Positions 1 to 64,000 of a stretch of DNA of 64,000 nt are shown here, in pieces; the first letter of the stretch is position 1, and every line of letters starts with the position of its first letter. Under the pieces are notes generated by a model that did no database searches, was not told the origin of the DNA, and was given only the letters and a program-made list of their open reading frames with translations. The stretch lies in assembly GCA_029253085.1 (NCBI GenBank), contig JAQXAF010000016.1, forward strand, positions 1 to 64,000, given 5' to 3'. The translations under genes and the position numbers were made by a program. This stretch comes from Luminiphilus sp. (GTDB lineage: Bacteria > Pseudomonadota > Gammaproteobacteria > Pseudomonadales > Halieaceae).

Positions 1-457
1 CTCTGAAGCCATTATGTTCGGCTTTAATGTGCGCGCCGATTCGGGTGCGCGTCGACTTGCAGAGCAGGAAGGCGTGGAGGTTCGCTATTACAAAGTGATT
101 TATGACTTAATTGATGATGTCAGATCGGCGCTCAGTGGTTTGTTGTCGCCAGAGCTTCGTGAAGAAATCATCGGTATTGCTGAGGTCCGGGACGTGTTCC
201 GGTCGCCAAAGTTTGGTCAAATCGCTGGCTGTATGGTGACCGAGGGAACCGTGTATCGCGCTAAGCCTATTCGAGTGCTTCGGGACAATATTGTTATTTA
301 TGAAGGTGAGCTCGAGTCACTCAGGCGCTTCAAAGACGATGCGAGCGAAGTCCGCAATGGTGTGGAGTGTGGTATTGGTGTGAAAAACTATACCGACGTT
401 AAAGTAGGTGACCTCATTGAAGTCTTTGACGTCAACGAGATCGCACGATCACTCTGA
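1..457 (+). CDS. infB: Translation initiation factor IF-2, C-terminal part (5' end outside window)
   Basis: ORF open from window start; C-terminal IF-2 sequence ([56 protein letters not shown]); followed by rbfA-truB-rpsO-pnp synteny. Confidence 0.95.
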
Positions 458-862
458 TTGCCTGTGGCTAAAGATTACAGTCGGACGCAACGTATTGGGG
501 ATTCTTTGCAGCAGGAGCTTGCTCGATTGCTGCAATTCACCCTCAGTGACCCTCGCCTAAAAATGGTGAGCGTGACGGGGGTTGATGTCAGTCGTGACCT
601 CTCCCATGCAAAGGTGTTTTTTACGCAGATGGGCGTCGACGATGCGCAGGCGGCCGCGGCGACCACCGCTGCGTTAGATCGTGCCAGCGGCTTCTTGCGA
701 TCAGAGATTGCAAGGACGGCAACACTGCGCACAGTGCCTAAATTACGCTTCTGCTTTGACGAGAGCGTTGGGCGTGGTCGAGCTATGGAGGCCCTCATAC
801 GCGATGTTCGAGCTGCAGACGGTGAGCTCGGTGATCAGCCAGACAGCCCAGAGGGTGATTAG
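458..862 (+). CDS. rbfA: 30S ribosome-binding factor RbfA (TTG start)
   Basis: RbfA-like sequence (RTQRIGDSLQQELARLLQFTLSDPRLKMVSVTGVDVSRDLSHAKVFFT); synteny. Confidence 0.95.
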   Translation: MPVAKDYSRTQRIGDSLQQELARLLQFTLSDPRLKMVSVTGVDVSRDLSHAKVFFTQMGVDDAQAAAATTAALDRASGFLRSEIARTATLRTVPKLRFCFDESVGRGRAMEALIRDVRAADGELGDQPDSPEGD

Positions 863-864
863 CG

Positions 865-1788
865 GTGGCAAGGCGGCGGCGGGGTCGTCCCGTCAATGGG
901 ATTTTAATCCTGGATAAGCCCCTGGGCCTAACATCAAACGCCGCACTGCAAACCTGTAAACGCTTATTTGATGCCGCTAAAGCCGGCCATACGGGCAGTT
1001 TAGACCCACTGGCGACAGGGGTTCTACCGCTGTGCTTTGGAGAGGCCACTAAATTCTCACAGTTTGTGCTGGATGCCGACAAGGCCTATACCAGCACTTT
1101 CGTATTGGGCGTTGGTACCGACACCCTGGACGTGGAGGGTGAAATTACGGCAAGAGCCGATGCCTGCGCCGTCGATGAAAGCACTGTGAGAAAGGCGATG
1201 TCGACGCTGACTGGCGCTATTGAGCAGGTGCCACCCATGTATTCGGCCATAAAGCGTAATGGCCAGCCGCTCTACAAGCTGGCTAGGCAAGGCGTAGAAG
1301 TGGAGCGTGCCTCGCGCCTTGTGACTATTCATGAATTTGAGTGTCTGGCCTTTCGGCCCGGTGCGGCTGCCGAGGTCGATGTAGCAGTTCGCTGTTCCAA
1401 GGGCACCTATATTCGTAGTTTGGCTGAGGCTTTGGGTGAAAAAATGGGGCTGCCAGCACACGTTGGTGCTCTGCGGCGCACTTTGGCCGGCCCCTACGCG
1501 TTGCAGGAGTCCATTTCTCTTGGGAGGCTCGAACAAGTAGCCGTCACTGCGGCAGAGAGCTTAGACGGCTTCTTGTGTCCAATGGACGGGCCTTTACAAG
1601 CATTGCCCTCAGTAATCTTGGTTGAGTCCTCCACTTTTTACTTACAAAGAGGTCAGCCCGTGCTGGTGCCAAATGCCCCTAAAAATGGTATAGTCAGGCT
1701 GTACGCAGCGGATAAACGCTTTCTCGGCATCGGTGAAGTACTCGATGACGGGCGTGTTGCGCCGCGCAGACTTGTGAACGATTCCTAG
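865..1788 (+). CDS. truB: tRNA pseudouridine(55) synthase TruB
   Basis: [14 protein letters not shown] and [26 protein letters not shown] motifs; synteny. Confidence 0.97.
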
Positions 1789-1892
1789 TATCTACGCAAG
1801 AGACTCTACGCAAGAACGGATTTCATAACGGACCTGTCTGTAAACCTGCACGGACAGAGCCCTATCTTACAAGCAGGTTGGAGAAAAAAACT

Positions 1893-2162
1893 ATGGCTTT
1901 AGATGCAGCCACGAAGGCCCAAATTGTCACCGACTATAAGCAGTCAGACGGCGATACGGGTTCCCCAGAAGTGCAAGTAGCACTGCTCACTGCAAATATT
2001 GAACAGTTGCAATCCCACTTCAAAGAGCACGCACAAGATCACCATTCTCGGCGTGGCCTCATTCGTATGGTCAACCAGCGTAGGAAACTACTGGATTACC
2101 TGAAAAGCAAAGACACGGCACGCTATGCAAATTTGATTAAGCGTCTCGGTCTGCGTCGGTAA
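1893..2162 (+). CDS. rpsO: 30S ribosomal protein S15
   Basis: [42 protein letters not shown] upstream of ATG at 1893. Confidence 0.98.
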
Positions 2163-2176
2163 AGACCATTTTTTTG

Positions 2177-2200
2177 GCCGGCCAACGCCGGCCTTTTTAT
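2177..2200 (+). terminator. Hairpin plus T-tract between rpsO and pnp
   Basis: GGCCGGC-CAAC-GCCGGCC followed by TTTTTATTT. Confidence 0.75.
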
Positions 2201-2216
2201 TTGTTGGAGAAAGTTA

Positions 2217-4361
2217 GTGAATGTAGTCAAAAAAACATTCCAGTATGGTGACCATGAGATCACTCTGGAAACAGGTCGTATTGCGCGGCAGGCGAGCGGT
2301 GCCGTTATGGTTACCATGGGAAATACCAGTGTTTTGTGCACTGTTGTTGCGGCGCGAGAAATGCGCGCTGGACAAGATTTTTTCCCGCTGTCGGTTCATT
2401 ACATCGAGAAAAGGTACGCAGTAGGAAAGATTCCGGGCGGCTTCTTCAAGCGCGAAGCGCGTCCTAGTGAGAAAGAAACGCTCACTTCACGCCTAATTGA
2501 TCGGCCTGTTCGTCCGCTGTTCCCAAATGGGTTTATGAATGAAGTGCAGGTGGTTTGTACCGTGATGTCGGCTGACAGTGAAACTGACCCCGATATACCT
2601 GCGATGATTGGTACATCAGCGGCATTGGCGATCTCAGGCTGCCCCTTTAACGGTCCTATTGGCGGTGCCCGGGTTGGCTTTACCGAGGCGAAGGGTTACT
2701 TGCTGAACCCAAGCTACAGTGCACTGAAGAGTAGCCAGCTCGATATGGTTGTTGCCGGCACCTCTGAAGCCGTTTTGATGGTTGAGTCCGAGGCTCAGGA
2801 GCTGAGTGAAGATCAGATGCTGGGTGCGGTGTTATTTGCCCATCAAGAAATGCAAACAGTCATCAAGGCAATCAGTGAATTGGTTGAAGAAGCAGGCAAG
2901 CCACGCTGGGAATGGTCTGCGGCACCTGTTGACGAGGCCTTAAAGGCGGCTGTTGAAGGTGAAGCTAAATCTGGCTTGGGTGAAGCGTACCGAATCACAG
3001 AGAAAGCCGCGCGTTACGAGCGTGTTGGCGAGGTCAGAGACGCCACGATTGCGGCACTCGTTGTGGAAGGCGGGCCGTCCAAAGATGACGTTAAGGATCA
3101 ATTTAAAGCCCTTGAGAAGAACATTGTTCGCCAGCGCATCATCAGTGGCGAACCCCGTATTGACGGACGCGACGGACGGACAGTTAGGCCCATCGTCTGT
3201 GAGGTCGATGTGCTGGACAAGGCGCACGGATCGGCTTTGTTTACCCGTGGTGAAACGCAGGCCATTGGCGCTGTGACACTGGGCTCCAGTCGTGATGCGC
3301 AAATTATCGACGCACTGGAAGGTGAGCGCCGCGATCCCTTTATGTTGCATTACAACTTCCCTCCTTACTCTGTAGGTGAGGCCGGCCGTATTGGGTTTAC
3401 TAGCCGACGCGAAATTGGCCATGGTCGCCTGGCTCGACGGGGTCTTGCTGCAACATTGCCCACGGAAGAGGAATTTCCTTACACCGTGCGCGTTGTGTCG
3501 GAAATCACTGAATCCAATGGTTCTAGCTCTATGGCATCTGTTTGTGTTGGCTCATTGGCCATGATGGCCGCAGGCGTGCCCGTAAAGGCCCCCGTAGCAG
3601 GTATCGCCATGGGTTTGGTGAAAGAAGGCAACAATTTTGCGGTCCTTACGGATATTCTTGGCGATGAAGACCACCTTGGTGATATGGACTTCAAGGTAGC
3701 CGGCACATCAGGGGGTATTACCGCACTCCAGATGGATATCAAGATCGAAGGTATCAACGAGCAAATCATGGAGATTGCCCTTGAGCAGGCTATGCAGGCT
3801 CGATTGCATATCTTAGGACAGATGAACTCAGTCTTGGCGGCACCTCGCGAGATCGTGTCAGAAAATGCGCCCAGCATGGTGCAGCTGAAAATTGATTCAG
3901 ACAAGATACGAGACATCATTGGTAAGGGTGGGGCAACGATACGTTCCATCACTGAAGAGTCCGGCGCGACCGTTGATATCGAAGATGACGGTACAGTGAA
4001 AGTCTTCGGTGTCACTAAAGAGTCTCGTGATCACGCGGTCAACGCGATTATGGCGATTACCGCTGAAGCTGAAGTGGGTGCAATCTACGAAGGGACTATT
4101 GCGCGCATCGTCGACTTCGGAGCATTTGTCACTATTTTACCGGGCAAAGATGGTTTGGTACATATTTCGCAGATCGCTGAAGAGCGTGTTGAGAATGTCA
4201 CTGACTACTTAAAGGAAGGTGAGACGGTTCGAGTTAAGGTACTCGACGTTGATCAACGTGGTCGTATTAAGCTTTCTATTAAAGAGGTTGCTGCTGACGA
4301 GGGTACTGACGCCGCCGAGGCTGTGGTAGAAGCTGAGCCTGAGAATCTTTCAGGGGAGTAA
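2217..4361 (+). CDS. pnp: Polyribonucleotide nucleotidyltransferase
   Basis: PNPase core plus KH and S1 domains ([65 protein letters not shown]). Confidence 0.98.
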
Positions 4362-4378
4362 ATGCTTTGGTACCGCTA

Positions 4379-4406
4379 AAAACCGCGACATGTCGCGGTT
4401 TTTTTT
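4379..4406 (+). terminator. Intrinsic terminator after pnp
   Basis: 20-nt perfect palindrome AACCGCGACATGTCGCGGTT (4381-4400) followed by a T-run. Confidence 0.85.
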
Positions 4407-4446
4407 GCGCCGCGATTTCTTCCTGCGGGGTAGTCAGCAGATACTC

Positions 4447-6393
4447 TCAACTGGGCGTAGAGCCGGTGTCTCTTTGTGTCACTAGATCTTTGACCACCGA
4501 AGGGTCGGCTAATGTTGAGATATCGCCGAGGTTGTCAAAATCGCGTTCCGCGATTTTTCTGAGAATCCGCCGCATAATTTTTCCTGAGCGGGTTTTTGGC
4601 AGCCCCGGTGCCCATTGAATGATGTCGGGTTTGGCAATGGGTCCTATCTCTTTGACGCAAAGTTGGATTAATTCTGCTTTTAAATCATCACTGGCCGTTA
4701 CGCCTGTTTTAGGGGTGACATAGGCATAAATACCTTGCCCCTTGATGTCGTGGGGAAATCCAACGACTGCAGATTCCGCAATGTCAGGATGTTCTCCGAG
4801 GGCGGCTTCCACCTCTGCTGTCCCCATACGGTGTCCCGACACATTGAGGACGTCATCAACTCGCCCCGTGATCCGGTAATAGCCCTCTGCGTCTCTAAGC
4901 GCGCCATCGCCGGTGAAATAATAGCCTTCATAAGTACTGAAATAGGTATCGAGCATGCGTTGGTGATCGTTGTATACCGAGCGTATTTGTCCCGGCCATG
5001 AGCGTTTTATCGCTAGATAACCTGCAGCCTCACCCTCAAGTTCCTGGCCGTTTTCATCGAGTAGCACGGGCTCAACGCCAAAAAATGGGAAGCTCGCAAA
5101 GCCGGGTTTGAGGGCGTGGGCCCCCGGTAGCGGTGTGATCATGATGCCCCCGGTCTCAGTTTGCCACCAGGTATCGACGATCGGGCAACGGCCATCGCCT
5201 ACAATCTTGTGATACCACTCCCAGGCTTCGGGATTGATGGGCTCACCGACAGAGCCCAGAACGCGTAATGTTTTTCTGGAGTGACGGGTCACCCACTCAT
5301 CCCCCATTCCCATCAATGCACGAATGGCAGTCGGGGCGGTAAAAAATAAATTCACCGAATGTTTTTCTATCACTTGCCAAAATCGACCTGCATCAGGATA
5401 GGTGGGAATTCCCTCGAAAATGACCGACGTCGCACCGTTGGCGAGGGGGCCATAGACAATATAGGTGTGGCCCGTCACCCAGCCCACGTCGGCGGTACAC
5501 CACCATATATCACCAGGCTGATAGTCAAAAACATAGCGAAAGGTCATGGCTGCTTGAAGCAGATAGCCGCCGGTTGTGTGAAGTACCCCTTTAGGTTTAC
5601 CCGTGGAGCCTGAGGTATACAAAATAAAGAGTGGATCTTCTGCATCCATTGCTTCGGGCGCGCATTCAACGTCAGCAGCCCGGCAAGCCGTGGCGTAATC
5701 CACATCACGGTCGCCTTGCCAGTCGACATCGGCCCCGGTGTGCGCTACCACAATGACGGAGCTCACGCCGCCGCAGCTTTTCAATGCGGCATCGACATTG
5801 GCCTTGAGAGGTACTTTGCGTCCCCCACGAACGCCTTCGTCTGCGGTGATCACCAGCGCGCAGTCGGAATCGTTGATCCGATTCAGCAGTGCTTCAGGAG
5901 AAAAACCACCAAACACCACGGAGTGGACAGCCCCAATTCGGGCACAGGCCAGCATGGCATAGGTCGCCTCGGGTATCATCGGCATGTAGATACAGACACG
6001 ATCGCCCCGCCCAATACCTCGTGCCTTAAGGACGTTAGCTAGGCGACAAACTGCGTCTTTCAATTCTTGATAATTGATGTGCCGGCTGCTTGCGGGATCA
6101 TCGCCCTCCCATATAAATGCCGTCTGCTTAGCGCGCTCCGGCAGATGCCTATCGATGCAGTTGACCGAGACGTTAAGTTTGCCACCGACAAACCAATGGG
6201 CCTTCCCGGTAGTGAGGTCTGAATCGACAACCTGAATCCAGGGTGAATCCCATACCAAAAACTCTCGAGCGCGGTCTGCCCAAAATCTCGAGGGATCGTC
6301 AAGGGATTCCCGATACCACTGTTCATACATTTCGGAACTGATATGTGCCTTGGAAAAGCTAGCAGGTACCGGGTATAGGGGGTGCTCAGACAT
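4447..6393 (-). CDS. acs: Acetyl-CoA synthetase
   Basis: [36 protein letters not shown] and [17 protein letters not shown] motifs; start at MSEHPLYP. Confidence 0.95.
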
Positions 6394-6933
6394 ACTGTAT
6401 TGCTCTTGTGGAGGACAGCCAGAAACTACAGAGCCTAGTCTACTCTTAGTGGGATCAATGCTGAAGCCGACCGGTCCTTTCTGGAAATTGATAGGGTGCG
6501 TCAAAGCTACCATTATGGCTCTGGGTTGTTACCGTGCTGAGCCAGTGGCGGACTAAAAGTAAAGGTTCTCAATGCATGAAATGGCCATTTAGTGCTGAGT
6601 TTTAAATTTTTCAAAATCATGCGTGTTAGCGCGTCAATGCTAGAGGCATTGAGCCCATCGCTGGGGGCGTTGGAAGATGTTTAGAGGCGCAACTGTTTGC
6701 ATGAAAGCCGGTGCGGTTAGGCCCGTGCAAGACAGGCGCCGCAACCCAGTCGCCAGAATATTGGGTCTCAGAATATTCCAGTTTTGATGTTGCCCAGTGG
6801 CATCATGACCTTTCGGTTAGGAGTATATTTGCTTGGCCAAGCGACTTGATAATGGAGATTCAGGTAGTCTTAGCCGAGTGACGTTTTCTGTCTGTTATAA
6901 ATTGAAGTGATACAAGCAACTAAGCGTTGAGGG

Positions 6934-7209
6934 ATGCGAACTATGAGTCAGTTATCGGAAGCGCAGGCTGAGCAATACTGGAAACGTAATCGGAGTTTGA
7001 TGATTCGCTTAATGATCATTTGGTTTGTGGTCAGTTTTGGTTGCGGGATTTTATGGGTCGACACGCTCAACCTTATTCAGATAGGTGGATATAAATTGGG
7101 TTTTTGGTTTGCACAGCAAGGCTCTATCTTTATTTTTATTGGTTTGATTTTTTATTACGTGGTGGCTATGGCCCGACTGGATCGTGAGTTTGGGGTGGAG
7201 GAAGACTGA
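6934..7209 (+). CDS. DUF4212-type small membrane subunit, sodium/solute symporter accessory protein
   Basis: Two-TM small protein directly upstream of, and overlapping, the SSS symporter; family pattern (QAEQYWKRNRSLMIRLMIIWFVVSFGCGILWVDTLNLI). Confidence 0.85.
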   Translation: MRTMSQLSEAQAEQYWKRNRSLMIRLMIIWFVVSFGCGILWVDTLNLIQIGGYKLGFWFAQQGSIFIFIGLIFYYVVAMARLDREFGVEED

Positions 7210-8948
7210 TGGAATTGGCCACCATTACCTACATCGTCGTAGGTCTGAGCTTTGCGGTTTACATTGTTATTGCCATCGCGGCGCGGGCAGGCTCAACCCA
7301 AGAATTCTATGTGGCAGGTGGCGGCATACATCCAATTGCTAATGGTATGGCGACAGCAGCTGACTGGATGTCGGCGGCCTCTTTTATTTCTATGGCTGGG
7401 TTGATTGGAATCTCCTACAACGGTTACGGAGGTTCGGTTTTTCTCATGGGGTGGACCGGAGGCTACGTTATTCTTGCCATGCTCTTGGCACCCTACCTTC
7501 GCAAATATGGCAAGTTCACGGTGCCTGAATTTATCGGTGATCGTTATTACTCTGACACGGCGCGGGTGGTAGCGGTTATTTGTTTGATTTTATGTTCCGT
7601 GACCTATGTTATTGGGCAAATGAAGGGCATTGGCGTGGCGTTCTCCCGGTTTTTGGAGACAGACTACGAGACCGGGTTGTACACAGGCATGATTATTGTT
7701 TTTTTCTACGCTGTGTTGGGGGGCATGAAGGGCATTACTTACACTCAGATTGCCCAGTACGTTGTGCTCATTCTTGCCTACACGGTCCCGGCTATTTTTA
7801 TCAGCTTTCAGCTGACGGGCAACCCCATCCCCCAGCTGGGTTTGGGGAGTACCCTTGTTGGCAGTGATACTTTTTTGCTCGATAAACTCGATAGGGTGCT
7901 GCTGGAGACGGGCTTTAAGGAGTACACGACGTCGGTGCGGCTCAGCACGCTCAATATGTTTGCTTACACAGCATCTTTAATGATCGGCACTGCGGGTCTA
8001 CCCCATGTCATTATTCGGTTTTTTACGGTTCCCAAGGTGCGAGATGCGCGCAAGTCGGCTGGGTATGCGCTGGTCTTTATTGCGATTCTCTACACAACGG
8101 CTCCTGCAGTCGCGGCGATGGCTAGGCTTAATATTATGCAGACTATCGAGCCCAGTCCGGGACAGCATGTGTTGATTGAGGAGCGTCCTCAATGGTTCAA
8201 AAATTGGGAGCAAACAGGCTTGTTGGCAATACAGGATAAAAACGGGGATGGACGTTTGCAATATGTGGCCGACCCACAGCGCAATGAATTAGTTAAGCTC
8301 GACAATGACATACTGGTGTTGGCCAACCCCGAGATCGCCCAACTACCCAATTGGATCATTGCGCTGGTGGCTGCGGGTGGTCTCGCCGCGGCACTTTCCA
8401 CCGCCGCGGGTTTGCTGCTGGCCATTTCCTCTGCGATCTCCCACGATTTACTAAAGAGCACGTTCTACCCGTCGATTTCTGAGCAGATGGAGCTTAATGC
8501 TTCCCGGGGGGCGATGGCTGTCGCTGTGCTAGGCGCGGGATATTTAGGGTTAAACCCCCCAGGCTTTGCGGCTGGGACCGTGGCATTAGCCTTTGGGCTC
8601 GCAGCGGCGTCTATTTTTCCGGCTTTAATGATGGGTATTTTTTCCAGTCGAGTCACTCGAGAGGGGGCGATTAGTGGCATGGTGATTGGGTTGGGCGTCA
8701 CTTTGTTCTACGTTTTCCAACATAAGGGCGTCATGTTTGTCGCTGAATGGCGGTTTTTTCCTGGCCTCGGCAAGAACTGGTTTTTCGGTATTGAGCCGAA
8801 TGCCTTTGGTTGTATCGGTGCCGCCGTTAATTTTATTGTTGCCCTGAGCGTGAGTCACCTGACCAGTGAGCCACCTGAGCGCGTTCGCAGGTTGGTGCAG
8901 GAGATCCGCATACCGGCGGGCTCAGTCACTGCGCCGGCTCAACACTAA
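7209..8948 (+). CDS. Sodium:solute symporter family protein (VC_2705/ActP-like)
   Basis: SSS family TM pattern (EFYVAGGGIHPIANGMATAADWMSAASFISMAGLI; GLPHVIIRFFTVP). Confidence 0.9.
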   Translation: MELATITYIVVGLSFAVYIVIAIAARAGSTQEFYVAGGGIHPIANGMATAADWMSAASFISMAGLIGISYNGYGGSVFLMGWTGGYVILAMLLAPYLRKYGKFTVPEFIGDRYYSDTARVVAVICLILCSVTYVIGQMKGIGVAFSRFLETDYETGLYTGMIIVFFYAVLGGMKGITYTQIAQYVVLILAYTVPAIFISFQLTGNPIPQLGLGSTLVGSDTFLLDKLDRVLLETGFKEYTTSVRLSTLNMFAYTASLMIGTAGLPHVIIRFFTVPKVRDARKSAGYALVFIAILYTTAPAVAAMARLNIMQTIEPSPGQHVLIEERPQWFKNWEQTGLLAIQDKNGDGRLQYVADPQRNELVKLDNDILVLANPEIAQLPNWIIALVAAGGLAAALSTAAGLLLAISSAISHDLLKSTFYPSISEQMELNASRGAMAVAVLGAGYLGLNPPGFAAGTVALAFGLAAASIFPALMMGIFSSRVTREGAISGMVIGLGVTLFYVFQHKGVMFVAEWRFFPGLGKNWFFGIEPNAFGCIGAAVNFIVALSVSHLTSEPPERVRRLVQEIRIPAGSVTAPAQH

Positions 8949-8967
8949 GCCCCAAACGTTTTTTCGG

Positions 8968-9444
8968 ATGACTAATATGTCAATCATGACCAACAAGCAT
9001 GTTCTCGCTGCACTTTTAGTGGCGCCAATACTCGCCGTACTCGCTTGGTATGGTGCCGGGCAATTCACTGATGACGGAGAGCAACAGGCCGCCCCAGCAC
9101 AAGAGGGTACTTCCTACCCCTTAATTGAGCGTCCGGGCTGTCGCTATCCGGGGGGTAAATGTGGGTTGTCTAACGAAAGTTTTAGGTTGGCGATTGTCGT
9201 TCTGCCAACGGGGCAATTACGCATGACGTCTGCTGTGCCATTAGATTTTGTATTGGTTGGGCTGAAGTCTGCGGGTAACCAGGGCCCAGTGAAGGCCTCG
9301 TCGGTGTCAGCTGAACAGGATAGATGGGTTCATAACTTTGCCGTAATGCCGTCGAGTGAAGACCGGCTCAGAGTGGTAGCCGGTGTTAGTGGCGCTTCTA
9401 TGTTTGGTGAGGTCGCACTAACCTTTACGGAATCAAGCGATTAG
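8968..9444 (+). CDS. Hypothetical protein with N-terminal signal anchor
   Basis: ORF with N-terminal hydrophobic segment (HVLAALLVAPILAVLAWYGAG); no family recognised; start at 8968 chosen to reduce overlap with the symporter. Confidence 0.6.
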   Translation: MTNMSIMTNKHVLAALLVAPILAVLAWYGAGQFTDDGEQQAAPAQEGTSYPLIERPGCRYPGGKCGLSNESFRLAIVVLPTGQLRMTSAVPLDFVLVGLKSAGNQGPVKASSVSAEQDRWVHNFAVMPSSEDRLRVVAGVSGASMFGEVALTFTESSD

Positions 9445-10298
9445 TAATGCTCGATTACGATGTTATCGATTAAACGGGTTCCCTCAAGGGAGGCGGCGCA
9501 GAAAATGGCGACATCGGTGTCGTCTTCCTGAGCGGGCAGCAGGTCGCAGCAACGTCTAGCTTCGCAATAGTCACTGATAAACCCCAGCGCGTTGAGTCGC
9601 TGTACGACGGCGTTGCACAGCCCTATATAGTCCCGAGCGCCGCCTTGAACCGCATCGCTGACGGCCATAAGGTTGCGATACAAAGCAGGAGCCACGTCTA
9701 GGGCTTCTGAGGTCAGGTAGCTATTCCGAGAACTGAGAGCCAGCCCATTGGTATCGCGCTGGGTGGGAACGGCCTCAATCTGGACTGGCATTCCAAGGTC
9801 GGCCACCATTTTTCGTATCACTAAAAGCTGTTGAAGGTCTTTCTCGCCGAACAGGGCGATATCGGGGGATACCAGGTTTAATAGTTTGCAGACTACCGTT
9901 GTGACTCCATCGAAGTGCCCGACACGCTGACGGCCACATAAAACATCGGTAAGACCTGGTACGGTGACTTTGGTGTGCGCCTGCAACCCCGCGGGGTATA
10001 GATCCTCTACGCTGGGCGTAAACACAAGGGTCACGCCTTCTTCAGCCAGTAAACGAAGGTCTTGCTCCAGTGTTCTAGGGTAGGCGTCCAGATCTTCTGT
10101 AGGGCTGAACTGAAGCGGATTGACAAAGATCGAAACAACGACCTGCTCAGCCATGGTAAAGCCTCGCCTGACCAGAGACAGATGTCCGTCGTGTAGATTA
10201 CCCATGGTTGGCACAAAGGCTATGTTGTCGTTCCCCTGCAGCTCCGCTAAGCGCTGGCGCAGGTCCTGGGAATTTCTGGCGATCTCCATAGACCTCAA
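9441..10298 (-). CDS. panC: Pantoate--beta-alanine ligase
   Basis: FVPTMGNLHDGHLSLVR; FGEKDLQQLLVIRKMV; adjacent to panB. Confidence 0.96.
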   Translation of the reverse strand: MRSMEIARNSQDLRQRLAELQGNDNIAFVPTMGNLHDGHLSLVRRGFTMAEQVVVSIFVNPLQFSPTEDLDAYPRTLEQDLRLLAEEGVTLVFTPSVEDLYPAGLQAHTKVTVPGLTDVLCGRQRVGHFDGVTTVVCKLLNLVSPDIALFGEKDLQQLLVIRKMVADLGMPVQIEAVPTQRDTNGLALSSRNSYLTSEALDVAPALYRNLMAVSDAVQGGARDYIGLCNAVVQRLNALGFISDYCEARRCCDLLPAQEDDTDVAIFCAASLEGTRLIDNIVIEHY

Positions 10299-10306
10299 TA
10301 CCTCGG

Positions 10307-11107
10307 TTAGGAGTAGGTGTGCTCTTCTTTGGGATAAACGCCGGTTTTCACGGCTTCTACGAAGGCGCTCAGTGCGGCCTGTACCGAAGATGAACCCGTC
10401 ATGAAATTCTCGACAAACTTTGGTGGGTGCTCACTGAGCCCTAGCATGTCGTGTAAAACCAATACTTGTGCATCAGTCCCGGAGCCTGCTCCAATGCCGA
10501 TAACTGGAATATCAAGTTTCGAGCTAATGTCTGCGGCGAGGTGAGCTGGAATACACTCAAGCACCAATAAACTAGCGCCTGCATCTTGGATTTCGACAGC
10601 ATCGGCCAAGATTGATTTAGCTTCTTTCGGGGTTCTACCCTGAACCTTATAGCCACCGAAAACGTTGACAGACTGGGGCGTAAGGCCCAAGTGTGCACAC
10701 ACTGGAATGCCGCGCTCTACCAGCTGGTGAATGGTCTCACTTAACCAAACCCCGCCTTCCAATTTTACCATTTGGGCGCCAGCCTGCATGAGCATCATGC
10801 CCGATTCTAAGGCCTTGTCGGTTGTGTCGTAGCTCATAAAAGGCATATCCGCCACAACGAGGGAGTGGGGGCGACCGCGGCAGACACAGCTGGTGTGATA
10901 AGCCATATCACTAATTGTGACGGGAATCGTTGTGTCGTGACCCTGCAAGACCATGCCCAGAGAATCGCCGACAAGAATGGTTTCTGCACCCGCATCACTG
11001 ATGAGGCGCGAGAATGTTGCGTCATAGGCGGTCATCATGACGAACTTCTCGCCTTCCGCCTTCATGGTATTAAGCTTACCGATGGTTATCCTGCTACTCA
11101 TCTGCAC
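10307..11107 (-). CDS. panB: 3-methyl-2-oxobutanoate hydroxymethyltransferase
   Basis: MMTAYDATFSRLISDAGAETILVGDSLGMVLQGHDTT; GIGAGSGTDAQVLVLHDMLG. Confidence 0.97.
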   Translation of the reverse strand: MQMSSRITIGKLNTMKAEGEKFVMMTAYDATFSRLISDAGAETILVGDSLGMVLQGHDTTIPVTISDMAYHTSCVCRGRPHSLVVADMPFMSYDTTDKALESGMMLMQAGAQMVKLEGGVWLSETIHQLVERGIPVCAHLGLTPQSVNVFGGYKVQGRTPKEAKSILADAVEIQDAGASLLVLECIPAHLAADISSKLDIPVIGIGAGSGTDAQVLVLHDMLGLSEHPPKFVENFMTGSSSVQAALSAFVEAVKTGVYPKEEHTYS

Positions 11108-11154
11108 TATCCGGTTGGCTGTGTTTCATTGCTGGGTTTCCTGGGGGTACAAGA

Positions 11155-11850
11155 TTAACCGAAGAAGGTGGGGTTGAAATAGTGCCGTCCACTACGAATA
11201 TCGAGTAGATAATTGACCAGTTGAGAAAAATCTTCATTTCCCTGCGATAAATCGATTTCGTTGGCATTCACGATTAGTAGTGGTGCGGCGTCATAGTAAA
11301 GAAAAAACTCACTGTAGACTTCATTGATTTGCTCAAGGTACTCGCGGTCGATGCTGCGCTCACTGCTAACCCCTCGGGTTAAAATGCGTTCTAGGAGGCG
11401 ATCAGGGGAGGCCTGCAAATAGATCACTAAATCAGGTAGTGGTGCGTCTATTGTGAGTTGCTGGAACACCTTTTCGTAAAGGGAGTACTCATCGGGGTCT
11501 AAGTTGATTCTTGCAAATAAAGGATCTTTATCGATGAGGAAGTCAGAGACCCTGACGGGTTCAAATATATCTGTCTGGCGGAGGTCGGCAATTTTTTGGC
11601 TGCGCTGAAATAGGAAAAAAAGTTGTGTGGCTAGTGCGGCCTCTTTTCGATTTTGGTAGAACCTATCCAAGAAGGGATTTTCGTGGGCGTCCTCAAGCAA
11701 TACCTGATAATTAAAAGCTTCCGCCAGACGGCGTGCCAAGGTTGTTTTACCCACGCCTATAGGTCCCTCGACCGCAATGTAACCGGGTGGAGTGCGCCCT
11801 CGCAAATTTAAATTTGTGGGGGTAAAAGTTTCTGGAGAATTGGCATTCAA
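11155..11850 (-). CDS. Deoxynucleoside kinase family protein (TTG start overlapping folK stop)
   Basis: YIAVEGPIGVGKTTLARRLAEAF P-loop, LFFLFQRSQKI; TTGA overlap with folK stop at 11847-11850. Confidence 0.85.
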   Translation of the reverse strand: MNANSPETFTPTNLNLRGRTPPGYIAVEGPIGVGKTTLARRLAEAFNYQVLLEDAHENPFLDRFYQNRKEAALATQLFFLFQRSQKIADLRQTDIFEPVRVSDFLIDKDPLFARINLDPDEYSLYEKVFQQLTIDAPLPDLVIYLQASPDRLLERILTRGVSSERSIDREYLEQINEVYSEFFLYYDAAPLLIVNANEIDLSQGNEDFSQLVNYLLDIRSGRHYFNPTFFG

Positions 11851-12368
11851 AGTGGGTTTCCCGGTATTTCGCCGCGATGAAGTTGAACCGCACTCAGCCT
11901 GAGGCCGTGGGTGGAACATTTCCTGAGTAATGTACCAATATCCACACCATTGGGCATTAGATATTCATTGCCCAGCAAGTCACCGAGGGGCTTAAGTACA
12001 AAATCTCTTTGGTATAAACCCGGGTGCGGCAGCGTCAGCCGTTCGCTTTGTACTGATGTGTTGCCGTAGAAGAGTAAGTCGAGGTCGATGCATCGCTCTC
12101 CCCAGTGCCTCTTACGAACTCGGCCCATCGCGGTTTCTATTCCAAGTAGATCTGTGAGAAGCGTCGCAGGATCTGAGGTTGTATCAATCTGGGCGCAGGC
12201 ATTTAGAAAGGGAGGTTGATCGCGGGGACCCATAGGTAATGATTCGTAAACCGAAGAGACTGCGATCAGGCCAGTATTGGCCAGTGCGGCCAAGGCCTCG
12301 CAGGCCCTGCGAAGTTGGATGGCAGGTGCTTCAATATTTGATCCCAGCCCCACGAATGCCTGGGTCAA
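11847..12368 (-). CDS. folK: 2-amino-4-hydroxy-6-hydroxymethyldihydropteridine pyrophosphokinase
   Basis: AFVGLGSNIEAPAIQLRRA; RCIDLDLLFYGN; LTLPHPGLYQRDFVLKPL. Confidence 0.95.
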   Translation of the reverse strand: MTQAFVGLGSNIEAPAIQLRRACEALAALANTGLIAVSSVYESLPMGPRDQPPFLNACAQIDTTSDPATLLTDLLGIETAMGRVRKRHWGERCIDLDLLFYGNTSVQSERLTLPHPGLYQRDFVLKPLGDLLGNEYLMPNGVDIGTLLRKCSTHGLRLSAVQLHRGEIPGNPL

Positions 12369-13618
12369 TCCTCTTTCTTCCTTCTCGGTCTGCGGCGGCG
12401 AGGCGGCTTAGTCTCCGTGCGTGGTGGCGCAGTCCCCACCAATTCTGGGTACTCTAACTGCTGTTGCTCCCAGAATTTACCCGCATTATCTAAGTCTTCT
12501 GATGATTCCTCGCGCAGAAGCAGTAAGTCATAAGCGGCGCGAAATCTTCGGTCAGCGATGAGGTCTTTGACGCGTTTGGGTTGTCGTCGTTCAAGGCGGG
12601 ATTGTAGTTCCCAAATCTCTCGGACAGGGTAAGAGAAGCGTTTCGGGATCGCCATTTTCTTGCAAGTTTCAGCAATGACTTGCTGCCCTGCACTGTGGAT
12701 AGCCTGCGTTGCCGCTTCGCCTCCCCGTATCAAGTTATCGGCGCGTGTCTGCACGACAGGCCAAAGTAGTGCGGCGAGCAAAAATGCCGGCGTCACATGG
12801 CGGCCATCTTTTACTCGCTGATCCGTATTGCCCATAGCTTGAGTAACCAGCTTTTTAAAGCGGGGTTCCTTTTCGATTAGAAACGCCGCATCAGAACACA
12901 AGCTGTCTAAGAGCTGGTAGCGTAGAAGCAGTAAAAGTGTTGGGCGGCCGTAGCCAGCCATAAATAATTTGAGGAATTCGTCAAAAAGCCGCGCCGGTGG
13001 TATCTCTGCTAACAGTGGGCCGCACGCGGCGATCGCCGATTCGGTTTCTGGCTCGATATCAAATTGTAATTTTGCAGCAAAGCGAACGACTCTTAGCATT
13101 CGCACAGGGTCTTCACGGTAGCGGGTTTGAGGGTCCCCCAAAATACGCACCAGCCGGTCATTAATGTCTTGATGGCCCGCCATCTGATCTAAAACAGACT
13201 CGTCAATCGGGTTGTAGTACATCGCGTTGATGGTGAGATCACGTCGGGCAGCGTCTTCCGCTAAAGTTCCATAAACGTTGTCCCGGAGCAGCAATCCTTT
13301 GTCTGATTGCTTACTGGCGCTTTTACCAGATCCCTCGCTTACATGAGGGCCGCGATAGGTTGTGACTTCTATGATTTCGCGCCCGTCTCTGACATGCACG
13401 ATTTGGAAGCGGCGCCCAATGATCCGTGCGCTTCGAAAGAGTCCTTTGATTTCTTCCGGGGTGGCATTCGTTGCGACATCAAAATCCTTGGGTTCACCTC
13501 CAAGGATGAGGTCTCTGACGGCGCCACCAACAATGTAGCCCTCGTAATTTGCAGTACGGAGTTTCTCCACCACGCGAATAGCGGCGGGGCTCACGTGTTT
13601 GCGATTGACCTTGTGCAT
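12365..13618 (-). CDS. pcnB: Poly(A) polymerase I
   Basis: YIVGGAVRDLILGGEPKDFDVATNATPEEIKGLFRSARIIGRRF; C-terminal basic tail; folK neighbour. Confidence 0.95.
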   Translation of the reverse strand: MHKVNRKHVSPAAIRVVEKLRTANYEGYIVGGAVRDLILGGEPKDFDVATNATPEEIKGLFRSARIIGRRFQIVHVRDGREIIEVTTYRGPHVSEGSGKSASKQSDKGLLLRDNVYGTLAEDAARRDLTINAMYYNPIDESVLDQMAGHQDINDRLVRILGDPQTRYREDPVRMLRVVRFAAKLQFDIEPETESAIAACGPLLAEIPPARLFDEFLKLFMAGYGRPTLLLLLRYQLLDSLCSDAAFLIEKEPRFKKLVTQAMGNTDQRVKDGRHVTPAFLLAALLWPVVQTRADNLIRGGEAATQAIHSAGQQVIAETCKKMAIPKRFSYPVREIWELQSRLERRQPKRVKDLIADRRFRAAYDLLLLREESSEDLDNAGKFWEQQQLEYPELVGTAPPRTETKPPRRRRPRRKKED

Positions 13619-13717
13619 AGCCTTGGGGATTAGTGACACTGAATGTCCTCTGGGCACTTTGGCGGGTAGTGTACTATCCAGCGGCGCTCAGGGGGAGTTT
13701 GGCTTTCAAACGGCAGA

Positions 13718-13744
13718 AAAGAAAATGGGGAAGAAATCTTCCCC
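13718..13744 (-). terminator. Intrinsic terminator of candidate sRNA
   Basis: Minus strand GGGGAAG-ATTT-CTTCCCC (13744-13727) followed by ATTTTCTTTT. Confidence 0.75.
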
Positions 13745-13805
13745 ACCCAGGTCCGTTCTTGCTTTGTTATTGCTTTTGGGCCACTTATTATTATTTGGGC
13801 TCTGC
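13718..13805 (-). ncRNA. Candidate small RNA in the crcZ position (regulator-pcnB gap), with AAnAAnAA motifs
   Basis: Downstream of a -24/-12 match (minus strand TTGGCACATGTTCTGCTC, 13831-13814); contains AAATAATAATAAG (13796-13784) and CAATAACAAAG (13772-13762); ends in hairpin GGGGAAGATTTCTTCCCC plus T-rich tail. 5' end estimated about 12 nt after the -12 element. Confidence 0.55.
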
Positions 13806-13813
13806 CTAATGTT

Positions 13814-13831
13814 GAGCAGAACATGTGCCAA
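13814..13831 (-). promoter_or_regulatory. Sigma54 -24/-12 promoter
   Basis: TTGGCAC-ATGTT-CTGCT with 10 nt between invariant GG and GC. Confidence 0.7.
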
Positions 13832-13904
13832 GAGATAAAACCATATAAATAACAGGGGCTTAGTGATTTTTTAGTCACTGGAGACGGAGCGGTATGCATA
13901 AAAG

Positions 13905-13931
13905 TGTTACCTTTATTCCCCATGGTGTTAC
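13905..13931. promoter_or_regulatory. Candidate enhancer: two TGTTAC repeats 21 bp apart, about 100-125 bp upstream of the candidate sRNA start
   Basis: Plus strand GTGTTAC at 13904-13910 and 13925-13931 (exact 7-mer direct repeat, 21-bp period). Confidence 0.5.
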
Positions 13932-13957
13932 TCAGAGTGATCATGGGCACCGCTTGT

Positions 13958-15364
13958 TTAGCGCTGGCTGCGCTTACCCGGTTGGGTGCGCGGTAAGTCA
14001 AAGCGCTGCCGTCTTTCCCAGAGACACTTCCGGCTCACCCCGAGCTTTTGTGCTAGCTGTGTTTCACTCATGGAGTCCTGATGCTCAAGGACAAAGCGCA
14101 TAAAATAATCTTCCAAAGACAGCTCTTCATCGGCTGCTGAGGCGTCCGCAGTGTCGCTCTCAGATGTCAGTTCGCTAATGATCGATAAGTGCGCCTCAGG
14201 GCCTTTTGCTGACGACGTCAGGGCCATATCGTGCACTTCTATGAAATCACCTTCAGCCATCACCAAACCGCGCTCTACGGCGTGCTCGAGTTCCCTAACG
14301 TTACCGGGCCAAGGGTGATGAACTATGGCACTGATGGCGGTTGCGCTTAAAGGGCGATGCTGCAGGTCCAGCTTTTCTGCCAGAGTTTCGGCAAACCACT
14401 GGGCCATCGAGGTTATATCGATCGATCGTTGTCTTAAGGGGGGAATTGTCAGGCCTAGGACATTTATTCGATAAAACAAGTCTCGCCTAAATTCATTGCG
14501 GCCTGCCAGTGCCGACAAATCCCTGTGGGTTGCACAAATAAGCCTGACATCCACCGTTTTGCTGCTGACGGCACCGATTTGCCGAATCTCCCCTTCTTGG
14601 ATAAAGCGCAGTAGTCTCGCCTGTGCAGATTGAGGAAGCTCGCCGATTTCGTCGAGGAAAAGTGTGCCGCCATTAGCGGCTTCGATGAGTCCCATGCGAT
14701 TGCTGGTCGCGCCTGTAAAGGCGCCCTTCTCATAACCAAAAAGTTCCGACTCAATGAGAGATTCTGGGATGGCAGCACAGTTGAGAGCGACAAGAGGCCG
14801 GCCGTGTCGTCTACTTAACGTGTGTACGCGCCTCGCGGTTAACTCTTTACCTGTTCCAGTTTCACCTTGAATGAGTACCGTTGAGTCGGTTCGCGCGACT
14901 TTTTGTATCTGTTCATCTAGTTTTTGTAATGTTGGGCATTGACCCTGAAAAAATTGTCGGGTGGGTTGGCTGCGCTGTTTGCTCGTGTTTGCTGAGGGAC
15001 CTTGGCGGGGGAGCGCCGCGGCGACCACATTCAGTAAATCGTCATCGGAGCAGGGTTTCGCCAGATAGTCGACGGCACCAGCTTTCATTGAGTCAACCGC
15101 TGAGCGCAGGCTAGCGTAGTTGGTCATGACAATGACCGGTACTGGGCTGGCTGACCGAATAAGTTCAGCGCCGCTGGCGCCCGCGAGCTTAAGCTCGGTC
15201 ACAATGAGATCAAACTCAGCAAGGTTATAGCGGGTCTCGGCTTCCTGAACCCCTGAAGCCTCGGCAACCTTATAGTCCCTCGACTCTAAAACCCTTCGTA
15301 AGGCTTGTCGTTGAGAGGGCTCGTCATCAACCAGTAATATCAGTGGCATACAATCTGAATCCAT
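13958..15364 (-). CDS. Sigma54-dependent response regulator, CbrB-like, with Glu at the phosphoacceptor position
   Basis: Receiver (LILLVDDE ... FDLIVTELKLAGASG ... MTNYAS ... AKP), AAA+ with GETGTGKE and GAFTGA, C-terminal Fis-type HTH (ETQLAQKLGVSRKCLWERRQRF); pcnB downstream, gluQ-dksA upstream. Start uncertain (15349, 15364 or 15379). Confidence 0.9.
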   Translation of the reverse strand: MDSDCMPLILLVDDEPSQRQALRRVLESRDYKVAEASGVQEAETRYNLAEFDLIVTELKLAGASGAELIRSASPVPVIVMTNYASLRSAVDSMKAGAVDYLAKPCSDDDLLNVVAAALPRQGPSANTSKQRSQPTRQFFQGQCPTLQKLDEQIQKVARTDSTVLIQGETGTGKELTARRVHTLSRRHGRPLVALNCAAIPESLIESELFGYEKGAFTGATSNRMGLIEAANGGTLFLDEIGELPQSAQARLLRFIQEGEIRQIGAVSSKTVDVRLICATHRDLSALAGRNEFRRDLFYRINVLGLTIPPLRQRSIDITSMAQWFAETLAEKLDLQHRPLSATAISAIVHHPWPGNVRELEHAVERGLVMAEGDFIEVHDMALTSSAKGPEAHLSIISELTSESDTADASAADEELSLEDYFMRFVLEHQDSMSETQLAQKLGVSRKCLWERRQRFDLPRTQPGKRSQR

Positions 15365-15397
15365 TGCGAAAAAAGGCAAAGAACCTGAGTCGACACA

Positions 15398-15439
15398 TTA
15401 CTTTAAGTAACCAAGTAACAAAATGGGATTATTTGTTAC
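15398..15439. promoter_or_regulatory. Cluster of GTAAC/GTTAC motifs with inverted repeat GTAACAAA-N9-TTTGTTAC upstream of the regulator
   Basis: GTAACAAA at 15415-15422, TTTGTTAC at 15432-15439; extra GTAAC at 15407-15411; palindrome TTACTTTAAGTAA at 15398-15410. Confidence 0.5.
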
Positions 15440-16311
15440 CTAGGTACCCGTAGGGGATCCCATCGAGACCGGCTCCACTCGAGCACAGACTCAGAATCTG
15501 TGAGTTCAGAAGGGGGGGGAGGCTGCCCCAAGTCTCGTAGCGCCGACCTCAAATTTTTAGCTGGGTGCTTGTTGTCTAGCGCTGACGCGCCCTGCTGCTT
15601 GCTGAGTTTGGCGCCGTATTGATCCTTTAAGACGGGCAAGTGCCCATATTCAGGCGACGGTAGGGCAAGCCTACGCTGTAAAAAAATTTGTCGGGGAGTT
15701 GAGTCCAGCAAATCTCGCCCACGAATTACCTGTGTAGCTAAGGGGGCGACATCATCTAACGCCGCAGCGAGCTGGTAAGCGTAGAGCCCGTCCCGACGCC
15801 GGACGACAAAATTGCTGAGTTGTTGGCCTAGGTGCCAGTTTTGGCGGCCCAAGAACGTGTCATTCAAAGTAATGACGGTGTTTTGAGGTACTTTAACCCT
15901 GATACTGGTGGGCTCTGTTGTGGTGAAATTTTTGCTGGCACAGTCATTTTGACAACTGCCGGTAGCGTCGAGCATAGCCCGGGTGCAGCTACAATGAAAA
16001 AGGTCACCGAGCTCGTCCAAGGTTTTTAGGGCCTGATCGTAGCGATGGGCGTGATCACTTTGATACTGAATGTCGCCGTCGAATCGCAATCCATGGGTTT
16101 CAAGGCTCACCTGAATGGCCCCTACCGAACCTGACACCGCTCTGGGTGGATCAATGTCGTCGATTCTCAGACGCCACAGGGCGCCCTGAGCGCGGGCTTG
16201 CAGGAAGCTACCTAGCGCTGCCAGTAACGAGCCGGCGTGCAAGGGGCCCGTAGGAGAGGGCGCAAAGCGCCCTACAGCGTTGCCGGAGTGAAGCTCATCA
16301 AGGGGGTTGAT
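15436..16311 (-). CDS. gluQ: Glutamyl-Q tRNA(Asp) synthetase; 5' end abnormal
   Basis: GRFAPSPTGPLHAGSLLAALGSFLQARAQGALWRLRIDDIDPPRA; Cys motif CSCTRAMLDATGSCQNDC. The 'M' at 16242 in the ORF track is the Leu (TTG) of GPLHAGS. Reading frame continues upstream to a TAG at 16345-16347 without ATG/GTG/TTG; start given is only an arbitrary in-frame ATC. Confidence 0.85.
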   Translation of the reverse strand: MNPLDELHSGNAVGRFAPSPTGPLHAGSLLAALGSFLQARAQGALWRLRIDDIDPPRAVSGSVGAIQVSLETHGLRFDGDIQYQSDHAHRYDQALKTLDELGDLFHCSCTRAMLDATGSCQNDCASKNFTTTEPTSIRVKVPQNTVITLNDTFLGRQNWHLGQQLSNFVVRRRDGLYAYQLAAALDDVAPLATQVIRGRDLLDSTPRQIFLQRRLALPSPEYGHLPVLKDQYGAKLSKQQGASALDNKHPAKNLRSALRDLGQPPPPSELTDSESVLEWSRSRWDPLRVPR

Positions 16312-16349
16312 GGCTCTGACGTCCGATGATATCCCTAGGACAGCCTAGA

Positions 16350-17288
16350 TTAGCCGAGCTCCTGGCGCTCTTTTATTTCCGATAGGGTTTTACAATCGAT
16401 ACACAAGGTTGCCGTTGGACGGGCTTCCAATCGCTTCACGCCTATCTCGATACCGCAGGCGTCGCAATAACCATAATCGTCGATGGTGATTCGCTCTAGC
16501 GTGCCATCGATTTTTTTGATCAGCTTACGTTCTCTGTCGCGTGTTCGAAGCTCTAGACTGAATTCTTCTTCCTGAGTAGCTCTGTCGGCAGGATCAGGGA
16601 AGTTCGAGGCTTCATCTTTCATGTGTGAAACAGTGCGCGTGACTTCATCAACGAGCTCTGCCCGCCAATGCAACAAGAGACCACGAAAGTGCTCTAGCTG
16701 CTTCTCATCCATGTACGAGTCGCCCCGGGATGGCTTGTAGGGTTTGAAGTCATCAAAGTTTTGCACACTACCGACCGCCCGGGCGACCTTCTTAGAGCTG
16801 GCCTTGGCTCGATTCGCGGATTTTTTTGTGGGCGCTTTCACCGAGGTCTTAGAAGTCTTAGTACTTGCAGTGGCAGTTTTACCTTTGGTGGCTTTCGCTG
16901 CCTTTGCCGGCGCTGTTTTAGCAGCCGCCTTGGCGGTTACAGACTTGGAAGCTGGAGCTTTACTGGCAGCGGCCTTTTTTGCTGGCGCTTTTGCCGGTGC
17001 TTTTTTAACCGCAACTTTCTTTGCCGGCGCTTTGGTGGCTGCTTTTTTAGCAACAGCTTTTTTTACCGGGGCTTTGGTGACAGCTTTGCTAGCGGCGGCC
17101 TTTTTCGGTGGGGCTTTGGTGGCAGCTTTTTTAGCGGCAGCCTTTTTTACCGGGGCTTTGGCGACGGCTTTTTTAGCGGCAGCTTTTTTTACCGGGGCTT
17201 TGGCGGCGGGCTTTTTGGCGGCCACTTTTTTGGTCGCAGCCTTTTTGGGCGCTACTTTCGTCTTGGTGTTGGATTTTTTGGTGGCCAT
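16350..17288 (-). CDS. dksA: RNA polymerase-binding transcription factor DksA with long Lys/Ala-rich N-terminal extension
   Basis: C-terminal DksA (YMDEKQLEHFRGLLLHWRAELVDEV ... FPDPADRATQEEEFSLELRTRDRERKLIKKIDGTLERI ... CDACGIEIGVKRLEARPTATLCIDCKTLSEIKE); N-terminal about 170 aa of KAPVKKAAAKKA repeats. Confidence 0.93.
   Translation of the reverse strand: MATKKSNTKTKVAPKKAATKKVAAKKPAAKAPVKKAAAKKAVAKAPVKKAAAKKAATKAPPKKAAASKAVTKAPVKKAVAKKAATKAPAKKVAVKKAPAKAPAKKAAASKAPASKSVTAKAAAKTAPAKAAKATKGKTATASTKTSKTSVKAPTKKSANRAKASSKKVARAVGSVQNFDDFKPYKPSRGDSYMDEKQLEHFRGLLLHWRAELVDEVTRTVSHMKDEASNFPDPADRATQEEEFSLELRTRDRERKLIKKIDGTLERITIDDYGYCDACGIEIGVKRLEARPTATLCIDCKTLSEIKERQELG
16950..17201 (-). repeat. 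About six tandem 42-nt (14-aa) repeats within dksA
   Basis: KAPVKKAAAKKAVA/KAPVKKAAAKKAAT/KAPPKKAAASKAVT/KAPVKKAVAKKAAT/KAPAKKVAVKKAPA/KAPAKKAAASKAPA. Confidence 0.85.
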
Positions 17289-17481
17289 AGCAGGTTACCT
17301 GATTACCGATTCGTTTATGGAGGCAGTCAAAACACCGCAAAAAGGACTGCGCAAAGGAGGCTTGAACAGCACGCTCCTACAACGGGGTCGGGAAGCTACC
17401 AGATTAGTTGCGTTCTTGCCACTCAATTTGCACTGAGTTGACGTGTCACAATGGGATACTTCACAGAGATGGGCTCAGTGT

Positions 17482-18207
17482 ATGACTTGGCATTGGAGTT
17501 TCGACAGCTTAGAGCCGGGTATCCTGCAAAAGCGCTACAAGCGTTTTCTAGCCGATGTCACGCTACAAAACGGCGAAGTCGTTGTGGCACATTGCCCAAA
17601 TACCGGCGCGATGCGGGGGTGTCAGCAGCCGGGCTCGCGGGTTTGGCTGTCGCGAAGCGACAACCCTAAGCGCAAGTTAGCTTGGACCCTCGAGCTCGTT
17701 GAAGATAATGGTGACTTGGTTTGTGTGCATTCGGTTTTGGCGAACCGGGTGGTGGAGGCCGCATTACATGAAGGTATTATTCCAGAGCTTGCTGGTTTTG
17801 ATAGGCTGCATCGCGAAGTAAATTTGGGCACCAATACCCGGGTAGACTTTAGGTTAGAAGCTGAAGCTGCCCCAATATGGGTAGAAGTCAAAGCGGTGTC
17901 ATGGTGCGTCGGCGATGGATTAGGTCAGTTTCCTGATGCCGTGAGTGCTCGTGCGCGCAAGCATGTGCTTGAGTTGGCGGGTCTCGTGAACTCTGGTTGC
18001 CGAGGGGCTTTGGTATTTTGCGCTTTTCACTCACGCATTGAGCGAATTGCAGCGGCTGTAGAGGTGGATCCAGAGTATGCAGAGGCACTGTCTCAGGCTG
18101 TTCAGGCAGGGGTGGAGGTTTATGGGTTGAGCATGAACATATCACCGCAAGGTTTGCGAGCAGTTCAGCCGCTCAGTATGGAGGGACGCGATCAAAGTGT
18201 TAGATAA
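17482..18207 (+). CDS. sfsA: DNA/RNA nuclease SfsA (sugar fermentation stimulation protein)
   Basis: LQKRYKRFLADVTLQNGEVVVAHCPNTGAMRGCQQPGSRVWLS; FPDAVSARARKHVLEL; adjacent to dksA. Confidence 0.95.
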   Translation: MTWHWSFDSLEPGILQKRYKRFLADVTLQNGEVVVAHCPNTGAMRGCQQPGSRVWLSRSDNPKRKLAWTLELVEDNGDLVCVHSVLANRVVEAALHEGIIPELAGFDRLHREVNLGTNTRVDFRLEAEAAPIWVEVKAVSWCVGDGLGQFPDAVSARARKHVLELAGLVNSGCRGALVFCAFHSRIERIAAAVEVDPEYAEALSQAVQAGVEVYGLSMNISPQGLRAVQPLSMEGRDQSVR

Positions 18208-18934
18208 CAGTACCAGTGCTAAGCCCTCTGTTTCGTGGGCTCTGGGTCTCAGCCGCGGCGGTCTTATAGATCTGCCGGGAGTCGGTTTAGCCCATGAGGC
18301 TGCGGCTACAGCGTTAAATCGACTGATGAAACGGGCACAAAAATCGGGCTTTAAATTATCGATTGCATCGGGGCATCGTGATTATGGACGTCAACTGACT
18401 ATTTTTAACGCCAAAATGTGCGGTGAGCGACCGGTTTATGGTGATTCGGGAGCATTATTATCGAAGCAGTTGCTCGGAAGTCGCGACTGGTTACACGCCA
18501 TTCTTCGATACTCGGCTTTGCCGGGAACTTCTAGGCACCATTGGGGGACTGATTTTGATATTTGGGACCCTACAGCAGTGCCCAAAGGCTATGCGCTGCA
18601 GCTGCAGCCTAGTGAATATGGCAGGGATGGTCCCTTTGCCCAACTATCGAGCTGGCTGACGTCACTGATGGTTAAGGACGATGCGGAGGGATTTTATCGG
18701 CCTTACACCGGTGAGCTGGGCGGCGTTGCTCCCGAGCCTTGGCATTTAAGCCACCGTCCAAGCGCTGAATTATTTCAGCCACTGGTGGAGAGCGCGCCAC
18801 TCATTCAGGTGTGGTCAGGGCAAGCTCAGCAACTCGGTCAGTCGCCTGAGTGCGAGGCCCTTGCGGGCCTGAGGGAGGTAAAAGCTCAGCACGAAGCCAT
18901 CATGGCAGAGTACGTTAGAAGCTATTGGGTGTAG
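18197..18934 (+). CDS. M15-family D-alanyl-D-alanine carboxypeptidase (LAS fold)
   Basis: SGHRDYGRQLTIFN, ALPGTSRHHWGTDFDIWDP, EPWHLSH (zinc-ligand motifs). Confidence 0.88.
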   Translation: MLDNSTSAKPSVSWALGLSRGGLIDLPGVGLAHEAAATALNRLMKRAQKSGFKLSIASGHRDYGRQLTIFNAKMCGERPVYGDSGALLSKQLLGSRDWLHAILRYSALPGTSRHHWGTDFDIWDPTAVPKGYALQLQPSEYGRDGPFAQLSSWLTSLMVKDDAEGFYRPYTGELGGVAPEPWHLSHRPSAELFQPLVESAPLIQVWSGQAQQLGQSPECEALAGLREVKAQHEAIMAEYVRSYWV

Positions 18935-18984
18935 CCTCAAGCTTCGCAATCGTTAGCGAGTAAGGCCTTGGATTAGCCTTCGTA

Positions 18985-19620
18985 TCACTCGGTTTTTTGC
19001 AGTAGATGACCGTAGTGGTTCTGATAATCCTTCTGTGAGGCAGCGATAACCTTGAGTGCTTCATCCCGACCGTAGACACCATCAACACGAATTTCGACAT
19101 TTTTCCCTGGAATCATTTTATACGTCGAAAAATAGTGTTGAAGGCGCTCGGTTTTAATCGGGGGCAGGTCTTTAATATCGTTAACCTCCCCCCAAATATT
19201 ATCGCCCTCGAGCACAGCGATAATTTTATCGTCAGCTTCGCCCTCATCAATCATCTGAATGCCACCGACAACCCTCGCATTGAGCAAGATATCAGCGCGG
19301 GTAATCAAGCGCTCTGAGAAAATACAAATATCTAGAGGATCACCGTCTGCAACATCGGCATGTGCACAGCGGGCCGCGACTTCCTCGGCACAGTAGGTAC
19401 GAGGAATGAAGCCATAGAGCGCTGGGGGTGTTGCTGTGGTCCGCTGTGGACGATCCACCATTAAAAAGCCGGTGTTTTTATCCAGTTCGTACTTGACGGT
19501 ATCGCTCGGTAGCATCTCGATGTAAGCCCGCACAATGCCGGGCTCAACACCTTCAGGTATGGGCTCGAGACCGTGCCAGGGGTGGCGTCTATAGGCTGAG
19601 AAGGGTTCGTCGGTATACAT
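18985..19620 (-). CDS. ppa: Inorganic pyrophosphatase (family I)
   Basis: VKYELDKNTGFLMVDRP ... YGFIPRTYC ... DGDPLDICIFSE. Confidence 0.93.
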   Translation of the reverse strand: MYTDEPFSAYRRHPWHGLEPIPEGVEPGIVRAYIEMLPSDTVKYELDKNTGFLMVDRPQRTTATPPALYGFIPRTYCAEEVAARCAHADVADGDPLDICIFSERLITRADILLNARVVGGIQMIDEGEADDKIIAVLEGDNIWGEVNDIKDLPPIKTERLQHYFSTYKMIPGKNVEIRVDGVYGRDEALKVIAASQKDYQNHYGHLLQKTE

Positions 19621-19764
19621 CTTTTAGGGCCTCCTGCCCTGGGTTCAAATAAATAATTATGCTGGAAACAGACACCGCTTTTGCGACGCGCCTAGGCTTC
19701 AAGGCCAGTCACAGATAGCCATGCGGTGTCGTGAAAGAAGGAGTCCAGTCCGAAACGGCGCGTA

Positions 19765-21033
19765 TTATAGCGACACTTTAAAGTTTTGGGCGAGTCGCTT
19801 TGCTACCGGAAGGTTTTTAAGCGTTGTATAAATGGGCATCCCGCCCTTGTACTGGGGATAGGCTTCGCCCTGTACCAGGGGTTCAAAATAGGCCCGTCCC
19901 GTTGGGCTCACGCCAAAGCCATCCCGGCTTATAAACTTTCGGGGCACCTTTTTTTCACGATTGGCAACCTTGGCTAGCGGGGTTTCGCCAATTCGCCAGC
20001 GATAGCGTTTGCCAGGCTCCCGGATAATCGTCGGCATAACCGCGTTTTTCCCTGCCAAGGCCATAGCAACCGCAGCTTCACCTACGGCATAAGCTTGGTC
20101 AACATCAGTTTGGCTCGCAATATGTCGCGCGGCTCTTTGCAGATAGTCAGATACGGCCCAATGGTATTTATATCCCAAACGACTTTTGATCATATTGGCC
20201 AGTGTAGGGGCAAGGCCCCCCAGTTGCGCATGTCCAAAGGCGTCGCGCACACCGCTATCGCTTAGAAAGCGACCGTCGGCAGTCTGTGCCCCCTCGGAGG
20301 CGACAATGACGCAGTAACCGCAGCGATTGACGGTTCTTTGAACTTTAGCGAGAAATCGTTTTTCATCAAAAGCGATTTCAGGAAAAAGTATGACGTGGGG
20401 TGCTCCACTTGCGTCTGTTTCCGCTAAGCAAGAGGCCCCGGCGATCCAACCTGCGTGTCGGCCCATTACCTCCAGGATAAAAACTTTTGTTGAGGTCTCG
20501 CACATCGAGGCGACATCTAGGGCAGCTTCCCGGGTAGATATAGCGACATACTTGGCGACTGAACCAAACCCCGGGGAATTGTCGGTGAAGGGAAGGTCAT
20601 TATCGATCGTCTTTGGAATGTGAATAGCCTGAAGGTTATAGCCCAGCTTTTGAGAAAGCTGTGAAACTTTTAGGCAGGTATCCGCTGAATCACCACCACC
20701 GTTATAAAAAAAATATCGAATATTGTGGGCCTGAAACACCGCGATTAAGCGCTCGTACTCTGCTCGGCTATCTTCGAGACTTCGCAGCTTGTATCGGCAA
20801 GACCCAAAGGCGCCGGCGGGGGTCGTCATCAAGCCTCGAATGGCGGCTTTGGTCTCTTTACTTGTATCGATCAGATCCTCGCGCAGGGCGCCCACAATGC
20901 CATTGCGGCCTGCGTAGACCTTGCCGATGGCATCTTTTCTTTTTGCAGCAGCTTCAAGGACTCCGCAAGCGGACGCATTGATGACTGGCGTGACGCCACC
21001 AGATTGCGCATAAAATGCATTGGCTTTGGGCAT
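19765..21033 (-). CDS. 6-phosphofructokinase, probably pyrophosphate-dependent type
   Basis: YAQSGGVTPVINASACGV, FYNGGGDSADT, IPKTIDNDLPFTDNSPGFGSVAKY, EVMGRHAGWIA; Lys in IPKTIDND typical of PPi-PFK. Confidence 0.88.
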   Translation of the reverse strand: MPKANAFYAQSGGVTPVINASACGVLEAAAKRKDAIGKVYAGRNGIVGALREDLIDTSKETKAAIRGLMTTPAGAFGSCRYKLRSLEDSRAEYERLIAVFQAHNIRYFFYNGGGDSADTCLKVSQLSQKLGYNLQAIHIPKTIDNDLPFTDNSPGFGSVAKYVAISTREAALDVASMCETSTKVFILEVMGRHAGWIAGASCLAETDASGAPHVILFPEIAFDEKRFLAKVQRTVNRCGYCVIVASEGAQTADGRFLSDSGVRDAFGHAQLGGLAPTLANMIKSRLGYKYHWAVSDYLQRAARHIASQTDVDQAYAVGEAAVAMALAGKNAVMPTIIREPGKRYRWRIGETPLAKVANREKKVPRKFISRDGFGVSPTGRAYFEPLVQGEAYPQYKGGMPIYTTLKNLPVAKRLAQNFKVSL

Positions 21034-21131
21034 GAGCTTGTCTTGGTTCAAGAAATAAGTTGCCTAAAATAGTGGGCTAGGCGGCTTAGTGCAATCCCCG
21101 TGGTAAACTTCAGCCATTAACGGAGTTAGAT

Positions 21132-22511
21132 GTGACACAACACATTCACATTGTTGGAATCTGTGGCACGTTCATGGGCGGTGTGGCACTACTGGCTCGG
21201 CAAATGGGCCATCAGGTGTCGGGTTCGGATGCCAATGTTTATCCACCCATGAGCTTGCAGTTAGCGGAAGCAGGTATCGTGCTGGCAGAGGGATTCTCTG
21301 CAGAAAATCTTGAGCCGCGGCCCGATTTAGTGGTGATGGGAAATGCGCTTTCCAGAGGAAATCCAGAAGTCGAGGCGGTGTTAGACCTGGGTCTGCCTTA
21401 CATTTCGGGGCCTCAGTGGTTGGGTGAAAATATCCTTGCCGGGCGCTGGGTCATCGCGGTGTCGGGTACTCATGGAAAGACCACCACCACCAGTATGCTC
21501 GCTTGGATTCTGGAGTATGCAGGGTTGGCGCCGGGATTTCTTGTAGGTGGCGTCCCTGCAAATTTTGGACTGTCTGCAAAGCTGGGGGACTCTGACTTCT
21601 TTGTGGTGGAGGCCGACGAGTACGACACGGCGTTTTTTGATAAACGATCAAAATTTGTGCACTACAAACCCCGTACCCTGGTGATAGCAAACCTTGAATA
21701 TGATCATGCTGACATCTTCCCAGATTTGGCCGCGATAGAGACACAATTCCATCATCTCGTTCGCTGTGTGCCCAGCCAGGGACTCATTATTCATGGGCAC
21801 GCGCCGCCTATTGACAGGGTGTTCTCCAAGGGTGTGTGGTCGCCGCGACAAAGCTTTGGCAATGAAACAGACAGCCAATGGAAGGTGCGGGCGTTGTCGG
21901 CGGCGGGAGAGCAGTTTGAGTTGACCTCACCTGAGGGCAAGAGTGAGCTGATTACCTGGTCCTTAATCGGTCAGCACAATCTTTTGAACGCCTGCGCTGC
22001 AGTCGCTGCAGCGCACCATGCTGGGGTTCCATTGCAGATAGCAGCCCAAGCTCTGGAGAATTTCAACGGTGTGAAACGGCGCCTTGAACTTCGGGGGACT
22101 CCGGGTGGGATAGCCATCTTTGACGACTTTGCGCATCATCCAACAGCCATTGCGATGACTCTTGAGGCAATGCGCCATCGTATTAGCGCAGAGTCTGGAC
22201 GCTTGCTTGCAGTGATTGAGCCGCGATCGGCTACCATGAAGGAAGGGCATCACGGTGTTTCGCTGGCGGCGGCTACCGAGGAGGCTGATCAAGTATTTTG
22301 GTACGAACCTCCCGGTTTATTATGGCCGTTGACAGAACTGGTGGCCGAGCAAACGGGGCAGTCGGTTTGGCAGCATATCGATACCTTAATTGACGCCGTT
22401 GTGGGTACTGCAAAAGCTGGGGACGCCGTCGTTGTAATGAGCAACGGGGGCTTTGGTGGCATTCATGAAAAACTGCTGCAACGCTTGGGCAAAACTGAGG
22501 ATTTGGGTTGA
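21132..22511 (+). CDS. mpl: UDP-N-acetylmuramate:L-alanyl-gamma-D-glutamyl-meso-diaminopimelate ligase
   Basis: HIVGICGTFMGGVALLARQMGHQVSGSDANVYPPMS; VSGTHGKTTTTSMLAWIL. Confidence 0.95.
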   Translation: MTQHIHIVGICGTFMGGVALLARQMGHQVSGSDANVYPPMSLQLAEAGIVLAEGFSAENLEPRPDLVVMGNALSRGNPEVEAVLDLGLPYISGPQWLGENILAGRWVIAVSGTHGKTTTTSMLAWILEYAGLAPGFLVGGVPANFGLSAKLGDSDFFVVEADEYDTAFFDKRSKFVHYKPRTLVIANLEYDHADIFPDLAAIETQFHHLVRCVPSQGLIIHGHAPPIDRVFSKGVWSPRQSFGNETDSQWKVRALSAAGEQFELTSPEGKSELITWSLIGQHNLLNACAAVAAAHHAGVPLQIAAQALENFNGVKRRLELRGTPGGIAIFDDFAHHPTAIAMTLEAMRHRISAESGRLLAVIEPRSATMKEGHHGVSLAAATEEADQVFWYEPPGLLWPLTELVAEQTGQSVWQHIDTLIDAVVGTAKAGDAVVVMSNGGFGGIHEKLLQRLGKTEDLG

Positions 22512-25099
22512 TCTCACTGAATATGATTGAGCGAACTTTCCGTCAGGTAACGAATAGAGCGTGGTTAGTTGTCGTTTTTTTCGGTTTGCTGGTAACGCTG
22601 GCGGGCAGTCAGTTGGATAAAATTCGGCTGGATGCTTCCTCAGATTCCCTGCTACTGCAGGGGGACCCAGATTTGGCTTTTTTCAGGGAAACCAGCCGTC
22701 ATTATGCCTCGGGCGAGTTTCTCATTCTTACTTGGCGCCCGTCCGGAGATTTACTGGCTGCCCCCTCACTTGAGCCGCTCGCCGCAATGGTCGAGGCTTT
22801 GCAAAAAATCCCGGGGGTATTGTCGGTAACCAGCATACTGGACGTTCCTTTATTGGAAAGCCCCCCTTTGAGTCTGACGGATCTGTCTGAGGCCGAGCAA
22901 CTACCCACGCTTCGCGATCCTACAATTGATACTGGACTCGCCTTTAAGGAGTTTACGACCAGTCCGGTGTATCGAGATCTTCTGGTGGGTGCTGCGGGAG
23001 ATGTCAGCGCTATTCAGGTTAGTTTAGCGACTGATCCAGCGGGCGCCGTGCTGCTAGATGAGCGTGAAGTCCTTCGCGATCGAGCCAGGACCAATGAGTT
23101 AGACCCCGAAGCGGAATTGCGTTTACCGGAGGTCGAGTCGCGCTATGACGCCTTTTTGGCTGCTGAGGCTGAGCGTCGCAGTGAGCTGGTTGCTGAGGTG
23201 AGGTCTGTTGCTGAGCAATTCAGACCCTATGCGGAGATTTTTGTGGGTGGGGTGCCCATGATCGCCGCAGATATGATCGATTTTATCCGTGCTGACCTGG
23301 TCGTATTTGGCATCGCTATTATCGGCATTATGGTACTCGTGCTGGGCATCATTTTTCGAGACTGGCGCTGGGTTCTGATTCCCATTCTAAATTGTTCGGT
23401 GACCGCTGCCATGATGCTGGGACTCTTGGGCTTCTTGGACTGGCGCATGAGCGTAATTTCTTCAAATTTTGTTGCTGTCCTTTTGATCATTACGCTCTCC
23501 TTATCGGTTCACCTCGTGGTGCGATATCGCGAATTAGAGCAGCTACAACCGCATCAGAGCCGCCGTCTTCGTGCCGCGAGTGCGGCGCAACTGATGCTAG
23601 TGCCCTGCAGTTACACGGCGCTGACTACCATTGTGGCCTTTGCGTCTTTGATGGTTGCGGGTATTCAGCCCGTGATCGACTTTGGTTTGATGATGACTGT
23701 AGGCATTGTGCTCGCGTTTGTTACGACCTTTATGTTGGTGCCGGCACTAATTTCCTTTTTGCCTTCTCCCATTAAGATTGTCCCGATTCCAGTGGATAAC
23801 GGAATGACCGTTCGATTTGCTGGCTGGGTTGAACGTTACGGAACAGGGGTGTTGTTGTTTTCTGGTCTCTTGATCGTCGTCGTCGCGGTGGGCATTTCTC
23901 GGTTAAAGGTGGAGAATCGATTCATTGATTACTTTAAGGAGAGTACGGAGATTTATCAGGGCATGGAATTACTGGATGCCCGCTTGGGTGGAACGATTCC
24001 GCTCGATATTGTGCTTTATCCGCCACGACAGGAAAGATCTATCGATACCGAGGTTGACGGCAGGGTAGATACACCGGAACCGGAGCGTTCAGATTTTGGG
24101 GCGGTCACAGGGAGTGACATGTTCGACGATTCTTTTGCGGATGACCCCTTTGGAGACGACGGTTTTGGTGGCGGTGATTTTTTTGCTGAGGAGGGCAGCG
24201 TTGCGCCGTCTTTCTGGTTTTCACCTCAGGGTCGCGATCTTCTTGATCGGGCTCATGGGTTGGTCGAGCACCGTACCGAAACGGGTAAGGTCTTGTCCCT
24301 ATCCACCGCATTTGAGGTGATGGACGGTTTATACGGTGCCCCTTTGGGCGCTATTGAATTAGCGCTAGTGCAAAATAGTATGCCAGAGGATGTCGCCGCG
24401 ACACTGGTGAGGCCTTATTTTTATCCTGAGACCGATGAGGCTCGAATATCTGTTAGGGCAAAAGAAACCAGTCGAGATTTAAAGCGCGATCAGTTTCTTC
24501 GAGAACTGCATTTAGAGCTGGTAGACACACTCGATGTCGCACCAGAGCGCATTCAGTTCACGTCGTTACTCGTGCTGTACAACAATGTGCTTCAGAGTCT
24601 TTTTAAGTCGCAAATCCTAACGTTAGGCGTTGTATTTTTAGTCATAGGACTCATGTTTTGGGGTTTATTTCGCTCTTTACCTTTAGCGCTGTTGGCGTTG
24701 GCTCCCAACGTTCTTGCTGCGGGTCTTGTCTTAGGGGTGATGGGCCTTTTCGGTATTCCCCTCGATATTATGACGATAACGATTGCAGCCATAGTGGTCG
24801 GTATCGGTGTCGATGATTGCATTCACTACATTCATCGGTTTCGCAGTGAGTTTGCGATCGATCGAAATTATCACGCAGCGATGCGCAGGAGCCATGCCAG
24901 TATTGGTAGAGCCATGTATTACACAACGCTTACCGTGATGGTTGGGTTTTCGTTACTGACACTTTCTAATTTCACCCCCAGTTTGTACTTTGGTCTTCTT
25001 ACTGATTTAGCGATGGTAGCGGCTGTTGCGGGGGCGCTGCTGTTATTGCCCCAGTTGATTTTGGTCTTTCGGCCCTTGGGACCTGAAGGTGGTCGATGA
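22508..25099 (+). CDS. RND/MMPL family transporter
   Basis: Multi-TM RND architecture with two repeats (ISSNFVAVLLIITLSLSVHLVVRYRE; TITIAAIVVGIGVDDCIHYIHRFR). Confidence 0.88.
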   Translation: MISLNMIERTFRQVTNRAWLVVVFFGLLVTLAGSQLDKIRLDASSDSLLLQGDPDLAFFRETSRHYASGEFLILTWRPSGDLLAAPSLEPLAAMVEALQKIPGVLSVTSILDVPLLESPPLSLTDLSEAEQLPTLRDPTIDTGLAFKEFTTSPVYRDLLVGAAGDVSAIQVSLATDPAGAVLLDEREVLRDRARTNELDPEAELRLPEVESRYDAFLAAEAERRSELVAEVRSVAEQFRPYAEIFVGGVPMIAADMIDFIRADLVVFGIAIIGIMVLVLGIIFRDWRWVLIPILNCSVTAAMMLGLLGFLDWRMSVISSNFVAVLLIITLSLSVHLVVRYRELEQLQPHQSRRLRAASAAQLMLVPCSYTALTTIVAFASLMVAGIQPVIDFGLMMTVGIVLAFVTTFMLVPALISFLPSPIKIVPIPVDNGMTVRFAGWVERYGTGVLLFSGLLIVVVAVGISRLKVENRFIDYFKESTEIYQGMELLDARLGGTIPLDIVLYPPRQERSIDTEVDGRVDTPEPERSDFGAVTGSDMFDDSFADDPFGDDGFGGGDFFAEEGSVAPSFWFSPQGRDLLDRAHGLVEHRTETGKVLSLSTAFEVMDGLYGAPLGAIELALVQNSMPEDVAATLVRPYFYPETDEARISVRAKETSRDLKRDQFLRELHLELVDTLDVAPERIQFTSLLVLYNNVLQSLFKSQILTLGVVFLVIGLMFWGLFRSLPLALLALAPNVLAAGLVLGVMGLFGIPLDIMTITIAAIVVGIGVDDCIHYIHRFRSEFAIDRNYHAAMRRSHASIGRAMYYTTLTVMVGFSLLTLSNFTPSLYFGLLTDLAMVAAVAGALLLLPQLILVFRPLGPEGGR

Positions 25100-25370
25100 G
25101 CTTTTTATGTGTCGCTCGGGTTGCGGTGCCTGCTGTATAGCTCCGGGTATCACACGTCCTTTTTTCGGCATGCCGGAGGGTAAACCCCCAGGGATACCCT
25201 GTGTTCACCTAGATGCGGCCAGGGGTTGTGACCTATACCAAGATGCTCGGAGACCGGCGGTGTGCGGCAACTTTAAAGCCGAGGTCGAAGTCTGTGGTGA
25301 CAGCGCTGAGCAAGCGTTAGAGTTATTAAATACATTAGAACGCGCCAGCCACCCTGAGATTGCATCATGA
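25089..25370 (+). CDS. YkgJ-family cysteine cluster protein
   Basis: FMCRSGCGACCIAPG ... GIPCVHLD ... CDLYQDARRPAVCGNF. Confidence 0.85.
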   Translation: MVDELFMCRSGCGACCIAPGITRPFFGMPEGKPPGIPCVHLDAARGCDLYQDARRPAVCGNFKAEVEVCGDSAEQALELLNTLERASHPEIAS

Positions 25371-25966
25371 CTGAGATACCGCTCTTCCCCTTGTCATCGG
25401 CACTTGTCCCTTACGGATATATGCCGCTTCAGATATTTGAGCAGCGGTATTTGGACATGGTGGCGGCTTGTATGCGCACAGGCACAGGATTTGGCGTGGT
25501 CTGGTTGCGGGAGGGCTCTGAGGTCAGCGGAGGATCGCATAACACGCCTGATGTCGGAGACTATGGTACTCACGCCCGGATAACGGACTTCGATCAACTT
25601 CCCAACGGGTTACTGGGTATCACCATTCGCGGTGAGGAGCGCTTCAATATTGCTGAGGTGTGGCGCGATCCCTCGGGTCTTATCCGCTCTCGAGTGAGCA
25701 TGGAGGCCCCATTGGCGCCGGCACCGATGACTGACGATTGGCGTTCCTTGGAGATCGTACTGCGAGGATTAGAGTCTCACCCCCATATTCAGCGGATGAA
25801 TTTGACCATTGATTACGACAACGCTTGGGAGGTAGCTTTTACTCTGATACAGCTTTTACCGTTTGATGAATCCATTAAATATGAACTGTTGGGGCTGTCG
25901 ACCCTAGATGAGCTGATTGTTGAGCTGGATATCTTGCTCAACCAGATTTCAGGCGAGGACGGATGA
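25367..25966 (+). CDS. LON substrate-binding domain protein
   Basis: IPLFPLSSALVPYGYMPLQIFEQRYLDMVAACMRTGTGFGVV. Confidence 0.9.
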   Translation: MTEIPLFPLSSALVPYGYMPLQIFEQRYLDMVAACMRTGTGFGVVWLREGSEVSGGSHNTPDVGDYGTHARITDFDQLPNGLLGITIRGEERFNIAEVWRDPSGLIRSRVSMEAPLAPAPMTDDWRSLEIVLRGLESHPHIQRMNLTIDYDNAWEVAFTLIQLLPFDESIKYELLGLSTLDELIVELDILLNQISGEDG

Positions 25967-26027
25967 TTTTGGAGATCGGGCAGAATTTGTTAGATTTTGC
26001 TCATTGCATAAGCCGAGGGTGATACGC

Positions 26028-27782
26028 ATGTACGATCTACTCATTAAAGGCGGCACCGTGGTAGACGGTTCTGGTGGGATGCCTTACGTGGCCGATGTCG
26101 CTATCAGTGATGGTCTTATTGCAGCCGTTGGGCAAGATTTAGGTTCTGCTGAGCGAGAGATCGAGGCTGAGGGTTGCTACGTAACCCCGGGATTTGTCGA
26201 TATACATACCCATTACGACGGCCAGGCCACCTGGGATCAGGAAATGGCGCCGTCGGCATGGCACGGCATTACTACCGTGGTGATGGGGAATTGTGGCGTG
26301 GGTTTTGCTCCGGCAGCGAAGGATCGGCACGATTGGCTTATCGGTTTGATGGAGGGTGTTGAGGATATTCCCGGGTCGGCTTTGTCCGAGGGGATGAAGT
26401 GGAATTGGGAATCTTTCCCTGAGTACCTGGATGCCTTAGAGGCCCTTCCCAGAAGTATCGATATAGCGACTCAGGTTCCTCATGGTGCTGTTCGAGCTTA
26501 TGTAATGGGTGATCGTGGTGCTGCCAACGAAGCACCTACCGAAACAGATATTGCTCGGATGTCGTCCATTGTTGAAGAAGGTTTGCGAGCCGGTGCACTG
26601 GGGTTTTCAACCTCACGTACGGTGCTGCACAAGTCAGTTGATGGCGAGCTGGTGCCCGGAACAACGGCGACACCAGAGGAGCTAATCGGTATTGGGCGAG
26701 CCATGGGGCGAGTAGGTTATGGCGTATTTGAGCTGTCAAGCGACCTGATGCCCGAGTGGAATGAATTTGAATGGATGGGTGCGCTCAGTCGTGAGACCGG
26801 GTTGCCGGTAAGTTTTACGGCACTGCAATCTCCGATAAAGGCGATGGCACTCGAGAATCAACTCGCCTCAATGCGTGATGAAAATGCACGAGGAGCACAT
26901 CTGGTGGCGCAGATTGCGTTGCGGGGTACTGGGTTGATTTTGGGTTGGCAGGCGACCTTCCATCCCTTTGCCTTTAAACCCAGTTGGTTAGCTATTAAGG
27001 ACCTCACCTGGCCTGAGCAGCTACAAACGCTGCGGGATCCCAAGTTCAAAGAGCAGCTTTTGGCCGAGGAGCACGACCTGCCTGAAACGGATCTTAAATT
27101 GCTGCTGGAGCTTATGATTGCTGCCTTTCAAATGCAGTATCCAATGGCTGACGGTTTCGACTACGAGCCTACTGCGGAAGATTCAATCGCTGCGCGGGCA
27201 AAGCAAGCGGGTATGTCACCCGAGGCTTTTGCTTATGATGCGATGATGGCTAGCGATGGTCAGGGTTTTATCTATTTCCCGCTGCTGAACTATGCTGACG
27301 GTAACCTCGATTTTTTGGAGCCGATTCTCGCATCGGATGACTGTGTTAACTCTTTGTCTGATGGCGGAGCCCACTGTGGGACGATTTGCGATGCCGCAGC
27401 GACCACTTTTTTATTACAGCACTGGGTCCGTGATCGCAGCAACGGCCGCATACCCATCGAGCGAGCCATTCAGCGCCAGTGTGCCCACACAGCGCAGCTC
27501 TATGGGCTCAATGATCGTGGTTTACTTTCAGAGGGTTACTTGGCAGACCTAAATATTATTGATCTTGAGGCATTGGGATTAAATCAGCCTTGGGTCGCTC
27601 ATGACCTCCCCGCCGGTGGCATGCGCTTGTTGCAGGACGCGCGTGGTTATCGAGCGACGATTAAGTCGGGGGTGGTGACCTTCAGTGACGGTAAGTTCCA
27701 TGGGCAGTACCCAGGGTCGCTTATTCGCGGCCCTCAGGCATCTCCGGCCACTGCCAGCCACCAAGTCGCTGCCACTGATTGA
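26028..27782 (+). CDS. N-acyl-D-amino-acid deacylase/D-aminoacylase-like amidohydrolase
   Basis: YDLLIKGGTVVDGSGGMPYVADVAI; VTPGFVDIHTHYDGQATWD; VVMGNCGVGFAP; SDGGAHCGTICDAAATTFLL. Confidence 0.9.
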   Translation: MYDLLIKGGTVVDGSGGMPYVADVAISDGLIAAVGQDLGSAEREIEAEGCYVTPGFVDIHTHYDGQATWDQEMAPSAWHGITTVVMGNCGVGFAPAAKDRHDWLIGLMEGVEDIPGSALSEGMKWNWESFPEYLDALEALPRSIDIATQVPHGAVRAYVMGDRGAANEAPTETDIARMSSIVEEGLRAGALGFSTSRTVLHKSVDGELVPGTTATPEELIGIGRAMGRVGYGVFELSSDLMPEWNEFEWMGALSRETGLPVSFTALQSPIKAMALENQLASMRDENARGAHLVAQIALRGTGLILGWQATFHPFAFKPSWLAIKDLTWPEQLQTLRDPKFKEQLLAEEHDLPETDLKLLLELMIAAFQMQYPMADGFDYEPTAEDSIAARAKQAGMSPEAFAYDAMMASDGQGFIYFPLLNYADGNLDFLEPILASDDCVNSLSDGGAHCGTICDAAATTFLLQHWVRDRSNGRIPIERAIQRQCAHTAQLYGLNDRGLLSEGYLADLNIIDLEALGLNQPWVAHDLPAGGMRLLQDARGYRATIKSGVVTFSDGKFHGQYPGSLIRGPQASPATASHQVAATD

Positions 27783-28371
27783 CGATGCAGCAGAATAGCT
27801 CGGCGGTTTTAGCCGCATCGTAGGCGGCCGAGTGGGCTTCGCTGTTATTGAATTCGATTCCTGCTCGTCGGCAAGCCTGTGCAAGTACCGTGTGCCCGAA
27901 GGCAAGCCCGGCGAGGGTGGCGGTATCGAAATGGGAAAAGGGGTGGAAGGGGTTGCGTTTAATGTCGCATCGCAGGCTGGCACTGTTGATAAAGCCTGCA
28001 TCAAAGTGGGCATTGTGCCCTACCAATATCGCCCTATTGCATCCCGTATCCCGAACTTCTTTGCGAATCCGGGTAAAGAGCTCCCCTAGTGCAATGGCCT
28101 CAGGCAGTGCGGCGCGAAGGGGGTTCTCTGGGTCTATGCCTGTAAACTCAAGGGCCGATGGCTCAAGGTTAGCACCTTCGAAGGGTTCCACATTAAAGCT
28201 GAGGGTGTCTCCCTGAACTACCTCGCCTCTATCGTCCACGTGAATCAATGTGGCAGCCACCTCGAGCAGCGCGTCGGTTGCGGCATTAAAACCCCCAGTC
28301 TCTACATCGACGATAACCGGTAGAAAGCCTCTGAAGCGATCTCGCATACGATAGTCGGGTATCGAGGTCAT
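27721..28371 (-). CDS. rnt: Ribonuclease T
   Basis: RFRGFLPVIVDVETGGFNAATDALLEVAA; GHNAHFDAGFI; ATG overlaps pyrC stop (ATGA). Confidence 0.94.
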   Translation of the reverse strand: MTSIPDYRMRDRFRGFLPVIVDVETGGFNAATDALLEVAATLIHVDDRGEVVQGDTLSFNVEPFEGANLEPSALEFTGIDPENPLRAALPEAIALGELFTRIRKEVRDTGCNRAILVGHNAHFDAGFINSASLRCDIKRNPFHPFSHFDTATLAGLAFGHTVLAQACRRAGIEFNNSEAHSAAYDAAKTAELFCCIVNQWQRLGGWQWPEMPEGRE

Positions 28372-29408
28372 GACACAAGCTCCCACCGCAACATCTCACC
28401 CGCACGAATAGGGATGAGTGTGTCTTCATCACCTAGAGACAGCTGGGCTGCGACCGGGTTTGCGTTCTGTATCAAGGTAATGGTCGTTTCGTTACGCGGT
28501 AGCCGATAAAAATCGGCACCAAAATGACTCGCAAAGCCCTCTAGCTGCCCCAGAGCGCCCTCAGCTTCAAAGACCTCGGCATAAAGTTCCATGGCCGCGT
28601 GGCCGGTGTAACAGCCGGCACAGCCACAGCTAGACTCTTTGTCCGCACGAACATGGGGCGCCGAGTCTGTACCTAGAAAAAAACGGGGATTACCCGAGGT
28701 TGCCGCTCGGCAAAGTGCCATTCTATGTTGATCGCGTTTTAAAATAGGTAAACAAAAGAAATGGGGCCGAATTCCTCCCACCAGCATGTCATTACGATTG
28801 TAAAGCAGGTGATGTGCGGTGATGGTTGCAGCGACACCCTCTCTGGCCGCCACAACGAAAGCAACAGCGTCCTCGGTGGTGATGTGCTCGAAGATCACCC
28901 GCAAACCGGGAAAACGATCGACGAGGGGCCCTAGGTGCTGGTCAATAAAAACTTTTTCACGATCAAAAATATCGACATCAGAATCCGTGACTTCACCATG
29001 TATTAACAGGGGCACATCATGCTTTTCCATAGCCTCAAAGACTGGAAAAAGGCTGGACAGGTCGTTAACACCGGCGGCGGAGTTGGTCGTAGCGCCAGCG
29101 GGGTAGAGTTTTATGGCGTGAACTACCGAGGAGTCAGCGAGGCGAGCGACCTCAGCAGCTGAGGTGTTATCTGTAAGGTAGAGGGTCATAAGGGGGTCAA
29201 AGTGTCGATTTTCAGGCGTCAATGCGCTAATAATTCGGTCACGATAGGCCTCGGCGGCGGCAACATTTACAACGGGAGGGGCAAGATTGGGCATAACTAC
29301 CGCGCGATGCGCCCAGCGGGCAATATCATTGGCGGTCCTCTTTAATGCGGATCCGTCTCTCAGGTGAACATGCCAGTCGTCTGGTTGAGTGATGGTAAGT
29401 GTTTTCAT
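28368..29408 (-). CDS. pyrC: Dihydroorotase
   Basis: MKTLTITQPDDWHVHLRDG; LIHGEVTD; FFLGTDSAPH. Confidence 0.96.
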   Translation of the reverse strand: MKTLTITQPDDWHVHLRDGSALKRTANDIARWAHRAVVMPNLAPPVVNVAAAEAYRDRIISALTPENRHFDPLMTLYLTDNTSAAEVARLADSSVVHAIKLYPAGATTNSAAGVNDLSSLFPVFEAMEKHDVPLLIHGEVTDSDVDIFDREKVFIDQHLGPLVDRFPGLRVIFEHITTEDAVAFVVAAREGVAATITAHHLLYNRNDMLVGGIRPHFFCLPILKRDQHRMALCRAATSGNPRFFLGTDSAPHVRADKESSCGCAGCYTGHAAMELYAEVFEAEGALGQLEGFASHFGADFYRLPRNETTITLIQNANPVAAQLSLGDEDTLIPIRAGEMLRWELVS

Positions 29409-29520
29409 AGCGAGCTCCGTACTATGTGCTAAGTCTATCAGGGGTGCGCTGGGCAAGCCCACACTCTAGGCGTAAACTTGGCGCCTCTTATCCCTTCACT
29501 GTTTTAAAGGTTGTGTGTCC

Positions 29521-30732
29521 ATGTCTGTCAATAAAGTCGTACTTGCCTATTCTGGCGGTCTCGATACATCGGTTATTGTTCGTTGGTTACAGGAGACCTA
29601 CGACTGTGAGGTTGTGACCTTTACTGCTGATATTGGTCAAGGCGAAGAGGTTGAACCTGCCAGAGCCAAGGCGCAGGCATTGGGGATCAAGGAGATTTTT
29701 ATTGATGATCTTCGAGAGGAGTTTGTCCGCGACTTTGTCTATCCTATGTTTCGTGCCAATACCGTTTACGAGGGGGAATACCTGCTTGGAACGTCTATCG
29801 CACGCCCACTGATTGCCAAGCGCTTAGTTGAGATTGCTAACGAGACGGGTGCAGATGCTATTTCCCACGGTGCGACGGGAAAGGGTAATGACCAGATCCG
29901 TTTTGAATTGGGCGCTTATGCTTTAAAGCCGGGCATTCAGATTATCGCTCCTTGGCGGGAGTGGGATCTCGGGTCGCGAGAATCATTAATGGCCTACTGC
30001 GAGCAACGGGCGATACCGGTTGATTTTTCAGGGGCCTCAAAAAAATCGCCCTATTCAATGGATGCCAACCTCCTGCATATCTCCTATGAAGGAGGTGTAC
30101 TTGAGGACCCATGGGCTGACCCCGAAGAATCGATGTGGCGCTGGACCGTTAGCCCCGAGTCTGCTCCCGATCAGGGTGAGGAAATGATCCTGAGTTTTAG
30201 CCGAGGAGATATCACGGCCATTGATGGAGAAGCGCACACACCCGCAGAGGTGCTAGCAATATTAAATCAACGCGGCGGTGCACACGGTATTGGACGCGCG
30301 GATATCGTTGAGAATCGTTATGTCGGGATGAAATCTAGAGGCTGCTATGAGACGCCTGGCGGCACTATTATGCTTAGGGCACACCGGGCGATGGAGTCGA
30401 TCACGCTTGATCGTGAGGCAATGCATCTGAAAGACGAACTCATGCCTCGATACGCTAAACTCATTTACAACGGTTACTGGTGGTCCCCAGAGCGGCTTAT
30501 GTTGCAGTCGGCGATTGATGACAGCCAGCGCTGGGTAAATGGAGACGTTCGACTGCGTTTGTACAAAGGTAACGTGACAGTTTTAGGTCGGCGCTCTGAG
30601 GATTCACTATTTGATGAGAGTATTGCCACCTTCGAAGACGATGCAGGGGCTTACAATCAAAAGGACGCGGAGGGGTTTATCAAGCTAAATGCACTGCGGA
30701 TGCGCATCGCGGCGCAAAGAGGTCGATCATAA
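29521..30732 (+). CDS. argG: Argininosuccinate synthase
   Basis: [37 protein letters not shown]. Confidence 0.97.
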
Positions 30733-30859
30733 GGCTAGCGCCTGGGGGTCGGTGTCTGGTAATCACCCGCTCCTGTCCTTGGATGACCCCATAGAGGCGC
30801 TCCGCTGTGGTGTAATCACACCGTGAGCGAACCCTAATTTAGGATATTGAGGTAAAGGT

Positions 30860-32404
30860 ATGGAAGGCACCGGCGGGACAAGCAAGTCACTCTCTGAACA
30901 GTCCGCGTACTTCGATGTCATCGTGGTAGGCGCAGGCTTGTCAGGTATTGGTGCTGGAGTGCGTCTGCAGCGTGATTGCCCAGATTCATCCTTTGCCATT
31001 ATCGAACGCAGAGAGGCTATTGGCGGGACCTGGGATATTTTCCGGTACCCGGGAATTCGTTCTGACAGCGATATGCACACTTTGGGTTATGACTTTAAGC
31101 CCTGGTCAGCGGAAAAAGCGATTGCCGATGGGACAGCCATTCGCGAGTACGTGAATGCCACAGCAGATGAATACGGTGTTCGAGAGCACATTCGGTTTCA
31201 GCATCAGCTAAAGTCCGCGAATTGGCATAGCGAGCTCGGCCAGTGGATTTTGTCGGTCGAGTCAGCAGGCGCCATGGTGGAGTACCGCTGTAATGTGTTG
31301 CTGATGTGTGCGGGGTACTACAGCTACGACTCGGGATATCAGCCTGAGTTTCCAGGAAAAGATTCTTTCGACGGTACTTGGGTGCACCCCCAGTTTTGGC
31401 CCCAAGATCTCGACTACACCAACAAAAAGGTCGTGGTGATTGGCTCGGGAGCGACGGCTATGACGCTAGTGCCCAACATGGCTTCAACGGCTAAGCACGT
31501 CACCATGCTGCAGCGTTCGCCGACCTATGTTATTTCGCGGCCCTCTATTGATGCTGGGGCAAACTGGCTGCGCAGACACCTGCCTGAAAAAATGGCCTAC
31601 GCGTTAACGCGGTGGCGCAACACGGTATGGCAGCAGTTTTTCTATGGTCTATCCCGGGTCGCCCCCAGTATTTTACGACGGAGCTTGCTTAAAAAGGTGA
31701 AATCCGAGGTGGGGGACATTCTGGATGTCGAAAAGCACTTCACACCCGATTACAACCCCTGGGACCAGCGACTGTGTTTGGTTCCTGACGATGATCTGTT
31801 TGAAGCGCTGAAAGCGCGCAAAGCCGATGTTGTCACCGACCAAATAGCTCAGATTGACGCGAAGGGTATTTTACTCAAATCAGGCCAGTATCTTGAGGCC
31901 GATGTGATCGTTTCTGCCACCGGGCTTAATTTGCTGGTCTTAGGTGGTGCTGACTTCTCGGTTGATGGCGATTCTGTAGATTTCTCTGATGAGTGGACCT
32001 ATAAGGGCATGATGTGCTCCAACGTGCCGAATATGATTCAGACTTTTGGCTATATCAATGCCTCCTGGACACTGCGTGCCGATCTGATTGCGCACTGGAC
32101 GACTCGCGTCGTAAACCACTTAAAGGCGACGGGAAACACCCAGTTCACGCCTCGCATTCCAGCAGTATTGGCACAGTCTATGCCCAAGCGACTGTGGATT
32201 GATGACTTTTCAGCGGGCTATATGCAGCGGGTCATGCACCTGTTTCCAAAGCAAGGCGATCAAAGCCCCTGGGTAAACCCACAGAATTTCCGCAAGGATC
32301 GAAAAATGTTCCGCGATGAGCCCCTTGAGGACGGTGCGTTGAGGTTTGAGCGCACCGCCGGTGTGGCAGCGCAGAATAGTGTCGAAATCCGGAAGGCGAG
32401 CTGA
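30860..32404 (+). CDS. Flavin-containing/Baeyer-Villiger-type monooxygenase
   Basis: DVIVVGAGLSGIGAGVRLQRDCP; IIERREAIGGTWDIFRYPGIRSDSDMHTLGYDFKPW; VVVIGSGATAMTL. Confidence 0.92.
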   Translation: MEGTGGTSKSLSEQSAYFDVIVVGAGLSGIGAGVRLQRDCPDSSFAIIERREAIGGTWDIFRYPGIRSDSDMHTLGYDFKPWSAEKAIADGTAIREYVNATADEYGVREHIRFQHQLKSANWHSELGQWILSVESAGAMVEYRCNVLLMCAGYYSYDSGYQPEFPGKDSFDGTWVHPQFWPQDLDYTNKKVVVIGSGATAMTLVPNMASTAKHVTMLQRSPTYVISRPSIDAGANWLRRHLPEKMAYALTRWRNTVWQQFFYGLSRVAPSILRRSLLKKVKSEVGDILDVEKHFTPDYNPWDQRLCLVPDDDLFEALKARKADVVTDQIAQIDAKGILLKSGQYLEADVIVSATGLNLLVLGGADFSVDGDSVDFSDEWTYKGMMCSNVPNMIQTFGYINASWTLRADLIAHWTTRVVNHLKATGNTQFTPRIPAVLAQSMPKRLWIDDFSAGYMQRVMHLFPKQGDQSPWVNPQNFRKDRKMFRDEPLEDGALRFERTAGVAAQNSVEIRKAS

Positions 32405-32411
32405 CGCTCTC

Positions 32412-32612
32412 GTGACGCATTGGACGCTACAGGAGCAGGTGGTCTCTTGCCCTTACTGCGGAGAGGGCATTTCTGTTCTTCTCAACCCTGAAGACGTTGG
32501 GGTTGAATACATTGAAGACTGTCAGGTGTGCTGCAGGCCCATAGAGTTTTTGGTTACCGAAAACGAGCAGGGAGCGCTAGATGCGAGAGTGCAATCGGAA
32601 CTCGACTGTTGA
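32412..32612 (+). CDS. CPXCG motif-containing cysteine-rich protein (GTG start)
   Basis: VSCPYCGEGISVLLNPEDVGVEYIEDCQVCCRPIEFLV. Confidence 0.85.
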   Translation: MTHWTLQEQVVSCPYCGEGISVLLNPEDVGVEYIEDCQVCCRPIEFLVTENEQGALDARVQSELDC

Positions 32613-32658
32613 TTGTGACGAGTTTCAGCAGCTTTAAGGTACTGGTGAAGGAGGGGCT

Positions 32659-33120
32659 ATGAGGAAGCTGCTACGGGGACTGAAGGGTCATGGGCAGTGG
32701 CTGTTTTTTATCGGTGGGCTGCTTGGCGTTGCGGCAGTAGCAGCAGATGACACCCTAGCCGCGATGGAATCCATCACAACAGAAGTCCTGATTAAGTCAG
32801 ATGCATCCTGGAATGGTCGTCCCCTTCCACCTTACAGTTTGGGAGATCCTGAAATATCTGTGGTTCGTGTGACCATACCTTCTGGATCTGCACTGCCCAT
32901 GCACATACACCCCTTTGCCACTGCCGGTGTTTTATTACAGGGGCGCTTGGAGGTGAGAACTCCTCAGGGAGAAACCTTAGAGGTTAATCCGGGAGATGGT
33001 GTTATCGAACTTGTCAATCAGCCCCACGGTGGCGCCAGTATCGGCACTGAAGATGCTGTGATTTTGGTGGTTTATGCGGGTATTAAAGGGCAGGCGGTCA
33101 CCCAGTTAGTACGGGATTGA
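32659..33120 (+). CDS. Cupin domain protein with N-terminal signal/anchor
   Basis: Cupin motif (SGSALPMHIHPFATAGVLLQGRLEVRTPQGETLEVNPGDGVIE). Confidence 0.85.
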   Translation: MRKLLRGLKGHGQWLFFIGGLLGVAAVAADDTLAAMESITTEVLIKSDASWNGRPLPPYSLGDPEISVVRVTIPSGSALPMHIHPFATAGVLLQGRLEVRTPQGETLEVNPGDGVIELVNQPHGGASIGTEDAVILVVYAGIKGQAVTQLVRD

Positions 33121-33161
33121 TGCCGATTCTGCTGCGCTTGTTCGCGTCGCGCGGGTGCAAA

Positions 33162-34502
33162 TTATTCAACGAGTCTCGCGAGTAGTGCAGATAGCGCCAT
33201 AAAAATAAGCAGCAATGTGAAACTCAAGGTGTTGGGTCGATGAAAAAGCCATTGATCTCGGCCAAAGAGTTTTTGCATAGAGGTTTTTTTTAACCCATGC
33301 TTCGGTCGTTCGGTTTTCAATAGTAATTGTCGACTATTCCAGTCTTCAATCCACGGAATAACGCTATCGGAAGATTGCGCCCTACCTACAAACCAACCTT
33401 GTACCTCGTCAACTTCGGCGTGAGCTACCGCCTCCCAATCGGCGCGAGTTTCCACGCCCTCAGCAACAACGTTTAAGCCCAGTCCGTGTCCAATGCGCAC
33501 ACTATTGCCTAGTAAAACAGCGGTCTCTTCTTTGTCAGATGCCCCTGATACAAAAGACCGGTCGATTTTAAGCTCTGAGCAGGGCATGCGACTTAGCTGC
33601 AGCAGCGATGAGTAACCTGTCCCAAAATCATCAAGGGAAACCCCCAGTCCTAACTGTCTCAAGCGGGTGAGATTCTCGACTACTTTACTCGCTGTTCCCG
33701 CCACTCGGGACTCAGTAATTTCAATAATGATCGAGCTGGGTGCTAGTTGATGATGTTTGAGCTGAGCCTCAATCCAAGGCACAAAGTTTTCGGAATCCAA
33801 CACCTCAACGGTTGCATTAATGGACACCTTAAGGTTGAGCTTACTACGCTTCCAATTGCTCAGCTCGATCATGCTGTCAGAGATAAGCTTCCTAGTGAGG
33901 GGGACAATGACCTCGGACTCCTCTGCTGAGGGTATGAATACGCGTGGCGGTAACATGGAGCCGTCGGGTTCAATCCATCGTGCTAAAGCTTCAAAGCCTG
34001 TAACGACACCGTCAGCGATGCGCACCTTAGGCTGGAACCAGGCTTGTATTTTCCCAGCATCAAGTGCTGCACTGACTTCCTCGGCAGACATGGGCGCACT
34101 ATCTACACTGTTCTCGTGCGCTGCCGTCGTCAATCGCTCGACGACGGCCTCGAGGCGCTCCGGAGGGCAAGGTAGTGGCAGCACCGAGACCAGATTGACG
34201 TTGAGACGTCTGGCTTGTTGGTCTAATAACTGTGCGTTTACTTCGCTGTCAGCATCAAACATAACTAGGCTGGTATTGGGCTGATGGTTATGAATGTGCT
34301 CCAGCACGTCGCTGCTCAATTTACTGGGATTACCTAGGATGATGACATCGTAGCGTGTGGCAACTAAATACCGATGGAACTCAGATTCGCTACAGGGCTG
34401 ATAGTTGCCAGATAGTGTTCGTCCCACCATCCTGCTGAGGCGTGTTCCTTGAGCCTGTGACTCGGCAATCACCAATACGTCAATATTATCTGTAAGCACC
34501 AT
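33162..34502 (-). CDS. EAL-domain protein with degenerate receiver-like N-terminus and C-terminal TM helix
   Basis: FEALARWIEP, IIIEITESR, VSLDDFGTGYSSL, LKIDRSFVSG, VVAEGVET; C-terminal NTLSFTLLLIFMALSALLARLVE. Confidence 0.88.
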   Translation of the reverse strand: MVLTDNIDVLVIAESQAQGTRLSRMVGRTLSGNYQPCSESEFHRYLVATRYDVIILGNPSKLSSDVLEHIHNHQPNTSLVMFDADSEVNAQLLDQQARRLNVNLVSVLPLPCPPERLEAVVERLTTAAHENSVDSAPMSAEEVSAALDAGKIQAWFQPKVRIADGVVTGFEALARWIEPDGSMLPPRVFIPSAEESEVIVPLTRKLISDSMIELSNWKRSKLNLKVSINATVEVLDSENFVPWIEAQLKHHQLAPSSIIIEITESRVAGTASKVVENLTRLRQLGLGVSLDDFGTGYSSLLQLSRMPCSELKIDRSFVSGASDKEETAVLLGNSVRIGHGLGLNVVAEGVETRADWEAVAHAEVDEVQGWFVGRAQSSDSVIPWIEDWNSRQLLLKTERPKHGLKKTSMQKLFGRDQWLFHRPNTLSFTLLLIFMALSALLARLVE

Positions 34503-34868
34503 GCGCTTAAGATAGACCGTCAGTTGTAAATTCTGATACTAGGACCACGCTGGCACACCCCAAAACCACAAACCTTTTTTCTCGAGAGCCGGTTACCGCT
34601 TTAACCGTGGTACTGGAGCGAAGACAGATAGCCAGCGCTTCGGTATAACCCTACTTATTCAAGGCATAGTACCTGTTTTTATCATAAAAAAATTACTGGC
34701 AGTCAGGGGTGGCAGCGGCACGTGATGTGATCTGCGAATAATTGTTATGTGAATTGTCTTATTCGGCGAGTGCTAAGCATCGACCTTTTACTCTTTGGGT
34801 GCCTTACTTTGAGTATTTAAGTAGCCATTTTCAGGTGGTTTTTGATAGGTGTCGCTAAAGGCGCGGCG

Positions 34869-37800
34869 TTAGCGAAAATCTCGCGATTTAACCTTCAGTT
34901 CAGTCAATGCATGACTGTAGTCAAATAATGCACCTGCAATAATATGCGTCACGCCATCGCGACACTCGAGAGTTCCTTTGACGAGGAGTAGTTGTGCGGT
35001 CATTAGAGCCTGTCGGAAGTGCTCTTGTACTTTTGGCCAGACAACAATATTGTGATTGCCCGTTTCATCCTCAAGAGTAAGAAACACTACGCCAGAAGCC
35101 GTTCCAGGACGTTGGCGGCAAGTAACAATGCCCGCAACGCGGACGAAGCGATTGTTTCCCAGGGCTGAAAGCTCGCTGTATCTTCGGCACTGGTTAAATG
35201 GAGATTGCTCACGCAGTAACGCAAGTGGATGATCGCGTAGCGTCACGCCAGTACTTTGATAATCTGCCATCACATTTTCAGCAACAGAGGGTGCCGGTAA
35301 CTCAATGTGATCGCTTAAATTTTCAGGCTTAGTTTCACAGGAGGTATCGCGTAGCAGGGGACTAGGTGTTTGAAGTGCCATGACTTGCCACTGCGATTGA
35401 TGTCGGTGTCCACTTAGACTCTTTAATGCGTCGGCGCTGGCCAGAACCTCCATGTCGCCCTTATCGAGCTTTGCTCTACGCCTGAGGTCACTGATATTTT
35501 TAAATGACATCTGTCGCTGGGCGTCGGCAATCCGGTGCCCAGCGCGTCTATTTAATCCTTTGATTAATCGTAACCCCAGGCGTATCGGAGGTTGCCCTTG
35601 ATCAGTCTGGCTGAGCAGTTGATGGTTCCAGTCGCTGTGGTTGACGTCTGCGGGTAACACGGTGACACCATGGCGTTGGGCGTCTTGGATCAGCTGCGAA
35701 GGTGTGTAAAACCCCATGGGTTGGCTATTGAGTAAGCCAACGTAAAACGCCGTTGGGTAATGACATTTCAACCAGGCAGAAACGTAGGCCAATAGAGCAA
35801 AACTGGCTGAGTGGGACTCAGGAAAGCCATAACCGCCAAAGCCCTTAATTTGGTCGAATAAGCGATTGGAAAACTCTGTGCTGTAGCCGCGTTCTCGCAT
35901 GCCATCTTTAAGCTTTTTCTCAAAGGTTAAGAGTTTGCTGTTGCGTCCCCAGTTGGTAATTGCTCTGCGCAGTGCGTCTGCCTCTCCCCCGGTAAATCCA
36001 GCCGCCACCATGGCGAGGCGGATAACTTGCTCTTGGAAAATAGGGACGCCTAATGTCGGCTCGAGTACTGATTTAATAGCCTCATTGGGGTAAGTGACAG
36101 CTTCTAGCCCATGTTTACGGCGTAGATAGGGGTGCACCATGTCACCTTGTATAGGTCCTGGTCGGACAATGGCTATTTCGATGACGAGATCATAAAAGCA
36201 AGCAGGCTTGAGGCGTGGCAGCATCGACATCTGTGCTCGAGATTCGATCTGAAAGACACCCAGTGAATCGGCAGACTGAAGCATTTTATAGGTTGCCTGG
36301 TCTTCACGAGGGATATCCTGAATGCATTTAATTTGAGGGTTTTCCCGGTGCACTAATGCCAAGGTTTTACGGATGGCCGACAACATGCCTAGAGCGAGCA
36401 CATCAATTTTTAGTAGCCCTAAGGCTTCTATATCTTCCTTATCCCATTGGATAACCGTTCTTTCATCCATACTGGCATTTTCTACCGGCACCATATTTGA
36501 GATGGGGCCGCGGCTAATGACAAAACCGCCAACGTGCTGGGAGAGGTGGCGTGGAAAGCCGAGTATCTCCTGCACGAGATCAAGGAAGATCTGTGCCTGT
36601 TTACCGGGCATTCCCATACCCTGCTGCTCGAAGCGTTGCCTAAGTTCGCCCTCGCGGTTCCACCATGCCAGTGATTTAGCTAGGTCTTCTACTAAAGTGG
36701 GGTCGAGACCAAGGGCTTTACCAACGTCACGAACAGCACTTCTAGATCGATAAGTAATGACGGTAGCAGCCAAAGCAGCTCGTCTTCGCGTATATTTTCG
36801 ATAGATATATTGGATGATTTCTTCACGGCGCTCGTGTTCAAAATCTACGTCAATATCCGGAGGCTCATCGCGTTCGCGAGATATGAAGCGTTCAAACAGC
36901 AGGTTGACTTGTTCGGGATTGACCTCGGTAATGTGTAAGCAATAGCAAACAACAGAGTTGGCGGCAGAGCCTCGACCTTGACACAAAATCTGTCTTTCTC
37001 GAGCGAATCGGACGAGATCGTATACGGTTAAAAAATAGTATTCATAGTCGAGTTCAGAAATGAGTACTAACTCATGCTGTATACGACTTTGAACGGCATT
37101 GGGTACGCCGCTTGGCCATCGCTGCGCAGCACCTAGGGCAACTTGTTCTCGTAAATAGGTGTTGGCATCTTGGCCGGTGGGAATAACCTCTTCCGGGTAT
37201 TCATAGCGGAGTTCGTCAAGGCTGAACTGGCATTGTTGACTGATGCGTAGAGTTTCGCCAATTAGCGATGGCGGATAAAGAGGGAGTAATTTGTCGAGAG
37301 TACGCAGATGCTGCTGGCTATTAGCAAGCCTGCGTAGGCCCAGCTTACTCACGGTTGTGTTGTGGTTTAGGGCGGTCAGTACATCATGCAGTCGTTTGCG
37401 TGATGCGCTGTGCATTCGTACATCACCACAGGCCACCAAGGGTAGGTTTAACTTTTGCGCTAAATCCCAGCGCTGACGAAAGCGTCGTATCTCGTCATTA
37501 CCTAGCAGGCGGCTACTGCCAATCCAGGTTCGGCCGGGACATAATCGTGCCAGTTGCTGCCCGGTGCCCATTTCATGATCAGAATCGCCGGGTAGCCAGA
37601 CAATGAGGCAGCGTTTTAAATGAAAGATAACGTCACGTAGGCGGGTGGTGTATTCGCCTTTGGGGCTGCGACGCCGCGAGCGACTGATTAAGCCCGATAA
37701 CTCGGCATAGGCCTCCCGGCTGGGTGCTAGCGCAACAAGCCGAATACCTTCGACTAAATTAAACTCACTGCCAATAATAAGCTTTATGGCGCAGCGTTTT

Positions 37801-37961
37801 GCAGCGACATGTGCCTTTACAACACCGGCAAGTGAACATTCATCAGTAATGGCCAGTGCGGAGTAGCCGCAGGCAGCGGCACGTTCCACTAATTCTTCAG
37901 GGTGGGAGGCTCCGAGTAGGAAGCTGTAGTTGCTAAGGCAGTGGAGTTCGGCATAAGGCAT
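34869..37961 (-). CDS. dnaE2: Error-prone DNA polymerase III alpha subunit DnaE2 (ImuC)
   Basis: PHP domain (YAELHCLSNYSFLLGASHPEELVERA), GRGSAANSVVCYCLHITEVNP, DIDVDFEHERREEIIQYIYRKY; linked imuA/imuB. Confidence 0.95.
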   Translation of the reverse strand: MPYAELHCLSNYSFLLGASHPEELVERAAACGYSALAITDECSLAGVVKAHVAAKRCAIKLIIGSEFNLVEGIRLVALAPSREAYAELSGLISRSRRRSPKGEYTTRLRDVIFHLKRCLIVWLPGDSDHEMGTGQQLARLCPGRTWIGSSRLLGNDEIRRFRQRWDLAQKLNLPLVACGDVRMHSASRKRLHDVLTALNHNTTVSKLGLRRLANSQQHLRTLDKLLPLYPPSLIGETLRISQQCQFSLDELRYEYPEEVIPTGQDANTYLREQVALGAAQRWPSGVPNAVQSRIQHELVLISELDYEYYFLTVYDLVRFARERQILCQGRGSAANSVVCYCLHITEVNPEQVNLLFERFISRERDEPPDIDVDFEHERREEIIQYIYRKYTRRRAALAATVITYRSRSAVRDVGKALGLDPTLVEDLAKSLAWWNREGELRQRFEQQGMGMPGKQAQIFLDLVQEILGFPRHLSQHVGGFVISRGPISNMVPVENASMDERTVIQWDKEDIEALGLLKIDVLALGMLSAIRKTLALVHRENPQIKCIQDIPREDQATYKMLQSADSLGVFQIESRAQMSMLPRLKPACFYDLVIEIAIVRPGPIQGDMVHPYLRRKHGLEAVTYPNEAIKSVLEPTLGVPIFQEQVIRLAMVAAGFTGGEADALRRAITNWGRNSKLLTFEKKLKDGMRERGYSTEFSNRLFDQIKGFGGYGFPESHSASFALLAYVSAWLKCHYPTAFYVGLLNSQPMGFYTPSQLIQDAQRHGVTVLPADVNHSDWNHQLLSQTDQGQPPIRLGLRLIKGLNRRAGHRIADAQRQMSFKNISDLRRRAKLDKGDMEVLASADALKSLSGHRHQSQWQVMALQTPSPLLRDTSCETKPENLSDHIELPAPSVAENVMADYQSTGVTLRDHPLALLREQSPFNQCRRYSELSALGNNRFVRVAGIVTCRQRPGTASGVVFLTLEDETGNHNIVVWPKVQEHFRQALMTAQLLLVKGTLECRDGVTHIIAGALFDYSHALTELKVKSRDFR

Positions 37962-37972
37962 GCACCATTATA

Positions 37973-37988
37973 CTGTATATTTATACAG
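37973..37988. promoter_or_regulatory. LexA-type SOS box before dnaE2
   Basis: CTGTATATTTATACAG (CTG-N10-CAG), 11 nt upstream of the dnaE2 start. Confidence 0.88.
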
Positions 37989-38228
37989 TGTATGGCTACG
38001 GTATTTGGATTGAATTTATTCGTGGTGCAGGGTGATAAGGGGTGCACATTTTTAACAATCTTTGAGGGCTAACGAATGTTTTATGCTACCAAGAACGCCA
38101 TAAGTGACAGGTGATTATTGGCGGACGCACCTTTCTTCGCAAATGGTGTAGCGGTTACAGTGAACAAACACTGGTTGTGGAGTGATTTTTCGCAGCCTTA
38201 AAAATAACGACTTCATAAGGCTGATGCC

Positions 38229-38759
38229 ATGACTTTGGGCCGAATCACATTTACACATCTGAGTTGTAGTCTGCTCATTTTAGTTGCGTTGTCTGCGTGT
38301 ACCGGCATGCCGGAAGGCGTTGAGCCGGTGACTGGTTTTGACAAGTCCCGCTATCTGGGCACTTGGCACGAAATTGCTCGTCTCGATCATAGTTTTGAGC
38401 GAGATTTGGTCGATGTGACGGCGGAATATTCCTTACGTGATGATGGCGCAGTCCGTGTTATCAATAGTGGAACTGATTCAGAAACGGGAGAGCGCAAAGT
38501 CGCTGAGGGCCATGCCAAGTTTGTGGGTGATGACGGGACAGCGCATCTTAAAGTTTCATTTTTTGGGCCGTTTTACGGCAGTTACGTCGTCTTTGAGTTA
38601 GACCCTGATTATCGGTATGCCTTTGTGGCGGGTTACAACACAAATTACTTGTGGCTATTAGCTCGGGAGACGAATCTTAGTGACGACATTCGCAAGCGAT
38701 TTACTGATCGGGCGCAGGATTTGGGATTTTCGGTAGATGACTTGGTCTGGTTGCACTGA
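38229..38759 (+). CDS. Lipocalin family lipoprotein (Blc-like)
   Basis: Lipobox-like LVALSACTG; GFDKSRYLGTWHEIARLDHSFERDLVDVTAEYSLRDDG; FEGDPDYRYAF-like YVVFELDPDYRYAFVAG. Confidence 0.92.
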   Translation: MTLGRITFTHLSCSLLILVALSACTGMPEGVEPVTGFDKSRYLGTWHEIARLDHSFERDLVDVTAEYSLRDDGAVRVINSGTDSETGERKVAEGHAKFVGDDGTAHLKVSFFGPFYGSYVVFELDPDYRYAFVAGYNTNYLWLLARETNLSDDIRKRFTDRAQDLGFSVDDLVWLH

Positions 38760-38978
38760 CAGCATGCGCTACAACTGAACCTGATTTTTTGTTGGGGAAA
38801 CGGCGCGTAATGCGGCAGGTCGAAGATAGAGGCTGTTCAGTTGATGTCTGAGACTTGGGTTCTCCTTTCTTAAGGCATGGGCCCTTTAAACTGATGCAAG
38901 GCCCATCAACGATAATGGCTAGACCATCTAACTAACGCTAAGAGATTCTGAGAGTACTGCAGGTGACGGTTGCGGTGC

Positions 38979-40418
38979 TTATGGCAGTATCCCCTGTACG
39001 TACCACTGTTTGCTATAGCGGTCTTCGAAAATCCAGATAGGTTGCCCTGCTTGGGTTTGTGCAATGTAATAGTCTCGACTGGCTGGCTTTTGCCACCAGT
39101 TATCTTCAAGTCGCTCAGGCCCCAGTAGGAGCGTTAATACGCCGTTCCAGTGCAACACATTGTCTTTCAGTCGTATTGGATGAGGCTCATCAAATAGCCA
39201 AAAGGGTCGTTGTGCCTGCCCCGTTAAGTGGGGTTGTAACGGTGCGACATCTTGACTTAAATACTGACTGTGTTCGGGTAAATGTGCCTCGCGTAGGGCA
39301 ATCTGATTAATGGCCTGTAGCCCTAGGCGTGATCTGAGGCGGTCGACCAAATTATGCAAAGGTTCACGGTTATGAGATTCGCCAAATAAGTCGGCAACAG
39401 TGGCGTGTTGGGTTTGGAATTGATGGACATGGAGTGCTAGCCCTTCTATGTCGGCACCTAGTGAATATTGTTCTAGGCTGAGGCGTGATAGCTCAAACCA
39501 AACTTCGGGGTCACCATGTGCTTCACTGCTACGTACTTCAAAAAGATCGGTATCGCCACGCATGCGCAGCATCTGCCATTCGATATGCGTTGGCTGATGC
39601 TGTGTTGTACGACAAAAGCGCGCTAAAGCGTGCAGTAATTGCTGCATAGTGGGGTGCAGTTCGATTTGATTGCGGATCTCAAAACCGAACCATAGGCAAT
39701 CATAAAATTGGTGGGGCGGATGAAAATCCTGGGTGACGGTGTCAGACGTCGCCGTGACATCGCCCAGCCATTTTTGAAACCCCTGACCACAGCGGCGTCC
39801 CAATGCGCTTGCGGGCATGTTGAGTATTTCGCCTAGTGTTTGAATCCCTGCTTTTTCAAGACTTGTAATGGCATTAAAAAATTGGCCTGCCTGAGCTTTG
39901 CGCAGCAGGTGGAGGGGGATCGCATCAAGCCGTTGTCGCAGGTTCTGATCTGATGGGTGCAAAAAATTTTGGTCCCAGTGACTGAGTAGCCAGGCTGCAG
40001 AGCGATTGGGAGCTAAGCCAGACCGAACCGTAAAGCCTCGCTGTTCAAGATCACTTTGAATGGTGTTAAATAGCTTTTTAAGGCCGCCATACAACTTTAA
40101 GCATCGACCGACCTCAAGCTGAAGCCCCTCATTTTGCCAGCGCTCCAGCGTTGGTGTGATGCTATAAGCCCAACACTCTAGACGTTCCAGCGCGCGGGCC
40201 TCTTGGCTGGTATCTCGCTCAAGTAGCTGTAGCTGGGATGTATCGACGAGGGCGCGGACGGTGGCGGTACTTTGCCCGGGTTTGAGGCCCGTTAGTTGTG
40301 CTTCGTCATTGACGGCAATTACACGCTGTCGCTCTATGACGACGGCTGGATAGTCCTGTTGTAGTGGTTGACACTCAAGGGATAGCTGGGGAAATCGAAG
40401 GTAGAGCCAAAGAGACAT
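38979..40418 (-). CDS. imuB: Y-family polymerase-like protein ImuB
   Basis: LWLYLRFPQLSLECQ ... LGEILNMPASALGRRCGQGFQKWLG; located between imuA and dnaE2; SOS box upstream. Confidence 0.92.
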   Translation of the reverse strand: MSLWLYLRFPQLSLECQPLQQDYPAVVIERQRVIAVNDEAQLTGLKPGQSTATVRALVDTSQLQLLERDTSQEARALERLECWAYSITPTLERWQNEGLQLEVGRCLKLYGGLKKLFNTIQSDLEQRGFTVRSGLAPNRSAAWLLSHWDQNFLHPSDQNLRQRLDAIPLHLLRKAQAGQFFNAITSLEKAGIQTLGEILNMPASALGRRCGQGFQKWLGDVTATSDTVTQDFHPPHQFYDCLWFGFEIRNQIELHPTMQQLLHALARFCRTTQHQPTHIEWQMLRMRGDTDLFEVRSSEAHGDPEVWFELSRLSLEQYSLGADIEGLALHVHQFQTQHATVADLFGESHNREPLHNLVDRLRSRLGLQAINQIALREAHLPEHSQYLSQDVAPLQPHLTGQAQRPFWLFDEPHPIRLKDNVLHWNGVLTLLLGPERLEDNWWQKPASRDYYIAQTQAGQPIWIFEDRYSKQWYVQGILP

Positions 40419-40430
40419 ACCTTTATGATA

Positions 40431-40446
40431 CTGTATATATATACAG
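40431..40446. promoter_or_regulatory. LexA-type SOS box before imuB
   Basis: Perfect palindrome CTGTATATATATACAG, 12 nt upstream of the imuB start. Confidence 0.92.
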
Positions 40447-40771
40447 TATTAATAGCCTTTTTAAGTAACCCAGAGGAGCCGTCGCTACTGACGTTTTTGC
40501 TGCCTTGATACCTGTTGTGAATCGCGCTTACGGCACTCTGAGGTGTTACATCGGATTGTCATTGAATCGGGTGAACTTTTAGCCAAACAGAGTCTCTGTG
40601 AGACAAACTTGAGTCTGGCTCGAGTGTTTTGTTGTGTTGCCATAGGTCTAGAATGGCGTCACTCGCAGTTTGTGATGGCCGATGAAAAAAGAAAAATTCG
40701 CGGCTTGCTCGAAGGCCAGCGTATGGCACGGGTTTTTATAAGATAAACGCACCTCTAAATCCTAGCCGGAT

Positions 40772-40984
40772 TTAAAGACCGCCCCCTTCCATTAAATACT
40801 GGATAACCCCTTTAATGGCAAAACCCAGCAGGCCCATAGCGAGAGCAATAAATAAAATAAAGGTGCCGTAACGCCCGGCATGATTACGACGGGCAAGGTC
40901 CCAAACAATAAAAATCATAAGGGCCATGAGCGCCGTAACACCGAGGGTAACGCCCCACTCGCTAAGCCACGTATCCAGCGACAT
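40772..40984 (-). CDS. DUF2788 family membrane protein
   Basis: Two TM segments and family pattern (IFIVWDLARRNHAGRYGTFILFIALAMGLLGFAIKGVIQ). Confidence 0.85.
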   Translation of the reverse strand: MSLDTWLSEWGVTLGVTALMALMIFIVWDLARRNHAGRYGTFILFIALAMGLLGFAIKGVIQYLMEGGGL

Positions 40985-41421
40985 CAGGCTAGCTGAATAT
41001 CACTGGTCATGGAAACGGTCGCGCTTAATGAATTAGTAATTAAGCAGCCTTCTTCCGCTTTTTCGAGAATACGCTGTACACGCTCTGCACTGGCATCGCC
41101 CTGTGACGTTATGGTGATGTGTAGCTGAATTTCAGTGAATTGTGGCTTGCGATCCATGCGATCAAGGGTTCCAGTAGCTTGGCATCGTATTTGATCCCAC
41201 TGCAGCCTGGATCCTTGCGCAATAGCACGAAATGTCAAAACAAAGCAGTCTGCTACGGCAGCCATTAGTAGCGATTCGGGGCTCCATTGATCACCCGGAC
41301 CGCCAAATTCGGAGGGTGCATTCGTGCTGAGGTCAGGCAAGCTCGGAGCGGTAACAGTAATGTGGCTGCCGGTTTCATCTCCGCTTGCAGTAACGGTGTA
41401 ATGGTGGGGAAAAGGTTCCAT
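40984..41421 (-). CDS. OsmC family protein
   Basis: EFGGPGDQWSPESLLMAAVADCFVLTFRAIA; GCLITNSL. Confidence 0.9.
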   Translation of the reverse strand: MEPFPHHYTVTASGDETGSHITVTAPSLPDLSTNAPSEFGGPGDQWSPESLLMAAVADCFVLTFRAIAQGSRLQWDQIRCQATGTLDRMDRKPQFTEIQLHITITSQGDASAERVQRILEKAEEGCLITNSLSATVSMTSDIQLA

Positions 41422-41516
41422 GAAATCGGCTCCGTAGGGGCTATCGGCAGGGTAAGTGCATCAGTGTAGCTCGCCTGTTCGTGCGACGTCATGTGAGAAT
41501 TTTTGCCCCATTCGTT

Positions 41517-42260
41517 TTAAGCAACCGGTGTCAGTATTTGCCCAGTATGGGTGCGATGCATTTTTCCTGTGGGGATCTCCCAGGGCTGTGGCGTGTTGAT
41601 AATATCCTCTTCATCGGGCAACCTAATATTACTCGCCGGTCTGCCACCACGTTGCTTAAGAATATCGACGGTGTGATAGCGATCGATCGTTAGGCGCAAG
41701 CTAAATGGTGTATGTTGCTCTATGGCTTGAGTCGCTCTAAATAGCACAACGAGGGTGTCATTTTCAGTGGCAGCTAGCTGCAGTTTGCGCAGTTCGGCAT
41801 AGCGGTAATCACTGGCTCCTAACCAGCTGAAAACCACGCTACACGTGGTGCTGCGGATAGCTTGTTCCGTGGCCCATAGTAGCTCTTCACGGTCTTTAGG
41901 GTGCACCATCAGGACTTGCTCAGTGGCAACCCCCCGAGCGGCGAGTAGCGGTGCGTAAGGGGCATGGGGAGGGGCGATAAAAGCCTGCCAACGGCGTTGT
42001 TCGCTGAGCGCTGCCATGGTGGGTAAAAAGAGGCCCATAGAGTCAGTGCCGCTGTCCTTACTAAGGACCTCAACACCGCCGCGTAGCGGCCAACCGGCCA
42101 TTGCGATTTGAGCGTTGAGTGCGGTAAATCCCGTAGGCAGTGCGTCTACACCATGTAGGTCGCTGTTGGCGGATGCACGCATTGCGAATACATTTTCACC
42201 CGTGTTCATACCGCGCCAGGTATCAGGACGATTGATGATGTGTTCAAGTGGGTCAGACAT
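41517..42260 (-). CDS. imuA: Translesion synthesis-associated protein ImuA
   Basis: RecA-like/SulA-like ImuA pattern (LPTGFTALNAQIAMAGWPLRGGVEVLS); linked imuB and dnaE2. Confidence 0.88.
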   Translation of the reverse strand: MSDPLEHIINRPDTWRGMNTGENVFAMRASANSDLHGVDALPTGFTALNAQIAMAGWPLRGGVEVLSKDSGTDSMGLFLPTMAALSEQRRWQAFIAPPHAPYAPLLAARGVATEQVLMVHPKDREELLWATEQAIRSTTCSVVFSWLGASDYRYAELRKLQLAATENDTLVVLFRATQAIEQHTPFSLRLTIDRYHTVDILKQRGGRPASNIRLPDEEDIINTPQPWEIPTGKMHRTHTGQILTPVA

Positions 42261-42331
42261 GTTGTGCTCCTCTGCGGCTAGGGACGTACAGCTGACTTGG
42301 TCGATAGCTGTATGTACTGCTGTATAAGATA

Positions 42332-42347
42332 CTGTATAAATGAACAG
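42332..42347. promoter_or_regulatory. LexA-type SOS box between imuA and MFS gene
   Basis: CTGTATAAATGAACAG (CTG-N10-CAG) in the divergent intergenic region. Confidence 0.8.
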
Positions 42348-42383
42348 TAGTCTTGTGAGGCGACAAAATCAAGGGGAGGTTAT

Positions 42384-43610
42384 TTGGAGCGTCGTGAAAA
42401 GCGACAGGTCAGGCACTCAGCCTTAAATGAGATGGCTTTCAGGCGGTATTTCCCCGCGAGTTGGTTTTCCAGTCTTGGCTCTTGGATGCTGCGCTTTCTG
42501 CTAGGTTGGAGTGCTTGGGATCTCACATTATCTGCAAGTTGGGTTGGTGTAACTGCCGCCCTGATGCTGGCCCCTGCGCTTGTTTTGTCACCTTGGTTCG
42601 GTATTTTGTCAGACCGAATCAACCCACGTCATGGCTTGGTCGCTTCGATGGTGGTGCACGGAGTCATTGCTTTGGGCGGGGCGGTGGCGTTGTGGGCTAA
42701 CGCTTTTGGGATTCCGATATTGCTGTCATTGGCTTTGGCTATGGGTGTTGTGACATCCGGTCACAGTCCCATGCGACTCGCACTCATACCTCTTTTAGTC
42801 GAGCGTGCGGCTTTGCCTAGTGCCGTAGGACTTTCTGCGACTACCTTTAATATTGCTCGTATCCTTGGGCCCGCCCTCGGCGCGGCTCTGATCGCGGGTT
42901 CTGGCCCAGGGCTGGCCTTTATGCTCGCCACCGTCATGTTTGTCATTGCGGCAGTCATCTTGCTCAAGCTCCACGGTATAGGCGTTAGGGAGCCGCGGCC
43001 CCGAGAGCCTTTTGTGCAACAATTTGCAGCGGGTCTTCGCTATGTGCGTGGGGAGCCCGCTATTCAATTGATCTTTGCATTTACGGTTCTCAATGGTGTG
43101 TTGGGTCGGACTGTCGTGGAACTTTTACCGGCATTTGCCGGTGGTTTCTTGGGAGGAGGCTCGAGAGAGCTGGCTACGCTGACAGCGAGTGCCGGCCTGG
43201 GTTCGATTGTTGGTGGTTTAATTCTGACGCGTCAACAGGCCGATACTGAACGTCTGCTCAACTTGGTAGCAGGGGCGATCGCTGGTGCGGCCTTATTGAT
43301 ACTGGGTCTGTTTTTGGGCTCTGATTTGTACCGATTGGGAGCGTTGATCTTTGCTTTAAGTTTGGTCACGACGATTGCAGGCACCGGTTGCCAAACGATC
43401 ATTCAGCTAAGCTTGCTAGAGAGTTATCGCGGACGGGTATTGAGTTTGTGGACACTACTTGCCATGGGGGCGCCGGCGCTGGGTTCTGCTTGTTTGGGTA
43501 TGCTTACCGATATTTTTGGCTATACCGCTGTTTTTACTGTAACGGCTGGTGCCGGCTGGCTGATGCTTCTGCTGCTTTACTCTCGTCGCTCACGCCTGTC
43601 GGGGTCATGA
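42384..43610 (+). CDS. MFS transporter (TTG start)
   Basis: Multi-TM MFS pattern (FGILSDRINPRHGLVASMVVHG); SD-like GGGGAGG before TTG at 42384. Confidence 0.87.
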   Translation: MERREKRQVRHSALNEMAFRRYFPASWFSSLGSWMLRFLLGWSAWDLTLSASWVGVTAALMLAPALVLSPWFGILSDRINPRHGLVASMVVHGVIALGGAVALWANAFGIPILLSLALAMGVVTSGHSPMRLALIPLLVERAALPSAVGLSATTFNIARILGPALGAALIAGSGPGLAFMLATVMFVIAAVILLKLHGIGVREPRPREPFVQQFAAGLRYVRGEPAIQLIFAFTVLNGVLGRTVVELLPAFAGGFLGGGSRELATLTASAGLGSIVGGLILTRQQADTERLLNLVAGAIAGAALLILGLFLGSDLYRLGALIFALSLVTTIAGTGCQTIIQLSLLESYRGRVLSLWTLLAMGAPALGSACLGMLTDIFGYTAVFTVTAGAGWLMLLLLYSRRSRLSGS

Positions 43611-44651
43611 TCTGTTGGGTTGTCTCGAGGACCTTGCCAACCCGCTATTAGGGCCCTGGGCCAGTAGTACAACAAGCTGATCCAATATGTCCCAAGGGTT
43701 ACCTTTTTCAAAACCTTTCACCGTCGCGTCAGCTTGAAAAGCCAGTTTTTGGAGGCGGGCAATGCCCCGGGCGTTTTGTCGTTCTGCGGCTCCTTGAACG
43801 AGGGCCATACGGCTGCGCCAAACACCTCGCTGATTCATGGCCCGAGACAAAGCCTGACCCTTGGCACAGTCGTCATGTAGAGAGGCGAGCAAGGTAATAT
43901 CTCTGTTCAGAGGCCATAGCACCGCGGGCGGCTGGGTAGACTCAGCCTGCAAGCCCCGGAGTGTTCTAAGCGCCGCGACGGCATCGCCACTTAACGCTGT
44001 ATCAGCCAGACCGAAGGTGCTGTAACGAGCGTTGGCAAGGACACTGCTTAATACCGTGTCCACAGTGACATGCTCTGATGTCACCAGTAACTTGAGCTTG
44101 TCGACCTCCTGAACCGCCGCCAGCAAATTTCCCTCAACACGCTCAGCAAGAAGCTGCACTGCATCGCGATCCGCGCGCAGCCCAGCGCTTTTCAGTCGCT
44201 GTTGCAAAAAGCCGGGAAGCTCGTGACGTCCCACGGGCCAGATTTGTACTGCCAACCCCTCCTGGTCGATCCGTGTGAACCACTTGGCACGTTGCGACTG
44301 TTTGTCAACTTTACCGGCAATGACCAGAAGAACATCCTCTGTATCAAGGGCGAGGTATTCCTGAAGTGCTTTGCTGCCCTCAGTTCCAGGTTTCCCAGAT
44401 GGCAGTCTAATTTCAATGAGCTTGCGATCAGCAAATAGCGATAAGGCCCCTGCACTTTGCAGTAGCTGTTGCCAATCACCGGCCCCCGAAATCTCAATAA
44501 TCTCGCGTTCGGTACAGCCGGCAGTTCTGGCGGCGGCACGGACGGTATCGGCACATTCTTCAACAATCAGTGTTTCATCACCGAAGACCAAATAGCATCG
44601 CTTTAACTCGCGATTGAGGTTCTGAGAAAGCTGCTCGGGCTTAATCGGCAT
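43605..44651 (-). CDS. holA: DNA polymerase III delta subunit
   Basis: CYLVFGDETLIVEECADTVRAAAR; downstream of lptE and leuS. Confidence 0.94.
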   Translation of the reverse strand: MPIKPEQLSQNLNRELKRCYLVFGDETLIVEECADTVRAAARTAGCTEREIIEISGAGDWQQLLQSAGALSLFADRKLIEIRLPSGKPGTEGSKALQEYLALDTEDVLLVIAGKVDKQSQRAKWFTRIDQEGLAVQIWPVGRHELPGFLQQRLKSAGLRADRDAVQLLAERVEGNLLAAVQEVDKLKLLVTSEHVTVDTVLSSVLANARYSTFGLADTALSGDAVAALRTLRGLQAESTQPPAVLWPLNRDITLLASLHDDCAKGQALSRAMNQRGVWRSRMALVQGAAERQNARGIARLQKLAFQADATVKGFEKGNPWDILDQLVVLLAQGPNSGLARSSRQPNRS

Positions 44652-47728
<3,077 letters not shown>

Positions 47729-49219
47729 TCAACGTCGTCTACGGAGGCCTGTTGCAAAAATGAGTAGCCCACAAAAAGTAAGAGTTGGTGTACTTCCCAG
47801 CCACATGATGGGCGTTAAGCCTGTTTTTGGCTGTACCTCACCGGTAATGACGATTTCCTCAAATTGCGGTGCTGTGACCAATAACTCGCCCTTATGGTCA
47901 ATAATTGCGGACACGCCATTATTGGTGCCCCTCAAAAGTGGTCTGCCGGTTTCTAGCGCGCGAAAGCGAGCCATTTGTAGGTGTTGCAAGGGCCCCATAG
48001 AGCGACCGAACCAACTGTCATTGCTGACGGTGATGAGTACCTCTGCGGTGCGCGCACCCGTCCAGACAAAATCTGGATAGACCACTTCATAACAGATAAA
48101 AGATGCCACGTTTAAGGTGCCCGTCGACAAGATAGGTGGCACATTTGGCCCGGGAATAAAGTTGGACATGGGCAAGTCAAAAAATTTGATCAAACCACGT
48201 AAGCTTTGCTCAAAGGGTACGTATTCGCCAAAAGGTACTAGCTTTTGTTTGCGGTATTCACCCGCCCCTAAACCCAGAGCAATAATGCTGTTGTAACGTC
48301 CGTTTTCGTCACGGGTGGGAATGCCGGTAATCAAGGTGGTCTCTGTTTCGTGGGCTATCGTAGAGATGTGATTCAGATAGTCGTCAACACGATCGCGGTA
48401 GGCAGGAAGTGCCGATTCAGGCCACAGCACGAGGTCAACATTTTTAAAATGGGGTAGTGAGTTGTCGGTATATTGCTGTTGGATTGTGGGAAAGTAGCGA
48501 CGGTCCCATTTTTTTTCTAAAGAAATATTGGGTTGGTATAGGGCTGCAGTGATCGGCACTGTCGTGTTCTGAGTCCATGAAATAGCGTTCAGTGGTAGAC
48601 CCATTAAGATTATGGTCACCCAGATGAGCGTCCCAGCCCATCCACGGCGAAGGGCATCGTCGCGATGGAGCGCCAGACAACCTATGGCGGCAGAGAATCC
48701 CACAATAACAAAGCTCAGACCGTAGACGCCGAGTACTGGCGCCCATCCAGCCGCTGGGGTATCGAGTGCAATGTATCCGACGTAAAGCCAGGGGAATCCG
48801 GTAAGAAGCCAGCTACGCAGCCATTCGAATAACACCCAAATCGCTGCGAAGAGCAGTGGGCTGGGCGTTTTCAGTTCACGGCTGCAGCGGCGATAAAACA
48901 CCATTTGTAGCCCGGTTAAAATGGCCAGTCCAAGACAGAAAAGAGCCGTCAGGGCCCCGGCTAAGGGTGGCGGCGCCTGGCCATAAACGTTGATGCTCAC
49001 ATAAACCCAAGAGGCGCCTGCACCAAACAGGCCCACACCATAGAGCCAGCCGATGAGGAAGGCGGAGTGTTGCGATTGGTGATGCATAAGATACAGCAGC
49101 GCGGCGACACTGAGTAATGTCGAAGGCCAAGCTGACATGGGTGCCAAGCCTGGAACGAATAGGGCGCCGGCAATTATCGGAAATAAAACGCCTGCGAGAG
49201 CTACGCCCCTAGACGCCAC
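47729..49219 (-). CDS. lnt: Apolipoprotein N-acyltransferase
   Basis: LVLWPESALPAYRD, KLVPFGEYVPFE, SFICYEVVYPD, TVSNDSWFGRSMGPLQHLQMARFRALETGRPLLRGTNNGVSA. Confidence 0.96.
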   Translation of the reverse strand: MASRGVALAGVLFPIIAGALFVPGLAPMSAWPSTLLSVAALLYLMHHQSQHSAFLIGWLYGVGLFGAGASWVYVSINVYGQAPPPLAGALTALFCLGLAILTGLQMVFYRRCSRELKTPSPLLFAAIWVLFEWLRSWLLTGFPWLYVGYIALDTPAAGWAPVLGVYGLSFVIVGFSAAIGCLALHRDDALRRGWAGTLIWVTIILMGLPLNAISWTQNTTVPITAALYQPNISLEKKWDRRYFPTIQQQYTDNSLPHFKNVDLVLWPESALPAYRDRVDDYLNHISTIAHETETTLITGIPTRDENGRYNSIIALGLGAGEYRKQKLVPFGEYVPFEQSLRGLIKFFDLPMSNFIPGPNVPPILSTGTLNVASFICYEVVYPDFVWTGARTAEVLITVSNDSWFGRSMGPLQHLQMARFRALETGRPLLRGTNNGVSAIIDHKGELLVTAPQFEEIVITGEVQPKTGLTPIMWLGSTPTLTFCGLLIFATGLRRRR

Positions 49220-49224
49220 GTGAA

Positions 49225-50073
49225 TCAGTCGGCAGAGTCATTGGGTGGGGTGACGCGAAGGCTTAGCAGTCGGCGTTGGTCGGCGGTCACCACTTTAAAC
49301 TCAAAGCGTTCGAGGTAGGTGGTCTCGCTGCGAGTGGGGACGTGACCAAAGGCGTTGACGACCAGGCCGCCTATGGTATCGAACTCTTCATCACTAAATG
49401 CAACACCAAAGTGCTCATTGAAATCCTCAATGGGTGTTTGAGCTTTTACGAAAAAATCAGTTGGGCTTATTTTTCGGATATCTAGGCCTTCATCAACGTC
49501 TGTTTCATCTTCAATTTCACCGACAATTTCTTCGAGTACATCCTCGATGGTCACCAGACCGGCAACACCTCCGTACTCATCGATCACAATCGCCATATGA
49601 TTGCGGTTTTGGCGGAACTCTCGAAGTAATACATTGAGCCGCTTACTTTCGGGCACCATGACTGCGGGCCGCAAAAGGCCGCGCAGATCGAATTCCGGCT
49701 CGCGTTCTAATATTAGTGGCAAAAGGTCTTTGGCTAATAAAATGCCGACCACATTATCGAGGTTGTCATCAATAACGGGAAAACGTGAGTGAGCGGCATG
49801 AATAATTTGAGGCAGCGCTTCGTCGAGATCGGCATCGATTTTAATCACAGTCATCTGAGCCCGGGGGATCATAATATCCCTAACCTGCATATCGCTGACC
49901 GATAAGGCGCCTTCCATTATGGTTTTGGCGTCGTCATCAATTAACTCGTTATCAACGGCGAGTTCTAGAAGACCCTCCAGGTCAGCTCGATTTTGCGGTG
50001 TTCCAGAAAGAAACTGTGTTAGCCGCTCGACCCAAGACCGCTCATCATTTTCTGGGGTGTGAGTATCGTTCAC
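49225..50073 (-). CDS. corC: CorC/YbeX-type CBS domain protein
   Basis: VRDIMIPRAQMTVI, SRFPVIDDNLDNVVGILLAKDLL, VIDEYGGVAGLVTIEDVLEEIVGEIEDE. Confidence 0.95.
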   Translation of the reverse strand: MNDTHTPENDERSWVERLTQFLSGTPQNRADLEGLLELAVDNELIDDDAKTIMEGALSVSDMQVRDIMIPRAQMTVIKIDADLDEALPQIIHAAHSRFPVIDDNLDNVVGILLAKDLLPLILEREPEFDLRGLLRPAVMVPESKRLNVLLREFRQNRNHMAIVIDEYGGVAGLVTIEDVLEEIVGEIEDETDVDEGLDIRKISPTDFFVKAQTPIEDFNEHFGVAFSDEEFDTIGGLVVNAFGHVPTRSETTYLERFEFKVVTADQRRLLSLRVTPPNDSAD

Positions 50074-50561
50074 GGTAGGTCAGCTCGCTGGATGTCATCG
50101 ACGGGAAGGTAGGGATCAGAACAGCCAAACTGCTGCAAAATCTGGGTTTCAAGGGCTTCCATATCTTGGGCCGTATCGTCTGTCTCGTGGTCGTAGCCGA
50201 GTAAATGCAATACGCCATGCACAGTCAGGTGCGCCCAATGGCAAATCGGAGGCTTCCCTTGTTCTTGGGCTTCTTGCCAGACTAGGGGGCTGCATATGAC
50301 GATGTCACCTAGCAGCTCGCAAGAGACCTCTGCTGGGATATCTGCCGGAAAAGACAGGACATTTGTGGGCCCGGACCGATTGCGAAAGCGCTGGTTTAGC
50401 TGCGTCATCTCGTCGGTGTTACTGATTCGAATACTCAGTTCAGGCTGCGCGGTTGGATCTGCGCCCAACATACTGCAGGTTGCATTGACCCAACGTTTGA
50501 AACTTTCGTCTTCAGGCGCTTCTATCGAGTCGTCGCGCTCAATGTGCAGCACGGGGGTCAT
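50070..50561 (-). CDS. ybeY: Endoribonuclease YbeY
   Basis: HWAHLTVHGVLHLLGYDHETDDTAQDMEALE; TNVLSFPAD. Confidence 0.96.
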   Translation of the reverse strand: MTPVLHIERDDSIEAPEDESFKRWVNATCSMLGADPTAQPELSIRISNTDEMTQLNQRFRNRSGPTNVLSFPADIPAEVSCELLGDIVICSPLVWQEAQEQGKPPICHWAHLTVHGVLHLLGYDHETDDTAQDMEALETQILQQFGCSDPYLPVDDIQRADLP

Positions 50562-51607
50562 TGTTCCCTGCGCTCCAGTTTGGGGCTTCTAGCCTCGAAC
50601 TCGTCGTAGGCTGAAACGACTCGCTGCACCAAGGGGTGTCGCACGACGTCTTTATTGGCGAACCAAGTGAACGTTATGCCTTCGACCCCTTCCAGAACTT
50701 GGGTGGCATGGATAAGGCCCGATTGTTGACCCCGTGGTAGATCAATTTGTGTGGCGTCGCCAGTAATTACTGCAGTTGAACCAAAGCCAATGCGCGTTAG
50801 GAACATTTTCATCTGCTCGCGAGTGGTATTTTGCGCCTCGTCTAAAATAATAAAGGCATTGTTGAGAGTTCGTCCGCGCATAAAGGCAAGGGGAGCAACT
50901 TCAATAATATTGCGTTCTATGTATTTGGTGACTGTTTCAAACCCCAGCATTTCGTACAGCGCGTCGTAGAGCGGGCGAAGGTAGGGGTCTACCTTCTGGC
51001 TGAGGTCACCCGGCAGAAATCCCAGCCTTTCGCCGGCCTCTACTGCGGGCCGTACGAGTAAGATTCGACGTACTTGCTCGTCTAAGAGAGCCTGAACGGC
51101 GCAGGCAACACCCAAATAGGTTTTTCCTGTGCCCGCCGGGCCAATACCGAAGTTAATGTCGTAGCGCTGCAGTGCACGGACGTAGGCTTGTTGATTCTTG
51201 CCTCTGGGTTTAATGGATGTCCGTTTGGTTCGAATGACCGTAATGGGTTCGACATCGGTGCCCGGGTTTTGCTGTCGATGCTGCGCTAGGTGCTCGAGGT
51301 CAGCTTGCTGTAAATGCAGGTGAACACTTTCCGGGCTAATACCAATTCCCTGACCTGCTTCGCCGTACAGGGTCTCCAGGAGAGCGATTGTTATTGCGGC
51401 CGCATCGGCATTTCCTGAGACCGTGAACTGGTTGCTGCGATTACGGATAACCACGCCCAGCCGCTCTTCGAGTTGACGCAAATGTGCATCCAGCTGTCCG
51501 CACAGTGCGGCCAGATGACGGGCATCATTAGGTTCGAGGGTAATGCTGAGTTGTGAGGCCGCTTCCGATGTGCTGTCGGGTTCGGGGGCTGCGCTAATGG
51601 TATCCAA
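50558..51607 (-). CDS. ybeZ: PhoH family protein (YbeZ)
   Basis: FGIGPAGTGKTYLGVACAVQALL, RPAVEAGERLGFLPGDL, IILDEAQNTTREQMKMFLTRIGFGS. Confidence 0.95.
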   Translation of the reverse strand: MDTISAAPEPDSTSEAASQLSITLEPNDARHLAALCGQLDAHLRQLEERLGVVIRNRSNQFTVSGNADAAAITIALLETLYGEAGQGIGISPESVHLHLQQADLEHLAQHRQQNPGTDVEPITVIRTKRTSIKPRGKNQQAYVRALQRYDINFGIGPAGTGKTYLGVACAVQALLDEQVRRILLVRPAVEAGERLGFLPGDLSQKVDPYLRPLYDALYEMLGFETVTKYIERNIIEVAPLAFMRGRTLNNAFIILDEAQNTTREQMKMFLTRIGFGSTAVITGDATQIDLPRGQQSGLIHATQVLEGVEGITFTWFANKDVVRHPLVQRVVSAYDEFEARSPKLERREQ

Positions 51608-51686
51608 CGCCTGTTTGTTCGCTCTTTTCGCAACTGGGAGAGAGAAGATACAGACCTTATTGGGGGAGTCAACCGCCTTTATTGTG

Positions 51687-53036
51687 TCAGGCCGGCGTTG
51701 CTAGCAACTGACCTCGCAGAGAGTTGGGCAAAGCTTCGACAATTTTAACGTCGGTGAAGTGCCCAATGAGCCGGCTGTCGTCACAGCTAAAATTGACCAC
51801 GCGGTTATTCTCCGTTCGCCCAGCAAGCTGACCGGGATCTTTTTTAGACACCCCCGTGACTAAAATGCGCTGCTCGCTTCCTACCATGGCGATCCCAATG
51901 GCGGCGGCTTGTTGGGCGATCCTGCCCTGCAATATTTTTAAGCGCTGCTTTTTGGTTTCCATTGGGGTTTCATCCGCGAGATCAGCGGCAGGAGTGCCCG
52001 GGCGAGCGCTATAAATAAAGCTAAAGGAGTTGTCAAAACCAATGTCATCGATCAGCTTCATGGTGGCGGCAAAATCTTTGTCATCTTCACCGGGAAAACC
52101 AATGATAAAGTCAGACGATAATGAGATGTTCGGGCGGATTCGGCGCAGCGCTCGAATTTTGGCTTTGTATTCCAGTGCCGTATGGCCACGTTTCATGGCC
52201 ATCAACGTTCGATCGGAGCCGCTTTGCACCGGTAGGTGCAAATGATCGACTAGGGCAGGTATATCTGCGTAGCACTGGATAAGTGCATCTGAAAACTCTA
52301 CCGGGTGTGATGTTGTGTATCGAATGCGTTCTATGCCGGATACCAAGTTTACAAGGTGAAGGAGCTCGGCAAAGTCGACATTTTCCCCCAGATGATTGGG
52401 TCCTCTGTAGGCATTTACGTTTTGACCGAGCAGGTTGACCTCTTTCACGCCACCCCCAGCCAGCGATGCAATTTCGGCAATGATATCGTCTACTGGACGT
52501 GAAACTTCTTCTCCACGGGTGTAGGGCACAACGCAGAAAGTGCAGTATTTACTGCAACCCTCCATGATTGAGACGAAAGCGCTGGGGCCATCGACCCGGG
52601 GTTCTGGCAGTCGGTCAAATTTTTCGATCTCTGGGAAGCTGACGTCCACAACAACCGGGGTGCCGTCCCGTCGAGCTTCAATCATTTCGGGTAGCCGATG
52701 CAGGGTTTGGGGGCCAAAAATTAAATCGACAAATGGCGCCCGTTTGCTGATTTCTGCACCTTCTTGACTCGCGACGCAACCACCTACACCAATAATCAGG
52801 TCAGGCTTGGCCTGTTTGAGTGGTCTCCAGCGCCCCAGCTGGTGAAATACTTTTTCTTGAGCTTTTTCGCGAATTGAACAGGTGTTCAGCAACAGTACGT
52901 CAGCCTCTTCTACCCGATCGGTAAGGGCTAGCCCGTGACTTTCCCCCAGCAGATCAGCCATTCGAGCAGAATCGTACTCATTCATCTGGCAGCCATGGGT
53001 TTGTACAAACAGTTTTTTCTGGGGTGATGTTGTCAA
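51687..53036 (-). CDS. miaB: tRNA-2-methylthio-N6-dimethylallyladenosine synthase MiaB (probable TTG start)
   Basis: [46 protein letters not shown]; radical SAM CxxxCxxC. Confidence 0.95.
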
Positions 53037-53179
53037 AAAAGTGTTCTCATAGACGGTGGATACTGCAATCGGAACGGAGTATACCGTTATGAACCATCCT
53101 GTGCGCGAGAATCCACTGGCAGATAACGTCAGAAGTGGTACCATTCCCGCCCTTTTTTTCCTAACCGCGTTCTTTGCCC

Positions 53180-53524
53180 ATGACAACTCAGCCCGTCTAT
53201 AAGGTTATTTTCCAAAACGGAGGCCAGGTCTTCGAGGTTTTTGCTCGGCAAATATTCCAGAGTGACATGTGGGGCTTCATAGAAATTGAGGAATTAGTTT
53301 TCGGCGAGCGATCTGCGGTATTGGTTGACCCATCTGAAGAGAAATTAAAAAACGAGTTTGCTGGCGTGAAGCGCAGTTATATCCCGCTGCATTCGGTGAT
53401 TCGTATCGATGAAGTCGAAAAAGAGGGCGCGGTTCGTGTGTCCGAGGCTTCCGCCACCGGCGCCAAAATCTCACATCTACCGTTCAACGGCATACCCTCG
53501 GTCCCCTCTGGGGGCGATGACTGA
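53180..53524 (+). CDS. DUF1820 family protein
   Basis: [74 protein letters not shown]. Confidence 0.85.
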
Positions 53525-53610
53525 CCCACCTTTAGGCCTTGAATTGCGGCCCGCTGACCACCACATCTTGGTAAACCAAGAATCAACACCAAGGAATGGG
53601 GCAGGCTCTA

Positions 53611-56100
53611 ATGAGCAGCGAAGACGATCTAATTTCAGACAAGTCAGACGAAAGCACAGATGATGGCGTCCTTGAAGGCGTGTCGGCACACTATGAATTG
53701 GGCACCGAAGACGTCATTACGGCAGATCAGTCATCGGCTCCAGCCGTAGCGGATGACGTACTGCCCGAGACGTTAGTGCTGCTTCCATTGCCCGGGCGTC
53801 CTTTTTTCCCAGGCCAAGTTCAGCCCATCGGCTTGAACCCCGACCAATGGCAAAAAACACTGAACGCTATATCAGAGCAGGGAAAGGGTCTGCTGGGGTT
53901 GGCTTTTGTCGGTGATGCTAATCCTGTCGACGTGATGACCAATGATTTCCCCGACATGGGTTGCGTTGTGAGACTGCACAGCCCCCCGGGACAGTCGGAC
54001 AATCCGGGACAATTTCTTGCTCAAGGCATCAAGCGGTTTCGAATTATTCGATGGTTGCGCGAAGATGGCCCTTTCATTGCGCAGGTTGAATATCCCCGCT
54101 CCAAAGGCGACCGCGACAGCGACGAAGTCAAAGCGTATGCAATGGCGATTATTGCCGCGATCAAAGAGTTGCTGCCACTCAATCCGCTCTACTCTCAAGA
54201 GCTTAAGCAGTATCTGGGTAAATTCAATCCGAATCAGCCCAGTCTGCTGGCAGACTTTGCTGCTGCGATGACGACCGCGTCGGGGGATCAGCTGCAAGGT
54301 ATTTTGCAAACGCTGCCTCTTACGGCGCGTATGACTAAGGTGCTCGAATTGCTGCGGCGTGAGAAAGAGGTTGCCGAACTTCAAGGAGAAATCAGCCGAG
54401 AGGTAAACGATAAGGCCTCTGATAACCAGCGAGAGTTTTTTCTTAAAGAGCAGATGAAGGTTATCCAGCGAGAGCTGGGAATATCCAAGGACGATAGGAC
54501 GTCGGATGCCGAAAAATTTGCCGAGCGTATGTTGACGCGAAATCCTCCAGAGCACGTTGCCAGTCGCTTTTCAGAGGAATTAGACAAGTTGAGGGTGCTC
54601 GAGTCAGGATCACCTGAATATGCCGTCACACGTAATTATCTTGATTGGGTCAGTGCAGTGCCCTGGGGCGTATTTTCAGACGATAACCTCAGTCTCGAAC
54701 ATGCTCGAGACGAGCTCAACCGCCATCATGACGGGCTTGGAGACGTTAAAGAACGGATTGTAGAGTTTTTAGCCGTGGGCAATTTTAAAGGCACGATTGA
54801 TGGCTCCATCCTGTTGCTAGTCGGTCCTCCGGGGGTTGGTAAAACCAGTATTGGTAAGTCTGTCGCTGATGCCTTAGGCCGAAAATTTTTCCGGTTTAGT
54901 TTAGGCGGCATGCGAGATGAGGCAGAGATAAAGGGGCACCGCCGCACCTATATTGGTGCGCTGCCTGGTAAGTTGGTGCAGGCCCTGAAAGATGTCGACG
55001 TTGCGAATCCAGTGATTATGCTTGATGAGATCGATAAGGTGGGTCGCTCTTACAACGGCGATCCTGCTTCAGCACTTTTGGAAGTGTTGGACCCCGAGCA
55101 AAACAACGAGTTCATGGATCATTATCTCGATTTGCGTGTCGACCTGTCACGGGTTCTTTTTATTGCCACTGCTAACCAACTTGATTCGATCCCACCGGCG
55201 CTGCTAGATCGTATGGAGACCATTCGCCTTGCAGGTTATATCGCTGAGGAAAAATTAGCGATTGCGCGTAACCATCTGTGGCCAAAGTTGCTTAAACGGC
55301 ATGGAGCTAAGCCGTCACAAGTGAGAATTAATGATGCTGCACTTCGTCTTGTAATTGACGGCTACTGTCGGGAAGCGGGAGTGCGACAGTTAGAAAAGCA
55401 GTTGGCGGCGCTGATAAGAAAATCTATCGTCCAGATTGTTGACAGCGATACCTCCCGTATACGGCTGGGTAAAAAAGATATTGCAGATTTACTGGGGCAG
55501 CCTCGCTATCGCAGTGAGCGCCCGCTGCGTGGAAAGGGGGTGGTAACAGGGCTCGCTTGGACTGCGCAAGGCGGCGTCACCCTCGCCATCGAATCTAGCA
55601 GAGTTCACACGTTGCATCGTGGTTTGAAGCTCACGGGCCAGCTGGGTGAAGTGATGAAGGAAAGTGCCGAGATAGCCTACAGTTATATTGTTGCCCAGTT
55701 AAATAACTTTGGTTGTCACGAAGATTTCTTTGACACCTCACTGGTTCATTTACACGTGCCAGAAGGGGCGACACCAAAAGATGGTCCCAGTGCCGGCATT
55801 ACCATGGCGACAGCACTACTATCCCTTGCGCGAAGTCAGCGTATAAAACGCCCGCTGGCGATGACCGGCGAGCTAACATTAACCGGACGCGTGCTGCCCG
55901 TCGGGGGCATCAGAGAAAAGATTGTTGCGGCTCGCAGGGCTCAAATCCCCGAGGTGCTATTACCCTTCGCTAATCGCGGGGACTACGACGAGCTGCCCGA
56001 TCATTTAACGGCGGATATGACCGTGCACTTTGTGCGAAGTTTTGATGAGGTTTTTGAAATCGTATTTGGTGGAACGGCAGCTAAACGGCCTCTCCATTAA
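53611..56100 (+). CDS. lon: Endopeptidase La (Lon protease)
   Basis: GPPGVGKTSIGKSVADALGRKFFRFSLGGMRDEAEIKGHRRTYIGALPGK; catalytic DGPSAGITMA. Confidence 0.96.
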   Translation: MSSEDDLISDKSDESTDDGVLEGVSAHYELGTEDVITADQSSAPAVADDVLPETLVLLPLPGRPFFPGQVQPIGLNPDQWQKTLNAISEQGKGLLGLAFVGDANPVDVMTNDFPDMGCVVRLHSPPGQSDNPGQFLAQGIKRFRIIRWLREDGPFIAQVEYPRSKGDRDSDEVKAYAMAIIAAIKELLPLNPLYSQELKQYLGKFNPNQPSLLADFAAAMTTASGDQLQGILQTLPLTARMTKVLELLRREKEVAELQGEISREVNDKASDNQREFFLKEQMKVIQRELGISKDDRTSDAEKFAERMLTRNPPEHVASRFSEELDKLRVLESGSPEYAVTRNYLDWVSAVPWGVFSDDNLSLEHARDELNRHHDGLGDVKERIVEFLAVGNFKGTIDGSILLLVGPPGVGKTSIGKSVADALGRKFFRFSLGGMRDEAEIKGHRRTYIGALPGKLVQALKDVDVANPVIMLDEIDKVGRSYNGDPASALLEVLDPEQNNEFMDHYLDLRVDLSRVLFIATANQLDSIPPALLDRMETIRLAGYIAEEKLAIARNHLWPKLLKRHGAKPSQVRINDAALRLVIDGYCREAGVRQLEKQLAALIRKSIVQIVDSDTSRIRLGKKDIADLLGQPRYRSERPLRGKGVVTGLAWTAQGGVTLAIESSRVHTLHRGLKLTGQLGEVMKESAEIAYSYIVAQLNNFGCHEDFFDTSLVHLHVPEGATPKDGPSAGITMATALLSLARSQRIKRPLAMTGELTLTGRVLPVGGIREKIVAARRAQIPEVLLPFANRGDYDELPDHLTADMTVHFVRSFDEVFEIVFGGTAAKRPLH

Positions 56101-56110
56101 CCGGAGGGTC

Positions 56111-57094
56111 TCAGGGCGCGTCCGCAGTAAGAATTGCTCGGACAGGTGCGGCGTGGCCCTCTGCCGTAAGAGTTGCATTTTCGCTGTCTAGAAATTGCTC
56201 CAGTGAGTGGAAAGTCATCCACGGTGTGCTCCGCTGTTCGTTGGTGGATGTGGTATTGACATCAACTATCTGAGCATTTTTGAAGCCTACTTTTTCAAGC
56301 CACCCGCGAAGCGTCACGGGGCTGGGCAGACACCAAACGTTGCCCATTCTGGCGTAACGATTTGGGGGGATGAAAACGGTGTTGGGGCCGCCGTCAACAA
56401 CCAGTGTCTCTAATATCAATTGGCCGTCACTGCGCAGCGCATCTCTGAGTTCGATCAGGTGATCCAGCGGTGATCGACGGTGGTAAAGAACTCCCATTGA
56501 AAAAACCGTATCGAAAGCGCCAAGTTTTGGAGGGAGTTGCTCAAGTGTGATGGGCAAAACATGTATGTCTGGCTGGCCTAAGTAATGTTGTATTGCCCTA
56601 AATTGAAAGTTGAATAATGGGCTGGGATCGATGCCGATCACCTCGTTTGCGCCAGCCCCCAGCATTCGCCAGCTGTGGTATCCACTGCCACAACCGACAT
56701 CTAAGACCCGACGCTGAGAAAGGTCATGCAGCGCGCCCTCAAGCCGGCCCCACTTCCAGTCGGAGCGCCATTCGGTATCAAGGTGTAGATCAAAAAGTTG
56801 GAAGGGGCCTTTGCGCCAAGGGTGCAGACCTTGTAAGGCCGCGACAAGCTGTTTGCGCTCACTGTCGGTGATGGATCCGGTGCAACCTACTCGGTCACTG
56901 GAAAGATTGATGGTGTCGGCGGAAATTTTTGGCAGTGATAAGAAGGCGTCATGCCAACGTGGAATATCGCCGTAGCGCGCGCTAGAGAAGCCCTGCGCCA
57001 GCTGGCGTGGTAGTTCTGTCAGCCACGGCTCAAGCGGTGTATCCCTCCAGCGCTCCTGCAGGCGCATTAGGTCTTGCGCTACAATTTCATCCAT
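56111..57094 (-). CDS. cmoB: tRNA U34 carboxymethyltransferase CmoB
   Basis: VLDVGCGSGYHSWRMLGAGANEVIGIDPSPLFNFQFRAIQHYLG; FSMGVLYHRRSPLDHL. Confidence 0.94.
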   Translation of the reverse strand: MDEIVAQDLMRLQERWRDTPLEPWLTELPRQLAQGFSSARYGDIPRWHDAFLSLPKISADTINLSSDRVGCTGSITDSERKQLVAALQGLHPWRKGPFQLFDLHLDTEWRSDWKWGRLEGALHDLSQRRVLDVGCGSGYHSWRMLGAGANEVIGIDPSPLFNFQFRAIQHYLGQPDIHVLPITLEQLPPKLGAFDTVFSMGVLYHRRSPLDHLIELRDALRSDGQLILETLVVDGGPNTVFIPPNRYARMGNVWCLPSPVTLRGWLEKVGFKNAQIVDVNTTSTNEQRSTPWMTFHSLEQFLDSENATLTAEGHAAPVRAILTADAP

Positions 57095-57456
57095 CTGTGT
57101 ATCCTTAAAAATAAAGACAAGCTTAAACCTTGATCGCATTTTACGATGTTAAAGCACACGGTAATTTCTATCATTAAGCCGAATCTGGGACGGCCTGCTA
57201 CTACGACAGTGTGGTGGGTAGCCGTCACGTATCGCTGTGTGGGGTTGTTAATATGTGTGAATAGAAAAACTGCAAAATAGCGGCCTTATTTTAGGCGTAT
57301 CAGTGCGAAAAACGCCATAAAACTCCTCGCAAAGATGGCGCCGTTTTCATTTTACGTGCTCCAAGAACGTCAACCGATGATCGTCAGTGGTTGGCAGTGA
57401 GGTTGCTGCTGATTCATAATTCAGTTTCGATCGCCAACCGACCTCGGGAAATAGTC

Positions 57457-58644
57457 ATGTTTGAAGAATTACCCATATTGCCTCCAGATTCCATACTCGG
57501 CCTGGCTGCAGAATGTCGCGCTGATCCGAATCCCGATAAAGTCGATCTTACGATTGGAATTTATATGGATGAGTCAGGCAACTGCCCCGTTTTTAATGCG
57601 GTTCGATTGGCTCAGCATCAGCTGGTAGATGAGGAGCAGACGAAGTCTTACATACCCCCTCAGGGTGACCCCAATTTTATAAACGGCCTAGTTGAACTTG
57701 TTGTCGGGGCCAATGCCCTGACGGTCCGAGCCGGGTGTGTTGGCGCGGTTCAGGCTCCCGGTGGCTGTGGTGCCGTTCGCCTAGGGGCCGAAGTCCTCAA
57801 AGCCTCGGGCACCCAGGGTAAAGTTTGGGTGAGCGATCCGACGTGGCCGGTGCACATTCCATTGATTACAAGTGCTGGGTTGGAGCTGAGCCAGTATCGA
57901 TACTACGACCCGGAGACACATGGCGTAGATTTTTCTGCCATGACCCAAGATCTGGCGGCTGCAGGATCGGACGACATTGTTTTGCTTCATGGTTGTTGTC
58001 ACAACCCAAGTGGTGCTGATTTGACGCCTGAGCAATGGCGTGAAATTGCTAGTATGGCCGCGAAACAGGGTTTTACGCCGATGGTCGATTTGGCCTATCA
58101 GGGATTTGGGGAAGGTCTTGAGGCAGATGTTTATGGGCTGCGAACTCTGATCGAACAGGTTCCAGAGGTGGTGATTGCCGCTTCACTGTCCAAGAACATG
58201 GGTTTATATCGCGAGCGTACGGGTTTGGCGATTTTTGTGGGTCCCGAGACTCGGACTGCAGAGGCAACGGTGAGTCAAGCCAAGGCTGCAGCTAGGCGCA
58301 TTTACTCTATGCCTCCAGCCCATGGTGCACTGTTGGCAGGGCGCGTTTTGGGTGATCCTGTTTTGCGCGCTGACTGGGAGGCTGAGTTGACCGCAATGTG
58401 TGCACGCATCAACGGGCTGCGTTCCGAGTTTCAACGCCGGCTTGAAGATGCGACGGGACGAGATTTTGGCTTCATCGCGAAAGAAAAAGGGATGTTTTCT
58501 TTCCTGGGCCTAACAGAGGAGCAAGCTCGTGACGTTAGATCCGAGCGAGGTCTTTATATGTTGAACTCCTCACGAATTAACATCGCCAGTCTGAATGCTA
58601 AAAATATGGATCGCGTGGTCGCTGCGGTGACCTCAGTACTTTAA
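57457..58644 (+). CDS. Aspartate/aromatic amino acid aminotransferase
   Basis: ADPNPDKVDLTIGIYMDESGNCPVF; LLHGCCHNPSGADLTPEQW; SLSKNMGLYRERTG. Confidence 0.93.
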   Translation: MFEELPILPPDSILGLAAECRADPNPDKVDLTIGIYMDESGNCPVFNAVRLAQHQLVDEEQTKSYIPPQGDPNFINGLVELVVGANALTVRAGCVGAVQAPGGCGAVRLGAEVLKASGTQGKVWVSDPTWPVHIPLITSAGLELSQYRYYDPETHGVDFSAMTQDLAAAGSDDIVLLHGCCHNPSGADLTPEQWREIASMAAKQGFTPMVDLAYQGFGEGLEADVYGLRTLIEQVPEVVIAASLSKNMGLYRERTGLAIFVGPETRTAEATVSQAKAAARRIYSMPPAHGALLAGRVLGDPVLRADWEAELTAMCARINGLRSEFQRRLEDATGRDFGFIAKEKGMFSFLGLTEEQARDVRSERGLYMLNSSRINIASLNAKNMDRVVAAVTSVL

Positions 58645-58651
58645 GCGGCCT

Positions 58652-60541
58652 CTAGTCCTCCAATTCTGACCAGCGCTCAATGGCACGCTCAAGATCACTG
58701 TTGAGTTGTTCAAGATCATCCAGTTGCTTGCGAACAAGGTCAGCAGGCTGTTGGTAAAAATCAGGCGACGCAATTTGCAGTTCTCGCTGAGTCTGCTGTT
58801 CCTCCAAGCCCTCTATGAGGGCAGGGAGGGACTCTAATTCACGCTGCTCTTTGTAGCTGAGTTTTTTTCTGGGTTTGGCTTGGATCATCGCATCGTCAAT
58901 GATGGCAATTTTTTTAGATGTTGATGTTGGGCCTCCATCGACTGCCTCTGCCACCAGGCGGCCACCTCGTGACTCCCAATCGCTGTAGCCACCCGCTTGC
59001 TCTTCGATCGAGCCGTCTTCCCCCATAACGAGCAAACTGGTGACAACGCTATCCATAAAGTCGCGATCGTGGCTGACTAACAAAAGGGTGCCCTTAAAGT
59101 CTGCCAAAATTTCTTCTAACAGCTCGAGGGTTTCTATATCTAAATCATTGGTGGGTTCGTCAAGTACAAGTAGGTTTGCAGGGCGAGTAAACAGCCTCGC
59201 GAGAATGGCTCGGTTACGCTCGCCCCCCGAAAGCGCCTTTACCGGGGTGCGCACACGCTCGGGTGTAAAAAGAAAGTCACCAAGATAACTGATGGCGTGT
59301 CGCCTTCGGCCATTGATCTCAATAAACTCCTGGCCACCGCAAATGTTATCAATCAGGTTTGCCTCGGGATCGAGCTGGCCCCTCAATTGATCAGAATAGG
59401 CCACCTCAAGGCGCGTGCCGACCTGAACATCGCCACTTTCAGGTTGGAGCTCGCCTAATAGGAGCTTTACGAGTGTCGTTTTACCAATGCCGTTGCGGCC
59501 TACGATACCAACGCGGTCGCCGCGTTGAATGATGGTCGAAAATCGATCAACAATAGGTCTAGAGGCCCAAGAGAAACTCACGTCCTTGAGCTCGGTTACC
59601 AGTTTTCCTGAGGCTCGTGCATCTTCCACGCCAAAGCTCGCAGTTCCTTGCCTTTCTCTGCGCTGGGAGCGCTCCTCGCGCAGCGCTTCCAATGCGCGCA
59701 CGCGCCCTTCGTTACGCGTGCGCCGGGCCTTAATGCCTTGACGAATCCATACCTCCTCCTCAGCCAATTTTTTATCAAACAGAGCGTTGGCTCTAGCTTC
59801 GGAGGCGAGTTCTTGCTCTCTGAATTGCAGAAAACCCCTGTAATCGCCTTGCCACAAAGACATATGACCGCGCTCTAACTCGGCCATGCTGGTCACGCAG
59901 TTTTGCAAAAACCGTCGGTCATGGCTGATGACAACCAATGCCCCCCTAAAGGTTTTTAGGTGGCCCTCTAGCCACTCGATAGTGGGTATATCGAGGTGGT
60001 TTGTCGGCTCGTCGAGCAACAGTATGTCCGGCTGGGTCACCAGTGCTCTTGCTAGCGATACCCTGCGACGCCAACCGCCAGAGAGTGCCGCCATCGACGT
60101 GTCCGTGGGCAGGCCCAGCTGTGAAATGACTGTTTCAACACGTTGCTGCAGCTGCCAACCATCTTCGGCCTCCAAAGCCTGTTGAATGTTGGCCAATTCA
60201 TCCATATCGGCTTCTGATCCAGAGGCAATGATTTGGTGATACCGAGCCAATAGTCGACCAGCGGCTTCTAGGCCTCCGGCAACAACGTCATAAACGGTCA
60301 CGTCTTCACCGTCAGGTAATTCCTGCTCAAGGCGTGCTAATCGTGCCCCGGGTTTTAGCCACCGTTCTCCAGCATCGGGCTTCAGCTCTCCCGCTAAAAT
60401 TTTAAACAGCGTCGTTTTTCCCGCCCCGTTACGGCCCAACAGGCCAACCCGTTGGCCTGAATCCAAGTTTAGGCTTACTCGATCAAGGATGACATGAGTG
60501 CCAAAGTGAAGTTCAACCTCGTCTAAGCGCAAGAGGGGCAT
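58652..60541 (-). CDS. uup: ABC-F family ATPase Uup-like
   Basis: Two ATPase domains (LLGRNGAGKTTLFKILAGE; LSGGWRRRVSLARALV; IVGRNGIGKTTLVKLLLGE; LSGGERNRAILARLF); C-terminal coiled coil. Confidence 0.93.
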   Translation of the reverse strand: MPLLRLDEVELHFGTHVILDRVSLNLDSGQRVGLLGRNGAGKTTLFKILAGELKPDAGERWLKPGARLARLEQELPDGEDVTVYDVVAGGLEAAGRLLARYHQIIASGSEADMDELANIQQALEAEDGWQLQQRVETVISQLGLPTDTSMAALSGGWRRRVSLARALVTQPDILLLDEPTNHLDIPTIEWLEGHLKTFRGALVVISHDRRFLQNCVTSMAELERGHMSLWQGDYRGFLQFREQELASEARANALFDKKLAEEEVWIRQGIKARRTRNEGRVRALEALREERSQRRERQGTASFGVEDARASGKLVTELKDVSFSWASRPIVDRFSTIIQRGDRVGIVGRNGIGKTTLVKLLLGELQPESGDVQVGTRLEVAYSDQLRGQLDPEANLIDNICGGQEFIEINGRRRHAISYLGDFLFTPERVRTPVKALSGGERNRAILARLFTRPANLLVLDEPTNDLDIETLELLEEILADFKGTLLLVSHDRDFMDSVVTSLLVMGEDGSIEEQAGGYSDWESRGGRLVAEAVDGGPTSTSKKIAIIDDAMIQAKPRKKLSYKEQRELESLPALIEGLEEQQTQRELQIASPDFYQQPADLVRKQLDDLEQLNSDLERAIERWSELED

Positions 60542-60633
60542 AGTCGTGTTCCAAATTTAGGGGCGGGCAGTGTACGCCATCCCATTCCAGTCTCCGAATC
60601 GGTTAAAATGGCGCGCTAGACAAGGAGAAATTT

Positions 60634-61665
60634 GTGTACCCACATGTTACTGACTTCAACGATCGGTGGATCGCTCGCTGGCTAACTGTCTGCGCCGTCG
60701 TTATTTTTGGAATGATCCTCTTAGGCGGCGTCACACGCCTGACCGACTCAGGTCTGTCTATGGTGGAGTGGCAGCCAATTATGGGCGCGATCCCGCCATT
60801 AAGTGCGGCGGATTGGGAAGTGGCTTTTGCAAAATATCAGCAATACCCCGAGTTCCAGAAAATTAATTACGGGATGGATTTGGCAGGGTTTAAGGTTATT
60901 TTTCTCTATGAATATTTGCACCGTGTACTCGGCCGCTTGATCGGATTGCTGTACCTGTTTCCCATGGTGTTTTTTATGGCTAGAGGGATGGTGCGGCGCC
61001 CGCTAGTACCGAAATTGCTCGTGTTATTTGTACTCGGAGGCTGCCAGGGTTTGCTTGGCTGGTACATGGTAAAGAGTGGGCTGGTCGACCGGCCAGATGT
61101 TTCACAGTATCGATTGACAGCGCATTTGGGCCTCGCGGTGCTTGTGTACGGTTACATGGTCTGGCTGATTATCCAGATTACTTCGCCACATCGCCGCTTA
61201 CCAAAGCATCCGCCTGTGAGAATCATGGGTCTCGCGGCCTTGGTCTATCTCATGATACTCAGCGGGGGTTTCGTTGCAGGCACTGATGCGGGGGTAAGTT
61301 ATCCAACTTGGCCGCTAATGGGTGAGCACTTTATTCCACCGTCGATCTACGCTCAGGGTTGGGTTTCGGCATTTGAGCAGGTCACGACGATCCAATTCAA
61401 CCACCGAATGTTTGCTTATGCCCTTGCACTGTTTGTCGCTGCTATAGCTCTCGTTAATCTCCGTGCCAGCGCAGATTCGAGGGTTAAGTGGGGGGCAGGT
61501 GCCATGGCTGTTGCGCTCGTTTGTCAGGTAACGCTGGGTATTTCCACGTTGCTGACCCACGTGGCCGTGCCTGTAGCGGCGGCACACCAAGGAGGTGCTG
61601 TTGTCTTGCTGACCGCAGTTTTGTTCTTTTCCCACGCTCGTTTAACCGAACGTTCGCGTTTATAG
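60634..61665 (+). CDS. ctaA: Heme A synthase (COX15/CtaA family)
   Basis: GGVTRLTDSGLSMVEWQPIMGAIPP; YEYLHRVLGRLIG; FNHRMFAY. Confidence 0.95.
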   Translation: MYPHVTDFNDRWIARWLTVCAVVIFGMILLGGVTRLTDSGLSMVEWQPIMGAIPPLSAADWEVAFAKYQQYPEFQKINYGMDLAGFKVIFLYEYLHRVLGRLIGLLYLFPMVFFMARGMVRRPLVPKLLVLFVLGGCQGLLGWYMVKSGLVDRPDVSQYRLTAHLGLAVLVYGYMVWLIIQITSPHRRLPKHPPVRIMGLAALVYLMILSGGFVAGTDAGVSYPTWPLMGEHFIPPSIYAQGWVSAFEQVTTIQFNHRMFAYALALFVAAIALVNLRASADSRVKWGAGAMAVALVCQVTLGISTLLTHVAVPVAAAHQGGAVVLLTAVLFFSHARLTERSRL

Positions 61666-61800
61666 GGGTCCCACTTAAAAGTAAGCCCAAATTTGAAAAC
61701 ACCTGCTTTGAGTTTACTAGCGCGTTGCATCGAGGAGATGTAGTGACATACCCTGTCGCAATTGATCATTTTAAGTCGCTGCCAAGCTGAGTGGGGTTTC

Positions 61801-63924
61801 ATGGGAATTGCCGAAGACGACGTGCTGCTGGCATGTCTGGTCATCGTGGCTAGGCACCACGGACTCCCGGCTACCCCTGATTCCCTTAGCGCCGGTCTTC
61901 CCTCAACTGAGGGAGGCATTAACGCGAGTCTGCTACAGCGGGCCGCCCGTAGGGTTGGGTTACACAGCCGACTGAAAAAGCTTTCACTTGAAAGCATTCC
62001 TGCCAGTGTTTGCCCCGCCATCCTCCTTTTAGAGAACGGTGACGCTTGCGTTTATCTGGGCCAAAACAACGCGGGCAGTGCTGATGTTATATACCCTCGG
62101 CTAGTAAACGCGCCCGTTGAGGAGGCTTTTGACACATTAGAAGCAAAGTTTACAGGCTTTGCTTTACTGGCACGCCCCAAATTTTATTTCGATAGCCGGG
62201 TGGATTCCAGTGACTTGAAGCGTGAGGGCCATTGGTTTTGGTCTGCGATCCGAGGAAATATCCCGGTTTATAAGGACGTTCTTGTCGCGGCGTTTTTTAT
62301 CAATTTGTTTGCGTTGGCCGTTCCGATTTTTATGATGAATGTTTACGATCGTGTCGTACCTAATGCGGCTTTCGATACGCTGTGGGTGCTTTCGACCGGT
62401 GTTGTTCTTGTTCTTGTTGCAGATATGGTGCTCAAGTCGATGCGAGGTCATTTTTTGGATCTTGCCAGTCGGAGAGTTGATGTCGACTTGTCTGCCAAAA
62501 TTATGGAACGTACTTTGGGGATGCGATTGGAGCATCGTCCGGCTTCGGTGGGCTCCTTTGCAGTCAATCTCAGGTCTTTTGAGACACTCAGAGATTTCAT
62601 TACGTCGACAACGATTACAACAGTTATTGATTTGCCGTTTTCGGTACTATTTTTAGCGGTTATTGCGTGGATAGGCTGGCCGCTACTCGTACCTGTGTTT
62701 TTGGGAATACTGGCGATATTGACGTACGCCCTAGTCTCTAGCAAAAAGTTGAAGCGGCTGACGGAAACCACCTATCAGGCGGGTGCCCAGCGTAATGCCA
62801 CGCTCATAGAATCCTTGACCGGTTTAGATACGTTGAAGGCGTTGGGGGCTGAATCGGTGATGCAGCGCAAGTGGGAGGATACAACACGCTTTCTCGCAGG
62901 TGTTGGGGTCGACCTCAGGTTGGCGACACTGTCAGTCACACACTTCACAATGTTCGCGCAGCAGCTTGTGACCGTTGGGGTAATCATCGTCGGCGTATTC
63001 CTTATCTCCGAGGGCCAGCTGACCATGGGGGGCCTAATTGCCGGGTCGATGCTCTCGCGCCGATCAATGCAGCCTTTCGGCCAGATTGCTGGCCTTATCA
63101 CTCAAGCACACAACGCGCGGATGGCTTTAGATACACTCAACGGCTTATTTGAAACACCGACCGAGCGGCGCGAAGGCGGTGCTTTTGTCTCTCGAGATAA
63201 TTTTCGAGGTGATGTCACCTTTAAAAATGTGTCTTTTGCTTATCCGGGTAGTGAGACGGCGTCTGTTGCAGGAGTCTCTTTCAGTGTCAAGGCGGGGGAG
63301 CATGTTGCGATAGTGGGACGAGTGGGGTCGGGAAAATCAACGCTAACAAAGCTCGCTATGGGGCTTTATGAGCCGACCGAGGGCGCTGTACTTATTGATG
63401 GCATTGATTTGCGACAGCTCGACCCGGGTGAGTACCGTAAGGCTGTTGGCTACGTACCGCAGGATGTCACACTATTTCACGGAACATTACGGGAAAATAT
63501 GACGCTTGCGCATCGAGGTGTCGAAGACGATGCGCTGGTGCGAGCGGCTGAGCGTGCTGCACTGATTGATTTTGTGAACCGACACCCGCGGGGTTTCGAT
63601 ATGCCCATCAGCGAGCGGGGTGACTCGGTTTCGGGAGGCCAGCGTCGTTGTATAGCGCTTGCGCGCAGCTTGGTGCACACCCCTGGAATATTGTTCTTTG
63701 ACGAGCCCACGGGCTCAATGGACAACTCTACTGAGGCGACCATAAAAAAAGAACTCGAAAACTATTTGCCAGGTAGAACGCTATTACTCGTGACACACAG
63801 AAATTCACTGTTAGAGCTGGTTGATCGAATTATCGTGGTCGATGGCGGCAGGATTGTCGCAGATGGCGCAAAAGATGGGGTGTTGGCTGCATTGAAGCAG
63901 GGCAAGATAGGGCGAGCACGGTAA
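61801..63924 (+). CDS. Type I secretion system permease/ATPase, LapB-like, with C39-like N-terminal domain
   Basis: N-terminal DDVLLACLVIVARHHGLPATPDSLSAGLP; ABC membrane domain; ATPase IVGRVGSGKSTLTKLAMGLYEPTEGAVLIDGIDLRQLDP, SGGQRRCIALARSLV. Confidence 0.93.
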   Translation: MGIAEDDVLLACLVIVARHHGLPATPDSLSAGLPSTEGGINASLLQRAARRVGLHSRLKKLSLESIPASVCPAILLLENGDACVYLGQNNAGSADVIYPRLVNAPVEEAFDTLEAKFTGFALLARPKFYFDSRVDSSDLKREGHWFWSAIRGNIPVYKDVLVAAFFINLFALAVPIFMMNVYDRVVPNAAFDTLWVLSTGVVLVLVADMVLKSMRGHFLDLASRRVDVDLSAKIMERTLGMRLEHRPASVGSFAVNLRSFETLRDFITSTTITTVIDLPFSVLFLAVIAWIGWPLLVPVFLGILAILTYALVSSKKLKRLTETTYQAGAQRNATLIESLTGLDTLKALGAESVMQRKWEDTTRFLAGVGVDLRLATLSVTHFTMFAQQLVTVGVIIVGVFLISEGQLTMGGLIAGSMLSRRSMQPFGQIAGLITQAHNARMALDTLNGLFETPTERREGGAFVSRDNFRGDVTFKNVSFAYPGSETASVAGVSFSVKAGEHVAIVGRVGSGKSTLTKLAMGLYEPTEGAVLIDGIDLRQLDPGEYRKAVGYVPQDVTLFHGTLRENMTLAHRGVEDDALVRAAERAALIDFVNRHPRGFDMPISERGDSVSGGQRRCIALARSLVHTPGILFFDEPTGSMDNSTEATIKKELENYLPGRTLLLVTHRNSLLELVDRIIVVDGGRIVADGAKDGVLAALKQGKIGRAR

Positions 63925-64000
63925 TGGCTATTTGGATTCTACGGCCCCAGGAGAAAGAGCAAGGCACAGGGCCCATGGAGCACGGTACCCGGCTGTACTT
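63924..64000 (+). CDS. Start of next ORF, probable HlyD-family adaptor (truncated by window)
   Basis: ATG overlaps the ABC transporter stop; translation MAIWILRPQEKEQGTGPMEHGTRLY is too short to assign; inferred from T1SS gene order. Confidence 0.4.
   Translation, partial: MAIWILRPQEKEQGTGPMEHGTRLY

Follow-up and report, generated by a model that had tools for sequence, protein, structure and literature searches.

Does the short gap between a cbrB-like gene and pcnB in a Luminiphilus genome encode an RNA that works like CrcZ, and if so, what drives its synthesis? In P. aeruginosa, CrcZ titrates Hfq via A-rich stretches (PMC4063720), and the CbrAB-CrcZ system has been described as exclusive to Pseudomonadaceae (PMC8871633, PMC6296734); we found no literature pairing CrcZ with Halieaceae. 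The window analysed here (64,000 nucleotides from a metagenome genome that is 79% complete and measures 2.29 Mb) had been annotated initially, from its letters alone, as carrying a candidate miniature CrcZ-like RNA in this gap. Our results suggest that CbrB, working without its kinase, is dedicated to the synthesis of a single RNA of about 87 nt, mini-CrcZ, a CrcZ-type decoy that would titrate Hfq/Crc. We put the probability of this reading at roughly 0.75.

On the minus strand the genes run dksA, gluQ, cbrB, the gap, pcnB, folK, dNK, panB and panC, with the names folK, panB and panC assigned from translations. The features on which the argument turns are as follows.

15436..16242, minus strand: gluQ, in Luminiphilus directly upstream of cbrB; the interval here is 57 nt.
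13958..15379, minus strand: cbrB-like sigma54 activator with a receiver, an AAA+ domain with GAFTGA and an HTH; Glu at the phosphoacceptor position (DLIVTELKL).
13926..13931, minus strand: upstream CbrB-type subsite GTAACA.
13905..13910, minus strand: downstream CbrB-type subsite GTAACA, 21 bp from the upstream subsite.
13815..13831, minus strand: sigma54 -24/-12 promoter TTGGCACATGTTCTGCT, by sequence match and conservation.
13718..13804, minus strand: predicted ~87-nt CrcZ-like RNA (mini-CrcZ), its start placed by promoter spacing and a sharp conservation edge.
13785..13795, minus strand: A-rich Hfq-type motif 1, AATAATAATAA.
13764..13771, minus strand: A-rich Hfq-type motif 2, AATAACAA.
13747..13754, minus strand: GGACCTGG block containing ACCTGG.
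13717..13744, minus strand: intrinsic terminator GGGGAAG-ATTT-CTTCCCC with a T-rich tail, scored as a terminator.
12365..13657, minus strand: pcnB (poly(A) polymerase), conserved as the next gene downstream.

In addition, the DksA encoded at 16350-17288 of the window carries a Lys/Ala-rich, histone-H1-like N-terminal extension of ~190 aa, and a similar extension is present in another genome, G007.

At base resolution, the elements listed in the initial annotation are all in place on the minus strand: two GTAACA repeats 21 bp apart (13931-13926 and 13910-13905), the -24/-12 match at 13831-13815, the A-rich elements AAATAATAATAAG and CAATAACAAAG with their AAnAAnAA patterns, and then GGGGAAGATTTCTTCCCC followed by a T-rich tail, which form the terminator region. 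A sigma54 pattern is by itself no better than chance in this window, where it occurs 6 times against 6.3 expected if one mismatch is allowed, and we rejected it as stand-alone evidence. That the gap elements are more than chance follows instead from comparative evidence. When ten Luminiphilus gaps are compared pairwise, the RNA body has an identity of 0.91, followed by the terminator (0.88), the -24/-12 element (0.80) and the GTAACA region (0.76). The corresponding values are 0.28-0.47 for the spacers and 0.34 for the stretch from the promoter to the predicted start. Conservation has a sharp edge at the predicted transcript start, and the T-rich tail also lies above the spacer level. The check across relatives proposed in the initial annotation came out in its favor, with promoter, RNA body and terminator conserved in the Luminiphilus gaps and the A-rich motifs invariant in 52 modules aligned from the family.

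The element TGGCAY...TGC is common to all 80 loci at which the promoter was measured, and upstream of it GTAAC/GTTAC boxes number 222 in these 80 loci, whereas 17.8 would be expected. TGTTAC and GTAACA are the subsites of P. putida CbrB (PMC6296734). The boxes lie at -124/-105/-82 in genera possessing CbrA and at -102/-81 in Luminiphilus, whose enhancer is thus the simpler one. A strict tandem GTAACA pair occurs once in the window's genome, and the exact pair is restricted to the mini-CrcZ promoter in this genome, HTCC2080, L. syltensis and one further genome (G058). A single tandem pair in each genome that has one, always at the same promoter, suggests a dedicated activator.

How widespread is the RNA, and is it a CrcZ? 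In nearly all of the 80 loci the terminator stands at a near-constant distance from the promoter, corresponding to a predicted RNA of 85-96 nt. A covariance model built from the 52 modules recovers the RNA in 131 of 140 Halieaceae genomes, and in 78 of 78 of good quality; Luminiphilus genomes with the RNA have a single copy each, and many other genera have two. When 84,980 species were scanned for a pattern of its 3' block, 45 stretches were returned. Most by far are labelled Halieaceae or Luminiphilus (L. syltensis NOR5-1B among them), one comes from HTCC2080 and one bears the label Haliea; the remaining labels are a few that read only gamma- or proteobacteria and one Alteromonadaceae. The cbrB-RNA-pcnB synteny extends to Pseudomonas-type loci and to several further families within the order. 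At the gathering threshold, Rfam gave no match in the window or in 11 relatives. The CrcZ model (RF01675) nevertheless matches the module at 22.3 bits (E = 1.3e-4; gathering score 95) over model positions 277-378, with the layout of the 3' part of Pseudomonas CrcZ, namely two A-rich motifs followed by a GGGGA..UCCCC terminator. As in RF01675, the RNA is flanked by cbrB and pcnB on its own strand, has a sigma54 -24/-12 promoter with CbrB subsites upstream (judged by sequence and conservation) and carries more than one AAnAAnAA site, two conserved ones being predicted to engage the Hfq distal face. It measures ~87 nt to the terminator, not the ~400 nt of that family, and because both length and score fall short we do not file it as a member.

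The initial annotation was right that this RNA is far shorter than its Pseudomonas counterpart, but its word miniature should not be read as an unusual reduction, since the short form is common outside Pseudomonadaceae. Judged from predicted ends, the non-Pseudomonas lineages examined usually have an RNA of some 90-110 nt, and it is the ~400-nt Pseudomonas CrcZ that looks like the enlarged form. Weak matches of our model lie at both ends of Pseudomonas CrcZ, from which we infer that it may have grown by joining short modules. In many non-Luminiphilus loci (L075-L079 among them) the first module is followed after ~100-250 nt by another in tandem, which has a terminator of its own; this implies either two RNAs, one short and one long, or an additional gene. 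One family (f31, locus L241) has two complete tandem copies, each with its own boxes and sigma54 promoter, and in another (f24) the one RNA is short and carries three A-rich stretches.

The 87-nt RNA folds no better than shuffles (z = -0.8), and folding energy was rejected as evidence. A hairpin presenting the first A-rich motif has clear covariation in the non-Luminiphilus genera (7.62 vs 6.07 +/- 0.29, reached in 0 of 1000 shuffles); within Luminiphilus this 5' hairpin shows no covariation, and we rejected it for that genus.

The proposed partners of the RNA are present. The genome search suggested in the initial annotation turned up both hfq (a profile match over the cut-off) and crc in the window's genome, which also encodes rpoN. 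The best solved relative of its Crc is P. aeruginosa Crc (4jg3, 1.5e-57). It reads ICGGWE and SSHAP where the ExoIII L118 has ICGDWN and SDHAP, so that the ExoIII catalytic residues are lost; a separate ExoIII is encoded besides, and a pyrE-like ORF adjoins crc. Crc was found in all 11 further Halieaceae genomes tested. As for targets, we examined 341 predicted gene starts of L. syltensis (400 kb taken as stretches, ~1/8 of the genome); A-rich motifs were not enriched there over patterns of the same composition, a weak null result given that the start calls are crude. The sample does contain a few good single A-rich candidates. In particular, AATAAGAATAAG at ~48160 of L. syltensis contig G112:C1, directly upstream of a GGAGG site and ATG, is a textbook-looking candidate Hfq target.

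Besides the folding and target results above, two points speak against a decoy: mini-CrcZ has two A-rich sites vs six in P. aeruginosa CrcZ (PMC4063720), and the invariant ACCTGG is left unexplained by a decoy model. An extension of the preferred reading, rather than a full alternative, would be a sponge for two proteins, with the A-rich motifs holding Hfq and the GGA-containing 3' part holding RsmA/CsrA. A review describes RsmA as binding Pseudomonas CrcZ in its 3' region (PMC8871633), and GGACCTGG(A)TGGGG retains GGA motifs in most modules. However, the GGA positions are not constant (second modules read GAGACC, and one genus reads TGAACC), and one short site would make a weak sponge; we consider this extension rather unlikely. 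Alternatively, ACCUGG, together with the neighboring GGGG, might pair with target mRNAs, the A-rich motifs serving only to recruit Hfq. The hexamer is the same in all 52 modules aligned from the family and reappears both in second modules and outside the family, in one other, and the high conservation of the RNA body would also suit such a base-pairing sRNA. Yet the A-rich motifs are just as invariant, their number varies among lineages as expected of a sponge, and the G-rich part is the terminator stem, which makes base pairing an unlikely principal function.

In Luminiphilus the regulatory input also differs from that of CrcZ. The loss of the kinase is the most unexpected part of our finding. 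In other Halieaceae genera the gluQ-cbrB interval accommodates a CbrA of ~990 aa, whereas in Luminiphilus it spans 49-85 nt, gluQ lying directly upstream of cbrB because cbrA is missing. A genus-wide protein search found no CbrA orthologue in Luminiphilus, so that the kinase for activation through CbrA-CbrB, as known for CrcZ, is missing at the locus and did not turn up elsewhere in the genome. Relocation of CbrA was considered and rejected, the best Luminiphilus match being a 30% identical transporter-kinase paralogue in L. syltensis. The 1179-aa transporter-kinase fusion of that species (G112:C1:524433-526202) lies ~11 kb from cbrB and is 30% identical to CbrA over the transporter part; it may be a CrbS-type acetate sensor.

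The regulator itself was initially called CbrB-like, and this holds as far as family goes: it is a sigma54 activator with GAFTGA and a CbrB-type HTH, it occupies the expected place in the order dksA-gluQ-(cbrA)-cbrB-pcnB, and it is 91% identical to HTCC2080 CbrB. It is not, however, a normal CbrB, since CbrA is absent and the phosphoacceptor Asp of its receiver is Glu. Alongside a quick tree we scored a quintet of receiver features (the acidic pair, the phosphoacceptor Asp, and the Thr, Tyr and Lys). The quintet is intact at 36 of 36 loci with full CbrA and at 4 of 4 whose CbrA is truncated but still has its kinase; one or more of the key phospho-switch residues are lost at 39 of 39 loci without CbrA vs 0 of 40 with the kinase. 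The changes differ by clade, with Asp to Glu in that of the window, Thr to Ala and Tyr to His in a second, and Asp to Gly with most residues lost in a third. A separate lineage (G041, locus L105) has Asp to Asn, and a CbrA-less locus of another family (L247) has lost Lys and Tyr. Kinase loss accompanied by receiver alteration has affected at least two lineages of Halieaceae and one in another family. In the first two clades the receiver is strongly constrained (dN/dS 0.016-0.031), and in the Asp-to-Gly clades it is relaxed (0.32-0.39 vs 0.06-0.10 for AAA+). Intermediate and more extreme states also occur. In genus g7 (L088, L109, L115, L116) a ~400-aa CbrA upstream of cbrB lacks the SLC5 transporter part and keeps the C-terminal part, and the receiver is intact. 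In G007 (genus g3; L239:6988-9440) cbrA and cbrB are both missing, and a degenerate A-rich RNA with a terminator lies between gluQ and pcnB, with no correctly spaced sigma54 site evident.

Such stepwise losses (a truncated CbrA in one genus, none in Luminiphilus, and no CbrB either in another genus), together with the relaxed receiver of some clades, might indicate that the RNA and CbrB merely persist as functionless relics after CbrA loss. We regard this as very unlikely, since boxes, promoter, RNA and terminator are strongly conserved, the AAA+ and HTH of CbrB are constrained, and so is the receiver in the window's clade (dN/dS 0.016). That the RNA is a leader or attenuator of pcnB instead of a free sRNA is highly improbable: pcnB does follow the gap at every readable Luminiphilus locus, but a strong terminator intervenes, a TAGTACACT block just before pcnB is separately conserved, and the gap ranges from 262 to 533 nt in Luminiphilus while module length is constant. 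The TAGTACACT block (window 13658-13680) resembles the -10 region of a promoter of pcnB's own. At one locus (L070, genome G096) a run of repeated CAGACCCTATT units occupies the gap between the RNA and pcnB.

Synteny, boxes, promoter, AAnAAnAA sites, terminator, conservation and the presence of hfq and crc all support the CrcZ-like reading of the initial annotation, and the mini-CrcZ module is real and conserved, and probably CrcZ-like in its working. In the kinase-less CbrB model, CbrB at the two GTAACA boxes would activate sigma54 polymerase at 13831-13815; mini-CrcZ, with about two Hfq sites, would titrate Hfq (with Crc) as CrcZ does; and mRNAs whose A-rich ribosome-binding sites keep them repressed would thereby be released. 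Directly visible in the genomes are the anatomy and conservation of the locus, the presence of hfq, crc and rpoN, the kinase loss and the receiver change; from these we infer that the RNA is transcribed, that CbrB activates it, that Hfq binds it and that targets are released. As CbrA is lost, CbrB must work without its kinase: it may be locked on (Asp to Glu), set by its own level or set by another receiver signal. The CbrB of P. putida has been described as "barely dependent on phosphorylation" (PMC6296734). A broader proposal, to which we give even odds, is that of a decapitated two-component system: Luminiphilus lost CbrA, as did other lineages on at least two independent occasions; the CbrB receiver was frozen, put to a new use or allowed to decay; in Luminiphilus, CbrB came to activate a single target, one ~87-nt Hfq decoy; and in one more genus the RNA has survived the loss of CbrA and CbrB alike. 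If this is true, carbon control would operate via CbrB level or a receiver ligand, with no phosphorelay.

These results show CbrAB-CrcZ in many families of the order, where the RNA appears to be usually compact, and would extend Pseudomonas-type carbon-catabolite control to a marine bacterial group without an earlier report of such control. Mini-CrcZ may offer a minimal natural Hfq decoy for study, and the compact RNAs suggest an origin of Pseudomonas CrcZ from short modules. The locus-by-locus match of kinase loss and receiver decay makes kinase-free running of a sigma54 activator directly testable, L. syltensis and HTCC2080 being cultured strains.

Among known systems, CrcZ itself (RF01675; Pseudomonas/Azotobacter; paralogues CrcY and CrcX) shares with mini-CrcZ the cbrB-pcnB location, GTAACA/GTTAC boxes, a sigma54 promoter and AAnAAnAA motifs, as well as a 3' layout of an A-rich loop, an A-rich stretch and a G-rich terminator. 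The differences lie in size and number of sites (~87 nt and two A-rich sites vs ~400 nt and six) and in the lack of a CbrA kinase in Luminiphilus. With the CbrA-CbrB system, Luminiphilus shares a CbrB orthologue, its GAFTGA AAA+ domain, a matching HTH and a conserved position, but it has no CbrA, its receiver Asp is replaced by Glu, and two boxes stand in place of three. In its working mini-CrcZ would resemble RsmZ/RsmY and CsrB, short RNAs whose repeated binding motifs titrate a translational repressor; the likeness drawn is one of working, and the motif is A-rich (for the Hfq distal face) instead of the GGA hairpins of those RNAs. Finally, like atypical and pseudo-receivers, the CbrB receiver here is under selection after losing standard phosphorylation residues; what sets it apart is that residue loss matches the loss of the cognate kinase locus by locus.
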